A stretch of DNA of 64,000 bases, from NCBI RefSeq assembly GCF_002848345.1, contig NZ_CP025429.1, positions 186,001-250,000 on the forward strand, in the 5' to 3' direction. Shown one piece after another: positions 1-64,000 of this stretch. The position numbers were made by a program, and so were the translations under genes. A model generated the notes under the pieces. It was given only the letters and a program-made list of their open reading frames with translations. It was not told the origin of the DNA and made no database searches. How positions within the stretch are numbered: position 1 is the stretch's first letter; each line of letters starts with the position of its first letter. This DNA comes from Chromobacterium sp. ATCC 53434. GTDB lineage: Bacteria; Pseudomonadota; Gammaproteobacteria; Burkholderiales; Chromobacteriaceae.

Positions 1-296
1 CCGCCGACCTTGGTCAGTTCGTACTTGATCACCAGGTACGGCATCCAGGCGCCTTCTTCGAAGCCGTTCGGATTGTTCTTGGTGGCGTGGATGTCGGCTT
101 CCAGGTGCACGTCGGACGCTTCCGGCTTCAGCATCATGCCGTCCGGCTCCATCTTGGTCGGCTGCAGGTAGACGGCGCCGATTTCCATGCCGTTCTTCAG
201 AGCGGGCTTGCCGATCGGGTATTCCTTGGCCATGGCGGCGAAGGAGGCGGACAGGGCGACGCTGGCGATGGCCAGCTGGCAGACAAAGCGACGCAT
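1..296 (-). CDS. Periplasmic iron-binding protein, P19/Tpd family (partial, 3' end outside window)
   Basis: The first 98 codons of a secreted protein; the C-terminus lies outside the window. An N-terminal signal peptide (about residues 1-23, ending near ASFAAMA) is followed by the family hallmarks YPIGKP, KNGMEI, VYLQP, MEPDGMML and HLEADIHA. In the P19/FtrA/Tp34 family these surround the copper and iron sites of a periplasmic protein that works with an FTR1-type iron permease. The start is the ATG read from 296. A near-consensus Fur box lies about 50 bp upstream, which fits iron-repressed expression. The permease would be expected beyond coordinate 1, but this cannot be seen. Confidence 0.85.
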   Translation of the reverse strand, partial: MRRFVCQLAIASVALSASFAAMAKEYPIGKPALKNGMEIGAVYLQPTKMEPDGMMLKPEASDVHLEADIHATKNNPNGFEEGAWMPYLVIKYELTKVG

Positions 297-345
297 TATG
301 TTTTCCTTATTGAATGGCCCGCGCGTACAGGGCGCTGAAATGCAT

Positions 346-364
346 GATAATGCTAGTAATTATC
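346..364. promoter_or_regulatory. Fur box
   Basis: GATAATGCTAGTAATTATC matches the 19-bp consensus Fur operator at 16 of 19 positions. It sits directly upstream of the P19-type iron gene that reads leftward. Fe(II)-Fur binding here would shut the gene off when iron is plentiful. Confidence 0.75.
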
Positions 365-520
365 GTTTGCAAATCTGCGGACGCGGCGGCGGCCGGGAAT
401 GGCGATGAATTGATTATTTATTTGTCATTTAATGTCGAGCAATGGCGAGCCATTGGAGTATAACGCGAATTCGACAAGGCCATGCGGCAGGTAGGGAATA
501 GGCTGGGGGAGACGAAATGG

Positions 521-552
521 CGGACAACGCGCCCGGGCGGGCGCGTTGTCCG
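521..552 (-). terminator. Hairpin downstream of the MFS gene
   Basis: A perfect 14-bp stem (521-534 with 539-552) with a 4-nt loop lies just after the stop of the minus-strand MFS gene. It is very GC-rich and followed on the minus strand only by a short T-rich run, so it is a plausible but weak intrinsic terminator. Confidence 0.5.
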
Positions 553-561
553 GGCGCGGAC

Positions 562-1761
562 TCAGGCCGCCTTGCGGCGCAGGTCGGGCAGGGCCATCGC
601 GACGATGCCCAGCAGCGGCAGGAAGGAGCACAGCAGGTAGACGAACTCGATGCCGCGGCTGTCCGCCAGCTGGCCCAGCACCGCGGCGCCGATGCCGCCG
701 ATGCCGAAGGCGAAGCCGAAGAACATGCCGGACACCATGCCGACCTTGCCCGGCAGCAGCTCCTGCGCGTAGATCAGGATGGCCGGGAAGGCCGAGGCCA
801 GGATGAAGCCTATCGGCAGCGACAGCATCGCGGTCCAGAACAGCGTGGCGTGCGGCAGCAGCAGCGTCAGCGGCGCGACGCCGAGTATCGAGAACCAGAT
901 CACCCGCTTGCGGCCGATGGCGTCGCCTATCGGGCCGCCCAGCACCGTGCCGGCGGCCACCGCGAACAGGAACATGAACAGGTAGAGCTGCGCCGACTGC
1001 ACGCCGACATGGAAATGGTGTATCAGATAGAAGGTGTAGTAGCTGGTGATGCTGGCCAGGTAGAAGTGCTTGGAGAACACCAGCAGCAGCAGGATCAGCA
1101 GCGTCAGCTTGACCCGCGCCGACGACAGCTCGGGCCGGGACACGGCGGTGTGCTTCTTCGCCTGGCGGTGCTGATGCGAATACCACTGGCCGACGCGGTA
1201 CAGCACATACATCGCCAGCAGCGCGGCCAGGCCGAACCAGGCGACGCTGTGCTGGCCCAGCGGGATGACGATCAGCGCCGCCAGCAGCGGACCGGTGGCG
1301 CTGCCGGCGTTGCCGCCGACCTGGAAGATCGACTGGGCGAGGCCGGGCCGGCCGCCGGAGGCCATCCGCGCGACGCGCGACGATTCCGGGTGGAAGATCG
1401 ACGAGCCGGTGCCGATCAGCGCGGCGGCCAGCAGCAGCAGCGCGAAGCTGCCGGCATTGGCCAGCAACAGCAGGCCGGCCAGCGTCGAGCCCATGCCGAA
1501 CACCAGCGAATACGGCTGCGGCCGCTTGTCGGTGTAGATGCCGACCACCGGTTGCAGCAGCGAGGCCGTGCACTGGTAGGTGAAGGTCATCAGGCCGATC
1601 TCGGCGAAGCTCAGGTGGTAGTTGCCCTTCAGCAGCGGATACAGCGCCACCAGAAGGGATTGCAGCATGTCGTTGAGGAAATGCGAGAAGCTGATGGCGC
1701 CGAGCACGCGAAAGCGCGTGTCCTGGGCCGGGGCGAGAGTCTGGCTGCTGGTGGTCATCAA
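562..1761 (-). CDS. fsr: MFS efflux transporter, fosmidomycin-resistance (Fsr) type
   Basis: A 399-residue inner-membrane protein of the major facilitator superfamily with about 12 hydrophobic segments. Stretches such as ISFSHFLND, LLQPVVG, GTGSSIFHPESSR, VARMASGG and LAQSIFQVGGN match E. coli Fsr, a proton-driven exporter giving fosmidomycin resistance. The start is the ATG at 1761. The gene is divergent from an AraC-type regulator 93 bp away, its likely controller. The native substrate is not known from sequence. Confidence 0.88.
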   Translation of the reverse strand: MMTTSSQTLAPAQDTRFRVLGAISFSHFLNDMLQSLLVALYPLLKGNYHLSFAEIGLMTFTYQCTASLLQPVVGIYTDKRPQPYSLVFGMGSTLAGLLLLANAGSFALLLLAAALIGTGSSIFHPESSRVARMASGGRPGLAQSIFQVGGNAGSATGPLLAALIVIPLGQHSVAWFGLAALLAMYVLYRVGQWYSHQHRQAKKHTAVSRPELSSARVKLTLLILLLLVFSKHFYLASITSYYTFYLIHHFHVGVQSAQLYLFMFLFAVAAGTVLGGPIGDAIGRKRVIWFSILGVAPLTLLLPHATLFWTAMLSLPIGFILASAFPAILIYAQELLPGKVGMVSGMFFGFAFGIGGIGAAVLGQLADSRGIEFVYLLCSFLPLLGIVAMALPDLRRKAA

Positions 1762-1854
1762 ACGGTGCTCGATACAGTGGGTAGCCTGATGCTAGCAAGC
1801 GTAATCGCGCCAGTCCTGCGAAAATGAGGCAACCATCTTGTTGAAAGAGGCAGA

Positions 1855-2628
1855 GTGGACAGTTTCGATCATCTGAACGAGTTCGACCTCGGCCTGCAGC
1901 CGGTCGTCGGCAAGCCGCGCGACTATCCGGCCGGACTGGAGACGCCGCGCCACAACCATCCTACCGCCCAGCTCTTGTGCGCGGTGGAGGGGCTGATGCT
2001 GGTCGGTACCGAGCGCGGCCAGTGGATCGTGCCGCCGACGCGGGCGATCTGGCTGCCGATAGGCACCTGGCACGAGGTCAGGATGGTCAGTCCGGTGCGG
2101 ATGCGCAGCATCTATGTCCGGCGCGACCGGCTGGCCGGCCTGCCCGAGGACTGCTGCGTGCTGGAAGTGTCGCCGCTGCTGCGCGAGCTGGTGGTCGCGG
2201 CGATGACGGTCAAGGCGCCGTGCGCGCCCGGCGGCCGCGACGAGCGGGTGATGGACCTGCTGCTGGACGAGATAGGCCGCGCCGAGGTGCTGCCGCTGTC
2301 CTTGCCGCAGCCGGCGTCGCCGGCGTTGCGGCAGTTGTGCGCGGTCTGGCTGGAAAAGCCGGACGACGCGCGCGGCGCGACCGAATGGGCGCGCGAGCTG
2401 GCGCTGGACCCGCGCACCCTGCAGCGCCGCTTCCGCCGCGAGACCGGCCTCAGCTTCGGCCAGTGGCGGCGCCAGGCGCGGCTGATGCTGGCGCTGCAGC
2501 GGCTGGCCTGCGGCGACAGCGTGCTGAAGGTGGCGCTGGACCTGGGCTATTCCAGCCCCAGCGCCTTCGCGACGATGTTCAAGCGCGAACTGGGCGCGCC
2601 GCCAAGCAGTTTCTTCGCCGCGTCCTGA
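1855..2628 (+). CDS. AraC-family transcriptional regulator
   Basis: A 257-residue regulator starting at GTG with an AGAGGC-like ribosome site upstream. The N-terminal half is a cupin-like sensor domain (histidine-rich RHNHPTAQLL at about 32-41). The C-terminal half has the two AraC helix-turn-helix units: WARELALDPRTLQRRFRRE (about 178-196) and SVLKVALDLGYSSPSAFATMF (about 222-242). It is divergent from the Fsr-type pump and probably regulates it, and perhaps itself, from the 93-bp shared intergenic region. The effector is unknown. Confidence 0.88.
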   Translation: MDSFDHLNEFDLGLQPVVGKPRDYPAGLETPRHNHPTAQLLCAVEGLMLVGTERGQWIVPPTRAIWLPIGTWHEVRMVSPVRMRSIYVRRDRLAGLPEDCCVLEVSPLLRELVVAAMTVKAPCAPGGRDERVMDLLLDEIGRAEVLPLSLPQPASPALRQLCAVWLEKPDDARGATEWARELALDPRTLQRRFRRETGLSFGQWRRQARLMLALQRLACGDSVLKVALDLGYSSPSAFATMFKRELGAPPSSFFAAS

Positions 2629-2719
2629 TCTGGCTGGGCATCGATGGTCCGATCGCGAAAGCCCTTTTCTTGCGGGAGACCGAGCCACGTAGGGTGCGTC
2701 ACCCCGTAGGGGCGACGCA

Positions 2720-3305
2720 CCGGATGTGTCCGCTTCGCGGACCGATGATTTACACGGCGGGGTTGCCCGCCGGGCAGGCAGGGGGGCTGCGCGGCCAGCC
2801 CCCCTGCACCCCCAGGCCGCCCCAACAGTGCGGCGAAACCCCGTCTCCGAAACCATTCCCAAGGCGCCGCCCAACTCGCGGGGCGCTAACGTCGCCCCGC
2901 TCAAACAGTTGGCGGCTTAAAACCTTGGGAATGGCTTCGGAGCCGGCTTGCGCTGATGGGGATGGGGTGCGTCGGTGCGGTTCCAAGTTATCGAATTGGG
3001 GTTGGAGTGTTGCGTTGTACCCCCTGTCCTCGATGTTTGGAACGAATGCGACGCACCCCTTGTCCCCTTCGGAGCGTGCCGGTAAAAAAGCGCCGGGCGA
3101 GGTTTTAAGACGCCGGCTGTTCGACGCCGCGCGACGTTAGCGCGCGGCTAGTTCCGGCGGCGCCTCGCCCGGTGTTTTTTGCCGGGGTTTCGCGCGATGA
3201 GGGGCGGCCTGGGGGCGCCGGGGGGCTGGCCGCGCAGCCCCCGGCCCGTCCGCCGGGCGGAACCGGCATTCAAATATCGTCCGCGGAGCGGACTCTGCCC
3301 CTGAT
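2720..3305. repeat. Large imperfect palindrome (two inverted copies of a ~290-bp intergenic repeat)
   Basis: The gene-free stretch 2629-3410 is mostly this repeat. The left arm (2720-3000) and the right arm read in reverse (3305-3025) are homologous almost to the centre near 3012. Matching blocks are TCCGCTTCGCGGA/TCCGCTCCGCGGA, GGGGGCTGCGCGGCCAGCCC in both arms, GCTAACGTCG, TTAAAACCT, GGGGTGCGTCG and GTTCCAA (2980-2986, matched by TTGGAAC at 3037-3043). An 8-bp hairpin with loop CTAACGT (2878-2900 and 3126-3148) differs between arms by two paired changes that keep the stem. A further hairpin at 2693-2721 (GGTGCGTC...GACGCACC) borders the left arm. I see no gene in it. Confidence 0.8.
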
Positions 3306-3410
3306 GGAGGTGGAAATATTTGCAGCTAGGCCTTTTTGTTACTATATCTAGTGTTCTGGGTTAATGTTTTTTGCCGTATTTTGTGGTGGTTGGTGTGAAG
3401 GAACCATGTC

Positions 3411-3560
3411 ATGAGCAGTAAGAAAAACGCCGTTCAGACTTCAAAAGTAGTAGCTTCAGCCGCATCGAAGGCATTGAGTGGCAAAGCAACGAGCAAATTA
3501 ACTAAAGCATTAGCGGCTTCTGCACTCGTTAATGCAAAGAAGAAAACGGGCAAGAAATGA
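3411..3560 (+). CDS. Small basic Lys/Ala-rich protein (49 aa)
   Basis: A 49-codon gene with a GAAGGAACC ribosome site 6-14 bases upstream of ATG. The product is rich in Lys, Ala and Ser (SKVVASAASKALSGKATSK; C-terminus NAKKKTGKK) and has no Cys, Trp or acidic residues. It resembles small basic proteins of unknown function seen in many proteobacteria; nucleic-acid binding is a guess from charge only. Its base composition is more A+T-rich than its surroundings. It stands alone between the palindromic repeat and wrbA. Confidence 0.6.
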   Translation: MSSKKNAVQTSKVVASAASKALSGKATSKLTKALAASALVNAKKKTGKK

Positions 3561-3613
3561 TTCTTCATCTTTCATTTTCAGTCTGTCTCGTCAGGCTGTT
3601 TCTTACCCCCATC

Positions 3614-4267
<654 letters not shown>

Positions 4268-4298
4268 TCAGCGCCGCTTTGGCTTTACCTTTGCGCCC

Positions 4299-5507
4299 AT
4301 GCAAGTCCAACGCCTAGAACCCTATTTGGGCTTCGCCCGCTTCCTCTCCCGCCGCATGGGAGGCCTGCGCGTGCTGCAGGTATCGGGCAGCCTGACCTTC
4401 ACCACGCTGCTGGCGCTGGTGCCGCTGTTCACCATCGCGCTGACGGTGCTGTCCGCGTTTCCGGTGTTTTCCGACTACAGCGCCCGCTTCAAGATCATGC
4501 TGCTGTCGACGCTGGTGCCGGAGTTCGCCGGCAAGGTGATCACCGTCTACATGCGCCAGTTCGCCGACAACGCCGAGAAGCTGACCGCCGCCGGCATCGT
4601 GATGCTGGGCGTCACCGCGCTGATGCTGATGTCCACCGTGGAACGCACCTTCAACGCGATCTGGGGCGTGCGCCGCGGCCGGCCGTGGCTGCAGCAGAGC
4701 ATGGTTTACTGGACGGTGCTGACGCTGGGGCCGCTGGTGCTCGGCGGCGGCCTGCTGTCGTGGCGCTGGCTGTTCCGCGTCACCCGCTTCGAGAAGAATC
4801 TGCCGTTGCTGGCCAGCCTGGTCGAGGCCGGCGGCAGCATCGTCTTGACCGCGCTGGTGCTGTCGCTGCTGTACTGCATCGTGCCCAACCGCTTCGTGCC
4901 CTTCCGCCACGCGGCCTGGGGCGCGCTGGCCACGGCCTTGCTGCTGGAGTGCACCAAGGCCGGCTTCGGCTTCTACATCGGCCAGATCGCCAGCTACCAG
5001 CTGGTCTACGGCGCCTTCGCCAGCATCCCCATCTTCCTGTTATGGGTCTATTGCCTGTGGCTGGTGGTACTGGCCGGCGCGGTGTTCACCTCGGCGCTGT
5101 CGTACTGGGAGGGCGGCGCCTGGCGCCGCCGCAACGAGCCGCACCGCCGTTTCCTCGACGCGCTGGAAGTGCTGTTGCTGCTGGATCGGGCGCAGACGCG
5201 CGGCGAGGCGCTGACGCCGCCGCGGCTGCGGCAGGCGGTCAAGGTCGGCTACGACGAGCTGGGCCTGGTGCTGGACCGGCTGGCGCAGCGCGGTTATGTG
5301 CAGAAGGGCCACGGCGACGCCTGGGTGCTGATGAAGCGGGTGTCGGCGATCTCGCTGGCGGAGCTGTTCGAGCTGTTTGTCTATCGCCGCGACGGCGGCC
5401 GCGGCGACGCGGTCGACGCGACGCTGTCCGACTTGCTCGGGCCGCTGACCGACCAGCTTCAGGCGGTGACGGTCGAGGACTTCGCCCGCCGCGTCGGGCA
5501 GAAGTAG
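4299..5507 (+). CDS. YihY/virulence factor BrkB family membrane protein
   Basis: A 402-residue inner-membrane protein starting at MQVQRLEPY. An upstream in-frame extension to 4200 is possible, but it would overlap the wrbA start and lacks family similarity. Six hydrophobic segments follow the family signature GSLTFTTLLALVPLF, with later NAIWGVRRGRPWLQQ and the conserved YGAFASIPIFLLWVY. The C-terminal 130 residues are soluble and resemble a winged helix. YihY was once called RNase BN in error; its real role is unknown. The last 49 bases overlap the convergent DUF3025 gene. Confidence 0.85.
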   Translation: MQVQRLEPYLGFARFLSRRMGGLRVLQVSGSLTFTTLLALVPLFTIALTVLSAFPVFSDYSARFKIMLLSTLVPEFAGKVITVYMRQFADNAEKLTAAGIVMLGVTALMLMSTVERTFNAIWGVRRGRPWLQQSMVYWTVLTLGPLVLGGGLLSWRWLFRVTRFEKNLPLLASLVEAGGSIVLTALVLSLLYCIVPNRFVPFRHAAWGALATALLLECTKAGFGFYIGQIASYQLVYGAFASIPIFLLWVYCLWLVVLAGAVFTSALSYWEGGAWRRRNEPHRRFLDALEVLLLLDRAQTRGEALTPPRLRQAVKVGYDELGLVLDRLAQRGYVQKGHGDAWVLMKRVSAISLAELFELFVYRRDGGRGDAVDATLSDLLGPLTDQLQAVTVEDFARRVGQK

Positions 5508-6289
5508 GCGGTATTGTCGTAGAAGGCCGGGTTCTCGTTGTCCGGCCACCAGCCCGGTATGCCCAAGAGCGGCAGCGGGCACAGCGCGCGGGGCGTCGGC
5601 AGCGCGGCGTCGTCGTCCAGCAGCGCCGCGAGCCTGGCGTCCAGCGCCCGCCGGCGCGCCGCGTGGTCCAGCTCGAAGAAGCCGTCGTCCACCTCGACGA
5701 TCCAGGCCTTGCCGCACCAGCCTATATGCGGCGTCAGTCCCATTTCCATCACCGCGTGGCCCAGCGCGAACGCCTCGACGCGCCGTCCCCAGTCGGCGCG
5801 CCGCTCGACGAACAGCCGCGTCCAGCGCATATCGTCCAGCGCCCGGCCGAGCGCCGGATCGGCGACGGCCACGATCACCCCGCACTCGTCCAGCAGCGTC
5901 GCGGCGTCGCGCAGCGGCCCGCGCCTGGTCTCGCCGCCCGCGATCGCGCGCAGGTGGCGCCGGTTCAGCGCCGTCTTGGCCAGCGGCCAGGCTAGCCAGG
6001 CGAGCGCGTTGAACCAGTCGTGCCAGTTGTCGAGGCGGGTCGGCACTTCGCCGGTCGCGCCGATATGGCTTTCGTAATAGGCCTCGGGTTCCAGTTCGCA
6101 GACGAAGCGCAGGCCGGCAGGCAGCGGCGCGCCGCCGGCGCGGGCGGCCGCGAGCAGCGCGTCGTAGCCGGCCTGGTCGGGCCAGTCGGATAGCGGCGGC
6201 ACCAGCTGCCGCACCGGGCGGTACAGCGGATGGCGCAGATAATCGGTATGCCAGCGGTTCACGGCGGGAAGGGGAGCAAAAGGCGGCAT
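5459..6289 (-). CDS. DUF3025 family protein
   Basis: A 276-residue soluble protein with DUF3025 features: FVCELEPEAYYESHI, LDNWHDWFNALAWLAWP, KTALNRRH, LLDECGV, the segment EAFALGHAVMEMGL and a C-terminal LLGIPGWWPDNE. Function unknown. The start MPPFAPL at 6289 lies one base after the stop of the diguanylate cyclase gene, so the two are probably translated from one message. The 3' end overlaps the convergent YihY gene by 49 bp, an unusually long tail-to-tail overlap. Confidence 0.82.
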   Translation of the reverse strand: MPPFAPLPAVNRWHTDYLRHPLYRPVRQLVPPLSDWPDQAGYDALLAAARAGGAPLPAGLRFVCELEPEAYYESHIGATGEVPTRLDNWHDWFNALAWLAWPLAKTALNRRHLRAIAGGETRRGPLRDAATLLDECGVIVAVADPALGRALDDMRWTRLFVERRADWGRRVEAFALGHAVMEMGLTPHIGWCGKAWIVEVDDGFFELDHAARRRALDARLAALLDDDAALPTPRALCPLPLLGIPGWWPDNENPAFYDNTAYFCPTRRAKSSTVTA

Positions 6290-6290
6290 T

Positions 6291-8279
6291 CTAGCCGGAA
6301 ACCGAGCCGGCCGGCGGCTTGGCGCCGACGACGCGGTTGCGGCCGTCGCGCTTGGCCTGATACAGCAGCTTGTCGGCGCGGCTGAGCACCTCGTCGATAT
6401 CGTTCTCGCCGGGCTGCCGCTCGGCCACGCCGATGCTGACGGTGTAGGACAGCGGGCCATTTTCGGCCGGCACCTCGGCCGCAGCGACGGCGGCGCGCAG
6501 CCGTTCCGCCACCATCATCGCGTCTTCGGGCCGGGTATCCGGCAGCACGGCGGCGAATTCCTCGCCGCCTAGCCGGCCGCACAGATCGCTGGCGCGCAGC
6601 GTCTCGCGGCACAGGCCGGCGAAATGGCGGATCACCGCGTCGCCGACGGCGTGGCCGTGGCGATCGTTGATCTCCTTGAAATGATCGAGGTCCATCATCA
6701 TCACCGCCAGCGGGCCGGGGTGGCGGCGGCCGCGCTCGAATTCGCGGCCGGCCAGCTCGATGAACTGGCGGCGATTGTGCAGCTCGGTCAGGCTGTCCTG
6801 CGTCGCCAGATGGTATAGCTGCTTTTCGTGCACGTGGCGCTGCAGAGCGATGGCGACGATGTGGGTGCTGCGGTGGGCCAGCGCCAGCTCTTCCGCCGTC
6901 GGGCTGCGCGGCTCGCGGTAATAGCTGGCCAGCGTGCCCAGCAGCCGGCGGTCGCTGGAGAAGATCGGCACCGACCAGCAGGCGCGCAGGTCGAACGGCC
7001 GCACCTTGTCCAGCGCGTGCGCCCACAGCGGGCTGTTGAGGATGTCGTCGACGACGATGGTGCGCTTCCAGTGCGCCGAGGTGCCGCAGGAACCGTTGGA
7101 CGGGCCGATGGCCACCTGCTCCACCAGCTTGCGGTAGGCCGGCGGCAGATTGAGTCCGGCGCCGAAGCGCAGCGACTGGGCGTCGCCGTCCAGCAGCATG
7201 ATGCTGCACATGCTTTCCGGCTGCTGCGATTCCAGCATCTGGCAGATCTGTTCCAGCGTCTGCGCCAGCGGGCGGTTGCCGGCTATCATTTCCAGCACCG
7301 CGTTTTCCTCGGCCAGCAGCCGCTCGCCCTGGCGGCTGGCGGTGACTTCGCGGTCCACCGACAGGATGGACTTGAGCATGCCGGCGCTGTCGAATTCGGG
7401 GAAGAGGCGGATTTCGAAGGTGTGGCGCTGGCGGTCGCGGAACAGCTCCAGCTCGAAGCTGCGCGCCTCCCAGTTATTGATCAGCTGGCGGCATTCCTGC
7501 TCGAAGCGGGTGCTGGCCTCGTCGGTCCAGCCCTTTTCGCGCGGGGTCTTGCCCAGGTGGTCCTCCAGCGGCAGGTCGGAGAAGCGCGACACGCTGCGGT
7601 TGATGAACAGGCAATGCAGCTCCAGATCGTAGCGGGCGATGATGTCCTCGGAGTTTTCCACCAGGGTGCGGAACTGCTGCTCGCGGCGCAGCATCGCCGC
7701 CTCGTCGTGCTTGCGGGCGGTGACGATGCGGCAGATCGCGGTGAGCCGGTGGACCTTGCCGGCGCGCCAGGCCGGCTGCAGCGTCAACTCCAGCCATTCC
7801 CAGTGGCCGCTGTAGTGGCGGACGCGGAATTCGTGGCCGGCCTCGGGCATGTGCGGCGGCAGTTCCAGCACCTGGGCGAAGCGCGGCCGGTCCTCCGGGT
7901 GCAGCAGCAGCAGCCAGCGCGGGAAGTCCATGTCGCGGGTATGGGCCGGCATGCCGAGCAGCCGCTGTAGCGTGTGCACGCTGCCGCGCATGTGGCGGCG
8001 CGGCAGGTCGAATTCCAACAGGCCGAGACAGGCGTCCTGCACCGTGGCGCGGGCCTGGCGGTGTTGGCGGCGGCTTTGCAGCCATAGCGCGGCGGCGGCC
8101 AGCGCCAGCAGCCAGCCGGCCTGGGCGGCGAGCGAAGCGACATGGCCGTTGCCGGCTTGCGCAGGCTGCGCCCAGAGCGGCAGCAGGCCGCCGAGCATGG
8201 CCAGCGCCGGAAGGAATGAACGGTGAATCAAACAGCGCTCCACGAAAACGGCGGCGGGTCGAAACGGGAATTCTGACAT
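6291..8279 (-). CDS. Membrane-associated diguanylate cyclase with PAS, PAS, GAF and GGDEF domains
   Basis: A 662-residue signalling protein. Two hydrophobic segments near the N-terminus (about 15-65) suggest membrane anchoring. They are followed by two PAS-like sensor domains (about 80-190 and 200-320), a GAF domain (about 330-480) and a C-terminal GGDEF domain. The active site reads GGEEF (about 570-574). A product-inhibition site RASD lies exactly five residues before it, so the enzyme should make cyclic di-GMP from two GTP and be feedback-inhibited. The start at 8279 (MSEFPFRP) is preferred to an ATG 45 bases upstream. It is followed within one base by DUF3025. Confidence 0.88.
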   Translation of the reverse strand: MSEFPFRPAAVFVERCLIHRSFLPALAMLGGLLPLWAQPAQAGNGHVASLAAQAGWLLALAAAALWLQSRRQHRQARATVQDACLGLLEFDLPRRHMRGSVHTLQRLLGMPAHTRDMDFPRWLLLLHPEDRPRFAQVLELPPHMPEAGHEFRVRHYSGHWEWLELTLQPAWRAGKVHRLTAICRIVTARKHDEAAMLRREQQFRTLVENSEDIIARYDLELHCLFINRSVSRFSDLPLEDHLGKTPREKGWTDEASTRFEQECRQLINNWEARSFELELFRDRQRHTFEIRLFPEFDSAGMLKSILSVDREVTASRQGERLLAEENAVLEMIAGNRPLAQTLEQICQMLESQQPESMCSIMLLDGDAQSLRFGAGLNLPPAYRKLVEQVAIGPSNGSCGTSAHWKRTIVVDDILNSPLWAHALDKVRPFDLRACWSVPIFSSDRRLLGTLASYYREPRSPTAEELALAHRSTHIVAIALQRHVHEKQLYHLATQDSLTELHNRRQFIELAGREFERGRRHPGPLAVMMMDLDHFKEINDRHGHAVGDAVIRHFAGLCRETLRASDLCGRLGGEEFAAVLPDTRPEDAMMVAERLRAAVAAAEVPAENGPLSYTVSIGVAERQPGENDIDEVLSRADKLLYQAKRDGRNRVVGAKPPAGSVSG

Positions 8280-8441
8280 CAGCGGCGGGGTGTTCCGCGC
8301 GGCGCTCGCCGCGCCGCTAGCCAAGCGTCGTATTTATGCAACAAATACAGTATGCTTGATGACGAAAGGGCGGAACATTCCGCGATGGCAAGCAAGTTGG
8401 CTGGCGCACGCTACGCGGCGGCGCGGGCGCGAGGTGGTTGA

Positions 8442-9854
8442 ATGGATTTCTTTCCGATTTTTCTGAAACTGGGCGGCCAGCGCTGCCTGGTGGTCGGCGG
8501 CGGCGAGGTGGCGCTGCGCAAGGCGCGCCTGCTGCTGGCGGCCGGCGCCCGGCTGCAGGTCGCGGCGCCGGACTTGGTGCCGGAGTTAGCGCGGCTGGCC
8601 GAACGCTGCGAGCTCGAGCATCTGGCTGGCCGCTACGCCGCCGGGCAGCTGAGCGGGCAGCGGCTGGTGGTGGCCGCCACCGACGACGCGGCGGTCAACC
8701 GCCAGGTGGCGGCCGACGCCGAGGCGCTGGGCGTGCTGGTCAATGTGGTCGACGACGCCGAGGCGTCGCGCTATATCAGCCCGGCCGTCATCGACCGTTC
8801 GCCGCTGATGATAGCGGTGGCCAGCGGCGGCAGCGTGCCGGTGCTGGCGCGCTTGATCCGCGCCCGGCTGGAGAGCCTGATCCCGGCCGGTTACGGCCGG
8901 TTGGCGCGCTTCGGCTCCTCGTTCCGCGACGCAGTCAAGGCGCGCTTCCCCGATGTGGACGGCCGGCGGCGTTTCTGGGAAACGGTGCTGGAAGGCCCGT
9001 TGGCCGAGACGGTGATGAACGGCGACGAGACGGCGGCGCACAGCGAGATGGAGAAGCGCATCGCCGCCGGCGGCGACGGCGACGCCGGCGCGGTCTACCT
9101 GGTCGGCGCCGGGCCGGGCAATCCCGACCTGCTGACCTTCCGCGCGCTGAGGCTGATGCAGCAGGCCGATGTGGTGCTGTACGACAAGCTGGTGGCGCCG
9201 GCCTTGCTGGACCTGGTGCGGCGCGACGCCGAGCGGGTCTATGTCGGCAAGGCGCGCGCCAATCACGCGCTGCCGCAGGACGACATCAACCAGCTGATGG
9301 TCGATCTGGCTAAGCAGGGAAAGCGGGTGTTGCGGCTGAAGGGCGGCGATCCGTTCACCTTCGGCCGCGGCGGCGAGGAGATCGCCACGCTGGCCGAACA
9401 CGGCGTCGCCTTCGAGGTGGTGCCGGGCATCACCTCGGCCAGCGGCGCGGCCGCCTATGCCGGCATTCCGCTGACGCACCGCGACTACGCGCAGTCGGTC
9501 ACCTTCGTCACCGGCCACAAGCAGGACGGCACGATACAGCTGGATTGGCCGGCGCTGACCCGGCCGCAGCAGACGGTGGTGGTCTACATGGGCGTGTCGA
9601 CGGCGGCCGAGCTGTGCCAGGCCTTCGTCGAGCACGGCCGCGCGGCCGGGACGCCGGCGGCCGCGGTGGAGTGGGCCACGACGGAGCGACAGCGCACCGT
9701 GTGCGGCACTTTGTCCAGTCTGCCCGGTCTGATGGCCTCGCACGGCATCGCGTCGCCGGCGCTGATCATCGTCGGCGAGGTGGTGGAATTGGCGGACAAG
9801 CTGGCCTGGTACCGCCGCAGCGAGAATTCAGCTGTTACAATTCAGGAAGATTGA
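8442..9854 (+). CDS. cysG: Siroheme synthase CysG (trifunctional)
   Basis: A 470-residue fusion of two enzymes. The N-terminal part (about 1-210) has a dinucleotide fold ([16 protein letters not shown]) and the ferrochelatase/dehydrogenase segment [19 protein letters not shown]. The C-terminal part (about 215-460) is a SAM uroporphyrinogen-III methyltransferase with [28 protein letters not shown] and [20 protein letters not shown]. Together they convert uroporphyrinogen III to siroheme, the cofactor of sulfite and nitrite reductases. ATG at 8442 has GAGGT about 10 bases upstream. Confidence 0.95.
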
Positions 9855-9954
9855 TCGCGCGGATGCGCGGGCCCGGCCCGCGCAAGTTCGAGCTTTGCTC
9901 AAAATAACGCGGCAGGTAAGTCTGTCCCGCCGCACCAAATTCGAAGACTCAGGC

Positions 9955-10362
9955 ATGGTAGGTGTTCTGATAATTGCACATGGAGACCTGGGACGCAGCC
10001 TGGCCGATTGCGCCAAGCACATCCTGGGCCGGGAGCCGGAAAATCTGGCTGTGATGGCGGTGGACAAGACCGAAGACCCGGAACGCAAGCTGGCCGAGGC
10101 GCAAAGCCTGGTGGACGGGTTGGATCAGGGCGATGGCGTGGTGGTGCTGACCGATATGTACGGCGGCACCCCCTCCAACATCGCCAGCAGGCTGATCCGA
10201 CCCGGCCGCGTAGAGGCGGTGGCCGGCGCCAGTCTGCCGATGCTGGTGCGTGCGTTGTGCTACAGCAGCCAGCCGCTGGAGATCGTCGTCAGCAAGGCGA
10301 TCACCGGCGGTCTGGAAGGCGTGCTTTATATTATTCCGGGGGAAGGTAATGCTGCGATCTGA
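9955..10362 (+). CDS. PTS EIIA component, mannose family type
   Basis: A 135-residue cytoplasmic EIIA of the Man/fructose superfamily. VGVLIIAHGDLGRS puts the phosphorylated histidine at H9; GDGVVVLTDMYGGTPSNIAS is the second family signature. No EIIB, EIIC or EIID lies nearby. With HPr and EI this forms the short PTS found in many beta-proteobacteria that lacks a sugar permease and is thought to be regulatory. The start MVGVL is chosen because it aligns with the family; an upstream in-frame start at 9895 would add an unrelated 20 residues. It overlaps the HPr gene by 14 bp. Confidence 0.9.
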   Translation: MVGVLIIAHGDLGRSLADCAKHILGREPENLAVMAVDKTEDPERKLAEAQSLVDGLDQGDGVVVLTDMYGGTPSNIASRLIRPGRVEAVAGASLPMLVRALCYSSQPLEIVVSKAITGGLEGVLYIIPGEGNAAI

Positions 10363-10618
10363 AGTCGAAATCATCAACAAGCTTGGCCTGCACGCGCGCG
10401 CGTCCAGCAAGTTCACCCAGTTGGCCAGCCGCTACAAGAGCGACATCTTCATCGCCCGCAACAATCGCCGCGTAAACGGCAAGAGCATCATGGGCGTGAT
10501 GATGCTGGCGGCGGCCAAGGGCGCGCTGGTGGAGCTGGAGGTCAGCGGCGACGACGAGCAGCAGGCGATGGAGGCATTGATCGCGCTGATCAACAATCGT
10601 TTCGACGAGGCGGAATGA
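10349..10618 (+). CDS. ptsH: Phosphocarrier protein HPr
   Basis: An 89-residue HPr. H15 in KLGLHARAS is the residue phosphorylated by Enzyme I. S46 in VNGKSIMGVMML is the target of HPr kinase/phosphorylase where that enzyme exists, so both control points are intact. It carries phosphate from EI to the EIIA just upstream. A strong GGGGGAAGG ribosome site lies inside the end of the EIIA gene, and the reading frames overlap, which points to translational coupling. Confidence 0.95.
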   Translation: MLRSEVEIINKLGLHARASSKFTQLASRYKSDIFIARNNRRVNGKSIMGVMMLAAAKGALVELEVSGDDEQQAMEALIALINNRFDEAE

Positions 10619-10785
10619 CGCGTCATTGAGTGGGAGGCCGGTTTGCCCCGGCTTTCAGGGAGCCCGCTTGGGGCTGCCGACCGGCGTCCGGGACGTGGAC
10701 GGCGACAGACGGTCGGACGGCGCCCTCCGGGCGGAGACAGCGGCAGGCATAGCACAATAACACCGGCCTGCCGGAGGAGGGGGCA

Positions 10786-12525
10786 ATGAGCATCATCCTG
10801 CACGGTGTGGCCATCGGCGGCGGCATCGCCATCGGACGGGCCCACCTGATTTCGCGCAGCATGGACGATGTCGCGCACTATCTGCTGGAAGAGGACGAGA
10901 TTCCGGCGGAAAAGGCGCGCTTCGACGAAGCGGTGAGGGCGACCCGCAAGGAGTTGGAGATGCTGTGGGGCAGCATCCCGGAGAACGCGCCGGCCGAGCT
11001 CGGCGCCTTCCTGTCGCTGCACATCATGCTGCTCGGCGACGTCACCATCTCGCGCGAGCCGCGCGAGATCATAGAGAAGCAGCACTGCAACGCCGAGTGG
11101 GCGCTGAAGCTGCAATGCGACCATCTGGTCGAGCAGTTCGACGCCATCGAGGAAGACTACCTGCGCGAACGCAAGAACGACGTGCTGCAGGTGATAGAGC
11201 GCATCTTCAATAATCTGGACGGCGACGCGCCGCAGCTGCCGGCGCCGGAAGACCTGGTCGAGGACCACATCCTGGTCGCGCACGACCTGTCGCCGGCCGA
11301 CATGGTGTATTTCAAGGATTCCAATTTCGCCGCCTTCGTCACCGACGTCGGCGGCGCCACTTCGCACACCGCCATCCTGGGCCGCAGCCTGGACCTGCCG
11401 TCGGTGATCGCGCTGCACCACGCCCGCGAGCTGATACGCGAGGACGAGATGATCATCGTCGACGGCCAGCAGGGCGTGGTGATCATCAATCCGGACGCGC
11501 TGGTGCTGACCGAGTACCGCCGCCGCCAGCGCGCCTGGCGAGGCGCGCGCCGCAAGCTGTCGTCTATCCGCAAGTCGCACGCCGTCACCCGCGACGGCAC
11601 GGTGATCGAGCTGTACGCCAATATCGAGCGGCCGCAGGACGTCGAGGACGTCCGCGAGTCGGGCGCCGTCGGCGTCGGCCTGTTCCGCAGCGAATTCCTC
11701 TTCCTCGGCCGCGACACGCTGCCGACCGAGGACGAGCAGTTCGAGGCCTACCGCCATGTGGCGGTGGCGCTGAAGGGCATGCCGGTCACCATCCGCACGA
11801 TGGACCTGGGCGCCGACAAGAGTCCGAAATGGCTGAATCACTGCCAGGCCGACAATCCGGCGCTGGGCCTGACCGGCATCCGGCTGTGCCTGGCCGAGCC
11901 GCTGATGTTCCGCGCCCAGTTGAGGGCGCTGCTGCGGGCCTCGGCGCACGGCAAGATCCGCGTGCTGTTCCCGATGCTGAACTCGCTGCCGGAGCTGAAG
12001 CAGGCGCTGTTGCAGTTCGACTACGCCAAGGAGGAGTTGCGCGACGAGGGCATCGCCTACGCCGACGACATCGAAGTGGGCGCGATGATAGAAATCCCGT
12101 CGGCGGCGCTGGTGGCCGGCAGTCTGGCCAGGCATGTCGACTTCCTGTCGGTGGGCACCAACGACCTGATCCAGTACACGCTGGCGATAGACCGCAACGA
12201 CGACACCGTCAGCCACCTGTACGATCCGATCCATCCGGCGGTGCTGAAGCTGATCCTGCACACCATCAAGACCGGCATCAAGGCCGACGTTCCGGTGTCG
12301 GTATGCGGCGAGATGGCCGGCGACGCCAAGCTGACCCGATTGCTGCTGGGCATGGGCTTGCGCAAGTTCTCGATGCATCCGGCCAATCTGCTGGCGGTCA
12401 AGCAGCAGGTGCTGACCAGCCATCTGGGTGAAATCGCGCCCGTCGCGACGCGCATGCTCAGATCGGAGGACCCTGATAAAATAGCCGATCTATTGCAACT
12501 GCTGAATGCAGAGCCGGGTGAATAG
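10786..12525 (+). CDS. ptsI: PTS Enzyme I (phosphoenolpyruvate-protein phosphotransferase)
   Basis: A 579-residue Enzyme I, full family length. The swivelling domain motif GGATSHTAI carries the phospho-accepting H194. The C-terminal PEP-binding barrel shows SVGTNDLIQYTLAIDRND and the catalytic CGEMAGD (C507). It transfers phosphate from PEP to HPr. It follows ptsH after 167 bp that contain several GC-rich palindromic stretches but no clear gene. GGAGGAGGG precedes the ATG. An intrinsic terminator overlaps its stop codon. Confidence 0.95.
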   Translation: MSIILHGVAIGGGIAIGRAHLISRSMDDVAHYLLEEDEIPAEKARFDEAVRATRKELEMLWGSIPENAPAELGAFLSLHIMLLGDVTISREPREIIEKQHCNAEWALKLQCDHLVEQFDAIEEDYLRERKNDVLQVIERIFNNLDGDAPQLPAPEDLVEDHILVAHDLSPADMVYFKDSNFAAFVTDVGGATSHTAILGRSLDLPSVIALHHARELIREDEMIIVDGQQGVVIINPDALVLTEYRRRQRAWRGARRKLSSIRKSHAVTRDGTVIELYANIERPQDVEDVRESGAVGVGLFRSEFLFLGRDTLPTEDEQFEAYRHVAVALKGMPVTIRTMDLGADKSPKWLNHCQADNPALGLTGIRLCLAEPLMFRAQLRALLRASAHGKIRVLFPMLNSLPELKQALLQFDYAKEELRDEGIAYADDIEVGAMIEIPSAALVAGSLARHVDFLSVGTNDLIQYTLAIDRNDDTVSHLYDPIHPAVLKLILHTIKTGIKADVPVSVCGEMAGDAKLTRLLLGMGLRKFSMHPANLLAVKQQVLTSHLGEIAPVATRMLRSEDPDKIADLLQLLNAEPGE

Positions 12526-12537
12526 CCCGGCTTTTTT
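12512..12537 (+). terminator. Intrinsic terminator of the pts genes
   Basis: AGCCGGG (12512-12518) pairs with CCCGGCT (12526-12532), followed by six T. The ptsI stop codon lies in the loop. Only five bases separate it from the next start codon, so the LPS cluster either has a promoter within ptsI or depends on read-through. Confidence 0.88.
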
Positions 12538-12542
12538 AATCG

Positions 12543-13625
12543 ATGCTCAACGACCCTATCGACCTCGCCGCCGTCCGGCGCGCGCTGGTGATCAAGCTGC
12601 GCCATCACGGCGACGTGCTGCTGGCCTCGCCGGTGTTCTCCGCGCTGCGGGCGCAGGCGCCGCAGCTGGAAATCGACGCGCTGGTCTATCACGACACCCG
12701 CGAGATGCTGAGCTTGCATCCCGACATCAGCGAACTGCACACGATAGACCGGGGCTGGAAAAAGCTGGGGCCGCTCGGCCAGCTGCGCGCCGAGCTGGGG
12801 CTGCTGGCGCGTTTGCGGTCGCGGCGCTACGACCTGGTGATCACGCTGACCGAGCATAACCGCGGCGCCTGGCTGGCCCGCCTGCTCGCGCCGCGCTGGG
12901 CGGTCGGACCCAACGGCCCGTACGGTCGTTTCTTCAAGAAAAGCTTCAGCCACCGCTATCTGCAGGTGCCGGGCAACCGCCGCCATACCATCGAGGTGCA
13001 TCTGGACGCGCTGCGGCGCATCGGCGTCTATCCGTCCGACGAGCAGCGTCGGCTGGTGCTGGTGCCGGGGCACAATGCCGAGGCGACGCTGGCGGCCAAG
13101 CTGGCGGAGCGAGGCCTGGAGCCCAGCGGCTATTTGCTGGTGCATCCGACCTCGCGCTGGTCGTTCAAGAGCTGGCCGGCCGACAGGATGGCGGCGTTGA
13201 TCGACGCGCTGACGGCCCGCGGCGAGCGAGTGGTGCTGTCCGCGGCGCCGAGCGCCGAGGAAATGGCGATGATCGCCGATATCGAAAGCCGGCTGGCGCG
13301 GCCGGTGGCCAGTCTGGCCGGCCAGCTTTCGTTGAAGGAGCTGGCGGCGGCGATAGATCGTGCCAGTCTGTATATCGGCGTCGATTCGGTGCCGATGCAC
13401 ATCGCCTCGGCGATGACGACGCCTTGCGTGGCGCTGTTCGGACCGTCCGGCGACATCGAGTGGGGGCCGTGGCGGGTGCCGCATCGGGTGGTCCGCGCCG
13501 AGCTGCCGTGCCGGCCCTGCGGAAACGCCGGCTGTGGCGGCGGTTGGCGCAGCGAGTGCCTGGAGCGCATCGGCGTCGATCAGGTGCTGGCGGCGGTGGA
13601 CGCTTTGCAAAAGGAAACAAAATGA
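12543..13625 (+). CDS. LPS core heptosyltransferase, GT9 family (WaaQ/RfaQ-like)
   Basis: A 360-residue GT-B enzyme of family 9. KLRHHGDVLLASPVFS (N-terminal), LLVHPTSRWSFKSWP, GVDSVPMHIASAM and VALFGPSGDIEWGPW match the WaaQ subgroup, which adds the side-branch heptose III to the inner core using ADP-heptose on the cytoplasmic face. It begins an LPS cluster running to msbA. Its stop overlaps the next start (ATGA). Confidence 0.85.
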   Translation: MLNDPIDLAAVRRALVIKLRHHGDVLLASPVFSALRAQAPQLEIDALVYHDTREMLSLHPDISELHTIDRGWKKLGPLGQLRAELGLLARLRSRRYDLVITLTEHNRGAWLARLLAPRWAVGPNGPYGRFFKKSFSHRYLQVPGNRRHTIEVHLDALRRIGVYPSDEQRRLVLVPGHNAEATLAAKLAERGLEPSGYLLVHPTSRWSFKSWPADRMAALIDALTARGERVVLSAAPSAEEMAMIADIESRLARPVASLAGQLSLKELAAAIDRASLYIGVDSVPMHIASAMTTPCVALFGPSGDIEWGPWRVPHRVVRAELPCRPCGNAGCGGGWRSECLERIGVDQVLAAVDALQKETK

Positions 13626-14755
13626 AGCGTCTGGCCATCGTCAGGCAGAAGTACAATCCGGCGGGCGGGGCCGAGCGCATCGTCAGCGCCATCATCCGCC
13701 AACTGCGGGGCCGGGACGGCATCCAGCCGGTGCTGATCAACCGCAACTGGGAAGCGCTGGAAGGCGTGGAGGCGGTCAGCGTCAAGCCGTTCTATCTGGG
13801 CAGCGTCTGGCGCGATTGGGGTTTCGCCGGCGCGGCGCGGCGGGCATGGCGCAGCCTGGGGGCCGATCTGGTGCAGTCGCATGAACGCATTCCCGGCAGC
13901 CATGTCTATCGTGCGGATGACGGCGTCCATGCCGCCTGGCTGGCCGCCCGCGTGCGGCAGCAGGGGTGGCGGGCACGCGTCTCCATATGGTTCAACCCGT
14001 ATCACCATTACATGCTGCGGGCCGAGCGGCGAATGTACCGCCATCCCGATTTTCGCGCGGTGATCTGCATTTCCGAGATGGTGAAGCAGGATGTGATCCG
14101 CCATGCCGGCATTCCAGCCGATCGTTGCGAGGTGATACACAACGGCGTCGACAGCGAGCACTTCCGCCCGGACGCCGCGCGCGCCGGCCGCGACGAGCTG
14201 CGCGGCCAACTCGGCATTCCCGCCGACGCGCCGGTGCTGGTGTATGTCGGCTCCGGTTTCGCCCGCAAGGGCGCGGCCCAGGCGATACGGGCCATCGTGC
14301 CGCATCGCGAGGCGAGGTTGGTGCTGGTCGGCGGAGACAAGCAGCTGGACCGTTACCGGCGGCAGGCGCAGAGCCTGGGCGTGGCCGACCGGGTGTATTT
14401 CCAGGGGACGCAGCGCGATGTGCGCGCCTATTACGGCATCGCCGACGGCTTCATCCTGCCGTCGGTGTACGAGCCGTTCGGCCTGGTGGTGACCGAGGCG
14501 ATGGCCTGCGGCCTGCCGGTGTTGACCAGCACCCGCTGCGGCGCGGGCGAGCTGGTGGGCGAGGACGAGACCGGCTGGCTGGCAGAGCCGGACGACGACG
14601 CGGCCTGGCAGCGCAATGTCGCTCGCTGGCTGGCGGCGCGGGAGCGCTGGCCGACGATGGGCGAGCGGGCGCGGCTGCGGGTGCTGCCGTTGACCGAGGC
14701 CGCGATGGTGTCGCGAATGCTGCAACTGTTTGAACGTTTGCTGGGAGCCGCCTGA
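13622..14755 (+). CDS. LPS glycosyltransferase, GT4 family
   Basis: A 377-residue GT-B glycosyltransferase. The N-terminal nucleotide-sugar fold starts RQKYNPAGGAERIVSAI. The C-terminal half has VYVGSGFARKG, LVGGDKQLDRY and the retaining E-x7-E motif EPFGLVVTEAMACGLPV. It probably adds a hexose to the LPS core, but donor and acceptor cannot be told from sequence. AAGGAAAC is the ribosome site and ATG overlaps the previous stop by one base step. Confidence 0.85.
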   Translation: MKRLAIVRQKYNPAGGAERIVSAIIRQLRGRDGIQPVLINRNWEALEGVEAVSVKPFYLGSVWRDWGFAGAARRAWRSLGADLVQSHERIPGSHVYRADDGVHAAWLAARVRQQGWRARVSIWFNPYHHYMLRAERRMYRHPDFRAVICISEMVKQDVIRHAGIPADRCEVIHNGVDSEHFRPDAARAGRDELRGQLGIPADAPVLVYVGSGFARKGAAQAIRAIVPHREARLVLVGGDKQLDRYRRQAQSLGVADRVYFQGTQRDVRAYYGIADGFILPSVYEPFGLVVTEAMACGLPVLTSTRCGAGELVGEDETGWLAEPDDDAAWQRNVARWLAARERWPTMGERARLRVLPLTEAAMVSRMLQLFERLLGAA

Positions 14756-14803
14756 TCGGCGCGGCCGATTCGGCGATGGAGTCGATTTGATGGAAAGCAC
14801 ACG

Positions 14804-15922
14804 ATGAGGCCGGGACGTTTCCCCGGCCGTTTGCTGATTTTCGCCGCCTTGTTCCTGCGCCTGCTGGCGCAGCCCTGGCGTCGCAAGCCGGCGCCCGGCG
14901 CGGTGCGCCGGGTGCTGGTTCTGCATCAGTTCCTGCTGGGCGACGCCTTGATGGCGACCAGCCTGCTGGCCAAGGCCCGTCAGCGCTTCCCCGACGCCGA
15001 GATCGCGCTGGCCTGCCCGCCGGCGCAGGCGCCGCTGTACGCCGGACGGCCCTATGGCGTGCGCCCGCTGCCCTGGCAGCCGCGCGATTTCGCGTCGATC
15101 CGCCGCCTGTTCGCCGAGCCGCGCTTCGACATCGTCTATCTGATGGGCGAAAACCGTCTGAGCTTCCTCGCGCGCGCGCTGGGCGCGCGCTGGGTGGTCG
15201 GCTTCGCCGGCGAGGCGCCGGCCTACAAGAACTGGCTGGTCGACGAGGCGGTGCCGTACGCGGCGGAGCCGGAGGCCTGGACCGACACCGCGTCGCGGCT
15301 GATAGACGGACCGGAGCCGGCGCCGTTCGATCTGGCCGACTGGCCGCTGGAAACCCAGCTGCCGATGGCGTTGCCGTCGGACTATGTGTTGCTGCATGTC
15401 GGCGCCAGTTCCGCCACCCGTTATTGGACCGCGGCGGCCTGGAACCGCCTGGCTCAGGCGGTGAGGACCGCTGGTTGCCGGGTGTTGTGGTCCTGCGGCC
15501 CGGGCGAGCAGTCGCTGCTGGCCGGCATCGAGATCGCCGAACGCGATGTCTTGGTCGCCGGGACGTTGAATCTGCCCCAGTTGCGCGCGGTGCTGGCCCG
15601 CGCCCGCGCCTGCGTCTGTCCGGACACCGGCATCGCCCATCTGGCCAAGGTGGCCGGCGCGCCGTTATTGATGCTGTTCGGCCCGGGCAGCGAGACGCTG
15701 TTCGGCGCCAGCCGGTTTTTCCGCAATCAGATTTGCCTGGGCGCCGGCCCGGCCTGGTTTCCCTGCCGCGGACAAAGCAGCGTCCACCATCGCGAGGTGG
15801 AGTGGGCGCTGCGTTGCGGCCGCAAGCTGGGCGCGCGCGCCGGGGAGTGCCGTCGCGCCGCCTGCATGGAGGCGATCGATGCGGACGACGTTATTCGGAA
15901 ATTGATGGGATTGTTGGCATGA
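14804..15922 (+). CDS. Glycosyltransferase family 9 protein (heptosyltransferase-like)
   Basis: A 372-residue GT9 enzyme with a basic, hydrophobic N-terminus (residues 1-25) that probably holds it at the inner membrane. VLVLHQFLLGDALMATSLL, LLHVGASSATRYWTAAAWN, CPDTGIAHLAKVAGAPLL and MLFGPGSETLFG are family motifs. It is a paralogue of the WaaQ-like gene two genes upstream and is expected to transfer heptose or a related sugar during core assembly. Cysteine-rich C-terminal segment (CRGQ, ALRCGRK, GECRRAACME). Its stop overlaps the ligase start. Confidence 0.82.
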   Translation: MRPGRFPGRLLIFAALFLRLLAQPWRRKPAPGAVRRVLVLHQFLLGDALMATSLLAKARQRFPDAEIALACPPAQAPLYAGRPYGVRPLPWQPRDFASIRRLFAEPRFDIVYLMGENRLSFLARALGARWVVGFAGEAPAYKNWLVDEAVPYAAEPEAWTDTASRLIDGPEPAPFDLADWPLETQLPMALPSDYVLLHVGASSATRYWTAAAWNRLAQAVRTAGCRVLWSCGPGEQSLLAGIEIAERDVLVAGTLNLPQLRAVLARARACVCPDTGIAHLAKVAGAPLLMLFGPGSETLFGASRFFRNQICLGAGPAWFPCRGQSSVHHREVEWALRCGRKLGARAGECRRAACMEAIDADDVIRKLMGLLA

Positions 15923-17253
15923 GAATTGATTTGAGACGGCTATTGCAACTCGATACCGTGCTGGTTGCGCTGGCGCTGGTGTTTCTGACCATGGCCAATG
16001 TGTCGCACACCGTGGCCCTGCGTTACGCCATTCTCGGCGTGCTGCTGCTGGCCTGCCTGCCCGATTTGACGGTGGAGCGGCCGCTGCGGCTGCCGGCTCT
16101 GCTGCTGGGCGGTTTCGTCGCCTACGCCGCCTTGCATGCGGTCTTGCTGTCGCATTGGACCGAATACGCGTTGACGGAAATCTACAGCCAGTTGCTGGTC
16201 GGCGCGCTGTGGTTCGTCGTCGGCGTGATTCTGTTCCGCCGCCGCCTGCCGGTGTCCATCATGGACCTGGTGGTGTTGGCCGGCATGTCGCTGGCGGCGG
16301 TGGAATTCTTGCACGGCGCCTATCGCTACTGGACGAACGGCGAGTGGCCGTACATGGTGACGTTCACGACCGAGACCAAGCTGGAATTCACCTTCTTCAT
16401 GAATTTCGTGCTGGCCTTCGTCGCCACCGCCTTCTGTTTCGACCGGCCGGGCAAGGAGCGTCTGTCCCGGCTGCCGCGCTGGGCGCTGGGCGCGATCGGC
16501 CTGCTGATCTTGTTCGTCAGCCTGAAGGCGGGCGCTCGCAACGGCATGATAGGCCTGGTTTATCTGTGCTTCTCGATGCTGGTGATTTTCATGCTGTTCG
16601 ACGGGGCGAGGCTGGGCTGGCGCAAGGCGGTCCTGCTGGTGGTCCTGGTGGTGGTGGCCGTTGGCGCCCTGGCCGGCTATGCCTTCAAGGAAGACACCAG
16701 AAACCAGGTTTTCCTCGAGTCGGCGCGCGCCGGCTGGAATTATCCGGCGACCAAGGGCTGGTTGCGGATCGCGCCTTATCCGCTGATGCATGACGGCCGG
16801 ACGGTCGACGAATCCGCTTACGAACGGGTGGCGTGGATACATAGCGGGCTGGATTTGATCATCGCCCGCCCGCAAGGCTATGGTTTCGCCCGCAACGCTT
16901 TTTCCCTGGCGCTGACGGAAACCGGCCATCCCAACAATGTCGGCCACAGCCACAGCGGCTTCATCGACTGGGGGGTGGGATTGGGCCTGCCGGGCGTGTT
17001 GTTGTGGCTGGCGTTTTGCGCGACCTTGCTCGGCTTCGGCTATCGGGCTTTCCGCCAGCGGCGGGAAATCCTGGGCCTGATGCTGATGCTGGTCACCGCA
17101 GGCTATCTGGGCCGCATGTTGATGGAGAGCGTCAACAAGGACCACATGCTGTATCTGTTCCTGTTCACCGCCGGCGCGCTGCTGGCGGAAATCCACCGGC
17201 GCAGTCCCGCCGTTACCGGCGGTAACGGCGGCCAAGACCGGCAAATGATATAG
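15919..17253 (+). CDS. O-antigen ligase / polymerase-like membrane protein
   Basis: A 444-residue protein with about 11 membrane segments and one long periplasmic loop (about 245-330) containing SHSGFIDWGVGLGLPGVLLW. This topology and the H-S-x-x-x-D-W-G-x-G-L-P-G signature belong to the Wzy/WaaL family, which joins O-antigen to lipid A-core or polymerises O-units in the periplasm. Its place among core glycosyltransferases favours WaaL. An 11-bp perfect inverted repeat (17207-17231) lies inside the last codons. Confidence 0.82.
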   Translation: MRIDLRRLLQLDTVLVALALVFLTMANVSHTVALRYAILGVLLLACLPDLTVERPLRLPALLLGGFVAYAALHAVLLSHWTEYALTEIYSQLLVGALWFVVGVILFRRRLPVSIMDLVVLAGMSLAAVEFLHGAYRYWTNGEWPYMVTFTTETKLEFTFFMNFVLAFVATAFCFDRPGKERLSRLPRWALGAIGLLILFVSLKAGARNGMIGLVYLCFSMLVIFMLFDGARLGWRKAVLLVVLVVVAVGALAGYAFKEDTRNQVFLESARAGWNYPATKGWLRIAPYPLMHDGRTVDESAYERVAWIHSGLDLIIARPQGYGFARNAFSLALTETGHPNNVGHSHSGFIDWGVGLGLPGVLLWLAFCATLLGFGYRAFRQRREILGLMLMLVTAGYLGRMLMESVNKDHMLYLFLFTAGALLAEIHRRSPAVTGGNGGQDRQMI

Positions 17254-17287
17254 AATCTAGCGCTCGAAACAGGAAGTCCGCCCCATC

Positions 17288-18193
17288 ATGCGTGATCTAG
17301 CACAATTCACCGTTGGCGAGTGGCTGCGTCTGCAGCCCTGCCAAGACGCCTTGAAGCAATGGCGCAACGATATCTGGCAGCGCCATTACCAGTCGCTGCG
17401 CGTCGAGGGGCAAGCGGCCTTTCTCGACGGCCTGGCCGGCCAGACGCAGGGCCTGGGCCTGGTGGTGGCTTTCGAGCAGCCGTGGGCGTTGAACTGGCAG
17501 TTGAAAATGGCGCGCGTCCATCTGTCCGACATGCGCCTGCTGGTGTTCGACAATTCCCGGCGTCCGGAGATGCGGCGCCAGATCGCCGAAGTGTGCCGCG
17601 CCAACGACGTGCCCTATCTGGGCCTGCCGGTCAATCCCACGCGCCATGTGAATCGCTCGCATGGCTTCGCGATGAACTGGATTTACCATAATGTGGTGCG
17701 GGAGCTGCGGCCGGCGCATTTCGCCTTCATCGACCACGACATGATTCCGGTGCTGGATAGCTCTTGCTTCCGCCCGCTGGCGGCGCAAGCAGTGTACGGC
17801 CTGCCCAATGTCAGCGAGTGGGCCTGGCAGCTGTGGGCCGGCTACTGCGCTTTCGACGGCGCTTTCGTCGAGAATCGGGCGCTGAACTTTCTGTATGATT
17901 TTTCCAATGGCCTGGATACCGGCGGACGCAATTGGCGTCCGGTGTACCGGGAACTGCCGCGGGCGCGGCTGAAGATGGCGGACCGGGCGTTTCCGGAAGT
18001 GGCCGACCCGCTGAGCGGCGCGCTGGCCAAGGTCGAGATGATAGACAACAGCTGGTTTCACATCGGCAATATCAGCTATAACAACGTTTTCCAGCAGAAA
18101 GCCGAACTTTGCCAGAACCTGGCGGCGGCGCTGGACGAGGGGGCGACGTGGCTGGAACTGTGCCCGTCCCTGACCGCTGGACGGTCGGAATAG
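17288..18193 (+). CDS. Putative glycosyltransferase of the LPS cluster, unrecognised family
   Basis: A 301-residue soluble protein I cannot assign to a named family. HFAFIDHDMIPV (about 145-156) has the acidic D-x-D pattern of GT-A enzymes, flanked by a hydrophobic strand. GLGLVVAFEQPWALNWQLKM and MRLLVFDNSRRPEMR resemble the start of a nucleotide-sugar fold. Location between the O-antigen ligase and msbA supports a role in surface polysaccharide. It ends seven bases before msbA. Confidence 0.6.
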   Translation: MRDLAQFTVGEWLRLQPCQDALKQWRNDIWQRHYQSLRVEGQAAFLDGLAGQTQGLGLVVAFEQPWALNWQLKMARVHLSDMRLLVFDNSRRPEMRRQIAEVCRANDVPYLGLPVNPTRHVNRSHGFAMNWIYHNVVRELRPAHFAFIDHDMIPVLDSSCFRPLAAQAVYGLPNVSEWAWQLWAGYCAFDGAFVENRALNFLYDFSNGLDTGGRNWRPVYRELPRARLKMADRAFPEVADPLSGALAKVEMIDNSWFHIGNISYNNVFQQKAELCQNLAAALDEGATWLELCPSLTAGRSE

Positions 18194-18200
18194 GATACTA

Positions 18201-19961
18201 ATGGTCAAGCACTCCCTCCAATACAATTGGAAAGTCTATCGGCGGCTATTGGGCTACCTGCTCGGCTATTGGCAGGTCCTGTTGTTGTCGGTGCTGTCGA
18301 TGATGCTCGCGGCGCTGACCGAGCCGGCTTTGGCGTGGCTGATGAAGCCGCTGATCGACGGCGGCTTCGTCAACAAGGACCCTCACACCATGGTCTGGGT
18401 GCCGATGGCCATCGTCGGCGTCTTCCTGGTGCGCGGCCTGACCAGCTTCGTCAACGAATACACCGCCAGTTGGCTGACCGGCCATCTGGTGCAGACCTTG
18501 CGTCAGGAGATGTTCGCCAAGCTGGTCCGTCTGCCGGTGCCTTATTACGACGAGCACCAGTCGGGCCGCCTGATGTCGCGCATCGCCTACGATGTCAATC
18601 AGGTGACCGAGGCCGGTTTCAATGTGATCACCGTCACGGTGCGGGACGGCGTCACCGCCTTGTCCCTGCTGAGCCTGCTGTTGTGGATAGACTGGCAGCT
18701 GACGCTGATCTGCCTGGTGGTGATGCCGGCGGTGACGTGGTGCATGCGGGTGGTCGGCAAGCGGCTGCGCGGGCTGGCGCGAGAAAACCAGCAAAGCATG
18801 GCGCAGATGACCCAGATACTGGGCGAGAGCATAGACGGTCAGCGCGTGGTCAAGGTATACGGCGGAGAGGGGCAGGAAATCGCCCGTTTCAACCACTCGG
18901 CCGAGTCGCTGCGGCGCAATCAGGTCAAGCAGAGCGCCGCCAGCTCCGCCAGCACCGGGATCACCCAGTTGCTGATCGCCTGCGCGCTGGCGGCCATCCT
19001 GTATTTCGCCGCCCTGCGCGCCCAGCACGGCAATTTCAGCGCCGGCGGCTTCATGACCTTCCTGACCTCGATGATGGGGCTGTTCGCGCCGATCAAGCGC
19101 ATCACCGGGGTGTCGCAGGCGATGCAACGGGGGCTGGCCGCCGCCGAGTCGGTGTTCTCCTTCCTGGATACGCCGGAAGAGCCGGACCATGGCCGGCGCG
19201 TGATGCCGCAGACCCGCGGCGAGCTGGCGTTCTCCGGCGTGTCCTTCAGTTATCCCGGCTCCGAGCGTGTCGCGCTGCAGGATATCGAGCTGACGGTGCG
19301 GGCGGGCGAGACGGTGGCCCTGGTCGGTTCGTCCGGCAGCGGCAAGACCACGCTGGTCAGCCTGGTTCCGCGCTTCTACGAACCCGACGCCGGCCGGCTG
19401 CTGCTTGACGGCGTGCCGTTGACCGACATTCCCTTGGCTGATCTGCGCGGCCATATCGCCATGGTCAGCCAGGATGTGCAGCTGTTCAACGACAGCGTCG
19501 CCGCCAATATCGCCTATGGCCGACAGGGCCGGGTCGCGCGCGAGGAGATCGTCGCGGCGGCGCGCGCGGCCAATGCGCTGGAGTTCATCGAGGCGATGCC
19601 GGAAGGCTTCGACACCATGATAGGCGAGAACGGCGTGCGCCTGTCCGGCGGACAGCGGCAGCGGCTGGCGATCGCCCGCGCCTTGTTGAAGAACGCCCCG
19701 TTGCTGATCCTGGACGAGGCGACTTCGGCGCTGGACACCCAGTCGGAACGGCTGGTGCAGGCGGCGCTGGAAAACCTGATGCAGAACCGCACCACCATCG
19801 TCATCGCCCATCGCCTGTCCACGATAGAGAACGCCGACCGCATCGTGGTGATGCACCAGGGGCGGCTGGCCGAAGAGGGCGGGCACCAGGAATTGCTGGC
19901 CAGGGGCGGCTTGTATGCACGCCTGCACAGCCTGCAGTTCCGCGAGCAGGACGAGGCCTAG
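18201..19961 (+). CDS. msbA: Lipid A export ABC transporter MsbA
   Basis: A 586-residue half-transporter: an N-terminal six-helix membrane domain (about 1-320) fused to an ATPase domain. Walker A GSSGSGKTT (about 377-385), the signature LSGGQRQRLAIARAL, Walker B LLILDEATSALD and the switch histidine in IVIAHRLST are all intact. MsbA flips lipid A-core across the inner membrane. It closes the LPS operon and is followed by a strong terminator. Confidence 0.93.
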   Translation: MVKHSLQYNWKVYRRLLGYLLGYWQVLLLSVLSMMLAALTEPALAWLMKPLIDGGFVNKDPHTMVWVPMAIVGVFLVRGLTSFVNEYTASWLTGHLVQTLRQEMFAKLVRLPVPYYDEHQSGRLMSRIAYDVNQVTEAGFNVITVTVRDGVTALSLLSLLLWIDWQLTLICLVVMPAVTWCMRVVGKRLRGLARENQQSMAQMTQILGESIDGQRVVKVYGGEGQEIARFNHSAESLRRNQVKQSAASSASTGITQLLIACALAAILYFAALRAQHGNFSAGGFMTFLTSMMGLFAPIKRITGVSQAMQRGLAAAESVFSFLDTPEEPDHGRRVMPQTRGELAFSGVSFSYPGSERVALQDIELTVRAGETVALVGSSGSGKTTLVSLVPRFYEPDAGRLLLDGVPLTDIPLADLRGHIAMVSQDVQLFNDSVAANIAYGRQGRVAREEIVAAARAANALEFIEAMPEGFDTMIGENGVRLSGGQRQRLAIARALLKNAPLLILDEATSALDTQSERLVQAALENLMQNRTTIVIAHRLSTIENADRIVVMHQGRLAEEGGHQELLARGGLYARLHSLQFREQDEA

Positions 19962-19974
19962 CCAGGCTCTCAAA

Positions 19975-20006
19975 GCAAAAAGGCCGCGAATTCGCGGCCT
20001 TTTTTG
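19975..20006. terminator. Bidirectional intrinsic terminator
   Basis: AGGCCGCG (19981-19988) and CGCGGCCT (19993-20000) form a stem with loop AATT, with an A-run before and a T-run after. It can end msbA transcripts and those of the convergent TPR gene. Confidence 0.92.
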
Positions 20007-20027
20007 CGTGCCTCCGATACCGGCGCG

Positions 20028-20411
20028 CTACAGTTCCATCGAGAACAACGGGTCCTGCGGGTCCAGCTGGCGGCCATTCTCCTGGATGGTGCGCCATACC
20101 GGCTGTCCCTGCACCTGTTCCCGCACGTCGCGGGCCAGCAGCGCGTAGGCCTTGCGGTTCCTGTCTTGCGAGTAGACGCGCAGCAGCGCCACCTTGGCGT
20201 GCAGATTGTCGGGATCGTCTTTCAGGGAATCCTTCAGGACCCTCACCGCTTCACGGGTGCGGCCGTAGGCTAGGTAGACTTCGGCCTCTCCCACCGGATC
20301 GATGCCGCGATGGGTCGGCTTGGTGTATCGCAGGCGTCGCCAGAACTGGCGCAAGGAATAATAGACAAGCATCAGGGCCAAGCTGCTGGCCAGTGCCGTA
20401 AAAACATCCAT
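20028..20411 (-). CDS. FimV-like TPR protein with an N-terminal membrane anchor
   Basis: A 127-residue protein. A hydrophobic helix (about 1-20, ALASSLALMLVYYSL) is followed by a basic stretch and a TPR-like pair (AEVYLAYGRTREAVRVLKDS and HAKVALLRVYSQDRNRKAY) of the kind found at the C-terminus of FimV proteins. A scaffolding role near the cell envelope is inferred. It lies downstream of aroB, 110 bp away, on the same strand as the pil-aro genes. Confidence 0.6.
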   Translation of the reverse strand: MDVFTALASSLALMLVYYSLRQFWRRLRYTKPTHRGIDPVGEAEVYLAYGRTREAVRVLKDSLKDDPDNLHAKVALLRVYSQDRNRKAYALLARDVREQVQGQPVWRTIQENGRQLDPQDPLFSMEL

Positions 20412-20522
20412 TCTGTTTCTCCCCCTCGGTGGTACAACATCTTATGTAGTCTGTTGATTATTCTGAAGAGGAGGGCGGCTTGGCAATCCGTATAAATCCG
20501 TAAACCGCCCGACAGCCCGAAA

Positions 20523-21602
20523 TCAGCTGTTTGCCCGTAGCGTCCGCTCCAGTAGTTCGGGGGCCAGGCCGGGCTGGATCTCCGCCCGGCCCAGTTCGCG
20601 CAGCAGCACGTAGCGTACGGTGCCGGCCTCCACCTTCTTGTCGTGCGCCATCAGGCGCAGCCATTGTTCGGTGGGCATCTGCGGCGCCCGGACCGGCAGG
20701 CCGGCGGCGGCGATCAGTCGCCGCACCCGCTCGACGTCGGCGGCGGACAGCCAGCCCAGTTCGGCCGACGCGGCGGCGGCCAGCACCATGCCGGCGGCGA
20801 CGGCTTCGCCGTGAAGCCAGACGCCGAAGCCCAGGCCGGCCTCGATCGCGTGGCCGAAGGTATGGCCCAGGTTCAACAGCGCGCGCACGCCATTTTCCTT
20901 TTCGTCTTCGGCGACGATGGCGGCCTTCATCTCGCAGCTGCGCTTCACCGCGTATTGCAGCGCCGCGCTGTCGCGGGCGCGCAGCGCGGCCATATTGTCC
21001 TCCAGCCAGGCCAGGAAGTCGGCGTCGCCGAGCAGGCCGTATTTGATCACCTCGGCCAGGCCGGCCGACAGCTCGCGTTCAGGCAGCGTCGCGAGCAGGT
21101 CCATGTCGGCGATCACCGCCTTCGGCTGGTAGAAGGCGCCTATCATGTTCTTGCCGAGCGGATGGTTGATCGCGGTCTTGCCGCCGACCGACGAGTCCAC
21201 CTGCGCCAGCAGCGTGGTGGGAATCTGGATGAAGGGCGCGCCGCGCTGGTAGCAGGCGGCGGCGAAGCCGGTCATGTCGCCGATCACGCCGCCGCCCAGC
21301 GCGATCAGCGTGGTCTTGCGCTCGGCGTTGTCGGACAGCAGCGCGTCGAAGATCAGGTTCAGCGTCTGCCAGTCCTTGTGGACTTCGCCGTCGGGCAGCG
21401 TCACGGCGGCGCAGGACACGCCGCGGGCCTCCAGCGCGCCTTGCAGCCGGGCCAGGTAGAGCGGGGCGACGGTTTCGTTGCTGACGATGGCCACTTTCGG
21501 CAGCGGCAGGTGGGGCAGCAGCAGATCGACCTGTTCCAGCAATCCATGGCCAATATGTATCGGGTATCGGGTATCGGGCAGGATCAGGTCGAGGGTGATC
21601 AC
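20523..21602 (-). CDS. aroB: 3-dehydroquinate synthase
   Basis: A 359-residue Aro[41 protein letters not shown] and [11 protein letters not shown] include the NAD- and zinc-binding residues (two of the zinc histidines in GHTFGHA). It catalyses the second step of the shikimate pathway, DAHP to 3-dehydroquinate. GTG start at 21602, three bases after the aroK stop, so the two are coupled. Confidence 0.95.
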
Positions 21603-21605
21603 GAA

Positions 21606-22145
21606 TCAGCTTCCTTGGCTTGGATGGCGGGCCTGCAACTGGTCCACCAGGCGGGCGACCAGAAGATTGACGTTTTGTTGGGTGGTGTCGACGATGATGT
21701 CGGCGATTTCACGGTACAGCGGGTCGCGTTCGTTGAACAGCGTTTCCAGCTTGGCGCGCGGATCGGCGATCTGCAGCAGCGGGCGGTTCTTGTCGTGCAG
21801 GGTGCGGGCCAGCAGATCGTCGATGGCGGCGCGCAGGTAGATGACGGTGCCGTAGCGCGCCAGCACCTGGCGGTTCTCCTCGCGCAGCACGGCGCCGCCG
21901 CCGGTGGCCAGCACGATGTCCTGCTGGCGGGCCAGATCGAGGATCACGCAGGCCTCGCGATTGCGAAAGCGCATTTCGCCCTCGATGTCGAAGATGGTGG
22001 CCACGCGCACGCCGGTGCGCGCCTCGATTTCCTGGTCGGAATCGTAGAACGTCTTGCCGGTGCGGCGCGCCAGCGCTCTGCCCACCGTGGTCTTGCCCGC
22101 GCCCATCAGGCCGACCAGAAAAAAGTTGCCTGCCAATTTCTCCAT
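21606..22145 (-). CDS. aroK: Shikimate kinase
   Basis: A 179-residue P-loop kinase. GLMGAGKTTVGRALA is Walker A; FYDSDQEIE, FRNREA and LATGGGAVL are the shikimate-binding motifs. It phosphorylates shikimate at the 3-hydroxyl. ATG at 22145 (MEKLAGNFF) is preferred to one nine bases further upstream. The pilQ-aroK-aroB order is a common proteobacterial arrangement. Confidence 0.94.
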   Translation of the reverse strand: MEKLAGNFFLVGLMGAGKTTVGRALARRTGKTFYDSDQEIEARTGVRVATIFDIEGEMRFRNREACVILDLARQQDIVLATGGGAVLREENRQVLARYGTVIYLRAAIDDLLARTLHDKNRPLLQIADPRAKLETLFNERDPLYREIADIIVDTTQQNVNLLVARLVDQLQARHPSQGS

Positions 22146-22189
22146 GGCAGGCATTGTAGCCGATAGCCGTCGGCTCTGTCTTGACCCCG

Positions 22190-24292
22190 TCAGCTGCCGG
22201 CGGCGATCAGGTCGTTGACCACTTTGGGGGTGATGAAAATCAGCAGTTCGCTGCGTTTGTCGATTTTCTGCGTGCTGCGGAACAGCGCGCCCAGCAAGGG
22301 GATGTCGCCGAGCAGCGGCACCTTGTTGGTCACATTGTCCAGCTGCTGCTGATAGATGCCGCCTATCACCACGGTGCCGCCGTTGTCGACCAGCACCTGG
22401 GTGACGATCATCTCCGTGGTCAGCGACGGCGTGCCGTTGACCGTCTGCTGGAAGTTGGCGGAATCCTTGTTGACGGTGACGTCCAGCAGCACGTGGTTGT
22501 CCGGCGTGATCTGCGGCTTTACCTTCAGGCTCAGCACCGCCTTCTTGAACGATACCGAGGTGGCGCCGCTGGAGCTGGCTTCCTGGTACGGAATTTCGGT
22601 GCCCTGCTCGACGGAGGCTTCCTGCCGGTCCGAGGTCATCACCCGCGGGCTGGAGATGATGCGGCCCTTGTCCTCGGCCTGCAGCGCCTGCAACTCCAGG
22701 CCGATGATGCCGGACTGGCCGACGCTGTACAGCGCGGTCAGCGAGCCGGCCGGATTGCTGATCGGCAGGTTGACGCCCGGAGTGACCGCGTACGGCGTCG
22801 GCGTCGCCGACTTCACCGGCGGAATGCGGCCGTTGGCGTTGGTGATGGAGTTGGCGAGGCCGCTGCCGCTGAGCAGGCCGGTGCTGCCCACGCGTTCGTA
22901 GGCGAGGCGCACGCCGAGATCGCGTTCCCAGTTGTCGGTGGCCTCGACGATGCGCGCCTCGATCAGCACCTGCTTCACCGGAATGTCGGTCTTGGCGATG
23001 ATGTCGCGCAGCTTGTCTATCACGGTGCCGATGTCGTTGATGATCACGGTATTGGTTTTCGGATCGATCAGCACGCTGCCGCGCTCGGACAGCAGGCTCT
23101 CCTTCTTGCCGGAGGTGTTGTCGCCGTCCAGCACTTTCTTGAAGTCCTCGGCCGAGCGGTAGCGCAGCACGAAGGTTTCCGAGCGCAACGGCTCCAGCGT
23201 CGCCAGCTGCTGGCGCGCTTCCTGCAGCTGCTTGTCGCGCGCCAGGAGTTCGTCGCGCGGCGCGATTTGTATGATGTTGCCGTTGCGGCGCTGGTCCAGG
23301 CCCTTGGTCTGCAGGATCAGGTCCAGCGCCTGGTCCCAGGGCACGTCTTTCAGCCGCAGCGTGATATTGCCGCTGACCGAGTCGCTGGTGACGATGTTGA
23401 GCCCGGTGAATTCGGCGATCACCTGCAGCACGGTGCGCACTTCGATGTTCTGGAAGTTCAGCGACAGCTTGTCGCCCTTGTACTGCGGCTTGCCGTTGCC
23501 GGTGTCGGCCACCAGGTCCGCCGACGGGCGGCGCACCTCGACCACCAGCTTGCCGTCGGTCTGGTACGAGGAGTAATCCCAGTCGCCCTGCGGCATGATC
23601 AGCAGCCGGATGTTGTTGCCCTGGTTGACGGCGTCCACCTTGGCCACCGGCGTGCCGAAGTCGGTGACGTCGAGCCGGCGCACCTGCTGGCGCGGCAGCG
23701 CGGCGCCGATGACGTTCACCACCAGGTTCTTGCCGTCGCGGCGGATGTCGACCGGGGTGTTGGGGCTGGGCAGCGTCAGCGCCACCTGGCCCTCGCCGTT
23801 GCGGCCGCGGCGGAAGTCCAGGCTGGCGCCGGTCGACGCGCCGACCATCGGGGACGCCTGGTTTTGCGGCGGCAGCTGTTCGACCGGCGTGGCGTCCTGG
23901 CCCGGCGACAGCGAGCCGTCCAGCGTCAGCAGCAGCTTGTTGCCGCTGACCACGCTGCGGTAGGAGGCGTTGCGGGCCAGGCTGAGCACCAGCCGCGAGC
24001 GGCCGGTGGCCTCGACGGCGACGGCCGAGCGCACCAGCGCGCCGTCGCTGTTGACGGTTGGTTTGGCCAGCTTGACGCCGGTGTCGGCGAAGTCCAGCGC
24101 GATGCGCGGCGGATTGGACATGGCGAAGCTGTTGGGTCGCACCGCCGGACCGTCGAAGGTGATCTGCACCGTCTGCTGGTTGCCGTCGACCTTGCCCATC
24201 TCTATCGCGGTGATGGCCGGCCCCGCCCACGCGGCTTCCGCTGCCAGGCCCAGCGCCAGCCCGCCCAGCAATGCGATGGAAAACTTGTTCAT
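22190..24292 (-). CDS. pilQ: Type IV pilus secretin PilQ
   Basis: A 700-residue outer-membrane secretin. A signal peptide (1-24, ending EAAWA) leads two AMIN domains (about 28-250), then secretin N-domains (GLNIVTSDSVSGNITLRL; GSVLIDPKTNTVIINDI) and the C-terminal secretin core (VEQGTEIPYQEAS, VLIEARIVEA, GGTVVIGGIY, LGDIPLLGALFR). The dodecamer forms the pore through which the pilus passes. Start codon overlaps the pilP stop. Confidence 0.95.
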   Translation of the reverse strand: MNKFSIALLGGLALGLAAEAAWAGPAITAIEMGKVDGNQQTVQITFDGPAVRPNSFAMSNPPRIALDFADTGVKLAKPTVNSDGALVRSAVAVEATGRSRLVLSLARNASYRSVVSGNKLLLTLDGSLSPGQDATPVEQLPPQNQASPMVGASTGASLDFRRGRNGEGQVALTLPSPNTPVDIRRDGKNLVVNVIGAALPRQQVRRLDVTDFGTPVAKVDAVNQGNNIRLLIMPQGDWDYSSYQTDGKLVVEVRRPSADLVADTGNGKPQYKGDKLSLNFQNIEVRTVLQVIAEFTGLNIVTSDSVSGNITLRLKDVPWDQALDLILQTKGLDQRRNGNIIQIAPRDELLARDKQLQEARQQLATLEPLRSETFVLRYRSAEDFKKVLDGDNTSGKKESLLSERGSVLIDPKTNTVIINDIGTVIDKLRDIIAKTDIPVKQVLIEARIVEATDNWERDLGVRLAYERVGSTGLLSGSGLANSITNANGRIPPVKSATPTPYAVTPGVNLPISNPAGSLTALYSVGQSGIIGLELQALQAEDKGRIISSPRVMTSDRQEASVEQGTEIPYQEASSSGATSVSFKKAVLSLKVKPQITPDNHVLLDVTVNKDSANFQQTVNGTPSLTTEMIVTQVLVDNGGTVVIGGIYQQQLDNVTNKVPLLGDIPLLGALFRSTQKIDKRSELLIFITPKVVNDLIAAGS

Positions 24293-24813
24293 TTGTTCTG
24301 CCCTTGTTCGTCAAGATGCAGGCTGCTGTCGCGCTGCACCCATTCCCCATTCAGGTCTTCGACGGTTTCGGAAAGCACGACTTGGGAATCGTCGATGGCG
24401 GTGACCTTGCCGAAATTGGGACCGATGTAGTTGCCGGACTGCACCCTGTAGATGGCGCCCTCCGGCGTGCGGATCAGCGCGTACATCGCATTGCCGCGCC
24501 TGAGCGTGCCCACCATCGCCAGCTTGTCCAGCTCATAGTTCTCCAGCGCTTCGCGCGGTCGCTTCATGTCGGGGGCGTTGGCCGAGTTCTGCGTCTTGCC
24601 GGCCTGCAGCTTCTGCGCGTTGAACGGATCCGTCAGGTCGAAGGCCTGGTAGCTGAACGGCTTGTAGGTCTGCACCTGCGGCAACGGCTCGATCTGGCCG
24701 CGCAGCCCCTGGCTGCTGGTGACCATCCAGGCTCTCAGATCTTCGGTGCCGGGACCGCCGCAAGCGCAGAGCAGCAGCGTCAGGGGCAGCAGTCCGGCCA
24801 GTCGTCTGTTCAT
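24289..24813 (-). CDS. pilP: Type IV pilus lipoprotein PilP
   Basis: A 174-residue inner-membrane lipoprotein with the lipobox LLLCACG (lipidated Cys near residue 16-18). After a flexible region comes the HR domain (PREALENYELDKLAMVGTL, YRVQSGNYIGPNFGKVTAI) that binds PilQ and links it to PilNO. It overlaps pilQ by four bases. Confidence 0.93.
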   Translation of the reverse strand: MNRRLAGLLPLTLLLCACGGPGTEDLRAWMVTSSQGLRGQIEPLPQVQTYKPFSYQAFDLTDPFNAQKLQAGKTQNSANAPDMKRPREALENYELDKLAMVGTLRRGNAMYALIRTPEGAIYRVQSGNYIGPNFGKVTAIDDSQVVLSETVEDLNGEWVQRDSSLHLDEQGQNK

Positions 24814-24826
24814 CGCGTCGGCCCCC

Positions 24827-25444
24827 TCACTTGGCCGGCGCCGGCGCCAGTCCCGCCCGCTCGCTGGGTTCCAGCGCGCGGTAGGTGTGGGCGGTGGCGT
24901 CCATGGTCAGCCGGTTGTCCTTGCCATTGCTCGGATTGAGGCTGATGTCGCTGATGGTGACGATGCGGGACAGCTGGGCCACGTCGTTGACGAAGGCGGC
25001 CAGGTCGTTGTAACTGCCGGACAGGCGTATGGTGATCGGCACCTCGGCCATTTCCGCCGAACGGGTCTCGGTGCCGGGCTTGAACAGGTCGAACTGCAGG
25101 CCGCGGCCGATGCCTGCCTGGTTGATTTCGGTCAGCAAGGTGTCCATGTCGGACTTGGTCGGCAACTGCTTCAGCAGCGCGCCGAAGGAGGCGTCGATCT
25201 CCTTCAACTGCTGTTGCAGCGCGTCGAGGTTGACCGCCTGGCGCTTCTTGTCGATGAAGGTCTGCTTCAACTGATCCTCGTGCTGGCGCGCCTGGTTCAG
25301 GTGATCGTTCTGTTCGCCGAGCACGAAGAAGTACCCGAGCCCGATCACCAGCAGCGCCAGCAGCGCCAGCATCAGCCCCTGGGCCTGCAACGGCCAGTTG
25401 GGCATGTCCTTGGGGTCGAGCGCGCGTAGTTCGTCCAGCGTCAT
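24827..25444 (-). CDS. pilO: Type IV pilus alignment protein PilO
   Basis: A 205-residue bitopic protein. One membrane helix (about 24-42) is followed by a coiled coil (about 45-95) and a periplasmic ferredoxin-like domain (IGRGLQFDLFKPG, EVPITIRLSGSYNDLAAFV). It pairs with PilN to connect PilM in the cytoplasm to PilP/PilQ. ATG at 25444 overlaps the pilN stop. Confidence 0.93.
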   Translation of the reverse strand: MTLDELRALDPKDMPNWPLQAQGLMLALLALLVIGLGYFFVLGEQNDHLNQARQHEDQLKQTFIDKKRQAVNLDALQQQLKEIDASFGALLKQLPTKSDMDTLLTEINQAGIGRGLQFDLFKPGTETRSAEMAEVPITIRLSGSYNDLAAFVNDVAQLSRIVTISDISLNPSNGKDNRLTMDATAHTYRALEPSERAGLAPAPAK

Positions 25445-26028
25445 GGCTTGGCTCCCGGTGGTTTGCCGCCCGGCGGCGGCGTGGCAGGGGTCTGGCGCAG
25501 GCTGGCGTTCAGGGTGAAGGCGCTGACGCGCTGGTTGTTGACGATGGTGGCCGACACCTCGACCAGCACCGGCGCCTCGAAGCTCTCCGATTGGCCGAGC
25601 TGGCGCATGTAGCCGGACACGCGCGCGCCGGACTGGGCGTAGCCGGTCAGCGTGACCTGGTTGCCGGTCTGCTTGAAGGTGCGCAGATAGACGCCGTCCG
25701 GCGTCTGCCGGACCAGCTGGTCGAACAGGTGCACGGCCTCGTTGCGGCCTTCCTGCAGCCGCTCCACCAGCTGCTTGCGAGCCAACAGGTCGTCGCGTTG
25801 CTTCTTCAGTTTGCCGATGTCCTTGATCTGGCCGTCCAGCCTGCCGATCTCGGTCTGCAGGAACTGGTTGCGCACCTCCTGCTGCGCGACCTGATGGTCC
25901 AGCACCAGATAGGCCACGGTCACCAGCAGCAGCGACGCCACGGCGGTGGCGCCCAGCATCAGCTGGAAGCGCAGCCGGTGGGCGGCTTTTTTCTGCTCGC
26001 GGTGGGGGAGGAGGTTGATCCGTATCAT
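25441..26028 (-). CDS. pilN: Type IV pilus alignment protein PilN
   Basis: A 195-residue protein whose first residues MIRINLLPHRE are the conserved PilN peptide that docks into PilM. A membrane helix (about 22-42), a coiled coil and a periplasmic domain follow. The C-terminus is Pro/Gly-rich (PATPPPGGKPPGAKP). It abuts pilM without a gap. Confidence 0.94.
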   Translation of the reverse strand: MIRINLLPHREQKKAAHRLRFQLMLGATAVASLLLVTVAYLVLDHQVAQQEVRNQFLQTEIGRLDGQIKDIGKLKKQRDDLLARKQLVERLQEGRNEAVHLFDQLVRQTPDGVYLRTFKQTGNQVTLTGYAQSGARVSGYMRQLGQSESFEAPVLVEVSATIVNNQRVSAFTLNASLRQTPATPPPGGKPPGAKP

Positions 26029-27141
26029 TCAGTCGAACCTCCTGAGCGCCAGGCCGCAGGCGATCAGCAGCGAAGGCGCGTCCATCAGCAGCTCCTTCAA
26101 CCGTATCGTCGGAGATTGCACCATGGTGGTGAACGGATTGGCGATCATGGTGCTGATCTGGGTGCGGCCGGCGACCGCGTCGTCTAGGCCGGGCAGCATG
26201 CTGCAGCCGCCGGCGAGCAGGATGTAGTCGACGCGCAGATACTGGGACACGCTGACGGTGGTGTAGAAGAACTGCAACGCGCGCTGGATCTCCTGGGCCA
26301 GCGAATCGATGAAGGGGTGCATCAGCTCCGGCTCGTAGCCGTCGGGCAGCGCCATGCTGCGCTTGCCGTTCTCGGCCTCGTCGAAGCTGATGTTGTAGCG
26401 GCGCTGGATGTCGCGCGTCAGCTGGTGGCCGCCGAAAGCCTGCTCGCGGTAGTAGATCTGCTGGCTGTTGCGGATGATGTTGCAGTGGATGCGGGTGGCG
26501 CCGATGTCGAACAGCGCGAAGGTCTGGTTCATGCCCTGGTCGGGCAGTTGCTGCTGGATCTGCTCGAAGGCGGTCATCATCGCGAACGATTCGACGTCGA
26601 CCACCTGGGCGCGCAGGCCGGCCATCTCGACCACCGCCACCCTCTCCTCGACCTTCTCCTTGCGCGCGGCGCACAGCAGCACTTCCAGGTCGTCTATGCT
26701 GGACGGCGACGGGCCGAGCACCTGGTGGTCGAGATTGACCTCGTCCAGCGGGAACGGAATGATCTGGTTGGCCTCGGACTCCAGCATCTGGTCGAGGTCC
26801 TCGGTCTGGCTGACCGGCACCAGCAGCTTCTTGTAGATGGCCATCTGCGTCGGAATGGCGATGGCGGCGCTGCGTATCGGGCTGCCCAGTCGCTTCCAGG
26901 CATGGCGCAGCGCTTCGGCGATGCCGTCGATCTCCACCAGATTGCCATCGTTGACGGCGTCCTTGGGCAGCGCCTCTATCACATAGCGCTCGACCTGGTA
27001 GTTCTTGCCATTGCGCGACAGCTCCACCAGCTTGATCGCGGTATTGCTGATATCCAGGCCCAGCAGCGGCGCGTTGCGGGATTTCCCGAGTCCCAGTTGT
27101 TCGAGCCACGGCTGTCCGAACCTAAGTTTGTCGAATAGCAT
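26029..27141 (-). CDS. pilM: Type IV pilus ATPase-fold protein PilM
   Basis: A 370-residue actin/FtsA-fold protein of the cytoplasmic face: LLGLDISNTAIKLVELS, FALFDIGATRIHCNII and YILLAGGCSMLPGLDDAV are nucleotide-site motifs. It binds the PilN N-terminus. The start at 27141 (MLFDKLRFG) has GAGGCG eight bases upstream and is preferred to an ATG nine codons earlier. It is first in the pilMNOPQ-aroKB run and divergent from mrcA. Confidence 0.93.
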   Translation of the reverse strand: MLFDKLRFGQPWLEQLGLGKSRNAPLLGLDISNTAIKLVELSRNGKNYQVERYVIEALPKDAVNDGNLVEIDGIAEALRHAWKRLGSPIRSAAIAIPTQMAIYKKLLVPVSQTEDLDQMLESEANQIIPFPLDEVNLDHQVLGPSPSSIDDLEVLLCAARKEKVEERVAVVEMAGLRAQVVDVESFAMMTAFEQIQQQLPDQGMNQTFALFDIGATRIHCNIIRNSQQIYYREQAFGGHQLTRDIQRRYNISFDEAENGKRSMALPDGYEPELMHPFIDSLAQEIQRALQFFYTTVSVSQYLRVDYILLAGGCSMLPGLDDAVAGRTQISTMIANPFTTMVQSPTIRLKELLMDAPSLLIACGLALRRFD

Positions 27142-27222
27142 CTGCGCCTCAATCCCGTCTCTTCGCAACAGAATTTCGAACTGTTGCCGCCATTGTTTGT
27201 CTTGTTGGCTTTCACAAGACGT

Positions 27223-27228
27223 TATAAT
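27223..27228 (+). promoter_or_regulatory. Consensus -10 element upstream of mrcA
   Basis: A perfect TATAAT lies 30 bases before the mrcA start codon in the 116-bp region shared with pilM. No good -35 is visible at the usual distance (TTGTTG with a 15-base spacer is the best), so the promoter call is moderate. Confidence 0.55.
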
Positions 27229-27257
27229 CCGGTTTCCAGTGAAAGCCCATCGTAAAT

Positions 27258-29621
27258 ATGCTCAGACGATTTCTTGCAATATTGGCAGGCGTGTTTCTTG
27301 GCGGCGTGGTACTGCTGGCGGGCGCCGCAGCCATTGCTGTCATCATAACCTACCCGCGACTGCAAAGCCTTGATGTAATCACCGATTACCGGCCAAAAAT
27401 CCCGCTTCGCGTCTATTCCGCCGACAACCAGCTGTTGGGCGAGTTCGGCGAGGAGCGGCGCTCCTTCTCCCGCATCCACGAGGTTCCGCAGCTGATGAAG
27501 CAGGCGGTGCTGGCCGCGGAGGACGAGCGTTTCTATCAGCATAGCGGCATAGATTATCTCGGCATCATGCGCGCCGCCGTCGGCAATCTGGTGTCCGGCC
27601 ATGCCCGCTCCGGCGCCAGCACGATCACGATGCAGGTGGCGAAGAACTTCTTCCTGTCCAGCGAGAAGACCTTCACCCGCAAGTTCAACGAAGCCTTGCT
27701 GGCGTTCAAGATCGAGCACACCTTGAGCAAGGACCAGATTCTGGAGCTGTACTTCAACCAGATCTATCTGGGCCAGCGCGCCTACGGCTTCGCCGCCGCC
27801 GCCCAGGCTTACTACGGCAAGCCGCTGAACCAGCTGACCGTCGCGCAGATGGCGATGCTGGCCGGCCTGCCGAAGGCGCCGTCGGCCTACAATCCCATCG
27901 TCAATCCGGACCGCGCCAAGCTGCGGCAGCAGTACGTGCTGCGTCGCATGCGCGAACTGAACTTCATTACCCAGCAGCAATATGATGAAGCGTTGAACGA
28001 GCCATTGCAGCTGGCCAGTCAGGCGGCCGATACCAGCCAGCCCGGCCAATATGTTGCGGAAATGGTACGCCAGGCGATGTACGAGCGTTACAAGGAGGCC
28101 GCTTACACCGAGGGCTTCAAGGTGTACACGACTTTGGACAGCCGCCACCAGAAGTGGGCCTACGACGCCTTGCGCGCCGGCCTGGTCGACTATGACCGCA
28201 AGATGGGCTATCGCGGACCGGAAAGCGTGCTCGACCTGCCGTCCGGCGAAGGCGAGGACCTGACCGAGGCGCTGGACGAGGCGATGGGCGATCTGCGCGA
28301 CAGCGGCGACATGCTGCCGGCCATCGTGCTGTCGGCCAGCCCGTCCGAGGTGCGCGCCTATATGCGCGGCGGCAAGACCGCGATCCTCAAGGGCCCGGGC
28401 CTGGAGTTCGCCCGCCGCGCGCTGAGCGGCAAGGCCTCGGCCCAGCTGCAGATCCGCCGCGGCGCGGTGATCCGCGTGCTGGCCAACGCCAAGGGTTACT
28501 GGGAAATCGTGCAGATGCCCGAGGTGGAGGGCGCCTTCGTGTCGCTGGACACCCGCACCGGCGCGATCAAGTCGCTGGTCGGCGGCTTCGACTTCAACCG
28601 TCGCAGCTTCAACCATGTGACCCAGGCCTGGCGTCAGCCCGGTTCGTCGTTCAAGCCGTTCATCTATTCGGCCGGCGTCGAGCGCGGCATCACGCCGTCG
28701 ACGCTGATCAACGACGCTCCGCTGTCGGTGCCGGGCGTCAACGGCCAGCTGTGGGAGCCGAAGAACGACGACGGCAAGTTCGCCGGCCTGATCACGCTGC
28801 GCCAGGGCCTGACCCGGTCCAAGAACCTGGTGTCGGTGCGCGTGCTGATGGCGGTGGGCACCGACTACGCCCAGCAGTACATCCAGCGCTTCGGTTTCTC
28901 CGCCAAGCAGCATCCGGCCTATCTGCCGATGGCGCTCGGCGCCGGTTCGGTGACGCCGTTGCAGATGGTCGAGGGCTATTCGGTGTTCGCCAACGGCGGC
29001 TACCGCACCAAGGCCTATTTCATCGACCGCATCGAAGACCAGTCCGGCCGCGTGCTGGCCAAGACCGTGCCCACCGTGGCCGGCCAGAACGCGCAGCAGG
29101 CGATAGACCCGCGCAACGCCTTCATCATCCGTTCGATGCTGGGCGACGTGGTGCGCTACGGCACCGGCTTCCGCGCGATGAGCCTTGGCCGCACCGATCT
29201 CGCCGGCAAGACCGGCACCACCTCGGATTGGAAGGACGCCTGGTTCGTCGGCTTCAACCCCAATCTGGCGGCGGCCACCTGGGTCGGTTTCGACCAGCCG
29301 CGCTCGCTCGGCCGCTACGGCTATGGCGGCACCGCGGCGCTGCCGATCTGGATCAACTACATGGGCAATGCGCTGAAGGGCCAGCCGGTAGTGGCGCCGC
29401 CGGTGCCGCAGGGCATCGTGGTGAAGCCGGGCGCCGGTCAGCGCGGCGGCGACGAGTACTACTACGAGGAGTTCCAGAAGACCAATCCGGAGCTGCGCAT
29501 CGACAATCAGGGCACCGTGCCCGGCGGCGACGAAGACGCCAGCGCGCCGAAGTCCGACGCCGACGGCAACAAGCCGGCCGCGCAGGACGCGGTGGAGAAC
29601 GTCAAGGACCAGTTGTTCTAG
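27258..29621 (+). CDS. mrcA: Penicillin-binding protein 1A (bifunctional peptidoglycan synthase)
   Basis: A 787-residue class A PBP. One N-terminal membrane helix (about 8-30) precedes the GT51 glycosyltransferase domain (AAEDERFYQHSGIDYLGI with the catalytic Glu, then GASTITMQVAKN and QIYLGQRAYGFAAAA). An OB-like insert follows (about 300-420). The transpeptidase domain carries the acyl-serine motif SSFK (S463), SKN and KTGTT. It polymerises and cross-links peptidoglycan in the periplasm. The divergent pilM-mrcA arrangement is common among beta- and gamma-proteobacteria. Confidence 0.95.
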   Translation: MLRRFLAILAGVFLGGVVLLAGAAAIAVIITYPRLQSLDVITDYRPKIPLRVYSADNQLLGEFGEERRSFSRIHEVPQLMKQAVLAAEDERFYQHSGIDYLGIMRAAVGNLVSGHARSGASTITMQVAKNFFLSSEKTFTRKFNEALLAFKIEHTLSKDQILELYFNQIYLGQRAYGFAAAAQAYYGKPLNQLTVAQMAMLAGLPKAPSAYNPIVNPDRAKLRQQYVLRRMRELNFITQQQYDEALNEPLQLASQAADTSQPGQYVAEMVRQAMYERYKEAAYTEGFKVYTTLDSRHQKWAYDALRAGLVDYDRKMGYRGPESVLDLPSGEGEDLTEALDEAMGDLRDSGDMLPAIVLSASPSEVRAYMRGGKTAILKGPGLEFARRALSGKASAQLQIRRGAVIRVLANAKGYWEIVQMPEVEGAFVSLDTRTGAIKSLVGGFDFNRRSFNHVTQAWRQPGSSFKPFIYSAGVERGITPSTLINDAPLSVPGVNGQLWEPKNDDGKFAGLITLRQGLTRSKNLVSVRVLMAVGTDYAQQYIQRFGFSAKQHPAYLPMALGAGSVTPLQMVEGYSVFANGGYRTKAYFIDRIEDQSGRVLAKTVPTVAGQNAQQAIDPRNAFIIRSMLGDVVRYGTGFRAMSLGRTDLAGKTGTTSDWKDAWFVGFNPNLAAATWVGFDQPRSLGRYGYGGTAALPIWINYMGNALKGQPVVAPPVPQGIVVKPGAGQRGGDEYYYEEFQKTNPELRIDNQGTVPGGDEDASAPKSDADGNKPAAQDAVENVKDQLF

Positions 29622-29641
29622 ACGGCGGCGCGGCAATGAAC

Positions 29642-29676
29642 AACCCCGGCGGAATCGCTTCCGCCGGGGTTTTTTC
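29642..29676 (+). terminator. Intrinsic terminator of mrcA
   Basis: AACCCCGGCGGAA (29642-29654) pairs perfectly with TTCCGCCGGGGTT (29659-29671) over a TCGC loop and is followed by a T-run. Confidence 0.92.
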
Positions 29677-29712
29677 ATGCGCGGCTCGAAAGAGACCTTG
29701 AACCGGCTCTCA

Positions 29713-29917
29713 GAACCTGTTCACGGTCTTTTTCCGGCAGCGGCCATTTTTTGTCGGATGCAGGGAGCGGAAAACGGCCCCGAAGGGCAGCCCAGCCAGG
29801 CGGCCATCTGCCGCGTTGTCGGGCTGGGCCTTGGAATCACCAAGGCCTGCCCCCTCCGCCTTGCATCTGGCCGCCTGGCTTGGCTGCGCTGCTTGAAAAA
29901 AGATCGTGAACAGGTTC
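29713..29917. mobile_element. MITE-like element, intact copy (205 bp)
   Basis: Terminal inverted repeats of about 21 bp (GAACCTGTTCACGGTC... and, on the other strand, GAACCTGTTCACGATC...) differ at one position. The element is flanked by the direct repeat TCA (29710-29712 and 29918-29920), consistent with a 3-bp target duplication. It has no gene, so it would depend on a transposase elsewhere; 3-bp TNA duplications suggest an IS1031-like IS5-group parent (inference). A second, damaged copy is at 42156-42286. Confidence 0.75.
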
Positions 29918-30160
29918 TCAGGACTGGGCGGGGCAGCGGCTCAGCAGCCGCTGGATGTCGGCCGGCTGCAGCACGTCGTGCTCCATGCCGCGCTGCAATA
30001 AGGCCATCAGATAATGTCTGCCGAAAATGGGCGAACCCTCCCATTCGCTGCCTCGTCCGCCGAGAATGGTGGGCAGCGTGATCAGCACTTTTTCTCCATT
30101 GATGACATCGATCGCGAATTCGTCTTCGCGAATGGATTCAGGGATGCTTTGGCTGTGCAT
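29918..30160 (-). CDS. Hypothetical protein (80 aa), 3' end at a MITE insertion
   Basis: An 80-residue soluble protein of no family I recognise: acidic N-terminal half (EDEFAIDVINGEKVLITL) and a helical C-terminus (GRHYLMALLQRGMEHDVLQ). Codon use is typical of the chromosome. Its TGA stop is the TCA duplicated next to the MITE, so the original C-terminus may have been longer. Upstream sequence is A+T-rich. Confidence 0.55.
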   Translation of the reverse strand: MHSQSIPESIREDEFAIDVINGEKVLITLPTILGGRGSEWEGSPIFGRHYLMALLQRGMEHDVLQPADIQRLLSRCPAQS

Positions 30161-30541
30161 GGCGGATCGACCTCGGGGTGCGGATGCGATGTTTTATCGA
30201 CGGTGCGCGCGCGGTGGGAGTGACGTAAATATTTTAATGTGGTTCAGCGATATTATATTATCATACTGCGAGCGGCAATGGCGAAAGCGCTAATACGTGT
30301 TGAATGTGCGGGTCTCGATAATGTCCTAATAAGTTTTATCTGTGTTTAATTTATTTTGTAGGGCACAGTTTTAATTCGAGACGTATACACAATTAACTTT
30401 CGTTTGCGCAGGTGATTTCACCGCTTTATATTTGGCGGTCCGTTACCAGGCGGTACGGCAGAATCTCGCTTTTCCGATGGCGCGGATCTTGCGGCATCGA
30501 AATTGGAAAAGGGCGATTTCAACCATATTCGGGATAGGCGA
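30161..30541. other. Gene-free A+T-rich intergenic region
   Basis: About 380 bp between two divergent genes. The stretch 30230-30420 is much richer in A and T than its surroundings. It must hold the promoters of the 80-aa gene and of the XRE regulator operon; I could not single out a convincing promoter pair. Confidence 0.5.
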
Positions 30542-31207
30542 ATGGCGAAAGGCATGGAAAGGGGGCTGCAGGAGGATCAGGGCCTGCTGGCGGCGATTGC
30601 CCGCAATCTGGCCGGCCTGATGAGCAGGCATGGCGTCGACGCGATGCGGCTGAGCGATGAAACCGGCCTCGGCATCGCCACCATCAATAATCTGCGGCGT
30701 GGCGTCGGCAATCCGACGCTTTCCACGCTGGGCGAGATCGCCCGTTATTTCCAGGTGGGCATTGGCGAATTGGCCGCCGTCGATCCGGACGTCGCGACGG
30801 AGCGTGGTCCGGCGGTATTTTCGATGCCGCTGACCGGCATAGGCCGGCTCGGGGATTTCATCGACGCAGGCGTGGCGGATCTGGGCCATTACTGCGCCGA
30901 AGTGGCCGGTTATGCCGGCCGGACGCTGTTCGCGGTGCTGGTCAACAACGACACGCTGTACCCGCATTACGCTCAGGGCACGGTGTTCATCATGGTGCGG
31001 GAAAGCCGGCCGCAGGACGGTGATATCGTGCTGGTGCGGATAGGGGACAACCCGCCTTGTCTGCGCCGGGTATACGTGGAGGAGGAATTCTTGCTGTTTC
31101 TGTCGATTTCGGCGCTGAACGACATGGCGCCTTCGCTGTATAAAAACTACCAGGTGCTGGCCGTGGTGCTGAAAGCCATCAAGACTTTGTCGGGGGGCGC
31201 GCGGTGA
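30542..31207 (+). CDS. XRE-type regulator with a S24/LexA-like C-terminal domain
   Basis: A 221-residue regulator. The helix-turn-helix (about 18-70) reads LSDETGLGIATINNLRRG and GNPTLSTLGEIARYF. The C-terminal half resembles S24/LexA-type phage-repressor domains (NNDTLYPHYAQGTVFIMV, PQDGDIVLVRIGDNPPCLRRV), but I cannot identify a cleavage site or Ser-Lys dyad with confidence. The start at 30542 has GGATAGGCG before it; a TTG 13 codons upstream is an alternative. It overlaps the VUT transporter gene, so the two are one operon. Confidence 0.75.
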   Translation: MAKGMERGLQEDQGLLAAIARNLAGLMSRHGVDAMRLSDETGLGIATINNLRRGVGNPTLSTLGEIARYFQVGIGELAAVDPDVATERGPAVFSMPLTGIGRLGDFIDAGVADLGHYCAEVAGYAGRTLFAVLVNNDTLYPHYAQGTVFIMVRESRPQDGDIVLVRIGDNPPCLRRVYVEEEFLLFLSISALNDMAPSLYKNYQVLAVVLKAIKTLSGGAR

Positions 31208-31920
31208 ACGAATTCCGCCTGTACGGACTGATCGTCGGCTTGACGGTCACCATCATGATTATTTGCGATTCGCTGGTGTACAAGACGGTGGATATCTACA
31301 GCCTGAAGATCACCGCCAGCGGCATCGTGTTTTCGCTGTGCTATCTGCTGTCGACCATTTCCACCGAAGTATACGGTTACAAGCTCGGCGGGCGCACGGT
31401 GTGGATCATCGTCATCTGTCAGACGCTGTTCGTGTTGATCCTGAACGCCTTCGCGCTGATCCAGCCGGACAACAACGCCATTTCCAAGCAGTACTACCAG
31501 CTGTTCCATGAATTCTGGCGGGTGATGGTGGGCACCTGGATTTCGGTGCCGGCCTCGTATTTCTGCAACGGTTTCATCGTGTCGCGGCTGAAGATCTTTT
31601 TCGCCGGCCGCTTCTTCTTCGTCCGTTATCTGATCGCCTCGATGCTGGCGCAGGCGGTGCTGTTGCTGACCGCCTATCCGATCAGCCTGTCGTCCAAGTA
31701 CAGCGGCGCCGAGCTGGTCAACATCATCGCCACCACCTGGTCGTACAAGGTGTGCATGTCGGTGTTGCTGTTGCCGTTGGGTTATTACCTGGTGGCGGTG
31801 ATCAAGAAGATAGAGCGAACCGACTATTTCGACTGGGAAGTCTCCTACAATCCGCTGGCGGTCTTCCGCGACAACGGCGACGGCGTCGAACGCAACCGTT
31901 TTGGCAGGGCCCGCGCATGA
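31204..31920 (+). CDS. VUT (YhhQ/DUF165) family transporter
   Basis: A 238-residue protein with about six membrane helices. VYKTVDIYSLKITASGIVFSL, LSTISTEVYGYKLGGRTVW and TWSYKVCMSVLLLPLGYY are typical of the VUT_1 family. Its characterised member YhhQ takes up queuosine precursors (preQ0/preQ1). Pairing with an XRE/S24 regulator here may mean a different substrate or regulation. It overlaps both neighbours by four bases. Confidence 0.78.
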   Translation: MNEFRLYGLIVGLTVTIMIICDSLVYKTVDIYSLKITASGIVFSLCYLLSTISTEVYGYKLGGRTVWIIVICQTLFVLILNAFALIQPDNNAISKQYYQLFHEFWRVMVGTWISVPASYFCNGFIVSRLKIFFAGRFFFVRYLIASMLAQAVLLLTAYPISLSSKYSGAELVNIIATTWSYKVCMSVLLLPLGYYLVAVIKKIERTDYFDWEVSYNPLAVFRDNGDGVERNRFGRARA

Positions 31921-32654
31921 AGCTCCTGCAATTGACCGACCTGCATCTGTTCGCCGAGCGCGGCGGCCGTCTGCTCGGCCGCGACACCCATGCCGCGCTG
32001 GACAGGGTGCTGGCCGCGGTGAAGGCGATGGGGCCGGGCGCCGCCGACGCGGTGCTGCTGACCGGCGACGTGTCGCAGGACGAGTCGGAAGGCTCGTACC
32101 GGCTGGCGGCCGAGGCGCTGGCCGGTCTCGGTCTGCCGGTGTACTGGATCGCCGGCAACCACGACGTCCGGCCGACGATGGCGCGGGTGTTCGCCGACTA
32201 CGCCTTCCTGCGCCCGCTGGACGTGGTGGAGCTGGGCGGCTGGACCTTCATCGGCGTCGACAGTTGCGTGGCGGGACAGGACGCCGGCGAGATTGCCGAA
32301 GCCGAGCTGACGCTGTTGCGCCGGCGCCTGGCGACGGTCGGGCAGGGCAAGGCCGCGGTGGTGCTGCACCACCATCCGCTGGCGGTGGGCACGCCGCTGC
32401 TGGACGATTGCATGCTGAGGCAGAGTTCGCGTTTCTGGCGGGCGGCGCTGGACGCCAGGCTGCCGCTGGTCATCTGCGGCCATGTGCACGGCGAACACAG
32501 CCTGTCCTATCGAGGCTGCGCGCTGGAAGTGGCGCCGGCCACCTGTTTCCAGTGGCGCGACGGCGCCTGCGATATCGAGATCGACGACAGGGCCGGCTAC
32601 CGGCTGTTCCGCTTCGAGGCCGACGGCTACCGGGTAGCCAGCTTATTTGCGTGA
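31917..32654 (+). CDS. cpdA: 3',5'-cyclic-AMP phosphodiesterase CpdA-like metallophosphoesterase
   Basis: A 245-residue calcineurin-fold phosphoesterase. All metal-binding blocks are present in order: LLQLTDLHLF, LLTGDVSQDES, WIAGNHDVRP, VVLHHHPL and ICGHVHGE. CpdA hydrolyses cAMP to AMP. The gene overlaps the VUT transporter by ATGA, so it is co-transcribed with it. Its 3' end overlaps a convergent orphan gene by 12 bp. Confidence 0.88.
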   Translation: MKLLQLTDLHLFAERGGRLLGRDTHAALDRVLAAVKAMGPGAADAVLLTGDVSQDESEGSYRLAAEALAGLGLPVYWIAGNHDVRPTMARVFADYAFLRPLDVVELGGWTFIGVDSCVAGQDAGEIAEAELTLLRRRLATVGQGKAAVVLHHHPLAVGTPLLDDCMLRQSSRFWRAALDARLPLVICGHVHGEHSLSYRGCALEVAPATCFQWRDGACDIEIDDRAGYRLFRFEADGYRVASLFA

Positions 32655-33170
32655 GCGCAGCGGCACCACGTTGTCGGCTTCCGCTCCGGCTTCGGCGCGG
32701 CCTTGCGTCGCCAGCGCCCGCAGCTGGCCGGATACCTTGCGGCCCTTGTTGAAGCCGGTTTCGTAGGCGATCTTGCAGATTTCGTGCGGCGGCAGGCGCT
32801 GGAACAAGTCGATGTTGCCGCAGATGCTCTCGCCGGAATACACCTCCTCGCGGCCGTGATTGGCGATGCGGTACTGGTTGCCGCGAATGGCCTCGGTGAC
32901 CCGGCATTCGCCGGCGCTTTCCTTCAGGCTGTTCTCGTACAGCGCGATGCCGATCAGGTCCTTCGGATTGACCGCCGACAGAATCTGCACGTTTTCGATG
33001 ATGTCGCGGTGGCGCAGCTTGATGATGTCGTGGGTGCCGTACTGCTTGAACACGTAGACGGTGGCGTCGCCGTCCCGGCCGGGCACGATTTCGCACAGCG
33101 ACAACTGATAGGGCGGGTTGAAGACGGCCGCGATCCAGTTCTTTAAATTGCGCAGGCTTTGAAACGGCAT
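32643..33170 (-). CDS. Hypothetical protein (175 aa)
   Basis: I do not recognise this family. The protein is soluble, has a hydrophobic-aromatic N-terminus (NLKNWIAAVFNPPYQLSL), a central mixed alpha/beta region (VYVFKQYGTHDIIKLRH, DLIGIALYENSLKES) and a basic, Ala-rich tail ending VVPLRSRK. Base composition is native. It is convergent with cpdA and divergent from lpxO. Confidence 0.6.
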   Translation of the reverse strand: MPFQSLRNLKNWIAAVFNPPYQLSLCEIVPGRDGDATVYVFKQYGTHDIIKLRHRDIIENVQILSAVNPKDLIGIALYENSLKESAGECRVTEAIRGNQYRIANHGREEVYSGESICGNIDLFQRLPPHEICKIAYETGFNKGRKVSGQLRALATQGRAEAGAEADNVVPLRSRK

Positions 33171-33333
33171 CGGGTTCTCGTCGTCGCTGTGAAACCGCCG
33201 ACGGTTTGCCGGGAGCGGGTTTCGGTTTGGGGAGTGGACAGCAAGCGGCCTGTCCGGCCGCGCGTATCGGGGCCGGACGGCTCGATCGGCGCGAAACTGG
33301 GCGCAGTATAAACCCGCGCCAGATGAGATGTCT

Positions 33334-33363
33334 TTGGCATTTTATTATTCAAATTAGTACAAT
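33334..33363 (+). promoter_or_regulatory. Sigma-70-type promoter upstream of lpxO
   Basis: TTGGCA (33334-33339) and TACAAT (33358-33363) with an 18-base spacer, each one base off consensus, within a locally A+T-rich stretch. It would give a leader of about 160 nt before lpxO. The rest of 33171-33531 contains no gene. Confidence 0.55.
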
Positions 33364-33531
33364 ATGCCCACCCGGCCGGCGCGCAAGCCCCGGCGGCGGG
33401 CGTCGCGCAAGGGAATTCCAGCCGGTTTCCCGGGTCAGATCAACTGACCTTTATTATTAATTTTGTCGCCCGGGCCTGCGTCGAAGGCCGCATCGTTCTA
33501 CAATGTCGGGCTAGTCTTGCAGGAGTACCCG

Positions 33532-34452
33532 ATGCCTTATACCAAGATCGCGGTGGTCGCCATCTTCGTGCTGTCCACCCTCTATGTGCATTTCCGCGGC
33601 CGCGTGCGGCTGGGATTCTGGCGCCAGCTGAGCGATCATTCGACCATCATGGCGCCGATCAACTGCTTCATGTATCTATTTTCCAAGGTGCCGCCCAAGC
33701 CCTATCTGCCGGTGGAGCGCTTCCCCGAACTGCAGGCCTTGACCGCCAACTGGGAGAAGATCCGCGAAGAGGCGGTGGCGCTGTACGACCGCGGCAATAT
33801 CAAGGCTTCGGACAAGTACGACGATCTCGGTTTCAATTCCTTCTTCAAGACCGGCTGGAAGCGCTTCTATCTGAAGTGGTACGGCCAGGACCACGCGTCG
33901 GCGCAGGCCTTGTGCCCGTATACCACCGATTTGCTGAGGCAGTTCCCCAACATCAAGGCGGCGATGTTCACCGCGCTGCCGCCGGGCAGCCGGCTGGTGC
34001 GTCACCGCGACCCGTTCGCCGGCTCGGTGCGCTACCACCTGGGCCTGATCACGCCGAACGACGACCGCTGCTACATCGACGTCGATGGCCAGCAATACAG
34101 CTGGCGCGACGGCGAGGCGGTGATCTTCGACGAGACCTATCTGCACTACGCCGAGAACACCACCGACCAGAACCGCATCATTCTGTTCTGCGACGTCGAG
34201 CGGCCGATGTGGTTCTGGCCGGCGCGCGTGATCAACCGCATCGTCAGCCGGGTGCTGGTCGGCGCCGCCAATTCGCCGAACGAGGCGGGCGACCGCACCG
34301 GCGCGCTGAACCGCGCCTTCCGTTACATCCAGCAGGTGCGCTTGTTCGGCAAGAAGATCAAGGCGCAAAGCCGTTTCACCTACTACCTGCTGAAGTGGCT
34401 GATCCTCGGCGGTCCGATCATGCTGTGGCTGTTCTGGGGCGCGTGGCGCTGA
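33532..34452 (+). CDS. lpxO: Lipid A hydroxylase LpxO-like (Fe(II)/2-oxoglutarate dioxygenase)
   Basis: A 306-residue aspartyl/asparaginyl beta-hydroxylase-fold protein. Hydrophobic helices at both ends (about 3-18 and 283-303) place it at the inner membrane. The iron ligands are in RLVRHRDPF (H-x-D-like) and ETYLHYAEN, with RYHLGLITP for 2-oxoglutarate. LpxO adds a 2-hydroxyl to a secondary acyl chain of lipid A. ATG at 33532 has AGGAG seven bases upstream; upstream in-frame codons are unlike the family. A fragment of a second lpxO-like gene lies at 42117-42155. Confidence 0.87.
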   Translation: MPYTKIAVVAIFVLSTLYVHFRGRVRLGFWRQLSDHSTIMAPINCFMYLFSKVPPKPYLPVERFPELQALTANWEKIREEAVALYDRGNIKASDKYDDLGFNSFFKTGWKRFYLKWYGQDHASAQALCPYTTDLLRQFPNIKAAMFTALPPGSRLVRHRDPFAGSVRYHLGLITPNDDRCYIDVDGQQYSWRDGEAVIFDETYLHYAENTTDQNRIILFCDVERPMWFWPARVINRIVSRVLVGAANSPNEAGDRTGALNRAFRYIQQVRLFGKKIKAQSRFTYYLLKWLILGGPIMLWLFWGAWR

Positions 34453-34476
34453 GAACGGACCGGCTGTCGAAGTAGA

Positions 34477-34502
34477 AAACCGCGCCCCTGGGCGCGGTTT
34501 TT
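34477..34502. terminator. Bidirectional intrinsic terminator
   Basis: AAACCGCGCC (34477-34486) pairs with GGCGCGGTTT (34491-34500) over a CCTG loop, A-run before and T-run after. It serves lpxO and the convergent efflux genes. Confidence 0.92.
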
Positions 34503-34529
34503 ATTTGGCGGAGCGAGCCTGGCGGAGGA

Positions 34530-35915
34530 TCAGCGGTCGATCAAGCCGCCGCCCAGCGCCTTGTACAGCGCCACCGCGTTGCCGAACTCGCCGCGCCGCA
34601 GGTCGAGCAGCGCCTGTCTGGCGGCGTAGAGCTGGCGCTGGGCGTCCAGCAATTCCAGCCGGCCGTCGACGCCGGCGCGGTAGCGTTGGGCCGACAAATC
34701 GGCGCGGCGCTCGGCACTGGCCACCGTTCTGTCCTGGGCGGCGATCTGCCGGCCGAAGGTTTCGCGCCCGGCCAGGCCGTCGGCCACTTCGCGGAATGCG
34801 GTCTGGATCGCGCGTTCGTACTCGGCGACGGCGCCGGACTTGCGCAGTTCGGCCAGGCGCAATTCGGCGCGCAACCGGCCGGTCGGGAACAAGGGCAGCG
34901 AAACCTGGGGCGCGAAGCTCCAGGCGCGGTGGCCGCCGTCGAACAAGCCGCGCATCGCCGGACTGGCGAAGCCCAGCGAGGCGGTCAGCGACAGGCTGGG
35001 AAAGAAGGCCGCGCGCGCCGCGCCGATGTCGGCGTTGGCGGCCACCAGCTCTTGTTCCGCCTGCAGGATGTCCGGCCGGCGCAGCAGCAGATCGGACGGC
35101 AGGCCCGCCGGCAGCCGCGTCGCCACCGGCTGGGTCTCCAGCGGCAGCGGAGCAGGCAGATCGGCCGGCGGCTCCGCGCCGACGAGCAGCCGCAGCGCGT
35201 TGCCGGCTTGCGCGAGGGCGCGGACGCGCGCCTCCAGGTCCGCTTCGGCGCCTGCGACCTGGCCCTCGGCCTGAGCCACGTCCAGGCCGCTGCTCTGATG
35301 GCCCGCTTTCAGCCGGCGCGCCAGGTCCAGCGATTGCCGCCAGTCGGCCAGCGTGCGCACGGCCAGCCGCTTTTGCTCGTCGGCCAGCCGCTCGGCGAAG
35401 TAGGCGTCCGCCACCGCGCCCACCAGCGAAATCTGCGCGGCCCGCCGGCCCTGTTCGCTGGCCAGATAGCGGGCGAAGGCGGCGTCGGACAGCGATTGCA
35501 TGCGGCCGAACAGATCGATCTCGAAGGCGCTCAGCGCCAGGTTGGCGCTGTACTGCGTCTGCGTGGCAGCCGGCAGGGTCCCGTTGGCCGGCGTGCGCTG
35601 GCGCATGGCGCCGGCCGCGCCGTTTATCTGGGGCAGCTGTTCGCTGCGCTGGATGCCGTACTGGGCCTGGGCGGCCTCGACGTTCAGCGCGGCCAGCCGC
35701 AGATCGCGGTTGTTGCTCAGCGCCAGTTCGATCAGCCGCTGCAGCCGCGGGTCGCCGAACATCGCGCGCCAGCCAAGCGTGGCCGCGTGGGCACCGGACG
35801 CGTCGCCGGAGGCGGCGGGGAAGGCCGCCGGCACCGGCAGATCGGGTTTGATCAGCGGCTGGGTCAGCGAGCAGGCCGACAGGGCCAGGACGACGGGAAG
35901 AATGATGAATCTCAT
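34530..35915 (-). CDS. RND efflux outer-membrane lipoprotein, OprM/NodT family
   Basis: A 461-residue outer-membrane channel. The lipobox LALSACS puts the lipidated Cys at about residue 15. Two TolC-type repeats follow, e.g. NNRDLRLAALNVEAAQAQY and LLRRPDILQAEQELVAANAD. The trimer forms the exit duct of the pump encoded just upstream. It is last in the operon, three bases after the RND pump gene. Confidence 0.92.
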   Translation of the reverse strand: MRFIILPVVLALSACSLTQPLIKPDLPVPAAFPAASGDASGAHAATLGWRAMFGDPRLQRLIELALSNNRDLRLAALNVEAAQAQYGIQRSEQLPQINGAAGAMRQRTPANGTLPAATQTQYSANLALSAFEIDLFGRMQSLSDAAFARYLASEQGRRAAQISLVGAVADAYFAERLADEQKRLAVRTLADWRQSLDLARRLKAGHQSSGLDVAQAEGQVAGAEADLEARVRALAQAGNALRLLVGAEPPADLPAPLPLETQPVATRLPAGLPSDLLLRRPDILQAEQELVAANADIGAARAAFFPSLSLTASLGFASPAMRGLFDGGHRAWSFAPQVSLPLFPTGRLRAELRLAELRKSGAVAEYERAIQTAFREVADGLAGRETFGRQIAAQDRTVASAERRADLSAQRYRAGVDGRLELLDAQRQLYAARQALLDLRRGEFGNAVALYKALGGGLIDR

Positions 35916-35918
35916 GGT

Positions 35919-38900
35919 TCAGCCCTCCTGTCCGCGATCGGGCGCGGCGTCCGGGCGGCGCGATTTCAGCCACCGTCCCAGACGCTCCTGCGAGCCGATC
36001 ACGAATACGAAGAAAACGGGAACAAAGAAAACGGCCAGCACGGTGGCGGTCAGCATGCCGCCGAACACGCCGGTGCCGATGGCGTTCTGCGTCTCGGCGC
36101 TGGCGCCGGTGGCGATCATCAGCGGCACCACGCCCAGGCCGAAGGCCAGCGAGGTCATCAGGATGGGTCGCAGCCGCAGCCGGGCCGCCTGCACCGCGGC
36201 TTCCGTCAGGCTCTTGCCTTCGTCGCGCAGCTGCTTGGCGAACTCGATGATCAGGATGGCGTTCTTGGCCGACAGGCCGATCACGGTGATCATGCCCACC
36301 TTGAAGAACACATCGTTGGGCATGCCGCGCAGCATCACGGCGGCCAGCGCGCCGATCAGGCCCAGCGGCACCACCAGCATCACCGACAGCGGGATGGACC
36401 AGCTCTCGTACAGGGCGGCCAGCACCAGGAAGACCGCGATCATCGACAGCGCCATCAGCATTGGCGCCTGCGACGCCGACTGGCGCTCCTGCAGCGACTG
36501 GCCGGTCCACTCGACGGCGAAGCCGGGCGGCAGCTGGGCGGCCAGCCGTTCCATCTCGGCCATCGCCGCGCCGCTGGAGTGGCCGGGCGCGGCGCCGCCG
36601 GAGAGGCGCGCCGCCGGGTAGCCCTGGAAGCGCACCAGCTGCAGCGGCGTCTCGGCCCATACCGGGCGCGCCAGCTCGGACAGCGGCACCATGCTGCCGG
36701 CCGCGTTGCGCACGTAGAGCTTCAGCACATTGTCTATCTGCATCCGCGCCGGCGCGTCGGCCTGGAGGATCACCTGCTGCATCCGGCCGTTGTTGGGGAA
36801 GTCGTTGACGTAGGCCGAGCCCATCGCGGCCGACAGCGTGTCGCTGACGCTGGCGAAGGACACGCCCAGCGCCTCGGCCTTCTGCCGGTCTATGTCCAGC
36901 CGTATGCTGGCGCCGGCCGGCAGGCCGTCCGGGTAGACGCCGGCCACCACCGGGCTTTGCGCGGCCAGCTCCAGCAACTTGGCCTCGGCCGCCTTCAGCG
37001 CGGCGGGGCCCTGGTTGGCGCGGTCTTCCAGCCGCAGGGTGAAGCCGGAGCTGGTGCCCAGCTCGTCTATCGCCGGCGGCAGCAGGCTCATCACCGTGCC
37101 TTCGGTGGCGCCGGCCATCGCCTGCTGGGCGCGCAGGCTTTCGTCCACGGTCGACGCGCCATCGCGCTTGTCCCAGTCCTTCAGCACCGCGAAATTCAGC
37201 GCGGCGTTGGAGCCGGAGCCGGAGAAACCGTAGCCGACGATGGAGATGCTGGACTGGACCGCCGGGCGGGTGGCCAGATGGCTGTCCAGCTTCTTGACCA
37301 GGTCGCGGGTGCGTTCGGCGGTGGCGTCGGCCGGCAGCAGGAAGCCGGTCATGAAATAGCCCTGGTCTTCTTCCGGCAGGAAGGACGACGGCAGGACCTT
37401 GAAGCCGGCGGCCATCGCCCCGGATAGCGCGACGAAGACCAGCATCACCCGGCCGGCGCGTCCTATCAGCCGGCCGACGCGCGTCTCGTACCAGTCGGTC
37501 AGGCGCGCGAAGCGGCGGTTGAACCAGCCGAAGAAGCCGCGCTTTTCGTGGTGGCCGCGGGGAATGGGTTTCAGCATCGTCGCGCACAGCGCCGGCGTCA
37601 GCGTCAGCGCCAGCAGCGCCGAGAACAGGATGGACACGGCCATCGCCAGCGTGAACTGCTGGTAGATCACGCCGACCGAGCCGCTGGACAGCGCCATCGG
37701 GATGAAGACCGCGGTCAGCACCAGCGTGATGCCGACGATGGCGCCGGTGATCTCCTTCATCGCCTTGGCCGTCGCCTCCTTCGGCGACAGGCCTTCCTCC
37801 GCCATCAGCCGCTCGACGTTCTCGACGACGACGATGGCGTCGTCGACGATGATGCCTATCGCCAGCACCATGCCGAACATCGTCAGCACATTGATGGAGA
37901 AGCCGGCGGCCAGCATCACCGCGAAGGTGCCCAGCATCGCCACCGGCGCGACGATGGACGGGATCAGCGTGTAGCGCGCGTTTTGCAGGAACAGATACAT
38001 CACCAGGAAGACCAGCGCCATCGCCTCGACCAGCGTGTGGATCACCTTCTCGATCGAGATCTTGACGAAGGGCGCGGTGTCGAAGGGGATGGAATAGGCG
38101 ATGCCGGCCGGCATCGCCTTGCCCAGCTCGGCCAGCCGCGTCCGCACCGACTCGGCGGTTTTCACCGCGTTGGCGCCGGGGCTCAGCTGCACGCCGGCGA
38201 AGGTGGCCGGCTTGCCGTTTTCAGTGCTGACGAAGTTGTAGGACTGCGAGCCGAGCTCGATGCGCGCGACATCGCCCAGCACCACCTTGGCGCCGTCGGC
38301 GTTGGCGCGCAGCACGATGGCGGCGAACTGCTCCGGCGTCGAGAGCGTGCCCTGCACGGTCAGCGGCACGGTGACCCGCTGGCCCGGCAAGGCTGGCGAC
38401 GCGCCCAGGCTGCCCGGCGCGATTTGCGCGTTCTGCTGGGCGATGGCGGCGGAGAGCTCGCTCATCGTCAGGCCGTAGGCGATCAGCTTGGCCGGGTCCA
38501 CCCAGACGCGCATCGCCTGCTCGGCGCCGAACAGCTGCACGCGGCCGACGCCGTCGATGCGGCGCAATTCCTCGACGATGTTGCGCGCCATATAGTTGCT
38601 CAGCTCGGTCTCGTCGAAGCGGCCGTTGTCGGAGCGCAGGCCGATCAGCATCAAGAAGCCGGACGAGGCCGACTCCACCATCACGCCGTTCTGGCGCACG
38701 GTGGCCGGCAGGCGCGGCTCGACGGCCTTCAGCTTGTTCTGCACGTCAACCTGGGCCATCGCCGGATCGGTGCCCGGCTTGAAGGTGACAGTGATTTGCG
38801 CCGCGCCGGAAGTATCGGCTGACGATTCGAAATACAACAGATCCTTTACGCCGGAGAGCTCCCGCTCGATAAGGCTCAGCACGCCGTCGCTCATGGTCTG

Positions 38901-39062
38901 CGGCGTGGCACCGGGATAGGCCGCGGTGATGGTGACCGTCGGCGGCGCGACCGACGGATAGCGGGAGATCGGCAACTGGGGGATGGCGATCACTCCCAGC
39001 AGGATGATGAACAGCGCGATGACCCAGGCGAAGACCGGGCGGCGGATGAAGAATTGGGACAT
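35919..39062 (-). CDS. RND multidrug efflux pump, inner-membrane subunit (HAE1/AcrB type)
   Basis: A 1047-residue pump, full length, with twelve membrane helices and two large periplasmic loops. The N-terminus MSQFFIRRPVFAWVIALFI and the proton-relay aspartates in GIIVDDAIVVVENVERLM are diagnostic. It expels amphiphilic drugs by proton antiport as a trimer. Neighbouring AdeRS-like genes make an AdeB-type role likely. It sits between its adaptor and channel genes in one operon. Confidence 0.94.
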   Translation of the reverse strand: MSQFFIRRPVFAWVIALFIILLGVIAIPQLPISRYPSVAPPTVTITAAYPGATPQTMSDGVLSLIERELSGVKDLLYFESSADTSGAAQITVTFKPGTDPAMAQVDVQNKLKAVEPRLPATVRQNGVMVESASSGFLMLIGLRSDNGRFDETELSNYMARNIVEELRRIDGVGRVQLFGAEQAMRVWVDPAKLIAYGLTMSELSAAIAQQNAQIAPGSLGASPALPGQRVTVPLTVQGTLSTPEQFAAIVLRANADGAKVVLGDVARIELGSQSYNFVSTENGKPATFAGVQLSPGANAVKTAESVRTRLAELGKAMPAGIAYSIPFDTAPFVKISIEKVIHTLVEAMALVFLVMYLFLQNARYTLIPSIVAPVAMLGTFAVMLAAGFSINVLTMFGMVLAIGIIVDDAIVVVENVERLMAEEGLSPKEATAKAMKEITGAIVGITLVLTAVFIPMALSSGSVGVIYQQFTLAMAVSILFSALLALTLTPALCATMLKPIPRGHHEKRGFFGWFNRRFARLTDWYETRVGRLIGRAGRVMLVFVALSGAMAAGFKVLPSSFLPEEDQGYFMTGFLLPADATAERTRDLVKKLDSHLATRPAVQSSISIVGYGFSGSGSNAALNFAVLKDWDKRDGASTVDESLRAQQAMAGATEGTVMSLLPPAIDELGTSSGFTLRLEDRANQGPAALKAAEAKLLELAAQSPVVAGVYPDGLPAGASIRLDIDRQKAEALGVSFASVSDTLSAAMGSAYVNDFPNNGRMQQVILQADAPARMQIDNVLKLYVRNAAGSMVPLSELARPVWAETPLQLVRFQGYPAARLSGGAAPGHSSGAAMAEMERLAAQLPPGFAVEWTGQSLQERQSASQAPMLMALSMIAVFLVLAALYESWSIPLSVMLVVPLGLIGALAAVMLRGMPNDVFFKVGMITVIGLSAKNAILIIEFAKQLRDEGKSLTEAAVQAARLRLRPILMTSLAFGLGVVPLMIATGASAETQNAIGTGVFGGMLTATVLAVFFVPVFFVFVIGSQERLGRWLKSRRPDAAPDRGQEG

Positions 39063-39079
39063 CAGCAGGCTCCCTTCGC

Positions 39080-40219
39080 TCAGCGCTGCGCGGATGGTTT
39101 GGCGTCGCCGACGGCGACCAGCGCGCCCTCGGACAGGCGCTCCATGCCCTCGACCACCACCTTCTGGCCGGCTTTGAGGCCGGCCTGGATCCGGTAGCGG
39201 CGCTCGGCCAGCTCGCCGAGCTCGACGGCGGCGAGGCGCGCGCGGCTCTTGGCGTCAACGGTCCAAACCTGCGGCTTGCCGCCTATGCGGACCACCGCCT
39301 GCTGCGGCACCGTCAGCGCGTAGGCGTAGCTCGCGCGCGGCACGCGGGCGCGGACGAACATGCCCGGCAGCAGCCGCCGCTTGGGGTTGTCCACCAGCAC
39401 GCGCAGCAGCACGTCGCCGGTGCCGGCGTCGACATTGACGCCGGAGAACAGCATGCGGCCGGTCTCGTCGTAGGGCTTGCCGTCGTCGCGCAGCAGCGTC
39501 ACCGGCACGCCATGGCCGGCCGCCTCCGGCTGCGCGGCCAAGGTCCGTCGTAGCGATTCCAGCGCCGCCGCCGGCTGGCGCACGTCGACATAAATCTGGT
39601 CTATCTGCTGAATGCGCGCCATCGGCGAGGCGTCGCCGGCGGCCACCAGCGCGCCCTCGGTGACCAGGGCCTGGTCGATGCGGCCGGTGATCGGTGCCGC
39701 CACGGCGGCGAATTTCAGATCGAGCCGGCGGCGGGCCAGCGCGGCGCGTGCCTGCGCCGCATCGGCGGCGGCCTGGTCGCGTTGCGACACCGCGTCGTCG
39801 AAGACCTGGCGGCTGACGGCGTCGGTTTCGACCAGCGGCTGCAGCCGGGCGGTCTGCACGCGGGCGCGCGCCAGCGCGGCCTCGGCCCGCTGCAGGGCCG
39901 CGGCGGCGGTGGCCGCCTCGGCCTTGAACGGGGCCGGATCGATCTGGAACAGCGGCTGGCCGGCCTTGACCTCGCTGCCTTGCTCGAACAGCCGGCGCAG
40001 CACGATGCCGCCTACCTGTGGACGGATTTCCGCGACGCGCACCGCCGCCACGCGACCGGGCAGGTCGTCGCTCAGTTTCAGCGGGGCGGGGGCCAGCGTC
40101 GCGGCGGCGACCGGAATCGCCTGCGGGGCGTCCTGCGGCGCCGGCTGCGAGCAGCCGCTCAGCATCGCGACGGCCAGCGCGCAGGCGCCGCCGTAGCGGC
40201 GGGCTTGCATATTGTTCAT
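39080..40219 (-). CDS. RND efflux periplasmic adaptor (membrane fusion lipoprotein)
   Basis: A 379-residue adaptor. The lipobox AMLSGCS gives an N-terminal lipid anchor. The lipoyl halves (EIRPQVGGIVLRRLFEQGSE and IDQALVTEGALVAAGD), alpha-hairpin (about 100-165) and beta-barrel (VYVDVRQPAAALE onwards) are in the usual order. Start at 40219 with GGAG before it; the longer reading frame upstream runs into the promoter region. First gene of the pump operon, divergent from the response regulator gene. Confidence 0.92.
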   Translation of the reverse strand: MNNMQARRYGGACALAVAMLSGCSQPAPQDAPQAIPVAAATLAPAPLKLSDDLPGRVAAVRVAEIRPQVGGIVLRRLFEQGSEVKAGQPLFQIDPAPFKAEAATAAAALQRAEAALARARVQTARLQPLVETDAVSRQVFDDAVSQRDQAAADAAQARAALARRRLDLKFAAVAAPITGRIDQALVTEGALVAAGDASPMARIQQIDQIYVDVRQPAAALESLRRTLAAQPEAAGHGVPVTLLRDDGKPYDETGRMLFSGVNVDAGTGDVLLRVLVDNPKRRLLPGMFVRARVPRASYAYALTVPQQAVVRIGGKPQVWTVDAKSRARLAAVELGELAERRYRIQAGLKAGQKVVVEGMERLSEGALVAVGDAKPSAQR

Positions 40220-40337
40220 GGGGACTCCATAGGGTTCAAACTTGCGATGGGCGGCAGTGTGCCCGCTCAGGATGGGGATTGCCGTGTGGTAGCATGGAGA
40301 TTCGATGGAGATGCGCAATGAACGCGAAATCAGCTGA

Positions 40338-41069
40338 ATGAGCGACACAACCCGACCCGCGGCCCAAGGGCCCCAGGCCCTGGTCCTGATAGCCGAGGAC
40401 GAAGCCGAGATCGCCGAAATCCTCGCCGCCTACCTGGCGCGAGGCGGCCTGCGCAGCGCGCACGCCGCCGATGGCAGAAAGGCGCTGGAAATGCACCTGG
40501 CGCGGAAGCCGGACCTGGTGCTGCTGGACGTGCAGATGCCGCATGTCGACGGCTGGCAGGCGCTGGCCGAGATTCGCCATCGCGGCGACACGCCGGTGAT
40601 CATGCTGACGGCGCTGGACCAGGACATAGACAAACTGATGGGCCTGCGCATCGGCGCCGACGACTATGTCGTCAAACCGTTCAATCCGGCCGAAGTGGTG
40701 GCGCGGGCGCAGGCGGTGCTGCGCCGTTCGATGGCCGGTCCGCGCCAGGCGGAACCGCGGGTGCTGCGCGTCGATCCATTCGAGATAGATCTGGAGCAGC
40801 ACCAGGCCAGCGTGCAGATCGGCAAGCGGCGCCAGGCGCTGAGCCTGACGCTGACCGAATTCAAGTTGCTGGCGCAGCTGGCGAGGGCGCCCAGGCGCGT
40901 GTTCAGCCGCGCCGAACTGCTGGACGCCTGCCTGCCGGAAGGCGACACGCTGGAGCGCACGGTGGACAGCCATATCAGCAAGCTGCGCAAGAAGCTGGAG
41001 GAGCGGGGTGTCGAGGGGATTCCGGCCGTCGTCCGCGGCGTCGGCTACAAACTGTGGGGCGGAGAATGA
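40338..41069 (+). CDS. OmpR-family response regulator, AdeR/BaeR-like
   Basis: A 243-residue two-domain regulator. The receiver domain (about 15-130) has the acidic pocket EDEAE, the phospho-accepting Asp in LVLLDVQMP (D67) and the conserved Lys in YVVKPFNPAE. The winged-helix domain (about 145-240) ends VVRGVGYKLWG. It is divergent from the RND operon, 118 bp away, and is its likely activator. Stop overlaps the kinase start. Confidence 0.9.
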   Translation: MSDTTRPAAQGPQALVLIAEDEAEIAEILAAYLARGGLRSAHAADGRKALEMHLARKPDLVLLDVQMPHVDGWQALAEIRHRGDTPVIMLTALDQDIDKLMGLRIGADDYVVKPFNPAEVVARAQAVLRRSMAGPRQAEPRVLRVDPFEIDLEQHQASVQIGKRRQALSLTLTEFKLLAQLARAPRRVFSRAELLDACLPEGDTLERTVDSHISKLRKKLEERGVEGIPAVVRGVGYKLWGGE

Positions 41070-42121
41070 GGCTGGAGGGGCTGAGCCGCCAGATCGCGCT
41101 GTCGATGGCGATGATGGCCTTCTGCGTGACCGTGCTGGTGGTGGTGACCGGCTTCACTTTCTACTACGTGGCGATGACCTACTGGCCGGTGCAGTTCGAA
41201 GCGCCGGGCTGGAAGATGACCGCGCCGGAGTGGGTGTGGCTGATTTCCAGCACCGTGGCGGGGCTGGCGCTGTCGGTGGTGATGGGCCTGCGCCTGGCGC
41301 GCCGCATCCTGGCGCCGCTCAACTCCGTGGCGGAGGGCATACGCCGCGTCGCCCAGGGCGATCTGGACGCGCGCGCGGCGGCCGGCGACCGTTCCTTGCG
41401 CGAGGCGGCGGCGCTGGCCGACGATTTCAACGCGCTGGCGGACCAGCTGCAGCGCATGACCCAGGAGCAGGCGTTCTGGAACGCCGCCATCGCCCATGAG
41501 CTGCGCACGCCGGTCACCGTGCTGCGAGGCCGGCTGCAGGGGCTGGCGGAAGGGGTGTTCACCCCGGACGAAAGCCAGTTCCGCCGGCTGCTGGTCCAGG
41601 TGGAGGGCCTGGCCCATCTGATCGAGGATCTGCGCGCCGTCAGCCTGGCCGAGAGCGGCCACCTCGATCTGCAACTGCAGGAGACCGACCTCGCCGCCGA
41701 GGTCCGGGCCGTCGTCGAGGTCTTTGGCGATGCGCTCCGGGCCGCCGGCCTGACGCCGGTCCTGGAGCTGGACGGCCGTCCGGCGCGCTGCGACCCGGTC
41801 CGCATCCGCCAGGCGTTGCTGGCCCTGCTGGACAACGCCCGCCGCTACGCGACGCCCGGCGCCATCCGCATCGCGGCCTGGGTGGAGAACGGCCGCTGCC
41901 ATCTGCGCGTCGAGGACGACGGCCCCGGTATTCCCGAAGAGCTGGCACCGCATGTGTTCGAGGCGTTCCGGCGCGGAGACGGCGCCCGCCAGCGCGGCAG
42001 CGGAGGCAGCGGCCTGGGCCTGGCCGTGGTCGCCGCCATCGCCCGCGCGCATGGCGGGGCGGCGCGGTGTGCCCCCGGCCCGGGCGGCGGCGCCGGTTTC
42101 GAGTTGATCTGGCCGGGCTGA
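41066..42121 (+). CDS. Sensor histidine kinase, AdeS/BaeS-like
   Basis: A 351-residue membrane kinase. Two membrane helices (about 10-35 and 55-78) flank a short periplasmic loop. HAMP and dimerisation domains follow, with the phospho-His in AFWNAAIAHELRTPVT, which is close to AdeS of Acinetobacter. The ATPase domain has N-box LLDNARRYA, G1 VEDDGPGIPEE and G2 GSGLGLAVV. It probably controls the adjacent pump. Its stop lies within a short lpxO-like fragment. Confidence 0.9.
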   Translation: MRLEGLSRQIALSMAMMAFCVTVLVVVTGFTFYYVAMTYWPVQFEAPGWKMTAPEWVWLISSTVAGLALSVVMGLRLARRILAPLNSVAEGIRRVAQGDLDARAAAGDRSLREAAALADDFNALADQLQRMTQEQAFWNAAIAHELRTPVTVLRGRLQGLAEGVFTPDESQFRRLLVQVEGLAHLIEDLRAVSLAESGHLDLQLQETDLAAEVRAVVEVFGDALRAAGLTPVLELDGRPARCDPVRIRQALLALLDNARRYATPGAIRIAAWVENGRCHLRVEDDGPGIPEELAPHVFEAFRRGDGARQRGSGGSGLGLAVVAAIARAHGGAARCAPGPGGGAGFELIWPG

Positions 42122-42155
42122 ACCGGGCCTTCCGTCATGTCCAGCAGGTGCGCTC
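42117..42155 (+). pseudogene. Fragment of an lpxO-like gene
   Basis: About 39 bp match 34305-34343 in the C-terminal part of lpxO with about five mismatches, and encode LNRAFRHVQQVR against LNRAFRYIQQVR. It starts at the stop codon of the histidine kinase in another frame and ends where a MITE-like repeat begins. Read as the remnant of a second lpxO copy; shared short ancestry by chance is less likely. Confidence 0.55.
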
Positions 42156-42286
42156 GGGGCCGCTTTTTGTCGGCGCATCGCTTTGTCAAACGTCCCTGGC
42201 AGTGAACGACACTGCGGCGGGCCGTTTTCCGCGCCCTGCATCCGGCAGAAAACCGCCGATGCCGCAAAAAGATCGTAAACAGGCTC
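42156..42286. mobile_element. MITE-like element, damaged copy
   Basis: Read from 42286 leftward it starts GAGCCTGTTTACGATC and matches the first 65 bases of the element at 29713 (shared blocks GCCGGATGCAGGG/GTCGGATGCAGGG and CGGAAAACGGCC). At the left, CTTTTTGTCGGCGCATCG mirrors the inner part of the terminal repeat, but the outer ~16 bp are gone. TAA follows the intact end. It has no gene. Confidence 0.65.
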
Positions 42287-43131
42287 TAAGCCAGCGCATT
42301 AGGCAGGGCGTCGATGATGAAGTCCGCTAAAGCGCGTACCCGAGGCGCGCGGCGCACATCCGGGTGCATCAGCAGGTAAAGGGTTTTGTCCGGCGTCGGC
42401 GGGCTGTCCAGCTGGATCAGTTCCGGCGCACTGCGCGCCAGGAAGTGGGGCAGCAGCGCCACCGCCAAACCTTGTTTCGCCGCCTGAAAGTGCGTGTCCA
42501 AATCATTGCCGCGCAGCGCTACCCGGCGCTCGCCCGCGTGTTGATCCAGCCATCGTTTCAAGAACATGCCGGCCAGACTGTCGTCAAAGCCGATGAATAG
42601 CCGCTCGCCGGGCCGCGTTTCCCGCCAGCGCGCGGTGCCGTACAGCGCATAGCCCACCTTGGCCAGCGGCCGCGCGATCAGTTCCGGCGTATTGGCCTCG
42701 TCCAGCCGCAAGGCCAAGTCGGCCTCGCCTTGTTCCAGCCGGGCGCGGCGCTGCTCGCCCAGCAGCGTCAAATCGATGTCGGGATAACGTTGGCGAAACG
42801 TCGTCAGCAGCGGCAGCAGCACATGGTTGAGCAGTTGCGGCGGCGCGGTCAGCCGCACCTGGCCGCTCAGCGCATGTTGGGCCGAGGCTGCGCGCAGCAT
42901 CCCCGCCATGCCGGTTTCCAGCGCCAGCGCCTGCGGCAGCAGGTTTTCTCCTTCCTGCGTCAATTGCCAGCCGCGCGGCAGCCGGTCGAACAGGCGCAAG
43001 CCCAGCGCCGCTTCCAGCTGCCCCACTCGGCGCGACATCGTGCTGTGTTCCACGCCCAGCGTCCGCGCCCCGGCGGATAGGCTGCCCTCGCGCGCCAGCG
43101 CCAGGAAATACCGCACATCGTCCCACTGCAT
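42286..43131 (-). CDS. LysR-family transcriptional regulator
   Basis: A 281-residue LysR regulator. The N-terminal winged helix (1-60) reads LALAREGSLSAGARTLGVEHS and TMSRRVGQLEAALGLRLFDR. The rest is the periplasmic-binding-like effector domain. It is divergent from the quinone-reductase-like gene and probably controls it through the operator at 43165. The TAG stop is made from the last base of the adjacent MITE plus TA, so the natural C-terminus may have been a little longer. Confidence 0.87.
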   Translation of the reverse strand: MQWDDVRYFLALAREGSLSAGARTLGVEHSTMSRRVGQLEAALGLRLFDRLPRGWQLTQEGENLLPQALALETGMAGMLRAASAQHALSGQVRLTAPPQLLNHVLLPLLTTFRQRYPDIDLTLLGEQRRARLEQGEADLALRLDEANTPELIARPLAKVGYALYGTARWRETRPGERLFIGFDDSLAGMFLKRWLDQHAGERRVALRGNDLDTHFQAAKQGLAVALLPHFLARSAPELIQLDSPPTPDKTLYLLMHPDVRRAPRVRALADFIIDALPNALA

Positions 43132-43164
43132 GTTTTTCCGATCAAAAATGCACAGATGCTGCTA

Positions 43165-43190
43165 ATTTATTCATCTTATATCGAATAAAT
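43165..43190. promoter_or_regulatory. Probable LysR operator
   Basis: ATTTATTC and GAATAAAT form a perfect 8-bp inverted repeat with a 10-base spacer in the 104-bp region between the LysR gene and its divergent target. Size and T-N11-A-like layout fit a LysR-type site. Confidence 0.55.
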
Positions 43191-43235
43191 CAACACGATA
43201 GACTGCGCCTGTCTAGATTCTTAGCGGGCGTCAAC

Positions 43236-44282
43236 ATGGACTTCCTCCCCAAACAGATGCAAGCGGTCGGCATCCTGGCCGCGCCGCCTTCGCCATTGAT
43301 CGATATGAGCCTGCCGGTTTTCGCGCCGCAGGGCTGGGATATCCTGGCGACGGTGGAGGCCGTCGCGGTCAATCCGGCGGACTGCCGCGTGCGCCAGCGC
43401 AAGGCGGATGACGGCCAGGCGGCGGTGCTGGGCTGGGATGCCGCCGGCACGGTGGCGGCCTGTGGCGCGGACGCGGCAGCGAAGTTCCGGCCCGGCGACG
43501 CGGTGTACTACGCCGGCGATGTGAACCGGCCTGGCTGCAATAGCGCTTATCAACTGGTGGACGCCAGGCTGGCGGCGCGCCGTCCGGCCAACTGGAGCGC
43601 GGCCGAGGCCGCCGCCCTGCCCTTGACCGGGCTGACCGCCTGGGAGGCTTTGTTCGAGCGGCTGGGCTATGCGCCGGACGCGCCGGTCGAGGGGCAAACC
43701 TTGCTGGTGGTGGGTGGCGCGGGCGGCGTCGGTTCCATCGCCATCCAGCTGGCGCGGCTGGTGCCGGGCTTGCGCGTCATCGCCACGGCTTCCCGTCCGG
43801 AATCTGTCGGCTGGTGTCGGCAAATGGGCGCGCACGAGGTGGTCGATCATAGTCAGCCGCTGCGGGCGCAGCTGCAGGCCATCGGGGTCGAAACCGTGCA
43901 GTCGGCCTTGTTGCTCAACCGGCCCGATGAACACTTCGCCGCCTTGGCGGAGCTGGTCGCGCCGTTTGGACACATTGTCAATATCGTGCCTTTTTCCCGG
44001 CCGCCGGAGATCAATCTACTGATGCGCAAGAGCGCGAGCCTAAGTTGGACCTATATGTTCACCCGCTCCTCGTTTCAGACCGCCGATATGGCGCGGCAGG
44101 GAGAGATTCTGGCCAGCCTTGCCGAATTGGCGGAGGCGGGGCGCATTCGCAGCACCCTGCGCGAAAACATCGGCGGGCTATCCGCGGCCAATCTCAGCGC
44201 CGCGCACGCCAGACTGGAGCGCGGCGACACCATGGGCAAGCTCGCCTTGTCCGGCTTTGCCAACCGCCAGGAGCAAATATGA
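43236..44282 (+). CDS. Zinc-type alcohol dehydrogenase-like protein / quinone oxidoreductase
   Basis: A 348-residue MDR-superfamily reductase. The N-terminal GroES-like domain has DILATVEAVAVNPADCRVR and VLGWDAAGTVAACGADA. The NADPH fold carries TLLVVGGAGGVGSIAIQLAR. Structural zinc cysteines are absent, as in the zinc-less QOR/ZADH branch. It likely reduces an alkenal or quinone with NADPH. Divergent LysR regulator upstream. Confidence 0.83.
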   Translation: MDFLPKQMQAVGILAAPPSPLIDMSLPVFAPQGWDILATVEAVAVNPADCRVRQRKADDGQAAVLGWDAAGTVAACGADAAAKFRPGDAVYYAGDVNRPGCNSAYQLVDARLAARRPANWSAAEAAALPLTGLTAWEALFERLGYAPDAPVEGQTLLVVGGAGGVGSIAIQLARLVPGLRVIATASRPESVGWCRQMGAHEVVDHSQPLRAQLQAIGVETVQSALLLNRPDEHFAALAELVAPFGHIVNIVPFSRPPEINLLMRKSASLSWTYMFTRSSFQTADMARQGEILASLAELAEAGRIRSTLRENIGGLSAANLSAAHARLERGDTMGKLALSGFANRQEQI

Positions 44283-44334
44283 GCGGCGTTCAGGAAGACG
44301 CCGTCGCGCGGGAGGACGCCGTGGCCGGCTGATC

Positions 44335-45081
44335 TCAGGCCAATTGCGCAGCCATCTCCTCCAGCAACGCGAGGCAGGCGCGGGCGGCGGCGCTTTGGTA
44401 GCCGTTCAGCCGGCGCAGGACGGCGGCGGTGCGCGTCGGCAGCGGCTGGCGCAGCCCCAGCGCGCGCAATGCCGGGTCCTGCCGGGCGATGGCCTCCGGC
44501 AGGATGGTGGCGATGGCGCCGCGGCGCACGGTTTCCAGTATCGCGCCTATGCTGTTGGCCTCGACGGCGATGCGCGACGCGACGCCGTGCCGGCGGAAAT
44601 AGTCGTCGATGTGGCCCCGGGTGGCGAAGTCGGCGCTCAGCAGCGCCAGCGGCGCCCGCTCCAGCTCCTCAACCTCCAGAGGCCGCTCCAGTTCGCGCCA
44701 GCGGTGGCGCGGGCCGGCCACTACGCACAGCTTCTCGGCGAATAGCGGCTGTGCGCCGATGTCCGGCGAGCGCACCGTGTCGAAGGCGATGCCCAGATCC
44801 AGCTCGTCGGCCGCCAGCGCCGCCTCCATCGCGTCCTGCGTCATCTCGCGTATTTCCAGTTCCACGCCGGGATGGCGCGACGCGTAGCGCTCGACCAGCG
44901 GCCCCAGCAGATAGCAGGTGAAGGTCGGCGTCATCGCCAGACGCAGCCTGCCGCGCGACAGGTCCGCCACGTCGCCGGTGGCGCGTTCCGCCGCCGCCAG
45001 TTCGCGCAGCGCCTCGGCGGCCCGGGTGAAGTTGCCGTGATCGGCCACCGCGATCAGATAGCGGATGTGTCTGAGTATCAT
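44335..45081 (-). pseudogene. cynR: CynR-like LysR regulator lacking its DNA-recognition helix (in-frame deletion)
   Basis: The 248-residue product matches CynR of the cyn operon: it starts MILRHIRYLIAVADHGNFTR, and has VADLSRGRLRLAMTPTFTCY and LSADFATRGHIDDYF. However, FTRAAEAL is followed at once by RELAAAERA, so about 50 residues holding the recognition helix and wing (normally SQPALSQQIRQLE to LTDAGE) are missing. The frame is kept. The effector domain is complete. Length is 248 against about 300 for the family. It lies divergent from cynT. It may be non-functional or act only by oligomer poisoning. Confidence 0.8.
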
Positions 45082-45087
45082 GTTCAA

Positions 45088-45142
45088 AACTATAGGTGTT
45101 GCTTATGGATTTGATTGTATATTGGTCTTGGACGCTATAGTT
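45088..45142. promoter_or_regulatory. Inverted repeat in the cynR-cynT intergenic region
   Basis: AACTATAG (45088-45095) and CTATAGTT (45135-45142) are perfect inverted copies 39 bases apart, each flanked by TTCAA-like bases. They could be CynR half-sites or part of the divergent promoters (TATAGT in the right arm resembles a -10). Confidence 0.45.
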
Positions 45143-45189
45143 GAATCGGTTCATCCTTGCGCCATCGTTTCACCGCCAAGGAGAACTCC

Positions 45190-45825
45190 ATGCAAGCCAT
45201 CATCGACGGTTTCCTCAAATTCCAGCAGGAAGCCTTTCCCAAGCGTTCCGAGCTGTTCCGCAAACTGGCCACCAGCCAGAACCCCAGCGTGCTGTTCATC
45301 ACCTGCTCCGACAGCCGGGTGGTGCCGGAACTGCTGACGCAGCAGGAACCGGGCGACCTGTTCGTGATCCGCAACGCCGGCAATATCGTGCCCGGTTACG
45401 GTCCGGAGCCCGGCGGCGTCACCGCCACGGTGGAATACGCGGTGGCCGCGCTGGGCGTCAGCGACATCGTCATCTGCGGCCACTCCGACTGCGGCGCGAT
45501 GACCGCCATCTCCAGCTGCGCCTGCCTGGACCACCTGCCGGCGGTGGCCGGCTGGCTGCGCCATGCCGACGCCGCCAAGGCCGTCAACGCCGGCCGCGGC
45601 CACGCATCGGCCCAGGACCGGCTGGACGGCATGGTCAGGGAAAACGTCATCGCCCAGCTGGCCAATATCAAGACCCATCCATCGGTGGCGCTGGCGCTGG
45701 AGCAGGGCCGGCTTCGCCTGCATGGCTGGGTCTACGATATCGAAAGCGGCACGATAGAAACGCTGGACGGCGCGGCCAAGCGCTTCGTCCCGCTGGCCGA
45801 CTTCCCGCAAACCCGCGCCGCCTGA
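45190..45825 (+). CDS. cynT: Beta-class carbonic anhydrase CynT
   Basis: A 211-residue beta-carbonic anhydrase. Zinc ligands are in [11 protein letters not shown] (Cys, with the Asp/Arg dyad) and CGHSDCGAM (His and Cys). In the cyn operon it converts CO2 from cyanate breakdown back to bicarbonate, the cyanase co-substrate. AGGAG lies six bases before the ATG; an in-frame ATG 33 bases upstream is less likely. Confidence 0.94.
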
Positions 45826-45879
45826 TCCCCATCCGCGCCCGGCAGGGCGCATCCCACAGAAGAGAAGAAAGGAAACCCC

Positions 45880-46350
45880 ATGAGACAGTCCCATACCACC
45901 CAGGACGCCCGCATCGAGCTGAGCAGCCGCATCGTCGTCGCCAAGGCGCTGAAAGACCTGAGCTGGGAGCAGCTGGCCGAGGGCACCGGCCTCAGCCTGG
46001 CCTACGTCACCGCCGCGCTGCTGGGACAGCACGCGCTGCCGAAGGCCGCCGCCGATCTGGTGTGCGACAGGCTGGGCCTCGACGCGGCCGACTCCGCCAA
46101 TCTGCAGACCATTCCGCTGCGCGGCAGCATCCCGGGCGGCATTCCGACCGACCCCACCATCTACCGCTTCTACGAAATGATCCAGATATACGGCACCACG
46201 CTGAAGGCCCTGGTACACGAGAAGCTGGGCGACGGCATCATCAGCGCGATCAATTTCCGGCTGGACATCCAGAAGGTGGCCGATCCGGACGGCGGCGAGC
46301 GCGCGGTGATCACGCTGGACGGCAAGTTCCTGCCGAACAAGCCGTACTGA
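45880..46350 (+). CDS. cynS: Cyanase (cyanate hydratase)
   Basis: A 156-residue cyanase. The catalytic Arg and Glu are in [12 protein letters not shown] and the Ser in [10 protein letters not shown]. The C-terminus [15 protein letters not shown] is the family signature. The decamer converts cyanate and bicarbonate to CO2 and carbamate, which decays to ammonia. It follows cynT by 54 bp with AGAAAGGAAA as ribosome site. Confidence 0.95.
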
Positions 46351-46364
46351 CGGGGTTTTGCCGG

Positions 46365-46392
46365 ACGGCCGCGCATCGCGCGCGGCCGTTTT
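46365..46392 (+). terminator. Intrinsic terminator after cynS
   Basis: ACGGCCGCGC (46365-46374) pairs with GCGCGGCCGT (46380-46389), followed by four T. It separates cynTS from the MFS gene. Confidence 0.75.
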
Positions 46393-46412
46393 GATTTTCC
46401 ACACTCTGAAAG

Positions 46413-47633
46413 ATGGACATGGATACCCCGGTTCCCGGCCTGGGCCGCGGCATGGCGCTGCTGTTCGCCGTCTCCTGCGGCGCCGTCATCGGCAACATCT
46501 ATTACGCCCAGCCGCTGCTGGCCGTCATCGCCGGCGGTTTCGGCGCGCCGGCGGCCAGCCTGGGCTTCATCGTCACGCTGACCCAGCTCGGCTATGCCTG
46601 CGGCCTGCTGTTCCTGATACCGCTGGGCGACGCGCTGGACCGCCGCAAGCTGATCGTCGCGCTGCTCGGCTGCAGCGCGCTGGCGCTGGCGGCGGTGGCC
46701 GTCAGCCCGAGCCTGGCCTGGTTCGCCGCCGCCTGCGCGGCGCTGGGCCTGTGCACCTGCGCCGCCCAGCTGCTGGTGCCGTTCGCCGCCTCGCTGGCGG
46801 CCGAGCGCGAACGCGGCCGGGTGGTCGGCACGGTGATGAGCGGCCTGCTGCTCGGCATCCTGCTGGCGCGCACCTTTTCCGGCCTGGTGGCCCAGCTGGG
46901 CGGCTGGCGGCTGGTGTACTGGCTGGCCGACGCCGTGGTGCTGCTGTTCACCGTCATCCTGGCGCGGGAGCTGCCCGGAGACGAGCGCCGCGGCCGGCCG
47001 CTGCGCTACGGCGCGCTGCTGGCCTCGCTGCTGACGCTGGCGCGCGCCCATCCGGCGCTGCGGCGGCGTTCGCTGTACGGCGCGCTGGCCTTCGCCTGCT
47101 TCAGCCTGTTCTGGACCGGTCTGACCTTTCTGCTCAGCCAGCCGCCGTACGGCTACGGCGAGGCGCAGATCGGCGCCTTCGGCCTGGTCGGCGCGGCCGG
47201 CACGCTGGCCGCCGGCGGGGCGGGGCGCCTGGCCGACCGCGGCCACGGCGGGCGCGTCACCGCCGGCTGCTGCCTGGGCATACTGCTGGCCTTCGGCCTG
47301 CTGTGGCTGGGCGGGACCTCGCTGGCGGCGCTGCTGGCCGGCGTGCTGTTGCTGGACATCTGCGTGCAGGCGCTGCACATCTCCAACCAGAGCGTGATCT
47401 ACGCGCTGGCGCCGGAGGCTCGCAGCCGCGTCACCACCATCTATCTGGTCAGCTACTTTCTCGGCGGCGCGCTGGGTTCCGGCGCGGCCAGCCTGGCCTA
47501 TGCCCACGCCGGCTGGACCGGCGTCTGCCTGGCCGGCGCCGGCCAGGCGGCGCTGCTGCAGCTGGCGCGGCTGACGGCGAGGACGGAGGAGGCCAACAAG
47601 CAGACAGAGGGCTTGGAAATGACGACGAGGTAA
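46413..47633 (+). CDS. MFS transporter
   Basis: A 406-residue protein with 12 predicted membrane helices. The N-terminal GNIYYAQPLLAVIAGGF and the loop GDALDRRKLIVALL define a drug/metabolite MFS subgroup (YgaY-like). It lies directly after cynS, where E. coli has the unrelated-sequence MFS protein CynX, but a terminator intervenes and a role in cyanate transport is not shown. Confidence 0.82.
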   Translation: MDMDTPVPGLGRGMALLFAVSCGAVIGNIYYAQPLLAVIAGGFGAPAASLGFIVTLTQLGYACGLLFLIPLGDALDRRKLIVALLGCSALALAAVAVSPSLAWFAAACAALGLCTCAAQLLVPFAASLAAERERGRVVGTVMSGLLLGILLARTFSGLVAQLGGWRLVYWLADAVVLLFTVILARELPGDERRGRPLRYGALLASLLTLARAHPALRRRSLYGALAFACFSLFWTGLTFLLSQPPYGYGEAQIGAFGLVGAAGTLAAGGAGRLADRGHGGRVTAGCCLGILLAFGLLWLGGTSLAALLAGVLLLDICVQALHISNQSVIYALAPEARSRVTTIYLVSYFLGGALGSGAASLAYAHAGWTGVCLAGAGQAALLQLARLTARTEEANKQTEGLEMTTR

Positions 47634-48381
47634 TTGGGGGTGGCTCGTTGTGATCCGAAGGAAATTCCGATTCATGTCGATACCGGCATTGAGGATCCGC
47701 CAGCAGAATGATTCGGAGCGACCATGTCACCTCGGTCATGTTTTCGTCGCTCTGCCCAGCTTCGCCTTAGATTCGTGTTTGTAGCTCTGTCTATGGCAGG
47801 TGATCAGCGCGTAGTGCGCGTTGCTGCAGTTTTTGCTACCGACGCTGTTGTTTGATCCGACCAGCATTATGTATATCTCTGATGCCCAAATTCTGTTTTC
47901 AGGGGCTAGGTTTCTCACGTCTGCATGGTCAGTTTCTCCACCCGGCCTGCCTGTCCGATGCTGAAACTGGAATATTCAACGGCGAAATAAGTTGGCGATT
48001 TTTAGACTGAGTGGTTTTTGTCATTGCGAGCCTCTACGCGGTTGCCACTTGGAGGATGAGCGCTGGCAGTATTGAGATAGTCGTTGAAGTGTATTTTTTG
48101 GTAAGGATTAATTATGTAGCGGCAGGGTAAAACGATGGATGGGTAGACGCGGGATGAGGTTTGTAGGTGAAAGCTATGGAATAAAAGGTTTGTGTATTTT
48201 TTTATTGATCTGGATTAATGGATGACTAGCGTGTTTATTTGGCATTTTGTTCCTGCAAGCCATTCATTGGCATGCTCCATCAGTTTTTAAGGTAAATAGG
48301 CTTGCTTGTTTGAAAGCTTTCTGATGGATTGAGTTGTTCTTCTTTGTTTAGTCAAACGTTGAATATCAGAAAGGAATCGTT
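47634..48381. other. Gene-free stretch at the start of the accessory region
   Basis: About 750 bp with no convincing gene. From about 48000 the sequence becomes clearly A+T-rich. A 60-codon minus-strand frame at 47736-47918 has no ribosome site or recognisable sequence. The last bases before 48382 hold the ribosome site AAAGGA of the next gene. Confidence 0.5.
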
Positions 48382-48804
48382 ATGAGCTTCAGTACGTCGA
48401 ACTTTATCTTTCAAAGTGCAAATGGCCAGCCGATTCAGTTTGGTTATGTTGGGGTGTATACGTTAAATGAGGACTGGGAGCCGCTGCAAGTTGGTGGCGT
48501 GTCGAATAATCCCGGCATTGTCAATCTAAGGATTGCCAATCCCAATTTTGGCGCGCTCAATAACTGCGTGGTCACTCTGGATATAGATCCGGAGTATGTT
48601 AATCGTGTTCCTTATGCCTCTGATGGGGCCAGTCTGCTCTTTAGTATTAATGGGAGCAATATACACATTAATATTCATTCAGATGGAAGTATGGATGTGA
48701 CCAATGTCTATGGTTCTAATCCTAAGGCTATTGGCTGGGGTTATAGCCTTGGCACAATTAAAAATGGAGGCGCCGCGTCGGTTTTCACTTGCAAGCTTCA
48801 ATAG
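48382..48804 (+). CDS. Orphan hypothetical protein (140 aa)
   Basis: I do not recognise this protein. It is Asn/Gly/Ser-rich and predicted mostly beta (FQSANGQPIQFGYVGVYTL, VTLDIDPEYVNRVPY, SDGASLLFSINGSNIHINI), with a single Cys pair-like arrangement (NNCVV and FTCKL). No signal peptide or membrane helix. Low GC content compared with the chromosome suggests recent acquisition. AAAGGA precedes the ATG and a strong terminator follows, so it is a one-gene unit. Confidence 0.65.
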   Translation: MSFSTSNFIFQSANGQPIQFGYVGVYTLNEDWEPLQVGGVSNNPGIVNLRIANPNFGALNNCVVTLDIDPEYVNRVPYASDGASLLFSINGSNIHINIHSDGSMDVTNVYGSNPKAIGWGYSLGTIKNGGAASVFTCKLQ

Positions 48805-48827
48805 TCAAAATATTGATTGCTTACTCA

Positions 48828-48856
48828 AATCCCCGCTACAGCGGGGGTTTTTTCTT
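48828..48856 (+). terminator. Intrinsic terminator of the orphan gene
   Basis: AATCCCCGC pairs with GCGGGGGTT (one G-T pair) over a TACA loop and is followed by a T-rich run. Confidence 0.88.
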
Positions 48857-49602
48857 TTTAGGATTTTCTCGGCGGAAAATTTAGTTGGGAGGAGATGGTG
48901 GAGGGCAAAACGTTAGTCAGCGAACGCACGACTGCAATGCATGGGGCGGATAAAAACGCATTGAAGCAGGTCACAAAGCCTTGTGCTGTGCGGGTTTCTG
49001 GACTTTCTTGGACTGCTTGGGAAGAGTGGGGCCGACAGCAATAGAAATGATCAATTAAGATGTTGTATTTAATGTGGTTTGTATGAGTTCATTCAGATAT
49101 ATATACACGAATCTATACACACTTTCTTCACGCTGGGGGCTTGCGGCACGCTTCCAAGCGGCTAGATCGAGGCATACGGCAACTTGGCTCATGGTAGGCG
49201 CTGCTATCGGGTAGGGCGAGGGGTTTGCAGGTTGAGTGGAGTTTTTTGCCATCGGCCTTTTGATTCGCCCCTCCATGGCCTTGCCTGGCTAACCCCCCCC
49301 TCTCTAAAAATGCGCGCCATAAAAAAGCTTGGCTAGGCACGCGGTCCGGAAGGCAAGGGGCTAGACATTGCGCCACCCCTCCCCCGTGGCGCGAGAGAAT
49401 ATCTTAAGCCATGCTTGTCTCCTGTCTCAGAAAAAATAGTTGTTGCTGCCTCTCCTAGCTGACGTGCCAAGACTTCACAAGGCGCGCGAGCTTAAAAGAG
49501 GATCATCCTCTGTTCTCCTTGCCAACGAACTTTTTAGACCCCCCCCCTATGTTTTTTCTGCGGGGGGAAATCGGCTGTTAGGCACGCGGTCTGGTCTTCC
49601 TA
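48857..49602. other. Gene-free mosaic region with degenerate direct repeats
   Basis: About 745 bp without a convincing gene (a 65-codon minus-strand frame from 49252 is possible but weak). A block of a C8-C9 run, about 40 bases, then TAGGCACGCGGTCYGG occurs twice (C-runs at 49292 and 49539; 16-mers at 49334 and 49579, one mismatch). The second copy ends next to the IS630-family insertion. Confidence 0.5.
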
Positions 49603-50724
49603 TTAATCCGGCAGTCAAATACCGTACAGAAAGCTCATGCCGCGTAGCGGATTTTTTCATGCCGGAAGTACGACCGGATTCTGGCCGGCTGCTTCTGCAA
49701 TGAGCGTAAATGGGACAGCACTTTCCCTTGAAGTTGACCGTCTGATCGAACCGGCTCACCTGCGCTCATTCTGGCCTTCAGGTCGCCGTTCAAGTATTCA
49801 TCCGGGTTCAGTTCCGGTGAGTAGCTGGGCAGGAAGAACAACTCAATCGCCTTCTTGTTCTCTTCCTCCTCCAACCATGCTTGCACCAGCTTGCTGTGAT
49901 GCACGCGCAAGTTGTCGAGGATCAAGAACACCTTCTTGCCGCCAGCATCACGGATCAGCCGCATCAGAAACTTGATCAGCACCCGGGCCGTCAAGGTCTC
50001 CCGGTACAGCATGAAGCGCATCTTGCCTTGGTTGGTAATGGCCGAAATCAAGTTGATGCGCGCTCTTTTCGATTGGGATAACACCAGAACTGGGGTTTGG
50101 CCTTTTGGGGCGTAGCCACGCGGAAAGTGCTCAACACTCGACACCGCCGATTCGTCGCCCCAGCTGATTTCAGCCATTTCCGCTTTGGCACGCGCGACGA
50201 TAGCCGGGTATTCCTCCTTGAGCCATTTCTCGACTGCTGCCGGTCGCTGCTCATAAGCGCGTTTGAGCGGGCGCTGCGGCGTAAAGCCCCAGCGGGCCAA
50301 GTACAGACGGACAGTACGGATCGGCAGATCGATCAGAAACATCTGCTTGATTACAGCCTTGACCGCCTGAGCACTCCACAGGGCAAACCTCAGCTTCATC
50401 TGGTCTGGCGTGCGATCCACGATGTCCTGCTTGATCCGGGCTTCCTGCGCCTCGGTCAGCCGACGGCCGGTGCCTTCGGCGCGACCGCGCTTCTGTTCTT
50501 TGAATCCCTGCGCACCTAGTGCTGCCTCACGCACCACCCAGGCGGAAATGGTGGGGCGGCGCAGCCCGAGTTCTTCGGCAATACTGGCTTGAGACCGGCC
50601 TCGCTTGTACATCCGGATAGCGGTACGCCTCAGCTGCTCACGGGCGGCCAGTTCAAGCTTGCGCACATCGATTTTTTCCATGCCGGAAGTATACAATCTG
50701 TACGGATTATTACTGCCGGATTAA
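49603..50724 (-). mobile_element. IS630-family insertion sequence, copy 1
   Basis: 1122 bp flanked by TA (49601-49602 and 50725-50726), the duplication typical of this family. Ends read TTAATCCGGCAGT and have CCGTACAG about 19 bases in on both sides, forming imperfect terminal repeats of ~27 bp. It contains one transposase gene and is identical over the coding region to copy 2 in opposite orientation. Confidence 0.9.
49635..50696 (-). CDS. IS630-family transposase
   Basis: A 353-residue DDE transposase. An N-terminal helix-turn-helix (about 15-55, RGRSQASIAEELGLRRPTIS) is followed by the catalytic core: Asp in ISWGDESAVSS, Asp in FLILDNLRVHHS and Glu in SYSPELNPDEYLNGDLK. The frame is intact, so the element may be active. 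Identical protein to the copy at 51175-52236. Confidence 0.93.
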   Translation of the reverse strand: MYTSGMEKIDVRKLELAAREQLRRTAIRMYKRGRSQASIAEELGLRRPTISAWVVREAALGAQGFKEQKRGRAEGTGRRLTEAQEARIKQDIVDRTPDQMKLRFALWSAQAVKAVIKQMFLIDLPIRTVRLYLARWGFTPQRPLKRAYEQRPAAVEKWLKEEYPAIVARAKAEMAEISWGDESAVSSVEHFPRGYAPKGQTPVLVLSQSKRARINLISAITNQGKMRFMLYRETLTARVLIKFLMRLIRDAGGKKVFLILDNLRVHHSKLVQAWLEEEENKKAIELFFLPSYSPELNPDEYLNGDLKARMSAGEPVRSDGQLQGKVLSHLRSLQKQPARIRSYFRHEKIRYAA

Positions 50725-50809
50725 TAGTGACATTTCATGTCTGTCACTATGTGAAATCATGAAATTTCCCTTTCAAATCAACGATGTCACTACGTCACTA
50801 CTGTCACTA
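50725..50809. repeat. Iteron-like GTCACTA repeats
   Basis: GTCACTA occurs at 50743, 50786, 50794 and 50803, the last three spaced 8-9 bases apart, with an inverted copy TAGTGACA at 50725. The remaining bases to 51146 hold no gene but several GTGAAAT motifs and GC-rich palindromes. This 420-bp segment is enclosed by the two IS copies. Confidence 0.6.
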
Positions 50810-51146
50810 CCATTTTTTAGAGGGGTGGCGAAACCGCCGTAAGGGAGGGGCAAGGCTTTCAGTTGCGGCATGACTTGCGGCGGGCCGTCCCTAGCACCAC
50901 CCGGCAAATAGGTTCTTCCTGGACGGGGGTGGCTTACGGGTGTTCGATCCCCCACGCTGAGCCAGGCACAGACTCCCCATGCTAACTAAACAGTTTAGTA
51001 AACGGGCCGAGGGGAAGCCGGGGACCCTGGCACTTTGGAAGCATGTGCGGGTGGCCTGACCCGCAACGCCTGGCCAGCGGCAGCCCTGGAAAGTTAGTGA
51101 AATGGTGAAATCGGTGGAGGGGGGTGAAATTCCCCTGAAGAAGTTA

Positions 51147-52268
51147 TTAATTCGGCAGTAATAATCCGTACAGATTGTATACTTCCGGCATGGAAAAAAT
51201 CGATGTGCGCAAGCTTGAACTGGCCGCCCGTGAGCAGCTGAGGCGTACCGCTATCCGGATGTACAAGCGAGGCCGGTCTCAAGCCAGTATTGCCGAAGAA
51301 CTCGGGCTGCGCCGCCCCACCATTTCCGCCTGGGTGGTGCGTGAGGCAGCACTAGGTGCGCAGGGATTCAAAGAACAGAAGCGCGGTCGCGCCGAAGGCA
51401 CCGGCCGTCGGCTGACCGAGGCGCAGGAAGCCCGGATCAAGCAGGACATCGTGGATCGCACGCCAGACCAGATGAAGCTGAGGTTTGCCCTGTGGAGTGC
51501 TCAGGCGGTCAAGGCTGTAATCAAGCAGATGTTTCTGATCGATCTGCCGATCCGTACTGTCCGTCTGTACTTGGCCCGCTGGGGCTTTACGCCGCAGCGC
51601 CCGCTCAAACGCGCTTATGAGCAGCGACCGGCAGCAGTCGAGAAATGGCTCAAGGAGGAATACCCGGCTATCGTCGCGCGTGCCAAAGCGGAAATGGCTG
51701 AAATCAGCTGGGGCGACGAATCGGCGGTGTCGAGTGTTGAGCACTTTCCGCGTGGCTACGCCCCAAAAGGCCAAACCCCAGTTCTGGTGTTATCCCAATC
51801 GAAAAGAGCGCGCATCAACTTGATTTCGGCCATTACCAACCAAGGCAAGATGCGCTTCATGCTGTACCGGGAGACCTTGACGGCCCGGGTGCTGATCAAG
51901 TTTCTGATGCGGCTGATCCGTGATGCTGGCGGCAAGAAGGTGTTCTTGATCCTCGACAACTTGCGCGTGCATCACAGCAAGCTGGTGCAAGCATGGTTGG
52001 AGGAGGAAGAGAACAAGAAGGCGATTGAGTTGTTCTTCCTGCCCAGCTACTCACCGGAACTGAACCCGGATGAATACTTGAACGGCGACCTGAAGGCCAG
52101 AATGAGCGCAGGTGAGCCGGTTCGATCAGACGGTCAACTTCAAGGGAAAGTGCTGTCCCATTTACGCTCATTGCAGAAGCAGCCGGCCAGAATCCGGTCG
52201 TACTTCCGGCATGAAAAAATCCGCTACGCGGCATGAGCTTTCTGTACGGTATTTGACTGCCGGATTAA
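51147..52268 (+). mobile_element. IS630-family insertion sequence, copy 2
   Basis: 1122 bp flanked by TA (51145-51146 and 52269-52270). It differs from copy 1 in one visible base of the left terminal repeat (TTAATTCGG against TTAATCCGG). It is inverted relative to copy 1, 422 bp away, so recombination between them would flip the segment between. Confidence 0.9.
51175..52236 (+). CDS. IS630-family transposase
   Basis: Second copy of the 353-residue DDE transposase, with the same intact catalytic triad and helix-turn-helix as the minus-strand copy at 49635-50696. Identity of the two proteins implies a recent duplication or gene conversion. Confidence 0.93.
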   Translation: MYTSGMEKIDVRKLELAAREQLRRTAIRMYKRGRSQASIAEELGLRRPTISAWVVREAALGAQGFKEQKRGRAEGTGRRLTEAQEARIKQDIVDRTPDQMKLRFALWSAQAVKAVIKQMFLIDLPIRTVRLYLARWGFTPQRPLKRAYEQRPAAVEKWLKEEYPAIVARAKAEMAEISWGDESAVSSVEHFPRGYAPKGQTPVLVLSQSKRARINLISAITNQGKMRFMLYRETLTARVLIKFLMRLIRDAGGKKVFLILDNLRVHHSKLVQAWLEEEENKKAIELFFLPSYSPELNPDEYLNGDLKARMSAGEPVRSDGQLQGKVLSHLRSLQKQPARIRSYFRHEKIRYAA

Positions 52269-52385
52269 TAGTGACAGAGCGGAGAGGCTGGCCAGAATGG
52301 GCTTGGAGTCGGCTATTGCCGGGATATACTGGACAGCAATTCATGCATTCAGGGGATGGGATATGGGGCGCAATAGCTTGGGGGC

Positions 52386-52604
52386 ATGCAAAGTCAGTAC
52401 GAAGAACTCAGGCAATAGGTTGCACTCAATCGCCAGGAACGGGGGAGTAAACCTAAGCTAGATCGAGAGCATCAGGCAAGCAGCAGCGCTGCGGATGAAT
52501 TGGCGCGATCTTGGAGCCGCAGACCCAGGCAATGGACGCCCGTGGTGGCGAAGCGGTTTGAGCAGACATTGCAATGGAGCATGAAGCGAGGCCGGGACGA
52601 GTAG
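52386..52604 (+). pseudogene. Remnant reading frame with an in-frame stop
   Basis: From ATG at 52386 the frame reads MQSQYEELRQ, a TAG stop (52416), then continues open for 61 codons (VALNRQERGSKPKLDREHQ ... QTLQWSMKRGRDE) to a stop at 52602. Position just before the DUF3304/Tle1 genes suggests the decayed 3' end of a T6SS-linked gene, but I do not recognise the family. Confidence 0.35.
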
Positions 52605-52681
52605 AGGGTGGGTTAACCTTTCGCTTGGCCCGTAAGGGCGGGTGGTGTGTCATAACCATTATCACAGTCAGGAAATGCAGG

Positions 52682-53205
52682 ATGAAACAAAGCAATCATT
52701 GGCTAGGGGGATTGGCGCTGGCATTGGCGCTGACAGGGTGCGGTACATTGAAGGTGGCGGAATCTAGCGACCCTTATTTAAGAAAAGGGATTCGGATGAA
52801 TGTGGCCTCGATGAATTATGTCAATCGTGCCGTCCATTTTAGGATAGACGATGGATATAACAGCGGTGGCATAGCTAACGCTGGAAGTCCTAATGATCCT
52901 TGGATGGGGGGCCGTCGACATGCTGTTTCACGATTACCGATCTGAACAAGCCGTTTAAAATAGAGGCAAAGTGGGTTCCAATTCGAGAAGATTCTGTCAT
53001 GGGGCCTGATGGTGATTATATACGGGGGAAGGTATTGGTGCCGGAGGAGACAAAGGTGATCTTCGCCAAGCTTCCCCAGCGCCCGCCCAAGGTTTTGAAG
53101 GGCGATCCTATGAATAGTGAAGATGCCGTATGTGTGATTTTTAAATCCATGGATGTTGTAGAATTGAAGTATTCAGAATTCGGCTGCAAGCAAAGGGTGG
53201 ATTAA
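52682..53205 (+). pseudogene. DUF3304-family lipoprotein, frameshifted (likely Tle1 partner/immunity protein)
   Basis: From ATG 52682 a lipoprotein signal (LALALTGCGT) is followed by VASMNYVNRAVHFRIDDGY and NDPWMGG, then the frame ends early. The continuation, GPSTCCFTITDLNKPFKIEA and on to EFGCKQRVD, is in the next frame and starts within the same G-run (six G, 52906-52911). One extra G would restore a single 174-codon gene. DUF3304 proteins are commonly encoded beside DUF2235 phospholipase effectors, and a lipid-anchored periplasmic protector is the likely role (inference). The stop abuts the effector gene. Confidence 0.75.
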
Positions 53206-54762
53206 ATGACATTAAGACAGTCTGAGCAGTATATTTCTGATGAGATATTGAATGCGGCACATAAGGCAGCAACGATGGCAAGGTTGTCGCGAGAGATCGG
53301 CGGCAAGACTTGGAAAGAGCGAATTGAGTGCCGGTTTTACCCGAAGGTTGTCATATTCTTCGATGGCACAATGAATAATTACGATGTCAGCCCAGACAAC
53401 AAGTCCAATGTCGCGCGCCTATTTATGGCATCGCATGATGATCCGCAAAGAGATTTATTTAGAAGATATATCCCTGGTGTAGGGACGCCGTATGCGCCAA
53501 AAGATAATCAAGAAGTCGGGGAAGATAAGGGCGGGGCCATCGGGGCAGGATTTGGCAAGGGCGGCGACATGCGCTTGAAGGACGCCATGCTCTTCATCGA
53601 AAAAATGCTAGGTAAAAATTACACCACAGCGATTGCGCATATCAAAATGCTCCGGGTGGATGTGATCGGCTTCTCGCGTGGCGCGACGTTGGCGAGGGCC
53701 TTTGTCAATAAGCTGCTCAAAGAAAAATCCGGCGTTAATGGGAAAGGTCAGCTGATTTACAAGCTGGATTCATATGACATGACGGTGCCGCTGGAGGTTG
53801 GATTCGTTGGCTTGTTCGATACGGTGGCTTCGGTGGGCGGGCCTGCCTTGCATCGTGACTGGGCCAGCGATCTGCGTATTCCGAGCGAGGTGAAGCGTTG
53901 CGTGCATCTGGTAGCGGCGCACGAAGTGCGGCAAGCCTTCCCGTTGGATTCCATCGCCTACCAGGGGAGTTATCCAGAAAACAGCTTGGAAGTGATTTAC
54001 CCGGGCGTGCATTCCGACATTGGTGGCGGCTATTACCCGGATGAACAAGGGCGCAGCATCGAGTACACCAAGATACCGCTTAGAGAGATGTATCTGGAGG
54101 CGATAAAGGCGGGCGTTCCTTTGATGTCGCTGAAAGAGATGGAAGGAAACAATGTTGACAAAGAGTTCTCGATAGAAAACAAAGACAAAGTTGTTGGAAG
54201 TTATCATGCCTATCGAGAATATATTAAAGGCGATGCCTCTGATTTGGTGAGTGGCATCTGGGCGCATCGACCGGCATTTTTTAAATGGCGAAGCGAGATT
54301 GAGCGCAAGAAAGAATACACCAAGCTGCTTGCCGGTTTGGCAGATAGTGCGGATTGCGAGCAATGCTTGGCCGCGCCGGATAATAAAGTCCGGATAGAGC
54401 GAAACGAAAAACAATGGAAGGATCGGAAAATGAAAACGCCGACCGACCAGGGCAAAGAATTGATTACCGAGCAAAAGCGTCTTGCCAAGCAAATGAAATT
54501 CTTGGATGACCCATATGAGCGGGTTGGCAAAGAAACGGTTGCACGGAAACGGAATGAGTATGAAGAATTGATTTTTAATGCATGGAATAGCTCAGAGCTA
54601 TTGCCGGCGGCGGTGGATGAATTCTTTACCCACTATGTGCATGATTCTGTTGCAGCCTTCGATAGTTGGCCATGTGCGTTATATGATCCCCGGAAGATAT
54701 TCTTGCATAGGGATACCGTTCTGGCACGGCATGACGAATTGGATAACGGCCAAATCGTTTAA
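53206..54762 (+). CDS. T6SS phospholipase effector, Tle1-like (DUF2235)
   Basis: A 518-residue alpha/beta-hydrolase. VVIFFDGTMNNYD (48-60) opens the DUF2235 domain. The catalytic triad can be seen: Ser157 in VIGFSRGATLA, Asp205 in FVGLFDTVAS and His269 in YPGVHSDIGGGYY. Tle1 enzymes hydrolyse bacterial membrane phospholipids after delivery by a type VI secretion system. No signal peptide, as expected. No VgrG or other T6SS gene lies in the window, so delivery machinery must be elsewhere. GC content is below the chromosome's. ATG overlaps the DUF3304 stop region without a gap. Confidence 0.85.
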   Translation: MTLRQSEQYISDEILNAAHKAATMARLSREIGGKTWKERIECRFYPKVVIFFDGTMNNYDVSPDNKSNVARLFMASHDDPQRDLFRRYIPGVGTPYAPKDNQEVGEDKGGAIGAGFGKGGDMRLKDAMLFIEKMLGKNYTTAIAHIKMLRVDVIGFSRGATLARAFVNKLLKEKSGVNGKGQLIYKLDSYDMTVPLEVGFVGLFDTVASVGGPALHRDWASDLRIPSEVKRCVHLVAAHEVRQAFPLDSIAYQGSYPENSLEVIYPGVHSDIGGGYYPDEQGRSIEYTKIPLREMYLEAIKAGVPLMSLKEMEGNNVDKEFSIENKDKVVGSYHAYREYIKGDASDLVSGIWAHRPAFFKWRSEIERKKEYTKLLAGLADSADCEQCLAAPDNKVRIERNEKQWKDRKMKTPTDQGKELITEQKRLAKQMKFLDDPYERVGKETVARKRNEYEELIFNAWNSSELLPAAVDEFFTHYVHDSVAAFDSWPCALYDPRKIFLHRDTVLARHDELDNGQIV

Positions 54763-54835
54763 TCAGGACTTGCAGCCACTTCCCCACTGAACAAACAGCA
54801 GGTGTTGACGCTAGAGGTATTGATAATATTGGGGG

Positions 54836-54877
54836 TGTTGGTCTAGCTGAAAGCACAGGCATTTGGCTAGGCCAACA
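54836..54877. other. Hairpin after the effector gene
   Basis: TGTTGGTCTAGC (54836-54847) pairs with GCTAGGCCAACA (54866-54877) with one G-T pair. There is no T-run, so termination is uncertain. A second GC-rich hairpin at about 54884-54911 lies between it and the convergent gene. Confidence 0.45.
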
Positions 54878-54919
54878 TCCAGCAAAGGGGGCGTCATGAT
54901 AACCGCCCCTTATCGCGTC

Positions 54920-55351
54920 TCAGCCTTCCAACTTGGCGGGCACCGCATCAAAGCCCGGCAAGGGCTGGATGCTTAGCACCCGGTCGCCGTAGGCTGCCCG
55001 CGCCCACTTGGCGACCTGCTGGCCTGTTCTTGGCGGCGTGGCCATGTGCCAGACGCGGCGGCGGTCGTTGAGGTCGATGCGCCATAGCCAGACTTTCCCC
55101 AGCGCCACGCCGTCCCGCAACTGGAAGCTTTGGCAATGCCCAGCCAGGCCCAGGCTGGCGGGCTGTCGATGCTCGCCGCAGCGCTGGCCATCGCAAGCCC
55201 GGCAAGCGCGACAAAGCAAGGGCAAGCCCTCGGCAGCCGGGAGCAATGCCCCGGCCAGTTCGGCAGCCGTCGCGCGGTCTGCGGGCGCTGCCGTGGCTTC
55301 GGGTTGGGCCTGCGGCAATTCGGCGAACCAGTCAGCCAGATCAGGCAGCAT
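54920..55351 (-). CDS. Hypothetical protein of the satellite element (143 aa)
   Basis: Starts MLPDLADWF at 55351 and overlaps the primase-helicase stop by 11 bp, so it is translated with it. A Cys cluster (LLCRACRACDGQRCGEH) may bind zinc; the C-terminal half (VWLWRIDLNDRRRVWHM, VAKWARAAYGDRVLSI) is compact and aromatic. No family recognised. It is the last gene of the minus-strand replication operon. Confidence 0.6.
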   Translation of the reverse strand: MLPDLADWFAELPQAQPEATAAPADRATAAELAGALLPAAEGLPLLCRACRACDGQRCGEHRQPASLGLAGHCQSFQLRDGVALGKVWLWRIDLNDRRRVWHMATPPRTGQQVAKWARAAYGDRVLSIQPLPGFDAVPAKLEG

Positions 55352-58226
55352 CGTCGATTTCCGGCGCATTGTCGGCGAACAAAGCCGAAGTCACGCAATA
55401 CACCTTGGCCCGCCCGCTCTTGCTGTACTTCGCTTCTGGCGTGGTGCGCACTTGCAGCATATTGCCCGCTCCCTTGGTGGTTTCCAGCGCGCCGCGCGCC
55501 GCCAATAGCTTGCATACCCGGTTCGCGTCCACCCCGGCGCACACTTCCGCGCGGAAGCTTTCCGGCAGCACGTAATACTTGATCAAGCCGGATAGCTTGT
55601 CCTTGAGCCGGTAGCCGCAGCGGCTGATGGTCTTGGGCGCGTGGTCGTCAGGGTCGGGCGCGTGGCCGTCCTGTTCGTGCAAGATGCTTTCATTGGATAG
55701 CCGGGTGAAGCGCGCTTCGCCGTGCTGCTCGAAGAACAAGCGCACCTTGGCCAAGATGTCTTCATCCTCTCGATTGCCCGCCGTGCCGCGCATTTTCAGC
55801 CAGTCGGCAAAGCAAGCTTTAGCGGCCTGCCATGCCGTCCCCTTGGGCCAGCCAGTCACGCCCCAGGCGCTGGCCAGCTCGCCTGCAATCCCCACCAGGG
55901 CGAAGCGGGCGGCGGCGCGATGCGCTTGGCCATGGGCTTCGTTGGGCAAGACTTCGCTGTCAAAGCGCGCCAGCTGCTGGCGAATCAGACCGGCCAAGCC
56001 GTCTTTCTCCTGCACCAGCCGTTCCAGATAGGCGCGCGCGGCGCTGCCGTGCTGCTGGATCACGGTGGCCTTGATATGGTCGGATAGGGCTTGGCCGCCG
56101 TCCTTGTCATGCAGGGTATCGAACAAGCCTAAGCCCTGGCCCGCGTCGGCGGGAACCGCCAACATGCGGATTTCCATCCCGGCTTTCATTTGCTGCTTGG
56201 CCTCGGCCATGTGCGCCGCAAGGGTCTTTTCGCCGGAAGACAAAAACAGCACGCGCCATTCCGCCACCGCGCCCCGGCTGCCGCCCTTGTCATTGGCCCG
56301 GCTCTTGCCGCGTCCATTGCCCAGCATATAAACGGCCTCGCCAATAATGCGGGAGTCGCATTGATGGATTTCATCCAAGGTCAGCAGGCAATCGGAATAG
56401 GCTGCCGCGATGGACTCCAAAGCGTTGTCAGTCGCACGCCAGGTTTGCAGATAACCCGGCCCGCCGAACACGCTGGCGGCGGCTTGCAATAGCGTGGTTT
56501 TGCCTTGCGAGCTGTCGCCATAGAAGTGAAAGCCGCCCGACTCGCTGCCCAGGATGCCCAGCAGCGGCCCGGCGAAGGCGCAGGACACGGCGAAGGCTAG
56601 GCGGCTATTGCCGACGCAGTAGCGCGCCATATCGCTTTGCCAGCCTTCCAGGCTGCCCGCACATTGCATGGCCTCGCGCTGTTTCTGCGCCGCCTCGAAC
56701 ACCAGGCGTTCCCCTGCCTGGCCAAGCTGCACATCCGGCAACAAGAAGACATCGCCATGCCAGCCCAAGCGCGGCACGATGGTCGCGCGTTCGTCGCCAT
56801 CGTAGCGGCCCAGGTATTCCAACAGCCTTTGACGTGCCTTCGGGCCTGCGCCCAACAGCAGGCCGCGCGATAGCAAGCCCTTGATCACTTCCGCCCCTTC
56901 GCTGGATGCCAGCTGTTCGGATGGGATGTTCCATTCCTTGAGGTTGCCGTCTGGATCAGAGAAGCGCACCAGCAAGCCCCAGCTGCCCGCGTTCTTGTCG
57001 CGGGTGCGGGCCAGGATTTCCAGCTTGCTGCAAATCCATAGCGGCGTGTCCATGTCCTCGGTTTGGAAATAGACGCCGCGTTCCGACAGCTTGAAGGGAT
57101 TCCCCAGGGCAGACGGGGCCGGGTGCGGGGCGCTGGCCGCAGGCGCGGCGGCGATTTCACTTGCTTGGCTAGTCGATGTTGCGACGGTTTCGGCTGCTGG
57201 CTCCGCCTCCAGCAACAGACGCAGATGCGCCGCTGTCCAGCCACGCGCCAGGGCGTCGGCGGCATCGTCGCCGCTGTCCCATTGTCCGCCGTCCAGCAAG
57301 GCAGGGGCGTGCTCCGTTCCGCCAGGGCGGCAGGTTTCGAAGCGTTCGACGGGAATATGGCTGACAGAGGCCGCGCCGACTTTGGCCAGTTGCGCTGCGA
57401 CGGCGGTGGCCGCTTCCCAGCCCGGCGCGTCGTAGTCGCGCCAGATCAGGCAATGCCGCCCGGCCAGCGGGCGGAAATCGGCCTTGCTTACGGCTTCCGC
57501 GCCATTCATCCAGCACACGGCGACATGCTCCGGCAGCAGCTGCGCGGCGGCGTCGGCGGCTTTCTCACCCTCGCAGATCACAACCGGCGCGTCAGGCCGC
57601 GCGGCCAAGCGATCCAGACCATACAGCGGGCGCGGCGCGTTCAGGTTCTTCCAGCGCCAGGCAGTCTTGCCGCTGTCCGCGTCTTTCCATACGGAGAGCG
57701 GGAAATAGTCCTTGTTGCGGCCATTCTGGCCCGGCTCCAGCCGCACCACAAACACCAAGGGTTGCCCTGCGGCGTCGTTGTATCGCCAAAATTGCACCGG
57801 CTTGCCGGGATGATGCGGCTTGCTGCGCGGCATCTTGCCCATGAGGTTGGCGGGAATCGGCAATACCGCCTCGGCGGCGGGAACAGCTGCAGGCAGCTGC
57901 GCGGGGGCGCTGGCGGCGGGCGCTTCGCCATTGATGATGCCCAGCAAGCGGGCCAAGTCCTTGCAGGCTTCTCCTTGGCCGTAGGATTTGAGGTAAGCGA
58001 CTAGGGCAATCACGTCGCCGCCTTTGTCGCCGCTGGCGAAGTCCGCCCACACGCCCGTATTGACGTTGATGGAGAACGAGCCGTAACCCTCGTCGCTTCG
58101 AGCTGAATTGATCATCTGGATTTCGTGGTGGATCTGTTTCCAGTGGACTCCGGCCCAATCCAGCACACGGGGCAGCGCCGACAGCGAGGCGCGCTTGACT
58201 TCCTCAAAGGGTAATTTAGCCGCCAT
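55341..58226 (-). CDS. Satellite primase-helicase: TOPRIM plus DUF927/SF3-like ATPase
   Basis: A 961-residue replication protein. The N-terminal part (about 45-100, GVWADFASGDKGGDVIALV) resembles primase zinc-binding domains but lacks the cysteines. A TOPRIM-like domain follows (VVICEGEKAADAAAQLL, about 210-225, and HCLIWRDYDAPG). The DUF927 helicase domain has Walker A in FYGDSSQGKTTLLQ (about 570) and Walker B in LLTLDEIHQCDS (about 615). Such proteins replicate P4-like satellites and related mobile elements. ATG at 58226 follows the previous stop by two bases. Confidence 0.82.
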   Translation of the reverse strand: MAAKLPFEEVKRASLSALPRVLDWAGVHWKQIHHEIQMINSARSDEGYGSFSINVNTGVWADFASGDKGGDVIALVAYLKSYGQGEACKDLARLLGIINGEAPAASAPAQLPAAVPAAEAVLPIPANLMGKMPRSKPHHPGKPVQFWRYNDAAGQPLVFVVRLEPGQNGRNKDYFPLSVWKDADSGKTAWRWKNLNAPRPLYGLDRLAARPDAPVVICEGEKAADAAAQLLPEHVAVCWMNGAEAVSKADFRPLAGRHCLIWRDYDAPGWEAATAVAAQLAKVGAASVSHIPVERFETCRPGGTEHAPALLDGGQWDSGDDAADALARGWTAAHLRLLLEAEPAAETVATSTSQASEIAAAPAASAPHPAPSALGNPFKLSERGVYFQTEDMDTPLWICSKLEILARTRDKNAGSWGLLVRFSDPDGNLKEWNIPSEQLASSEGAEVIKGLLSRGLLLGAGPKARQRLLEYLGRYDGDERATIVPRLGWHGDVFLLPDVQLGQAGERLVFEAAQKQREAMQCAGSLEGWQSDMARYCVGNSRLAFAVSCAFAGPLLGILGSESGGFHFYGDSSQGKTTLLQAAASVFGGPGYLQTWRATDNALESIAAAYSDCLLTLDEIHQCDSRIIGEAVYMLGNGRGKSRANDKGGSRGAVAEWRVLFLSSGEKTLAAHMAEAKQQMKAGMEIRMLAVPADAGQGLGLFDTLHDKDGGQALSDHIKATVIQQHGSAARAYLERLVQEKDGLAGLIRQQLARFDSEVLPNEAHGQAHRAAARFALVGIAGELASAWGVTGWPKGTAWQAAKACFADWLKMRGTAGNREDEDILAKVRLFFEQHGEARFTRLSNESILHEQDGHAPDPDDHAPKTISRCGYRLKDKLSGLIKYYVLPESFRAEVCAGVDANRVCKLLAARGALETTKGAGNMLQVRTTPEAKYSKSGRAKVYCVTSALFADNAPEIDDAA

Positions 58227-58228
58227 CG

Positions 58229-58552
58229 TCAATACTCCCCCACTTGCGCCATATCGAGCGCCAAGGGCGCGCCTTCGGCGAGGTCGGCCACCAGCTCAGC
58301 CAGCAGGCCGGGTTGATGATCACGGGCGAACAGCGCCAGCGAATCGGCGATGACAGGCAGCAAGGGCGCGAGGAAACCGCACAAGGCGGCGCGGGCCATA
58401 TTGCTTTGCTGCTCGGCGGAATAGCCTTGCATGCCCTGCACGGTGGCCACGTAGGCCAGCAGTTCAAGCGCGTAGTCTCGGCCATCGTGATAAGCGGCCA
58501 CCGCGCCCGGCAAGGCACTGGAGAAGGGAAGGCATAAGGTGTTGTGGTACAT
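58229..58552 (-). CDS. Hypothetical protein (107 aa)
   Basis: An alpha-helical, acidic protein of no recognised family (YALELLAYVATVQGMQGYS, LLAELVADLAEGAPL). It precedes the primase-helicase by two bases and so belongs to that operon. A reading frame in another phase covers it, but the hydrophobic pattern of this one is more protein-like. Confidence 0.55.
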   Translation of the reverse strand: MYHNTLCLPFSSALPGAVAAYHDGRDYALELLAYVATVQGMQGYSAEQQSNMARAALCGFLAPLLPVIADSLALFARDHQPGLLAELVADLAEGAPLALDMAQVGEY

Positions 58553-58683
58553 GTTTGAATCCTTTTCGCGCAGGCCGACAAGGGCGCACCTGGCGTTTTT
58601 TTGAGCGTGAGAAGGCCCGCGCCCGGCATCGTGTCCGTTCGTTGGTCAGGGCCGCCCCGTGTCTCAGTTGTAAGGGAAGGGAT

Positions 58684-59028
58684 TTAGGTGTTGGCAGGCT
58701 TTGCCGTATCGAGCGCGGTTTCGATTAGCGACAACTCCATGCCGCACATCAAGCCGACAATCCAGCCGCGCAGGCGCTGCTGCTCCGGCGTCAATGGCCC
58801 TGTCAGCCCCAGGCGCAGAAGAAGCTGATCACGGCAGTTTTCAATCGTGTGGCCAATGTCACCGCTAATGGACGCCACGGAGAAAGCAAGCTCACCCTCG
58901 CCGCATCCCATCATGTAGGACAGTTCGCCAGCCTCAAGCCTACCTTTGTCTATTTCCTGCCCGTAGCTGCGGATGGTTTGCATGAAGCTATCCATACGGC
59001 CTTTGGAGTCAATGCATAGCGCTTTCAT
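58684..59028 (-). CDS. Hypothetical protein (114 aa)
   Basis: A soluble helical protein (RSYGQEIDKGRLEAGELSYM, QRLRGWIVGLMCGMELSL), unrecognised. It overlaps the 172-aa gene upstream by four bases. The gap of 131 bp to the next gene contains no clear feature. Confidence 0.55.
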   Translation of the reverse strand: MKALCIDSKGRMDSFMQTIRSYGQEIDKGRLEAGELSYMMGCGEGELAFSVASISGDIGHTIENCRDQLLLRLGLTGPLTPEQQRLRGWIVGLMCGMELSLIETALDTAKPANT

Positions 59029-59543
59029 GCTTGAGTTCCCCGGCTGTTGGCGGACACTTTGCGCGACGCGCTCTTGGGCGCCCGCGACAAACTCATGACA
59101 TGCCGGAACGCCGGATGCTGGCTGACGCGGCGCAGTTCGGCGGCGTCATCGGGCACGCTGGCGTGGCCGATCAGGCTGGCCATGCCTCCCCAGAATCCAG
59201 TAATGAGGCCCGTCATGAAGTCCAAGGGCGCTTGTCCGGCCACCGGCTGGGCATAGCCGGTTTGGTCGATCATGTCGCGCAGGAAGCGATAACCTAGGCT
59301 GTACAACTCCATGCCGTTCTCGCGGACATAGGCTCCCGTTTCGCCGTAGTGGCCGGTTTCGCAGCGCTGGAACAGCGTTTGCAGGTTCTCCAGCATCAGG
59401 CGGCCTTGTTGCAGCCCATTTTCAAAGGTGCGTGGCATGCCCGGCGGCACGTCCATGAACGGCGCATCGCGGGTGCTGTCGCCGTAAGAGATCAGGCGGG
59501 CGCGGTCTTTCAGGTAAGCGGCGCGGTAGTTGGGTTGCGTCAT
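59025..59543 (-). CDS. Hypothetical protein (172 aa)
   Basis: An unrecognised element protein with a helical core (LQQGRLMLENLQTLFQRCE, LDFMTGLITGFWGGMASLI) and a basic, Ser-rich tail. Overlaps the Icd-like gene by four bases, so it is in the same operon. Confidence 0.55.
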   Translation of the reverse strand: MTQPNYRAAYLKDRARLISYGDSTRDAPFMDVPPGMPRTFENGLQQGRLMLENLQTLFQRCETGHYGETGAYVRENGMELYSLGYRFLRDMIDQTGYAQPVAGQAPLDFMTGLITGFWGGMASLIGHASVPDDAAELRRVSQHPAFRHVMSLSRAPKSASRKVSANSRGTQA

Positions 59544-59722
59544 GCCGCACCCCCTGCCATCACGGCGTAGCCTTGGGCTGCGGGCAAAACCGCCACGGCG
59601 CGACCAGTCTGCGCCAGGTAGGCGCGGGCGTAGTTCACCGCCTCCGCTTCAAGCGGAAAATGGGCGATGGGATGGCGAACGGCAGGGAATAGGCGCGACA
59701 GGGCGCGGGAAAGCTTAGGCAT
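59540..59722 (-). CDS. Small Icd/Ash-associated protein under C4-RNA control (60 aa)
   Basis: A 60-codon gene (MPKLSRALSRLFPAVRHPIA...) with a strong ribosome site GGAGG eight bases before the ATG. The bases CACTAAGG that include the start of this site are the downstream target motif of the antisense RNA at 59783-59866. In phages P1/P7 the C4 RNA blocks the corresponding icd/ant ribosome site in this way. The function of the protein is unknown. Confidence 0.6.
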   Translation of the reverse strand: MPKLSRALSRLFPAVRHPIAHFPLEAEAVNYARAYLAQTGRAVAVLPAAQGYAVMAGGAA

Positions 59723-60001
59723 GGTGATTGCCTCCTTAGTGGGTTTAGACCCGCTCCCCGCTGCTAAACGGGGGTGGCGAGCGCATGGCGGGGTTAGCAG
59801 ACCGGCACTAAGGAACCGGCAGCCCGAAGGCTCCCCACCACGGCCCGCCATGGAAGGCGCACGTGTGGCGTACTGCGGACGCAAAAAAACCGCTTTCGCG
59901 GCGTCATCCGCCTTAGTGTTCGGGCTGCTAAACCCGGTGCCGCTATTGAACAGCACGCCGGAATTATGGCCCGCCTGGCTCAAGGTGGCAAGTGTCATCA
60001 T
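59540..60001 (-). CDS. Ash/Icd-like overlapping reading frame (alternative long form)
   Basis: An open frame begins MMTLATLSQAGHNSGVL at 60001, overlapping the KilA-N stop, passes through the antisense RNA (MAGRGGEPSGCRFLSAGL) and runs without a stop into the 60-aa gene in the same frame. GHNSGVL and MAGRGG resemble the Ash/Icd-like proteins annotated across P4/P1 immunity regions. Whether it is translated is uncertain because the RNA structure alone could keep this frame open. Confidence 0.35.
   Translation of the reverse strand: MMTLATLSQAGHNSGVLFNSGTGFSSPNTKADDAAKAVFLRPQYATRAPSMAGRGGEPSGCRFLSAGLLTPPCARHPRLAAGSGSKPTKEAITMPKLSRALSRLFPAVRHPIAHFPLEAEAVNYARAYLAQTGRAVAVLPAAQGYAVMAGGAA
59783..59866 (-). 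ncRNA. C4-type antisense RNA of the immunity region
   Basis: On the minus strand a stem GGCGGG/CCCGCC (59844-59849 with 59787-59792) closes over a UUCG-capped hairpin (59821-59832) and a CCGG hairpin whose loop holds CCTTAGTG (59806-59813). CTGCTAAC (59793-59800) follows. Both 8-mers are complementary to CACTAAGG and GTTTAGCAG, which occur upstream (59911-59918, 59925-59933) and downstream (59734-59741, 59761-59769). This is the a'/b' versus a/b logic of P1/P7 C4 RNA and the seqA/B/C logic of P4. Confidence 0.72.
59883..59901 (-). terminator. Terminator in the immunity leader
   Basis: On the minus strand CCGC-GAAA-GCGG is followed by seven T. It lies between the upstream target motifs and the antisense RNA, where P4-type immunity terminates transcription early. 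Confidence 0.7.
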
Positions 60002-60672
60002 GCGGTCAGTCTCCTTGTGTCATTGGCGGGTAGGGCGAGGCGCTGGCGCTGCTCATTGGCAAACGTCAGCAGCGCGGCCTTGCGTTCATCGTAGCTTTTC
60101 CCCATGCCCAGCAGCACGGCGTCTTGACGCTCCAGCAGCTCCAGAAGGCGCAGCTCTGGCACACTTAGCACGTCCCGGTTGATGGGGGAAAACTGGCCAG
60201 AAAACACCCAATTGATCAGCCTGGCCTCATTGGCGTAGTGGTGTGCGGCGCTGTTCTTGCCGATGGCCTGGCGGTGCAAGTTCACCATGTCGCATAACAG
60301 CCGGTGATTGCTGGCAGCGGCCACGCGGGCGGCGCTCCAGTCGTCAGGCTTGGACTGTCCACGGATCAGGGCGTCAATCTGCATGTCGCACCAGACAGCA
60401 AAACGTGCATCCAGCCACTGAGCAAAGCGCACGGCCAGTTTCGGATGCATCCAGGTGCCGCCATTGTTGCCCCGCTTGGTCTTCAAAAGTGAGCCAGGCT
60501 CACATTTGAGCATGTCGGCCAGCGTGGCGATGTACTCCTGTGTGCCGTCTTGGTTGAGCCAGTCCACGGGGCGCTTGCCGAACTTCACCGCTGCTTCTGT
60601 GGCATTAAACCAAGCGTCTTGCGTGAATTGCATCGCCTGGCCGTTGAAATCGGCCTGAATCAACTTGGTCAT
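59998..60672 (-). CDS. KilA-N domain protein
   Basis: A 224-residue phage-type protein. The KilA-N domain (about 1-100) is shown by WFNATEAAVKFGKRPVDWL, LLKTKRGNNGGTWMHPKLA and FAQWLDARFAVWCDMQID. The C-terminal part is unrecognised. KilA-N proteins are DNA-binding and often act as antirepressors in phages with C4-type immunity, which fits the RNA just downstream. Overlaps the next upstream gene by four bases. Confidence 0.82.
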   Translation of the reverse strand: MTKLIQADFNGQAMQFTQDAWFNATEAAVKFGKRPVDWLNQDGTQEYIATLADMLKCEPGSLLKTKRGNNGGTWMHPKLAVRFAQWLDARFAVWCDMQIDALIRGQSKPDDWSAARVAAASNHRLLCDMVNLHRQAIGKNSAAHHYANEARLINWVFSGQFSPINRDVLSVPELRLLELLERQDAVLLGMGKSYDERKAALLTFANEQRQRLALPANDTRRLTA

Positions 60673-60953
60673 TGCGCGGCCTCAATGTCGTTTGCGTGCT
60701 GGGCCTTCGGCATTTGCCGGTTAGTCAATGCGACAGTCGGCGCAGTGGCCACTACGTCGCAGGCGGGCAATAACGCCAAAATCAGCACGATTGCAATCGT
60801 GCGGGGGTGAAAGCGCATATTACCCAGGCGGGCGAGGCTTCGTAGCGCCTGAGACCGCGCTGCGGTATGATCATGGCGCAATGCAACCAATTTGGATTGG
60901 ATGACGGCCTCGCGTGTTACAGCACGCGGGGCTTTTGTTTTATGGGCTTTCAT
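60669..60953 (-). CDS. Hypothetical protein with a membrane segment (94 aa)
   Basis: Starts MKAHKTKAPRAV at 60953 and ends in an ATGA overlap with the KilA-N gene. A basic N-terminal half is followed by one hydrophobic segment (IAIVLILALLPAC, about 55-68) and a short tail. An internal ATG (MRFHPRTIAIV) would give a typical small lipoprotein, so the real start may be later. Confidence 0.45.
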   Translation of the reverse strand: MKAHKTKAPRAVTREAVIQSKLVALRHDHTAARSQALRSLARLGNMRFHPRTIAIVLILALLPACDVVATAPTVALTNRQMPKAQHANDIEAAQ

Positions 60954-60955
60954 CG

Positions 60956-61174
60956 TCATAGCTCCGGGATGGTGATATTGAGGGCGCGCATGCAGCGTTC
61001 GGCATTGCGCATCTGCTTTGCGTCTGAGGCATGGGCATATTGCCGGTACAGGCCATGCAGGTACTCGCTTGCCCAATGGGCAGCGGTGCGAGACCCAGAA
61101 ACGACAAAGCCCGCTTGCGCGGGCTTGTCTGGGTTGCCGATAAGCGGCAGATCGGGCGGAAGATCATTTTTCAT
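60956..61174 (-). CDS. Hypothetical protein (72 aa)
   Basis: A small soluble protein (DLPLIGNPDKPAQAGFVVS, MRNAERCMRALNITIPEL), unrecognised. It sits between the AlpA-like and the membrane-segment genes with tight spacing, as part of the element's early operon. Confidence 0.5.
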   Translation of the reverse strand: MKNDLPPDLPLIGNPDKPAQAGFVVSGSRTAAHWASEYLHGLYRQYAHASDAKQMRNAERCMRALNITIPEL

Positions 61175-61186
61175 TTGATTATCCTT

Positions 61187-61402
61187 TCATGCGGTTTGCG
61201 CTTGGCGCGCGGCGGCGACTCGTTCCGCCAACCAACTTTCTACGTCCGTCGATAACCAGGCCACACAGCGCGGGGACAATTGAATCTGTCTTGGGAATTT
61301 CCCTTGCTGAATGAGCGCGTAAAGGCTGCTGCGGCTTAAGCCGGTGGCTTTGATTACGTCAGGAAGGCGAAGCATGCAGGCGGAGGGGTTCAGATTGATC
61401 AT
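61187..61402 (-). CDS. AlpA-family transcriptional regulator
   Basis: A 71-residue MerR-like helix-turn-helix protein: LRLPDVIKATGLSRSSLYAL, GKFPRQIQLSPRCVAWL and WLAERVAAAR match phage AlpA proteins. They activate excisionase or integrase genes of P4-like elements. Confidence 0.85.
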   Translation of the reverse strand: MINLNPSACMLRLPDVIKATGLSRSSLYALIQQGKFPRQIQLSPRCVAWLSTDVESWLAERVAAARQAQTA

Positions 61403-61426
61403 GATTGAATTCCTTATCGGGTTGGA

Positions 61427-61633
61427 TTAAAGGGGGTGAACGGCACGCGCCGCGACGAAGGCTTGCAGATCGGAAAGGCGGTACATGCACTTGCGCCCAA
61501 TGCGGTAATACCGCAAGCCATAGCGCCCGGTGCTGGCCCATTCATTGAGCGTGTACGGCGACAGGCCCAGCCACTCGGCGGCCTCCGGCCTACTCATCAG
61601 GTGGTCTTTGCTATCAGGAACGGGAATGGACAT
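61427..61633 (-). CDS. Excisionase-like helix-turn-helix protein (68 aa)
   Basis: A HTH_17-type protein: MSRPEAAEWLGLSPYTLNEWA and YYRIGRKCMYRLSDLQAFV. The start MSIPVPD at 61633 follows GAGAAAG. Similar proteins act as excisionases or repressors. It lies 24 bp from the AlpA-like gene and just downstream (minus strand) of a stack of terminators. Confidence 0.78.
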   Translation of the reverse strand: MSIPVPDSKDHLMSRPEAAEWLGLSPYTLNEWASTGRYGLRYYRIGRKCMYRLSDLQAFVAARAVHPL

Positions 61634-61650
61634 AAGGCTTTCTCCAAATG

Positions 61651-61674
61651 AAAAAAGCCCGCACTGGGCGGGCT
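61651..61674 (-). terminator. Intrinsic terminator before the excisionase-like gene
   Basis: On the minus strand AGCCCGC-CCAGT-GCGGGCT is followed by T-run. It lies only 18 bp before the start codon at 61633, a place suited to attenuation. Confidence 0.78.
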
Positions 61675-61699
61675 GGTGAATCCGGCAAGGCCGGAACGC

Positions 61700-61726
61700 A
61701 AAAAGCCCAAGGAAAAGCCTTGGGCT
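61700..61726 (-). terminator. Intrinsic terminator
   Basis: On the minus strand AGCCCAAGG-CTTTT-CCTTGGGCT followed by T-run. No promoter at the spacing seen in the tandem units lies upstream. Confidence 0.78.
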
Positions 61727-61780
61727 GTAACTGTCTAAGCATGTCCACGCCTGCGACGGCGCAAACATTCGAGCAAATGA

Positions 61781-61833
61781 AAAAAGCCCGAAGGGGTTAG
61801 CTTCGGGCTTGTGGGCGCTATTGTTTCTAGCGC
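61781..61833 (-). ncRNA. Predicted small RNA, tandem unit 1
   Basis: Promoter TTGACA (61863-61868) and CAAAAT (61840-61845) with 17-base spacing; terminator stem of 10 bp (61801-61810 with 61784-61793) and T-run. The 5' part holds hairpin GCGCTA-GAAACAA-TAGCGC. Predicted transcript 53 nt. Confidence 0.65.
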
Positions 61834-61888
61834 AGCTGAATTTTGCATAAACCGCGCATTGCTGTCAATGTCGCAGTTTTTCGGCGAT

Positions 61889-61941
61889 AAAAAAGCCCGA
61901 AGGGTTAGCTTCGGGCTTGTGGACGCTATTGTTTCTAGCGT
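61889..61941 (-). ncRNA. Predicted small RNA, tandem unit 2
   Basis: Promoter TTGACA (61972-61977) and CAGAAT (61948-61953), 18-base spacing; 10-bp terminator stem (61909-61918 with 61893-61902). The 5' hairpin is ACGCTA-GAAACAA-TAGCGT, a compensated G-C to A-T change relative to unit 1. Predicted transcript 53 nt. Confidence 0.65.
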
Positions 61942-61997
61942 AGCTGAATTCTGCATTAAGTCCGACATTGCTGTCAATGCCACAGTCTTTCGGCAAT

Positions 61998-62050
61998 AAA
62001 AACACCCGAAGGGTTAGTTTCGGGCTTGTGGGCGCTATTGTTTCAAGCGT
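61998..62050 (-). ncRNA. Predicted small RNA, tandem unit 3
   Basis: Promoter TTGACG (62080-62085) and CAAAAT (62057-62062), 17-base spacing. The terminator stem is imperfect (CCCGAA with TTCGGG, tail TGTTTTT), so termination may be weaker. The 5' loop GAAACAA is kept. Predicted transcript 53 nt. Confidence 0.58.
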
Positions 62051-62105
62051 AGCTGGATTTTGCATAAGTGTAAGATTGCCGTCAAGGGCGCAGTTTTTCG
62101 ACAAT

Positions 62106-62158
62106 AAAAAAGCCCGAAGGGGTTAACTTCGGGCTTGGGGCATTACTGCTGCGAGCGT
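62106..62158 (-). ncRNA. Predicted small RNA, tandem unit 4
   Basis: Promoter TTGACG (62189-62194) and TAGAAT (62165-62170), 18-base spacing, the best -10 of the first four; 10-bp terminator stem (62127-62136 with 62110-62119). The 5' region has diverged (GCTCGCAGCAGTA in place of GCTAGAAACAATA). Predicted transcript 53 nt. Confidence 0.65.
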
Positions 62159-62217
62159 AGCGAAATTCTACCTAAGTGCCGGATTTGCCGTCAACGCCTC
62201 ATTAGCCATGCGCAATG

Positions 62218-62270
62218 AAAAAGCCCGAAGAACTTGGCTTCGGGCTTATGGGCGCAATTTGGGTAGCTGC
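62218..62270 (-). ncRNA. Predicted small RNA, tandem unit 5
   Basis: Promoter TTGCTA (62300-62305) and TATACT (62277-62282), 17-base spacing; 10-bp terminator stem (62238-62247 with 62221-62230). The 5' part is the most diverged (CAGCTACCCAAATT). Predicted transcript 53 nt. This unit is at the upstream edge of the array. Confidence 0.65.
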
Positions 62271-62401
62271 AAAATAAGTATAGTTGACGCACGCCTCACT
62301 AGCAACAGGCATGCATTTAATTTTACAAGCGTTTGAATTTTAAAATAAATACAAAAAAACAAGATCATAACGCTGTTACGCTATTCGACTTGAATAGGCG
62401 C

Positions 62402-62431
62402 AAAAAAAAGCCCAGGCTTGTCTCCTGAGCT
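62402..62431 (-). terminator. Intrinsic terminator upstream of the array
   Basis: On the minus strand AGCTCAGG pairs with CCTGGGCT (one G-T pair) and is followed by eight T. A separate AAAGGTGG/CCACCTTT hairpin lies at about 62454-62475. Confidence 0.75.
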
Positions 62432-62573
62432 TTGATATCTTGCGGACGCGACAAAGGTGGCCTACGCCACCTTTTCTGAACGCCATGCGGCGGTTGTCCT
62501 GCAATTGTTTGGCCATTCTATGCAAAGATAACGTATCTTGCAATGCGTGGTCGTTGAGCCAATCCGTCAAAAT

Positions 62574-62600
62574 AAAAAAAGCCAGCATTGAGCTGGCTTT
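62574..62600 (-). terminator. Intrinsic terminator
   Basis: AAAGCCAGC pairs with GCTGGCTTT over a 5-base loop; the longer T-run is on the minus strand, with four T on the plus strand. Confidence 0.75.
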
Positions 62601-62679
62601 TAGGGCGCACCTGTGGCCGGTGACAATTCATGGTATTGGGTAATGCCAATACCGTCAAACGCGTTAATCAGAATAATTT

Positions 62680-63168
62680 ATGTCATTGATTTCAGAGAAA
62701 AATAACAAACCCATAAAGCGAAACGCTGTTACGGCCAAGAAGGTGGCAACGACTCCGGAAGACGGGGCAGCTCTAGCCAATCTGGCAGCAGCAAAGCTGG
62801 AACAAATGGACGGCTTGCATTGCCAAATCGATAACGTCAAGAACCTGCGCGATGCCGCACGCTTTGTGCTGGCCGCGCCTGGCCAAGCCCGAATTCCGAA
62901 ACCCTATGACGGCAGCGCCGATTGGTTGGCCTATATCAATCGAATGGTGAACCTCTCCCTGTCCGCTGAGCAAAGGCAAGCCGTCATGGCCGCGCTCAGG
63001 ACGCGGCGATCTAGAAAGCGCAGAAAGCTTGCTTCGCTGGAAATCAAAGGCGAAACGCTAGACCGGCTACAAAGCTGGCAAGCAAGCCATGGGCACGCAA
63101 GCCTTGATGCCGCCATTGCCGCGCTGATGGACATGGCGGAACCCTCTACAACTGATGCAACCAAGTGA
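62680..63168 (+). CDS. Putative DNA-binding regulator (162 aa)
   Basis: The only plus-strand gene in the right part of the element. The basic segment RTRRSRKRRKLASLEIKGE is followed by TLDRLQSWQASHGHASLDA, a pattern like ribbon-helix-helix or MatP-type DNA-binding tails. Lys-rich N-terminus. No family assigned with certainty. Being divergent from the early operon, it could be a repressor. Its end overlaps the next gene by 23 bp. Confidence 0.6.
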   Translation: MSLISEKNNKPIKRNAVTAKKVATTPEDGAALANLAAAKLEQMDGLHCQIDNVKNLRDAARFVLAAPGQARIPKPYDGSADWLAYINRMVNLSLSAEQRQAVMAALRTRRSRKRRKLASLEIKGETLDRLQSWQASHGHASLDAAIAALMDMAEPSTTDATK

Positions 63169-63352
63169 CTAGCCAGGCCAGACCAGCCAGCAGAAGCGCC
63201 GACACGCCGCCAATCATCACGGCGGCCAGCGCTCCATAGAGCATGGGAGCCAGCTGCAAACCATCGCGCAGCCCAAAGAACAGCGCGCCGCCCAGCGCCC
63301 ATGCGGTCATATACGCCCAGCCCACGGCTAGGAATTGGTGATCTGCCTTCAT
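63146..63352 (-). CDS. Small membrane protein (68 aa)
   Basis: Two hydrophobic helices (VGWAYMTAWALGGALFFGL and AAVMIGGVSALLLAGLAWL) around a short loop. Function unknown. It begins one base after the stop of the 87-aa gene. Confidence 0.5.
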   Translation of the reverse strand: MKADHQFLAVGWAYMTAWALGGALFFGLRDGLQLAPMLYGALAAVMIGGVSALLLAGLAWLVTWLHQL

Positions 63353-63353
63353 C

Positions 63354-63617
63354 TTATGTCTCGGTCGAGCGTGTGAAGTCTGAAGGTTTCAGCAGCGGCT
63401 TGGCCAAGGCGGTTTGCATGCGCGCCAAAGTGTTGGCGGGGCTGCTGTCGCCTTCTTCCACGTTCCAAAGCACGATAGCCGGGTTTTCGCCGAATGCGGC
63501 GGGCTGTCCATCGCTGTCGTAGAAAACTTCGTGAATGGCGCGCCAGCGGTGCGGCTCCGCATCGTCCTCTGCTGGTGCTTCAAATTCGATAACGCGATAG
63601 TCCCAGGTGGCCATCAT
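63354..63617 (-). CDS. Hypothetical protein (87 aa)
   Basis: An acidic soluble protein (DYRVIEFEAPAEDDAEPHR, ENPAIVLWNVEEGDSSPAN) starting right at the integrase stop, so it is translated with int. Unrecognised. Confidence 0.55.
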   Translation of the reverse strand: MMATWDYRVIEFEAPAEDDAEPHRWRAIHEVFYDSDGQPAAFGENPAIVLWNVEEGDSSPANTLARMQTALAKPLLKPSDFTRSTET

Positions 63618-64000
63618 TTAGCCCGCCCGCTGGAAGTTGACCGGCACGACATTGCCGCCTTGCTGTTTGAGAACGTAGTTTGACCACCATTGCATCATTC
63701 GGCGGCGTTCTTCCATGTATTCAGCGCGGTTGTAGGCGGCGCGAACCCGGTTTCTTTCGACGTGGGCCAGTTGGCGCTCAATAGCGTCGGGATTGAACCC
63801 CTCTTCATTCAGGATGGTGGATGCTGTGGAGCGGAAGCCATGGACATCGGCCTTGCCCTTGAATCCCATACGATGCAATGCACGCCGGAGCGTTTCCGGC
63901 GACATCGGGCGGTTAGGGCTGTTGCGGTTGGGGAAGAGGTGTTCTCGTCCGCCGCTGATGGCTTGAAGCTCGCGCAGGATGGCAAGCGCGTGGTCTGAAA
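63618..64000 (-). CDS. int: P4-type tyrosine integrase (partial, 5' end outside window)
   Basis: The last 126 codons of a site-specific recombinase. The catalytic region shows HGFRSTASTILNEEG (His-x-x-Arg), QLAHVERNRVRAAYNRAEY with the second His and the nucleophilic Tyr. RPMSPETLRRALHRMGFKG is typical of P4/prophage integrases that use tRNA genes as attachment sites. The N-terminal part and att site lie beyond 64000. Confidence 0.9.
   Translation of the reverse strand, partial: SDHALAILRELQAISGGREHLFPNRNSPNRPMSPETLRRALHRMGFKGKADVHGFRSTASTILNEEGFNPDAIERQLAHVERNRVRAAYNRAEYMEERRRMMQWWSNYVLKQQGGNVVPVNFQRAG

Follow-up and report, generated by a model that had tools for sequence, protein, structure and literature searches.

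A tandem panel of phage-type late promoters ahead of alpA in a Chromobacterium phage satellite, very likely responsive to helper Q antiterminators

Introduction

What is the role of a tandem array of short transcription units, each with a promoter and a terminator of its own, that stands directly before the regulatory genes of a phage satellite? The question is raised by a locus of Chromobacterium sp. ATCC 53434 within a stretch of 64,000 nucleotides (contig NZ_CP025429.1, positions 186,001 to 250,000), here called the window, to which all coordinates refer unless a contig is named. A first-pass annotation had described five such units and proposed that they encode paralogous trans-acting RNAs with changing targets or, alternatively, form a stack of terminators restraining an early operon.

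In lambda and phage 21, RNA polymerase starts at the late promoter, makes an early pause at a -10-like element and is released at a nearby terminator unless the Q protein binds and rides along with it. In satellite P4, Ogr from a single type of helper (P2) activates the late promoters PLL and Psid at the initiation step. According to the parts of PMC6092414, PMC10803314 and PMC11773190 drawn on here, AlpA is needed and helper-induced in other satellites; in the same part of PMC10803314, how helpers activate the early regulon of Gram-negative satellites is an open question in 2024.

Here, we describe seven modules in this array, their match to modules that follow genes for Q-like proteins in phages, the remnant of a Q-like gene inside one of them, and the recurrence of such modules in five satellites.

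Methods

Q-like proteins were sorted into types: type I comprises the proteins of G026 (same genus as the genome of the window), G027 and G004, and type II that of G022 with its relatives; type III genes were found via module 6 of the array. The phage set consisted of 17 modules behind type I/II proteins, 14 of them from protein searches and three (G046, G055 and G033) added as R1 matches, and 4 behind type III proteins. Loci L017 and L024, with no clear module, and the weak type III relatives L106-L110 were left out before counting, and the near-identical viral and genomic copies L011/L014 and L012/L016 were counted once.

Three covariance models were trained on phage modules alone, with no satellite module used: R1 on 11 modules of type II, R2 on 3 of type I and R3 on 6 of type III, four of which also entered the pairwise test. 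Scans covered the entire 64 kb on both strands, R3 being run on the window and three satellite stretches together. For the pairwise test, the last 40 bases (the terminator) were removed, and 18 satellite modules (G043 excluded) were compared with the phage set alongside 1000 base-shuffled copies. An order-wide search for HTH_17 genes in 300 genomes gave 22 places, of which 19 were examined and three omitted.

Results

Seven promoter-leader-terminator modules on the minus strand

The five minus-strand repeat units of the first-pass annotation are real: their -35 elements start at 62305, 62194, 62085, 61977 and 61868, in steps of 111, 109, 108 and 109, and Tandem Repeats Finder returned a period of 109 with scores of 510 and 521. 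The extent given was too short, since two more modules lie upstream, at 62404-62543 and 62570-62658, so that seven modules run between 62658 and 61775, each with a sigma-70-type promoter that is followed by a short leader and then by an intrinsic terminator. The close succession of promoter and terminator was found both by site scans and by RNA models; between 61000 and 63000, the scans gave 7 promoter-like sites against 1.8 in shuffled sequence and 11 terminator-like sites against 3.6. From upstream to downstream, the modules are as follows, with E-values that are rough and to which the terminator contributes.

62570..62658, minus strand: module 7, late-promoter-like, type IIb class, missed in the first pass; R1 E 7.6e-7
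62404..62543, minus strand: module 6, type III class, leader of roughly 105 nt, missed in the first pass; R3 E 6e-18
62462..62494, minus strand: remnant inside module 6 of a phage type III Q-like gene (its final 10 codons with the stop)
62213..62305, minus strand: module 5 (unit 5 of the first pass), type IIa by its leader; R1 E 2.6e-8; 0 of 1000 shuffles equally good
62101..62194, minus strand: module 4, type I, nearest phage module that of G004; R2 E 6.8e-8; best pairwise match I_G004
61993..62085, minus strand: module 3, type I, nearest phage module that of G027; R2 E 4.5e-10; best pairwise match I_G027
61884..61977, minus strand: module 2, type I, nearest phage module that of G026; R2 E 3.2e-11; best pairwise match I_G026
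61775..61868, minus strand: module 1, type I; R2 E 7.5e-11; best pairwise match I_G027, score 30

Most of what had been read from the units stood up, and the original observation is sound and understated. Each unit does have a promoter, a short leader and a terminator. The 5' hairpin claimed for units 1 and 2 folds as described, its compensated pair being G-C in one unit, A-U in the other; four of its pairs are kept in unit 3, and it is not preserved in units 4 and 5. Conservation of the terminators needs qualifying for unit 3, where the terminator is weakened. A short terminated RNA is indeed predicted from every unit, its length of 53 nt depending on the assumed start site. The leader is variable in its 5' part, as reported, and the spacers between -35 and -10 vary too, matching different phages. 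Searches with the five units matched no family in Rfam and nothing in the phage and plasmid collections.

The satellite behind the array

The array directly precedes an operon with the following features, and an integrase gene lies on its other side.

63618..64000, minus strand: integrase gene, a 410-aa frame running past the window edge (PF00589 E 4.7e-11; full frame in L066)
61704..61726, minus strand: terminator-like hairpin after the array (terminator scan)
61656..61674, minus strand: terminator-like hairpin just before the HTH_17 gene (terminator scan)
61427..61651, minus strand: HTH_17 gene, the first behind the array (PF12728 E 6.8e-9)
61187..61402, minus strand: AlpA gene (PF05930 E 3.8e-18)
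59998..60672, minus strand: KilA-N gene of the satellite operon (PF04383 E 2.9e-19)
59770..59855, minus strand: C4 antisense RNA of the satellite (Rfam RF01695, 65.7 bits)
55341..58232, minus strand: DUF927 replication gene, primase/helicase-like (PF06048 E 4.4e-84)

A tRNA-Arg gene lies beyond the integrase gene, outside the window. Integrase, AlpA and replication gene beside a tRNA gene are the make-up of a Gram-negative satellite (PICI/P4-like), in agreement with the earlier proposal that the array is carried by a phage satellite facing helper phages; a similar gene make-up of Gram-negative phage satellites is described in the parts of PMC10111431 and PMC6092414 consulted. The DUF927 gene has no relative in the viral contigs. 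Near the integrase end, two satellites have a tRNA-Arg(CCT) gene (L066:4354-4428 and L067:9772-9846) and two others a tRNA-Leu(CAA) gene (L062:12450-12534 and L063:4324-4408), which are likely attachment sites.

Several other features were recorded around the satellite. Beside the array, a divergent gene of 162 aa on the plus strand (62680-63168) has no family match and is 39% identical to a frame in G049 over 76 residues. Two identical 353-aa transposase-like frames (49635-50696 and 51175-52236) stand in opposite orientation about 480 bases apart, and a 518-aa frame on the plus strand beside the satellite (53206-54762) presumably resembles DUF2235-type hydrolases. The idea that the C4 antisense RNA pairs with the units was rejected: matches of 9-10 nt only were found, some of them in terminator stems, and were treated as chance.

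Matching modules follow genes for Q-like proteins in phages

A DNA search of 61 genomes of the family with the five units matched seven genomes, namely the genome of the window itself, the sister satellite G021, G058, where the match is an ordinary terminator only, and phage-type loci in G026, G027, G004 and G022. At these four phage-type loci, a gene of ~160-220 codons is directly followed by the matching promoter, leader and terminator. An HNH endonuclease gene comes next in G026 and G027, whereas in G004 the next gene encodes a minor tail protein. In the type III phages, the end of the Q-like gene reaches into the promoter and leader.

From this position and from weak similarity, we infer that the proteins of types I-III are Q antiterminators. 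In G027, the upstream protein marginally matches the PHROG 'anti-termination protein Q-like' (E 0.0013), type I proteins score against PF06530 at E 0.078-0.11, below the cut-off, and two relatives carry the UniRef name 'Antitermination protein', database names being counted for type I. One Q-like protein of G026 has a 99% identical counterpart that the databases assign to Chromobacterium subtsugae. The Q-like frames of G046, G055 and G033 match the type I profile at 1e-8, 2.2e-8 and 1.1e-42, the G033 protein being itself part of that profile. No described antiterminator family, including those of Pfam and PHROGs, matched types II and III, no solved structure matched types I and II, and a comparison of the profiles of types I and II by hhalign gave no convincing link (probability 3.5%). 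Judged by their sequences and placement, types II and III are candidates for new Q families; the genes at L019:1498-2157 (type II) and L072:1037-1534 (type III), with their relatives, encode small phage proteins directly before late promoters.

In the genome of the window, no type I-III Q-like gene and no match to PF06530 were found, so a helper would have to come from outside or use an unrecognised Q.

A phage-like viral contig (L132:2172-3396) combines a type II Q-like gene (profile E 1.7e-44) with one module behind it (R1 E 2.2e-13), after which comes a gene that reads as an HTH_17-AlpA fusion, the same gene pair as behind the satellite arrays; either cassette could be the ancestor of the other.

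Phage-derived models recover the satellite modules

Although no satellite module had entered the models, all seven modules were found, with best E-values per module from 6e-18 to 7.6e-7. R1 detected modules 5 (2.6e-8), 7 (7.6e-7), 1 (1.5e-5), 2 (5.1e-5), 4 (5.3e-4) and 3 (7.3e-4) in the window, followed by a next match at 0.068. R2 detected modules 2, 1, 3 and 4 (3.2e-11, 7.5e-11, 4.5e-10 and 6.8e-8), followed by module 5 (0.044) and a site outside the array (0.084), and R3 detected module 6 at 6e-18, its next best match being at 0.0097.

Across the 61 family genomes, R1 gave 19 matches below 1e-5. Ten are training loci; eight of the other nine lie in satellite arrays (four in G049, two in G050, one in G021 and one in the genome of the window), and the ninth is behind a Q-like gene in G046. 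Weak R1 matches (E <=0.01) occur in 42 of the 61 genomes and many comprise the terminator end only; those used were restricted to matches below 1e-5 and sites checked twice. At E <=1e-4, R2 gave nine matches in the 61 genomes (three training loci, four in the array of the window and two in satellite G043), and R3 likewise nine (six training loci, one each in the genome of the window and in G021, and one in G039 close to a weak type III relative). The order-wide R1 search of 300 genomes at E <=1e-6 returned three matches, two in G050 and one behind a type II Q-like gene in G191, the best genome-wide match in the genome of the window (2.1e-6) being outside this limit.

Individual modules match particular phages, spacers included

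With the terminators removed, 12 of the 18 satellite modules beat all 1000 shuffles in comparison with the phage set. The other six were not significant, the number of equally good shuffles per 1000 being 18 for module 7, whose match without its terminator is weak, 202 for G021_b, 192 for G049_b, 81 for G049_d, 71 for G050_a and 61 for G050_b. Modules 2, 3 and 4 have three different best phages, G026, G027 and G004, respectively, and share with them stretches of 9-11 bases in the spacer between -35 and -10: ATGTCGGACTT, ATCTTACACTT and CGGCACTTA. In lambda and phage 21, it is within this spacer that the Q-binding element lies, according to the portion of PMC6606751 used here.

The spacer of module 1 is unlike those of all sampled phages, and that of module 5 does not contain the type II motif and resembles none of the sampled phages; to judge by sequence, these two modules may answer phages outside the sample or may be worn. 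Counted from an assumed start and with no shuffled control, positions +7 to +12 hold a -10-like hexamer (score >=4) in 12 of 18 satellite modules of type I/II and in 8 of 17 phage modules. The tetramer TGCG shortly after this hexamer occurs in 11/11 type II modules of R1 and 3/3 modules of R2, and is often, not always, kept in the satellite modules.

Module 6 aligns with four phage modules and contains, base for base (33/33), the end of the Q-like gene in L072, reading TAAWRSEKVA followed by a stop. This relic, in a genome in which no type III gene was found, fits capture of the module from a phage.

Related arrays in other satellites

Five satellites in three genera together hold 20 modules: seven here, three in G021, four in G049, four in G050 and two in G043. 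All 20 are on the strand leading to HTH_17. One module of G049 lies beyond a divergent gene, the contig of G050 ends just behind HTH_17, and the AlpA frame of G043 is apparently cut by a putative transposase. In the sequence stretches analysed for the five satellites, no type I or II Q-like frame was found, and module 6 carries only the end of a type III gene; the adjacent Q-like gene of the phage relatives is not seen here.

The sister satellite G021 is 96.5% and 89.9% identical to the window on the two sides of the array and has a single unit where the window has five. The first half of this unit is like module 5 and its terminator is like module 1, which reads as loss or gain by recombination between repeats.

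In the order-wide survey, at least two same-strand terminators stood upstream of HTH_17 at 2 of the 19 loci (the array of the window and G050), a count made with a terminator finder that missed some known G050 terminators. The other 17 loci, all outside the family, had none or one upstream terminator and no array, 4 of the 19 loci being cut by contig ends, which leaves the regions scanned there poorly placed. None of 14 HTH_17 loci on viral contigs had at least two upstream terminators, three of these having fewer than 900 bases of upstream sequence.

Discussion

We consider it very likely that the seven modules form a panel of phage-type late promoters, with leaders and terminators, that acts ahead of the HTH_17-AlpA gene pair as a Q-responsive OR gate. 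In the quiescent state, each promoter would fire and give a transcript of only about 50 nt, or of roughly 105 nt in module 6. Once a helper phage makes its Q antiterminator, this protein would bind the matching module between -35 and -10 and join the paused RNA polymerase, making it terminator-resistant. The polymerase would then pass its own terminator, the downstream modules and the two further terminators, and this read-through would switch on HTH_17, AlpA and the replication genes as the late genes of the helper are about to be made. Different modules would answer different helper Q proteins, hence the OR gate, and the short terminated RNAs would be by-products that may have a function.

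For the family as a whole, it seems probable that satellites maintain a shifting set of late promoters that were copied from various phages and are each a lock for the Q of a different helper, so that several unrelated helpers can trigger them and the number and class of modules change fast. The basis for fast change is a pair of satellites, 90-97% identical around the array, of which one has a single unit where the other has five.

The proposal of the first pass, a paralogous family of trans-acting small RNAs whose host or helper targets diverge, perhaps alongside a role in cis, gains from the short terminated RNA predicted for each unit and from StxS, a terminated late-promoter transcript of Shiga phages that reportedly acts as a small RNA. 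The variable parts, however, match class by class the late promoters and leaders behind Q-like genes of several phages. Because the untranscribed spacers also match particular phages, we set the small-RNA family aside; the same modules stand behind Q-like genes in phages, the units have no Rfam family, and the idea appears very unlikely. The alternative then offered, that terminators restrain the operon, came nearer but missed the likeness of the promoters to phage late promoters.

In its strict form, with the array as a terminator stack that insulates or attenuates the operon and its promoters as incidental, that alternative can point to the seven module terminators with two more before the operon and to the one unit that replaces five in the sister satellite. 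Against this, 20/20 satellite modules have a -10-like hexamer and a -35 hexamer that starts with TTGAC or TTGC (the best pick within range, scored with no control, one module having been cut two bases early), and the match to phages spans promoter and leader with the terminators removed; we regard the strict form as highly improbable. Many copies resembling several Q-binding promoters would also titrate Q, and satellites often interfere with their helpers, so the modules could be decoys that soak up helper Q or the late-promoter machinery rather than activate alpA; a decoy would not need to point at and directly precede HTH_17-AlpA, as the modules do in all five satellites, and we give this reading little credence.

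The arrangement that we favour, a panel of late promoters read by helper Q proteins, shares with lambda and phage 21 pR'-tR' and Q the promoter, a candidate early -10-like element (in many modules), the nearby terminator and, in the phage relatives, the place behind a Q-like gene. It differs in that the satellites have no adjacent Q gene, in that several classes stand in tandem before alpA rather than before lysis or packaging genes, and in that Q-like types II and III match none of the Q families described so far. With PLL and Psid of P4 it has in common a satellite promoter that senses a late-gene regulator of the helper, whereas here the proposed step is antitermination by Q, with several classes of helper. 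EcCICFT073 and EcCIMP1 likewise have an integrase, AlpA and a replication gene, and the helper turns on alpA (PMC6092414 and PMC11773190, in the parts consulted). Comparison of their alpA upstream regions with the late promoters of lambda and Kapi1, phi80 and the CFT073 prophage being left out, gave 116, 125, 153 and 162 of 200 base shuffles that were equally good. With no lambda/Kapi1-like late promoter found before alpA in these two satellites, the late-promoter arrangement is not general; for the lambda and Kapi1 versions, its extension to E. coli was rejected on these shuffle-level scores.

No earlier description of such an array was found in the open-access literature, subscription papers and preprints being outside the scope of that search. 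The locus points to two Q-like protein families unrecognised as such by Pfam and PHROGs. If the proposed mechanism is true, it would give a concrete answer, for one group, to how helpers activate Gram-negative satellites: the satellite reads the late-gene antiterminator of its helper. In addition, the array would be a naturally occurring multi-input switch that works by antitermination, and the helper range of a satellite would be guessable from its DNA.
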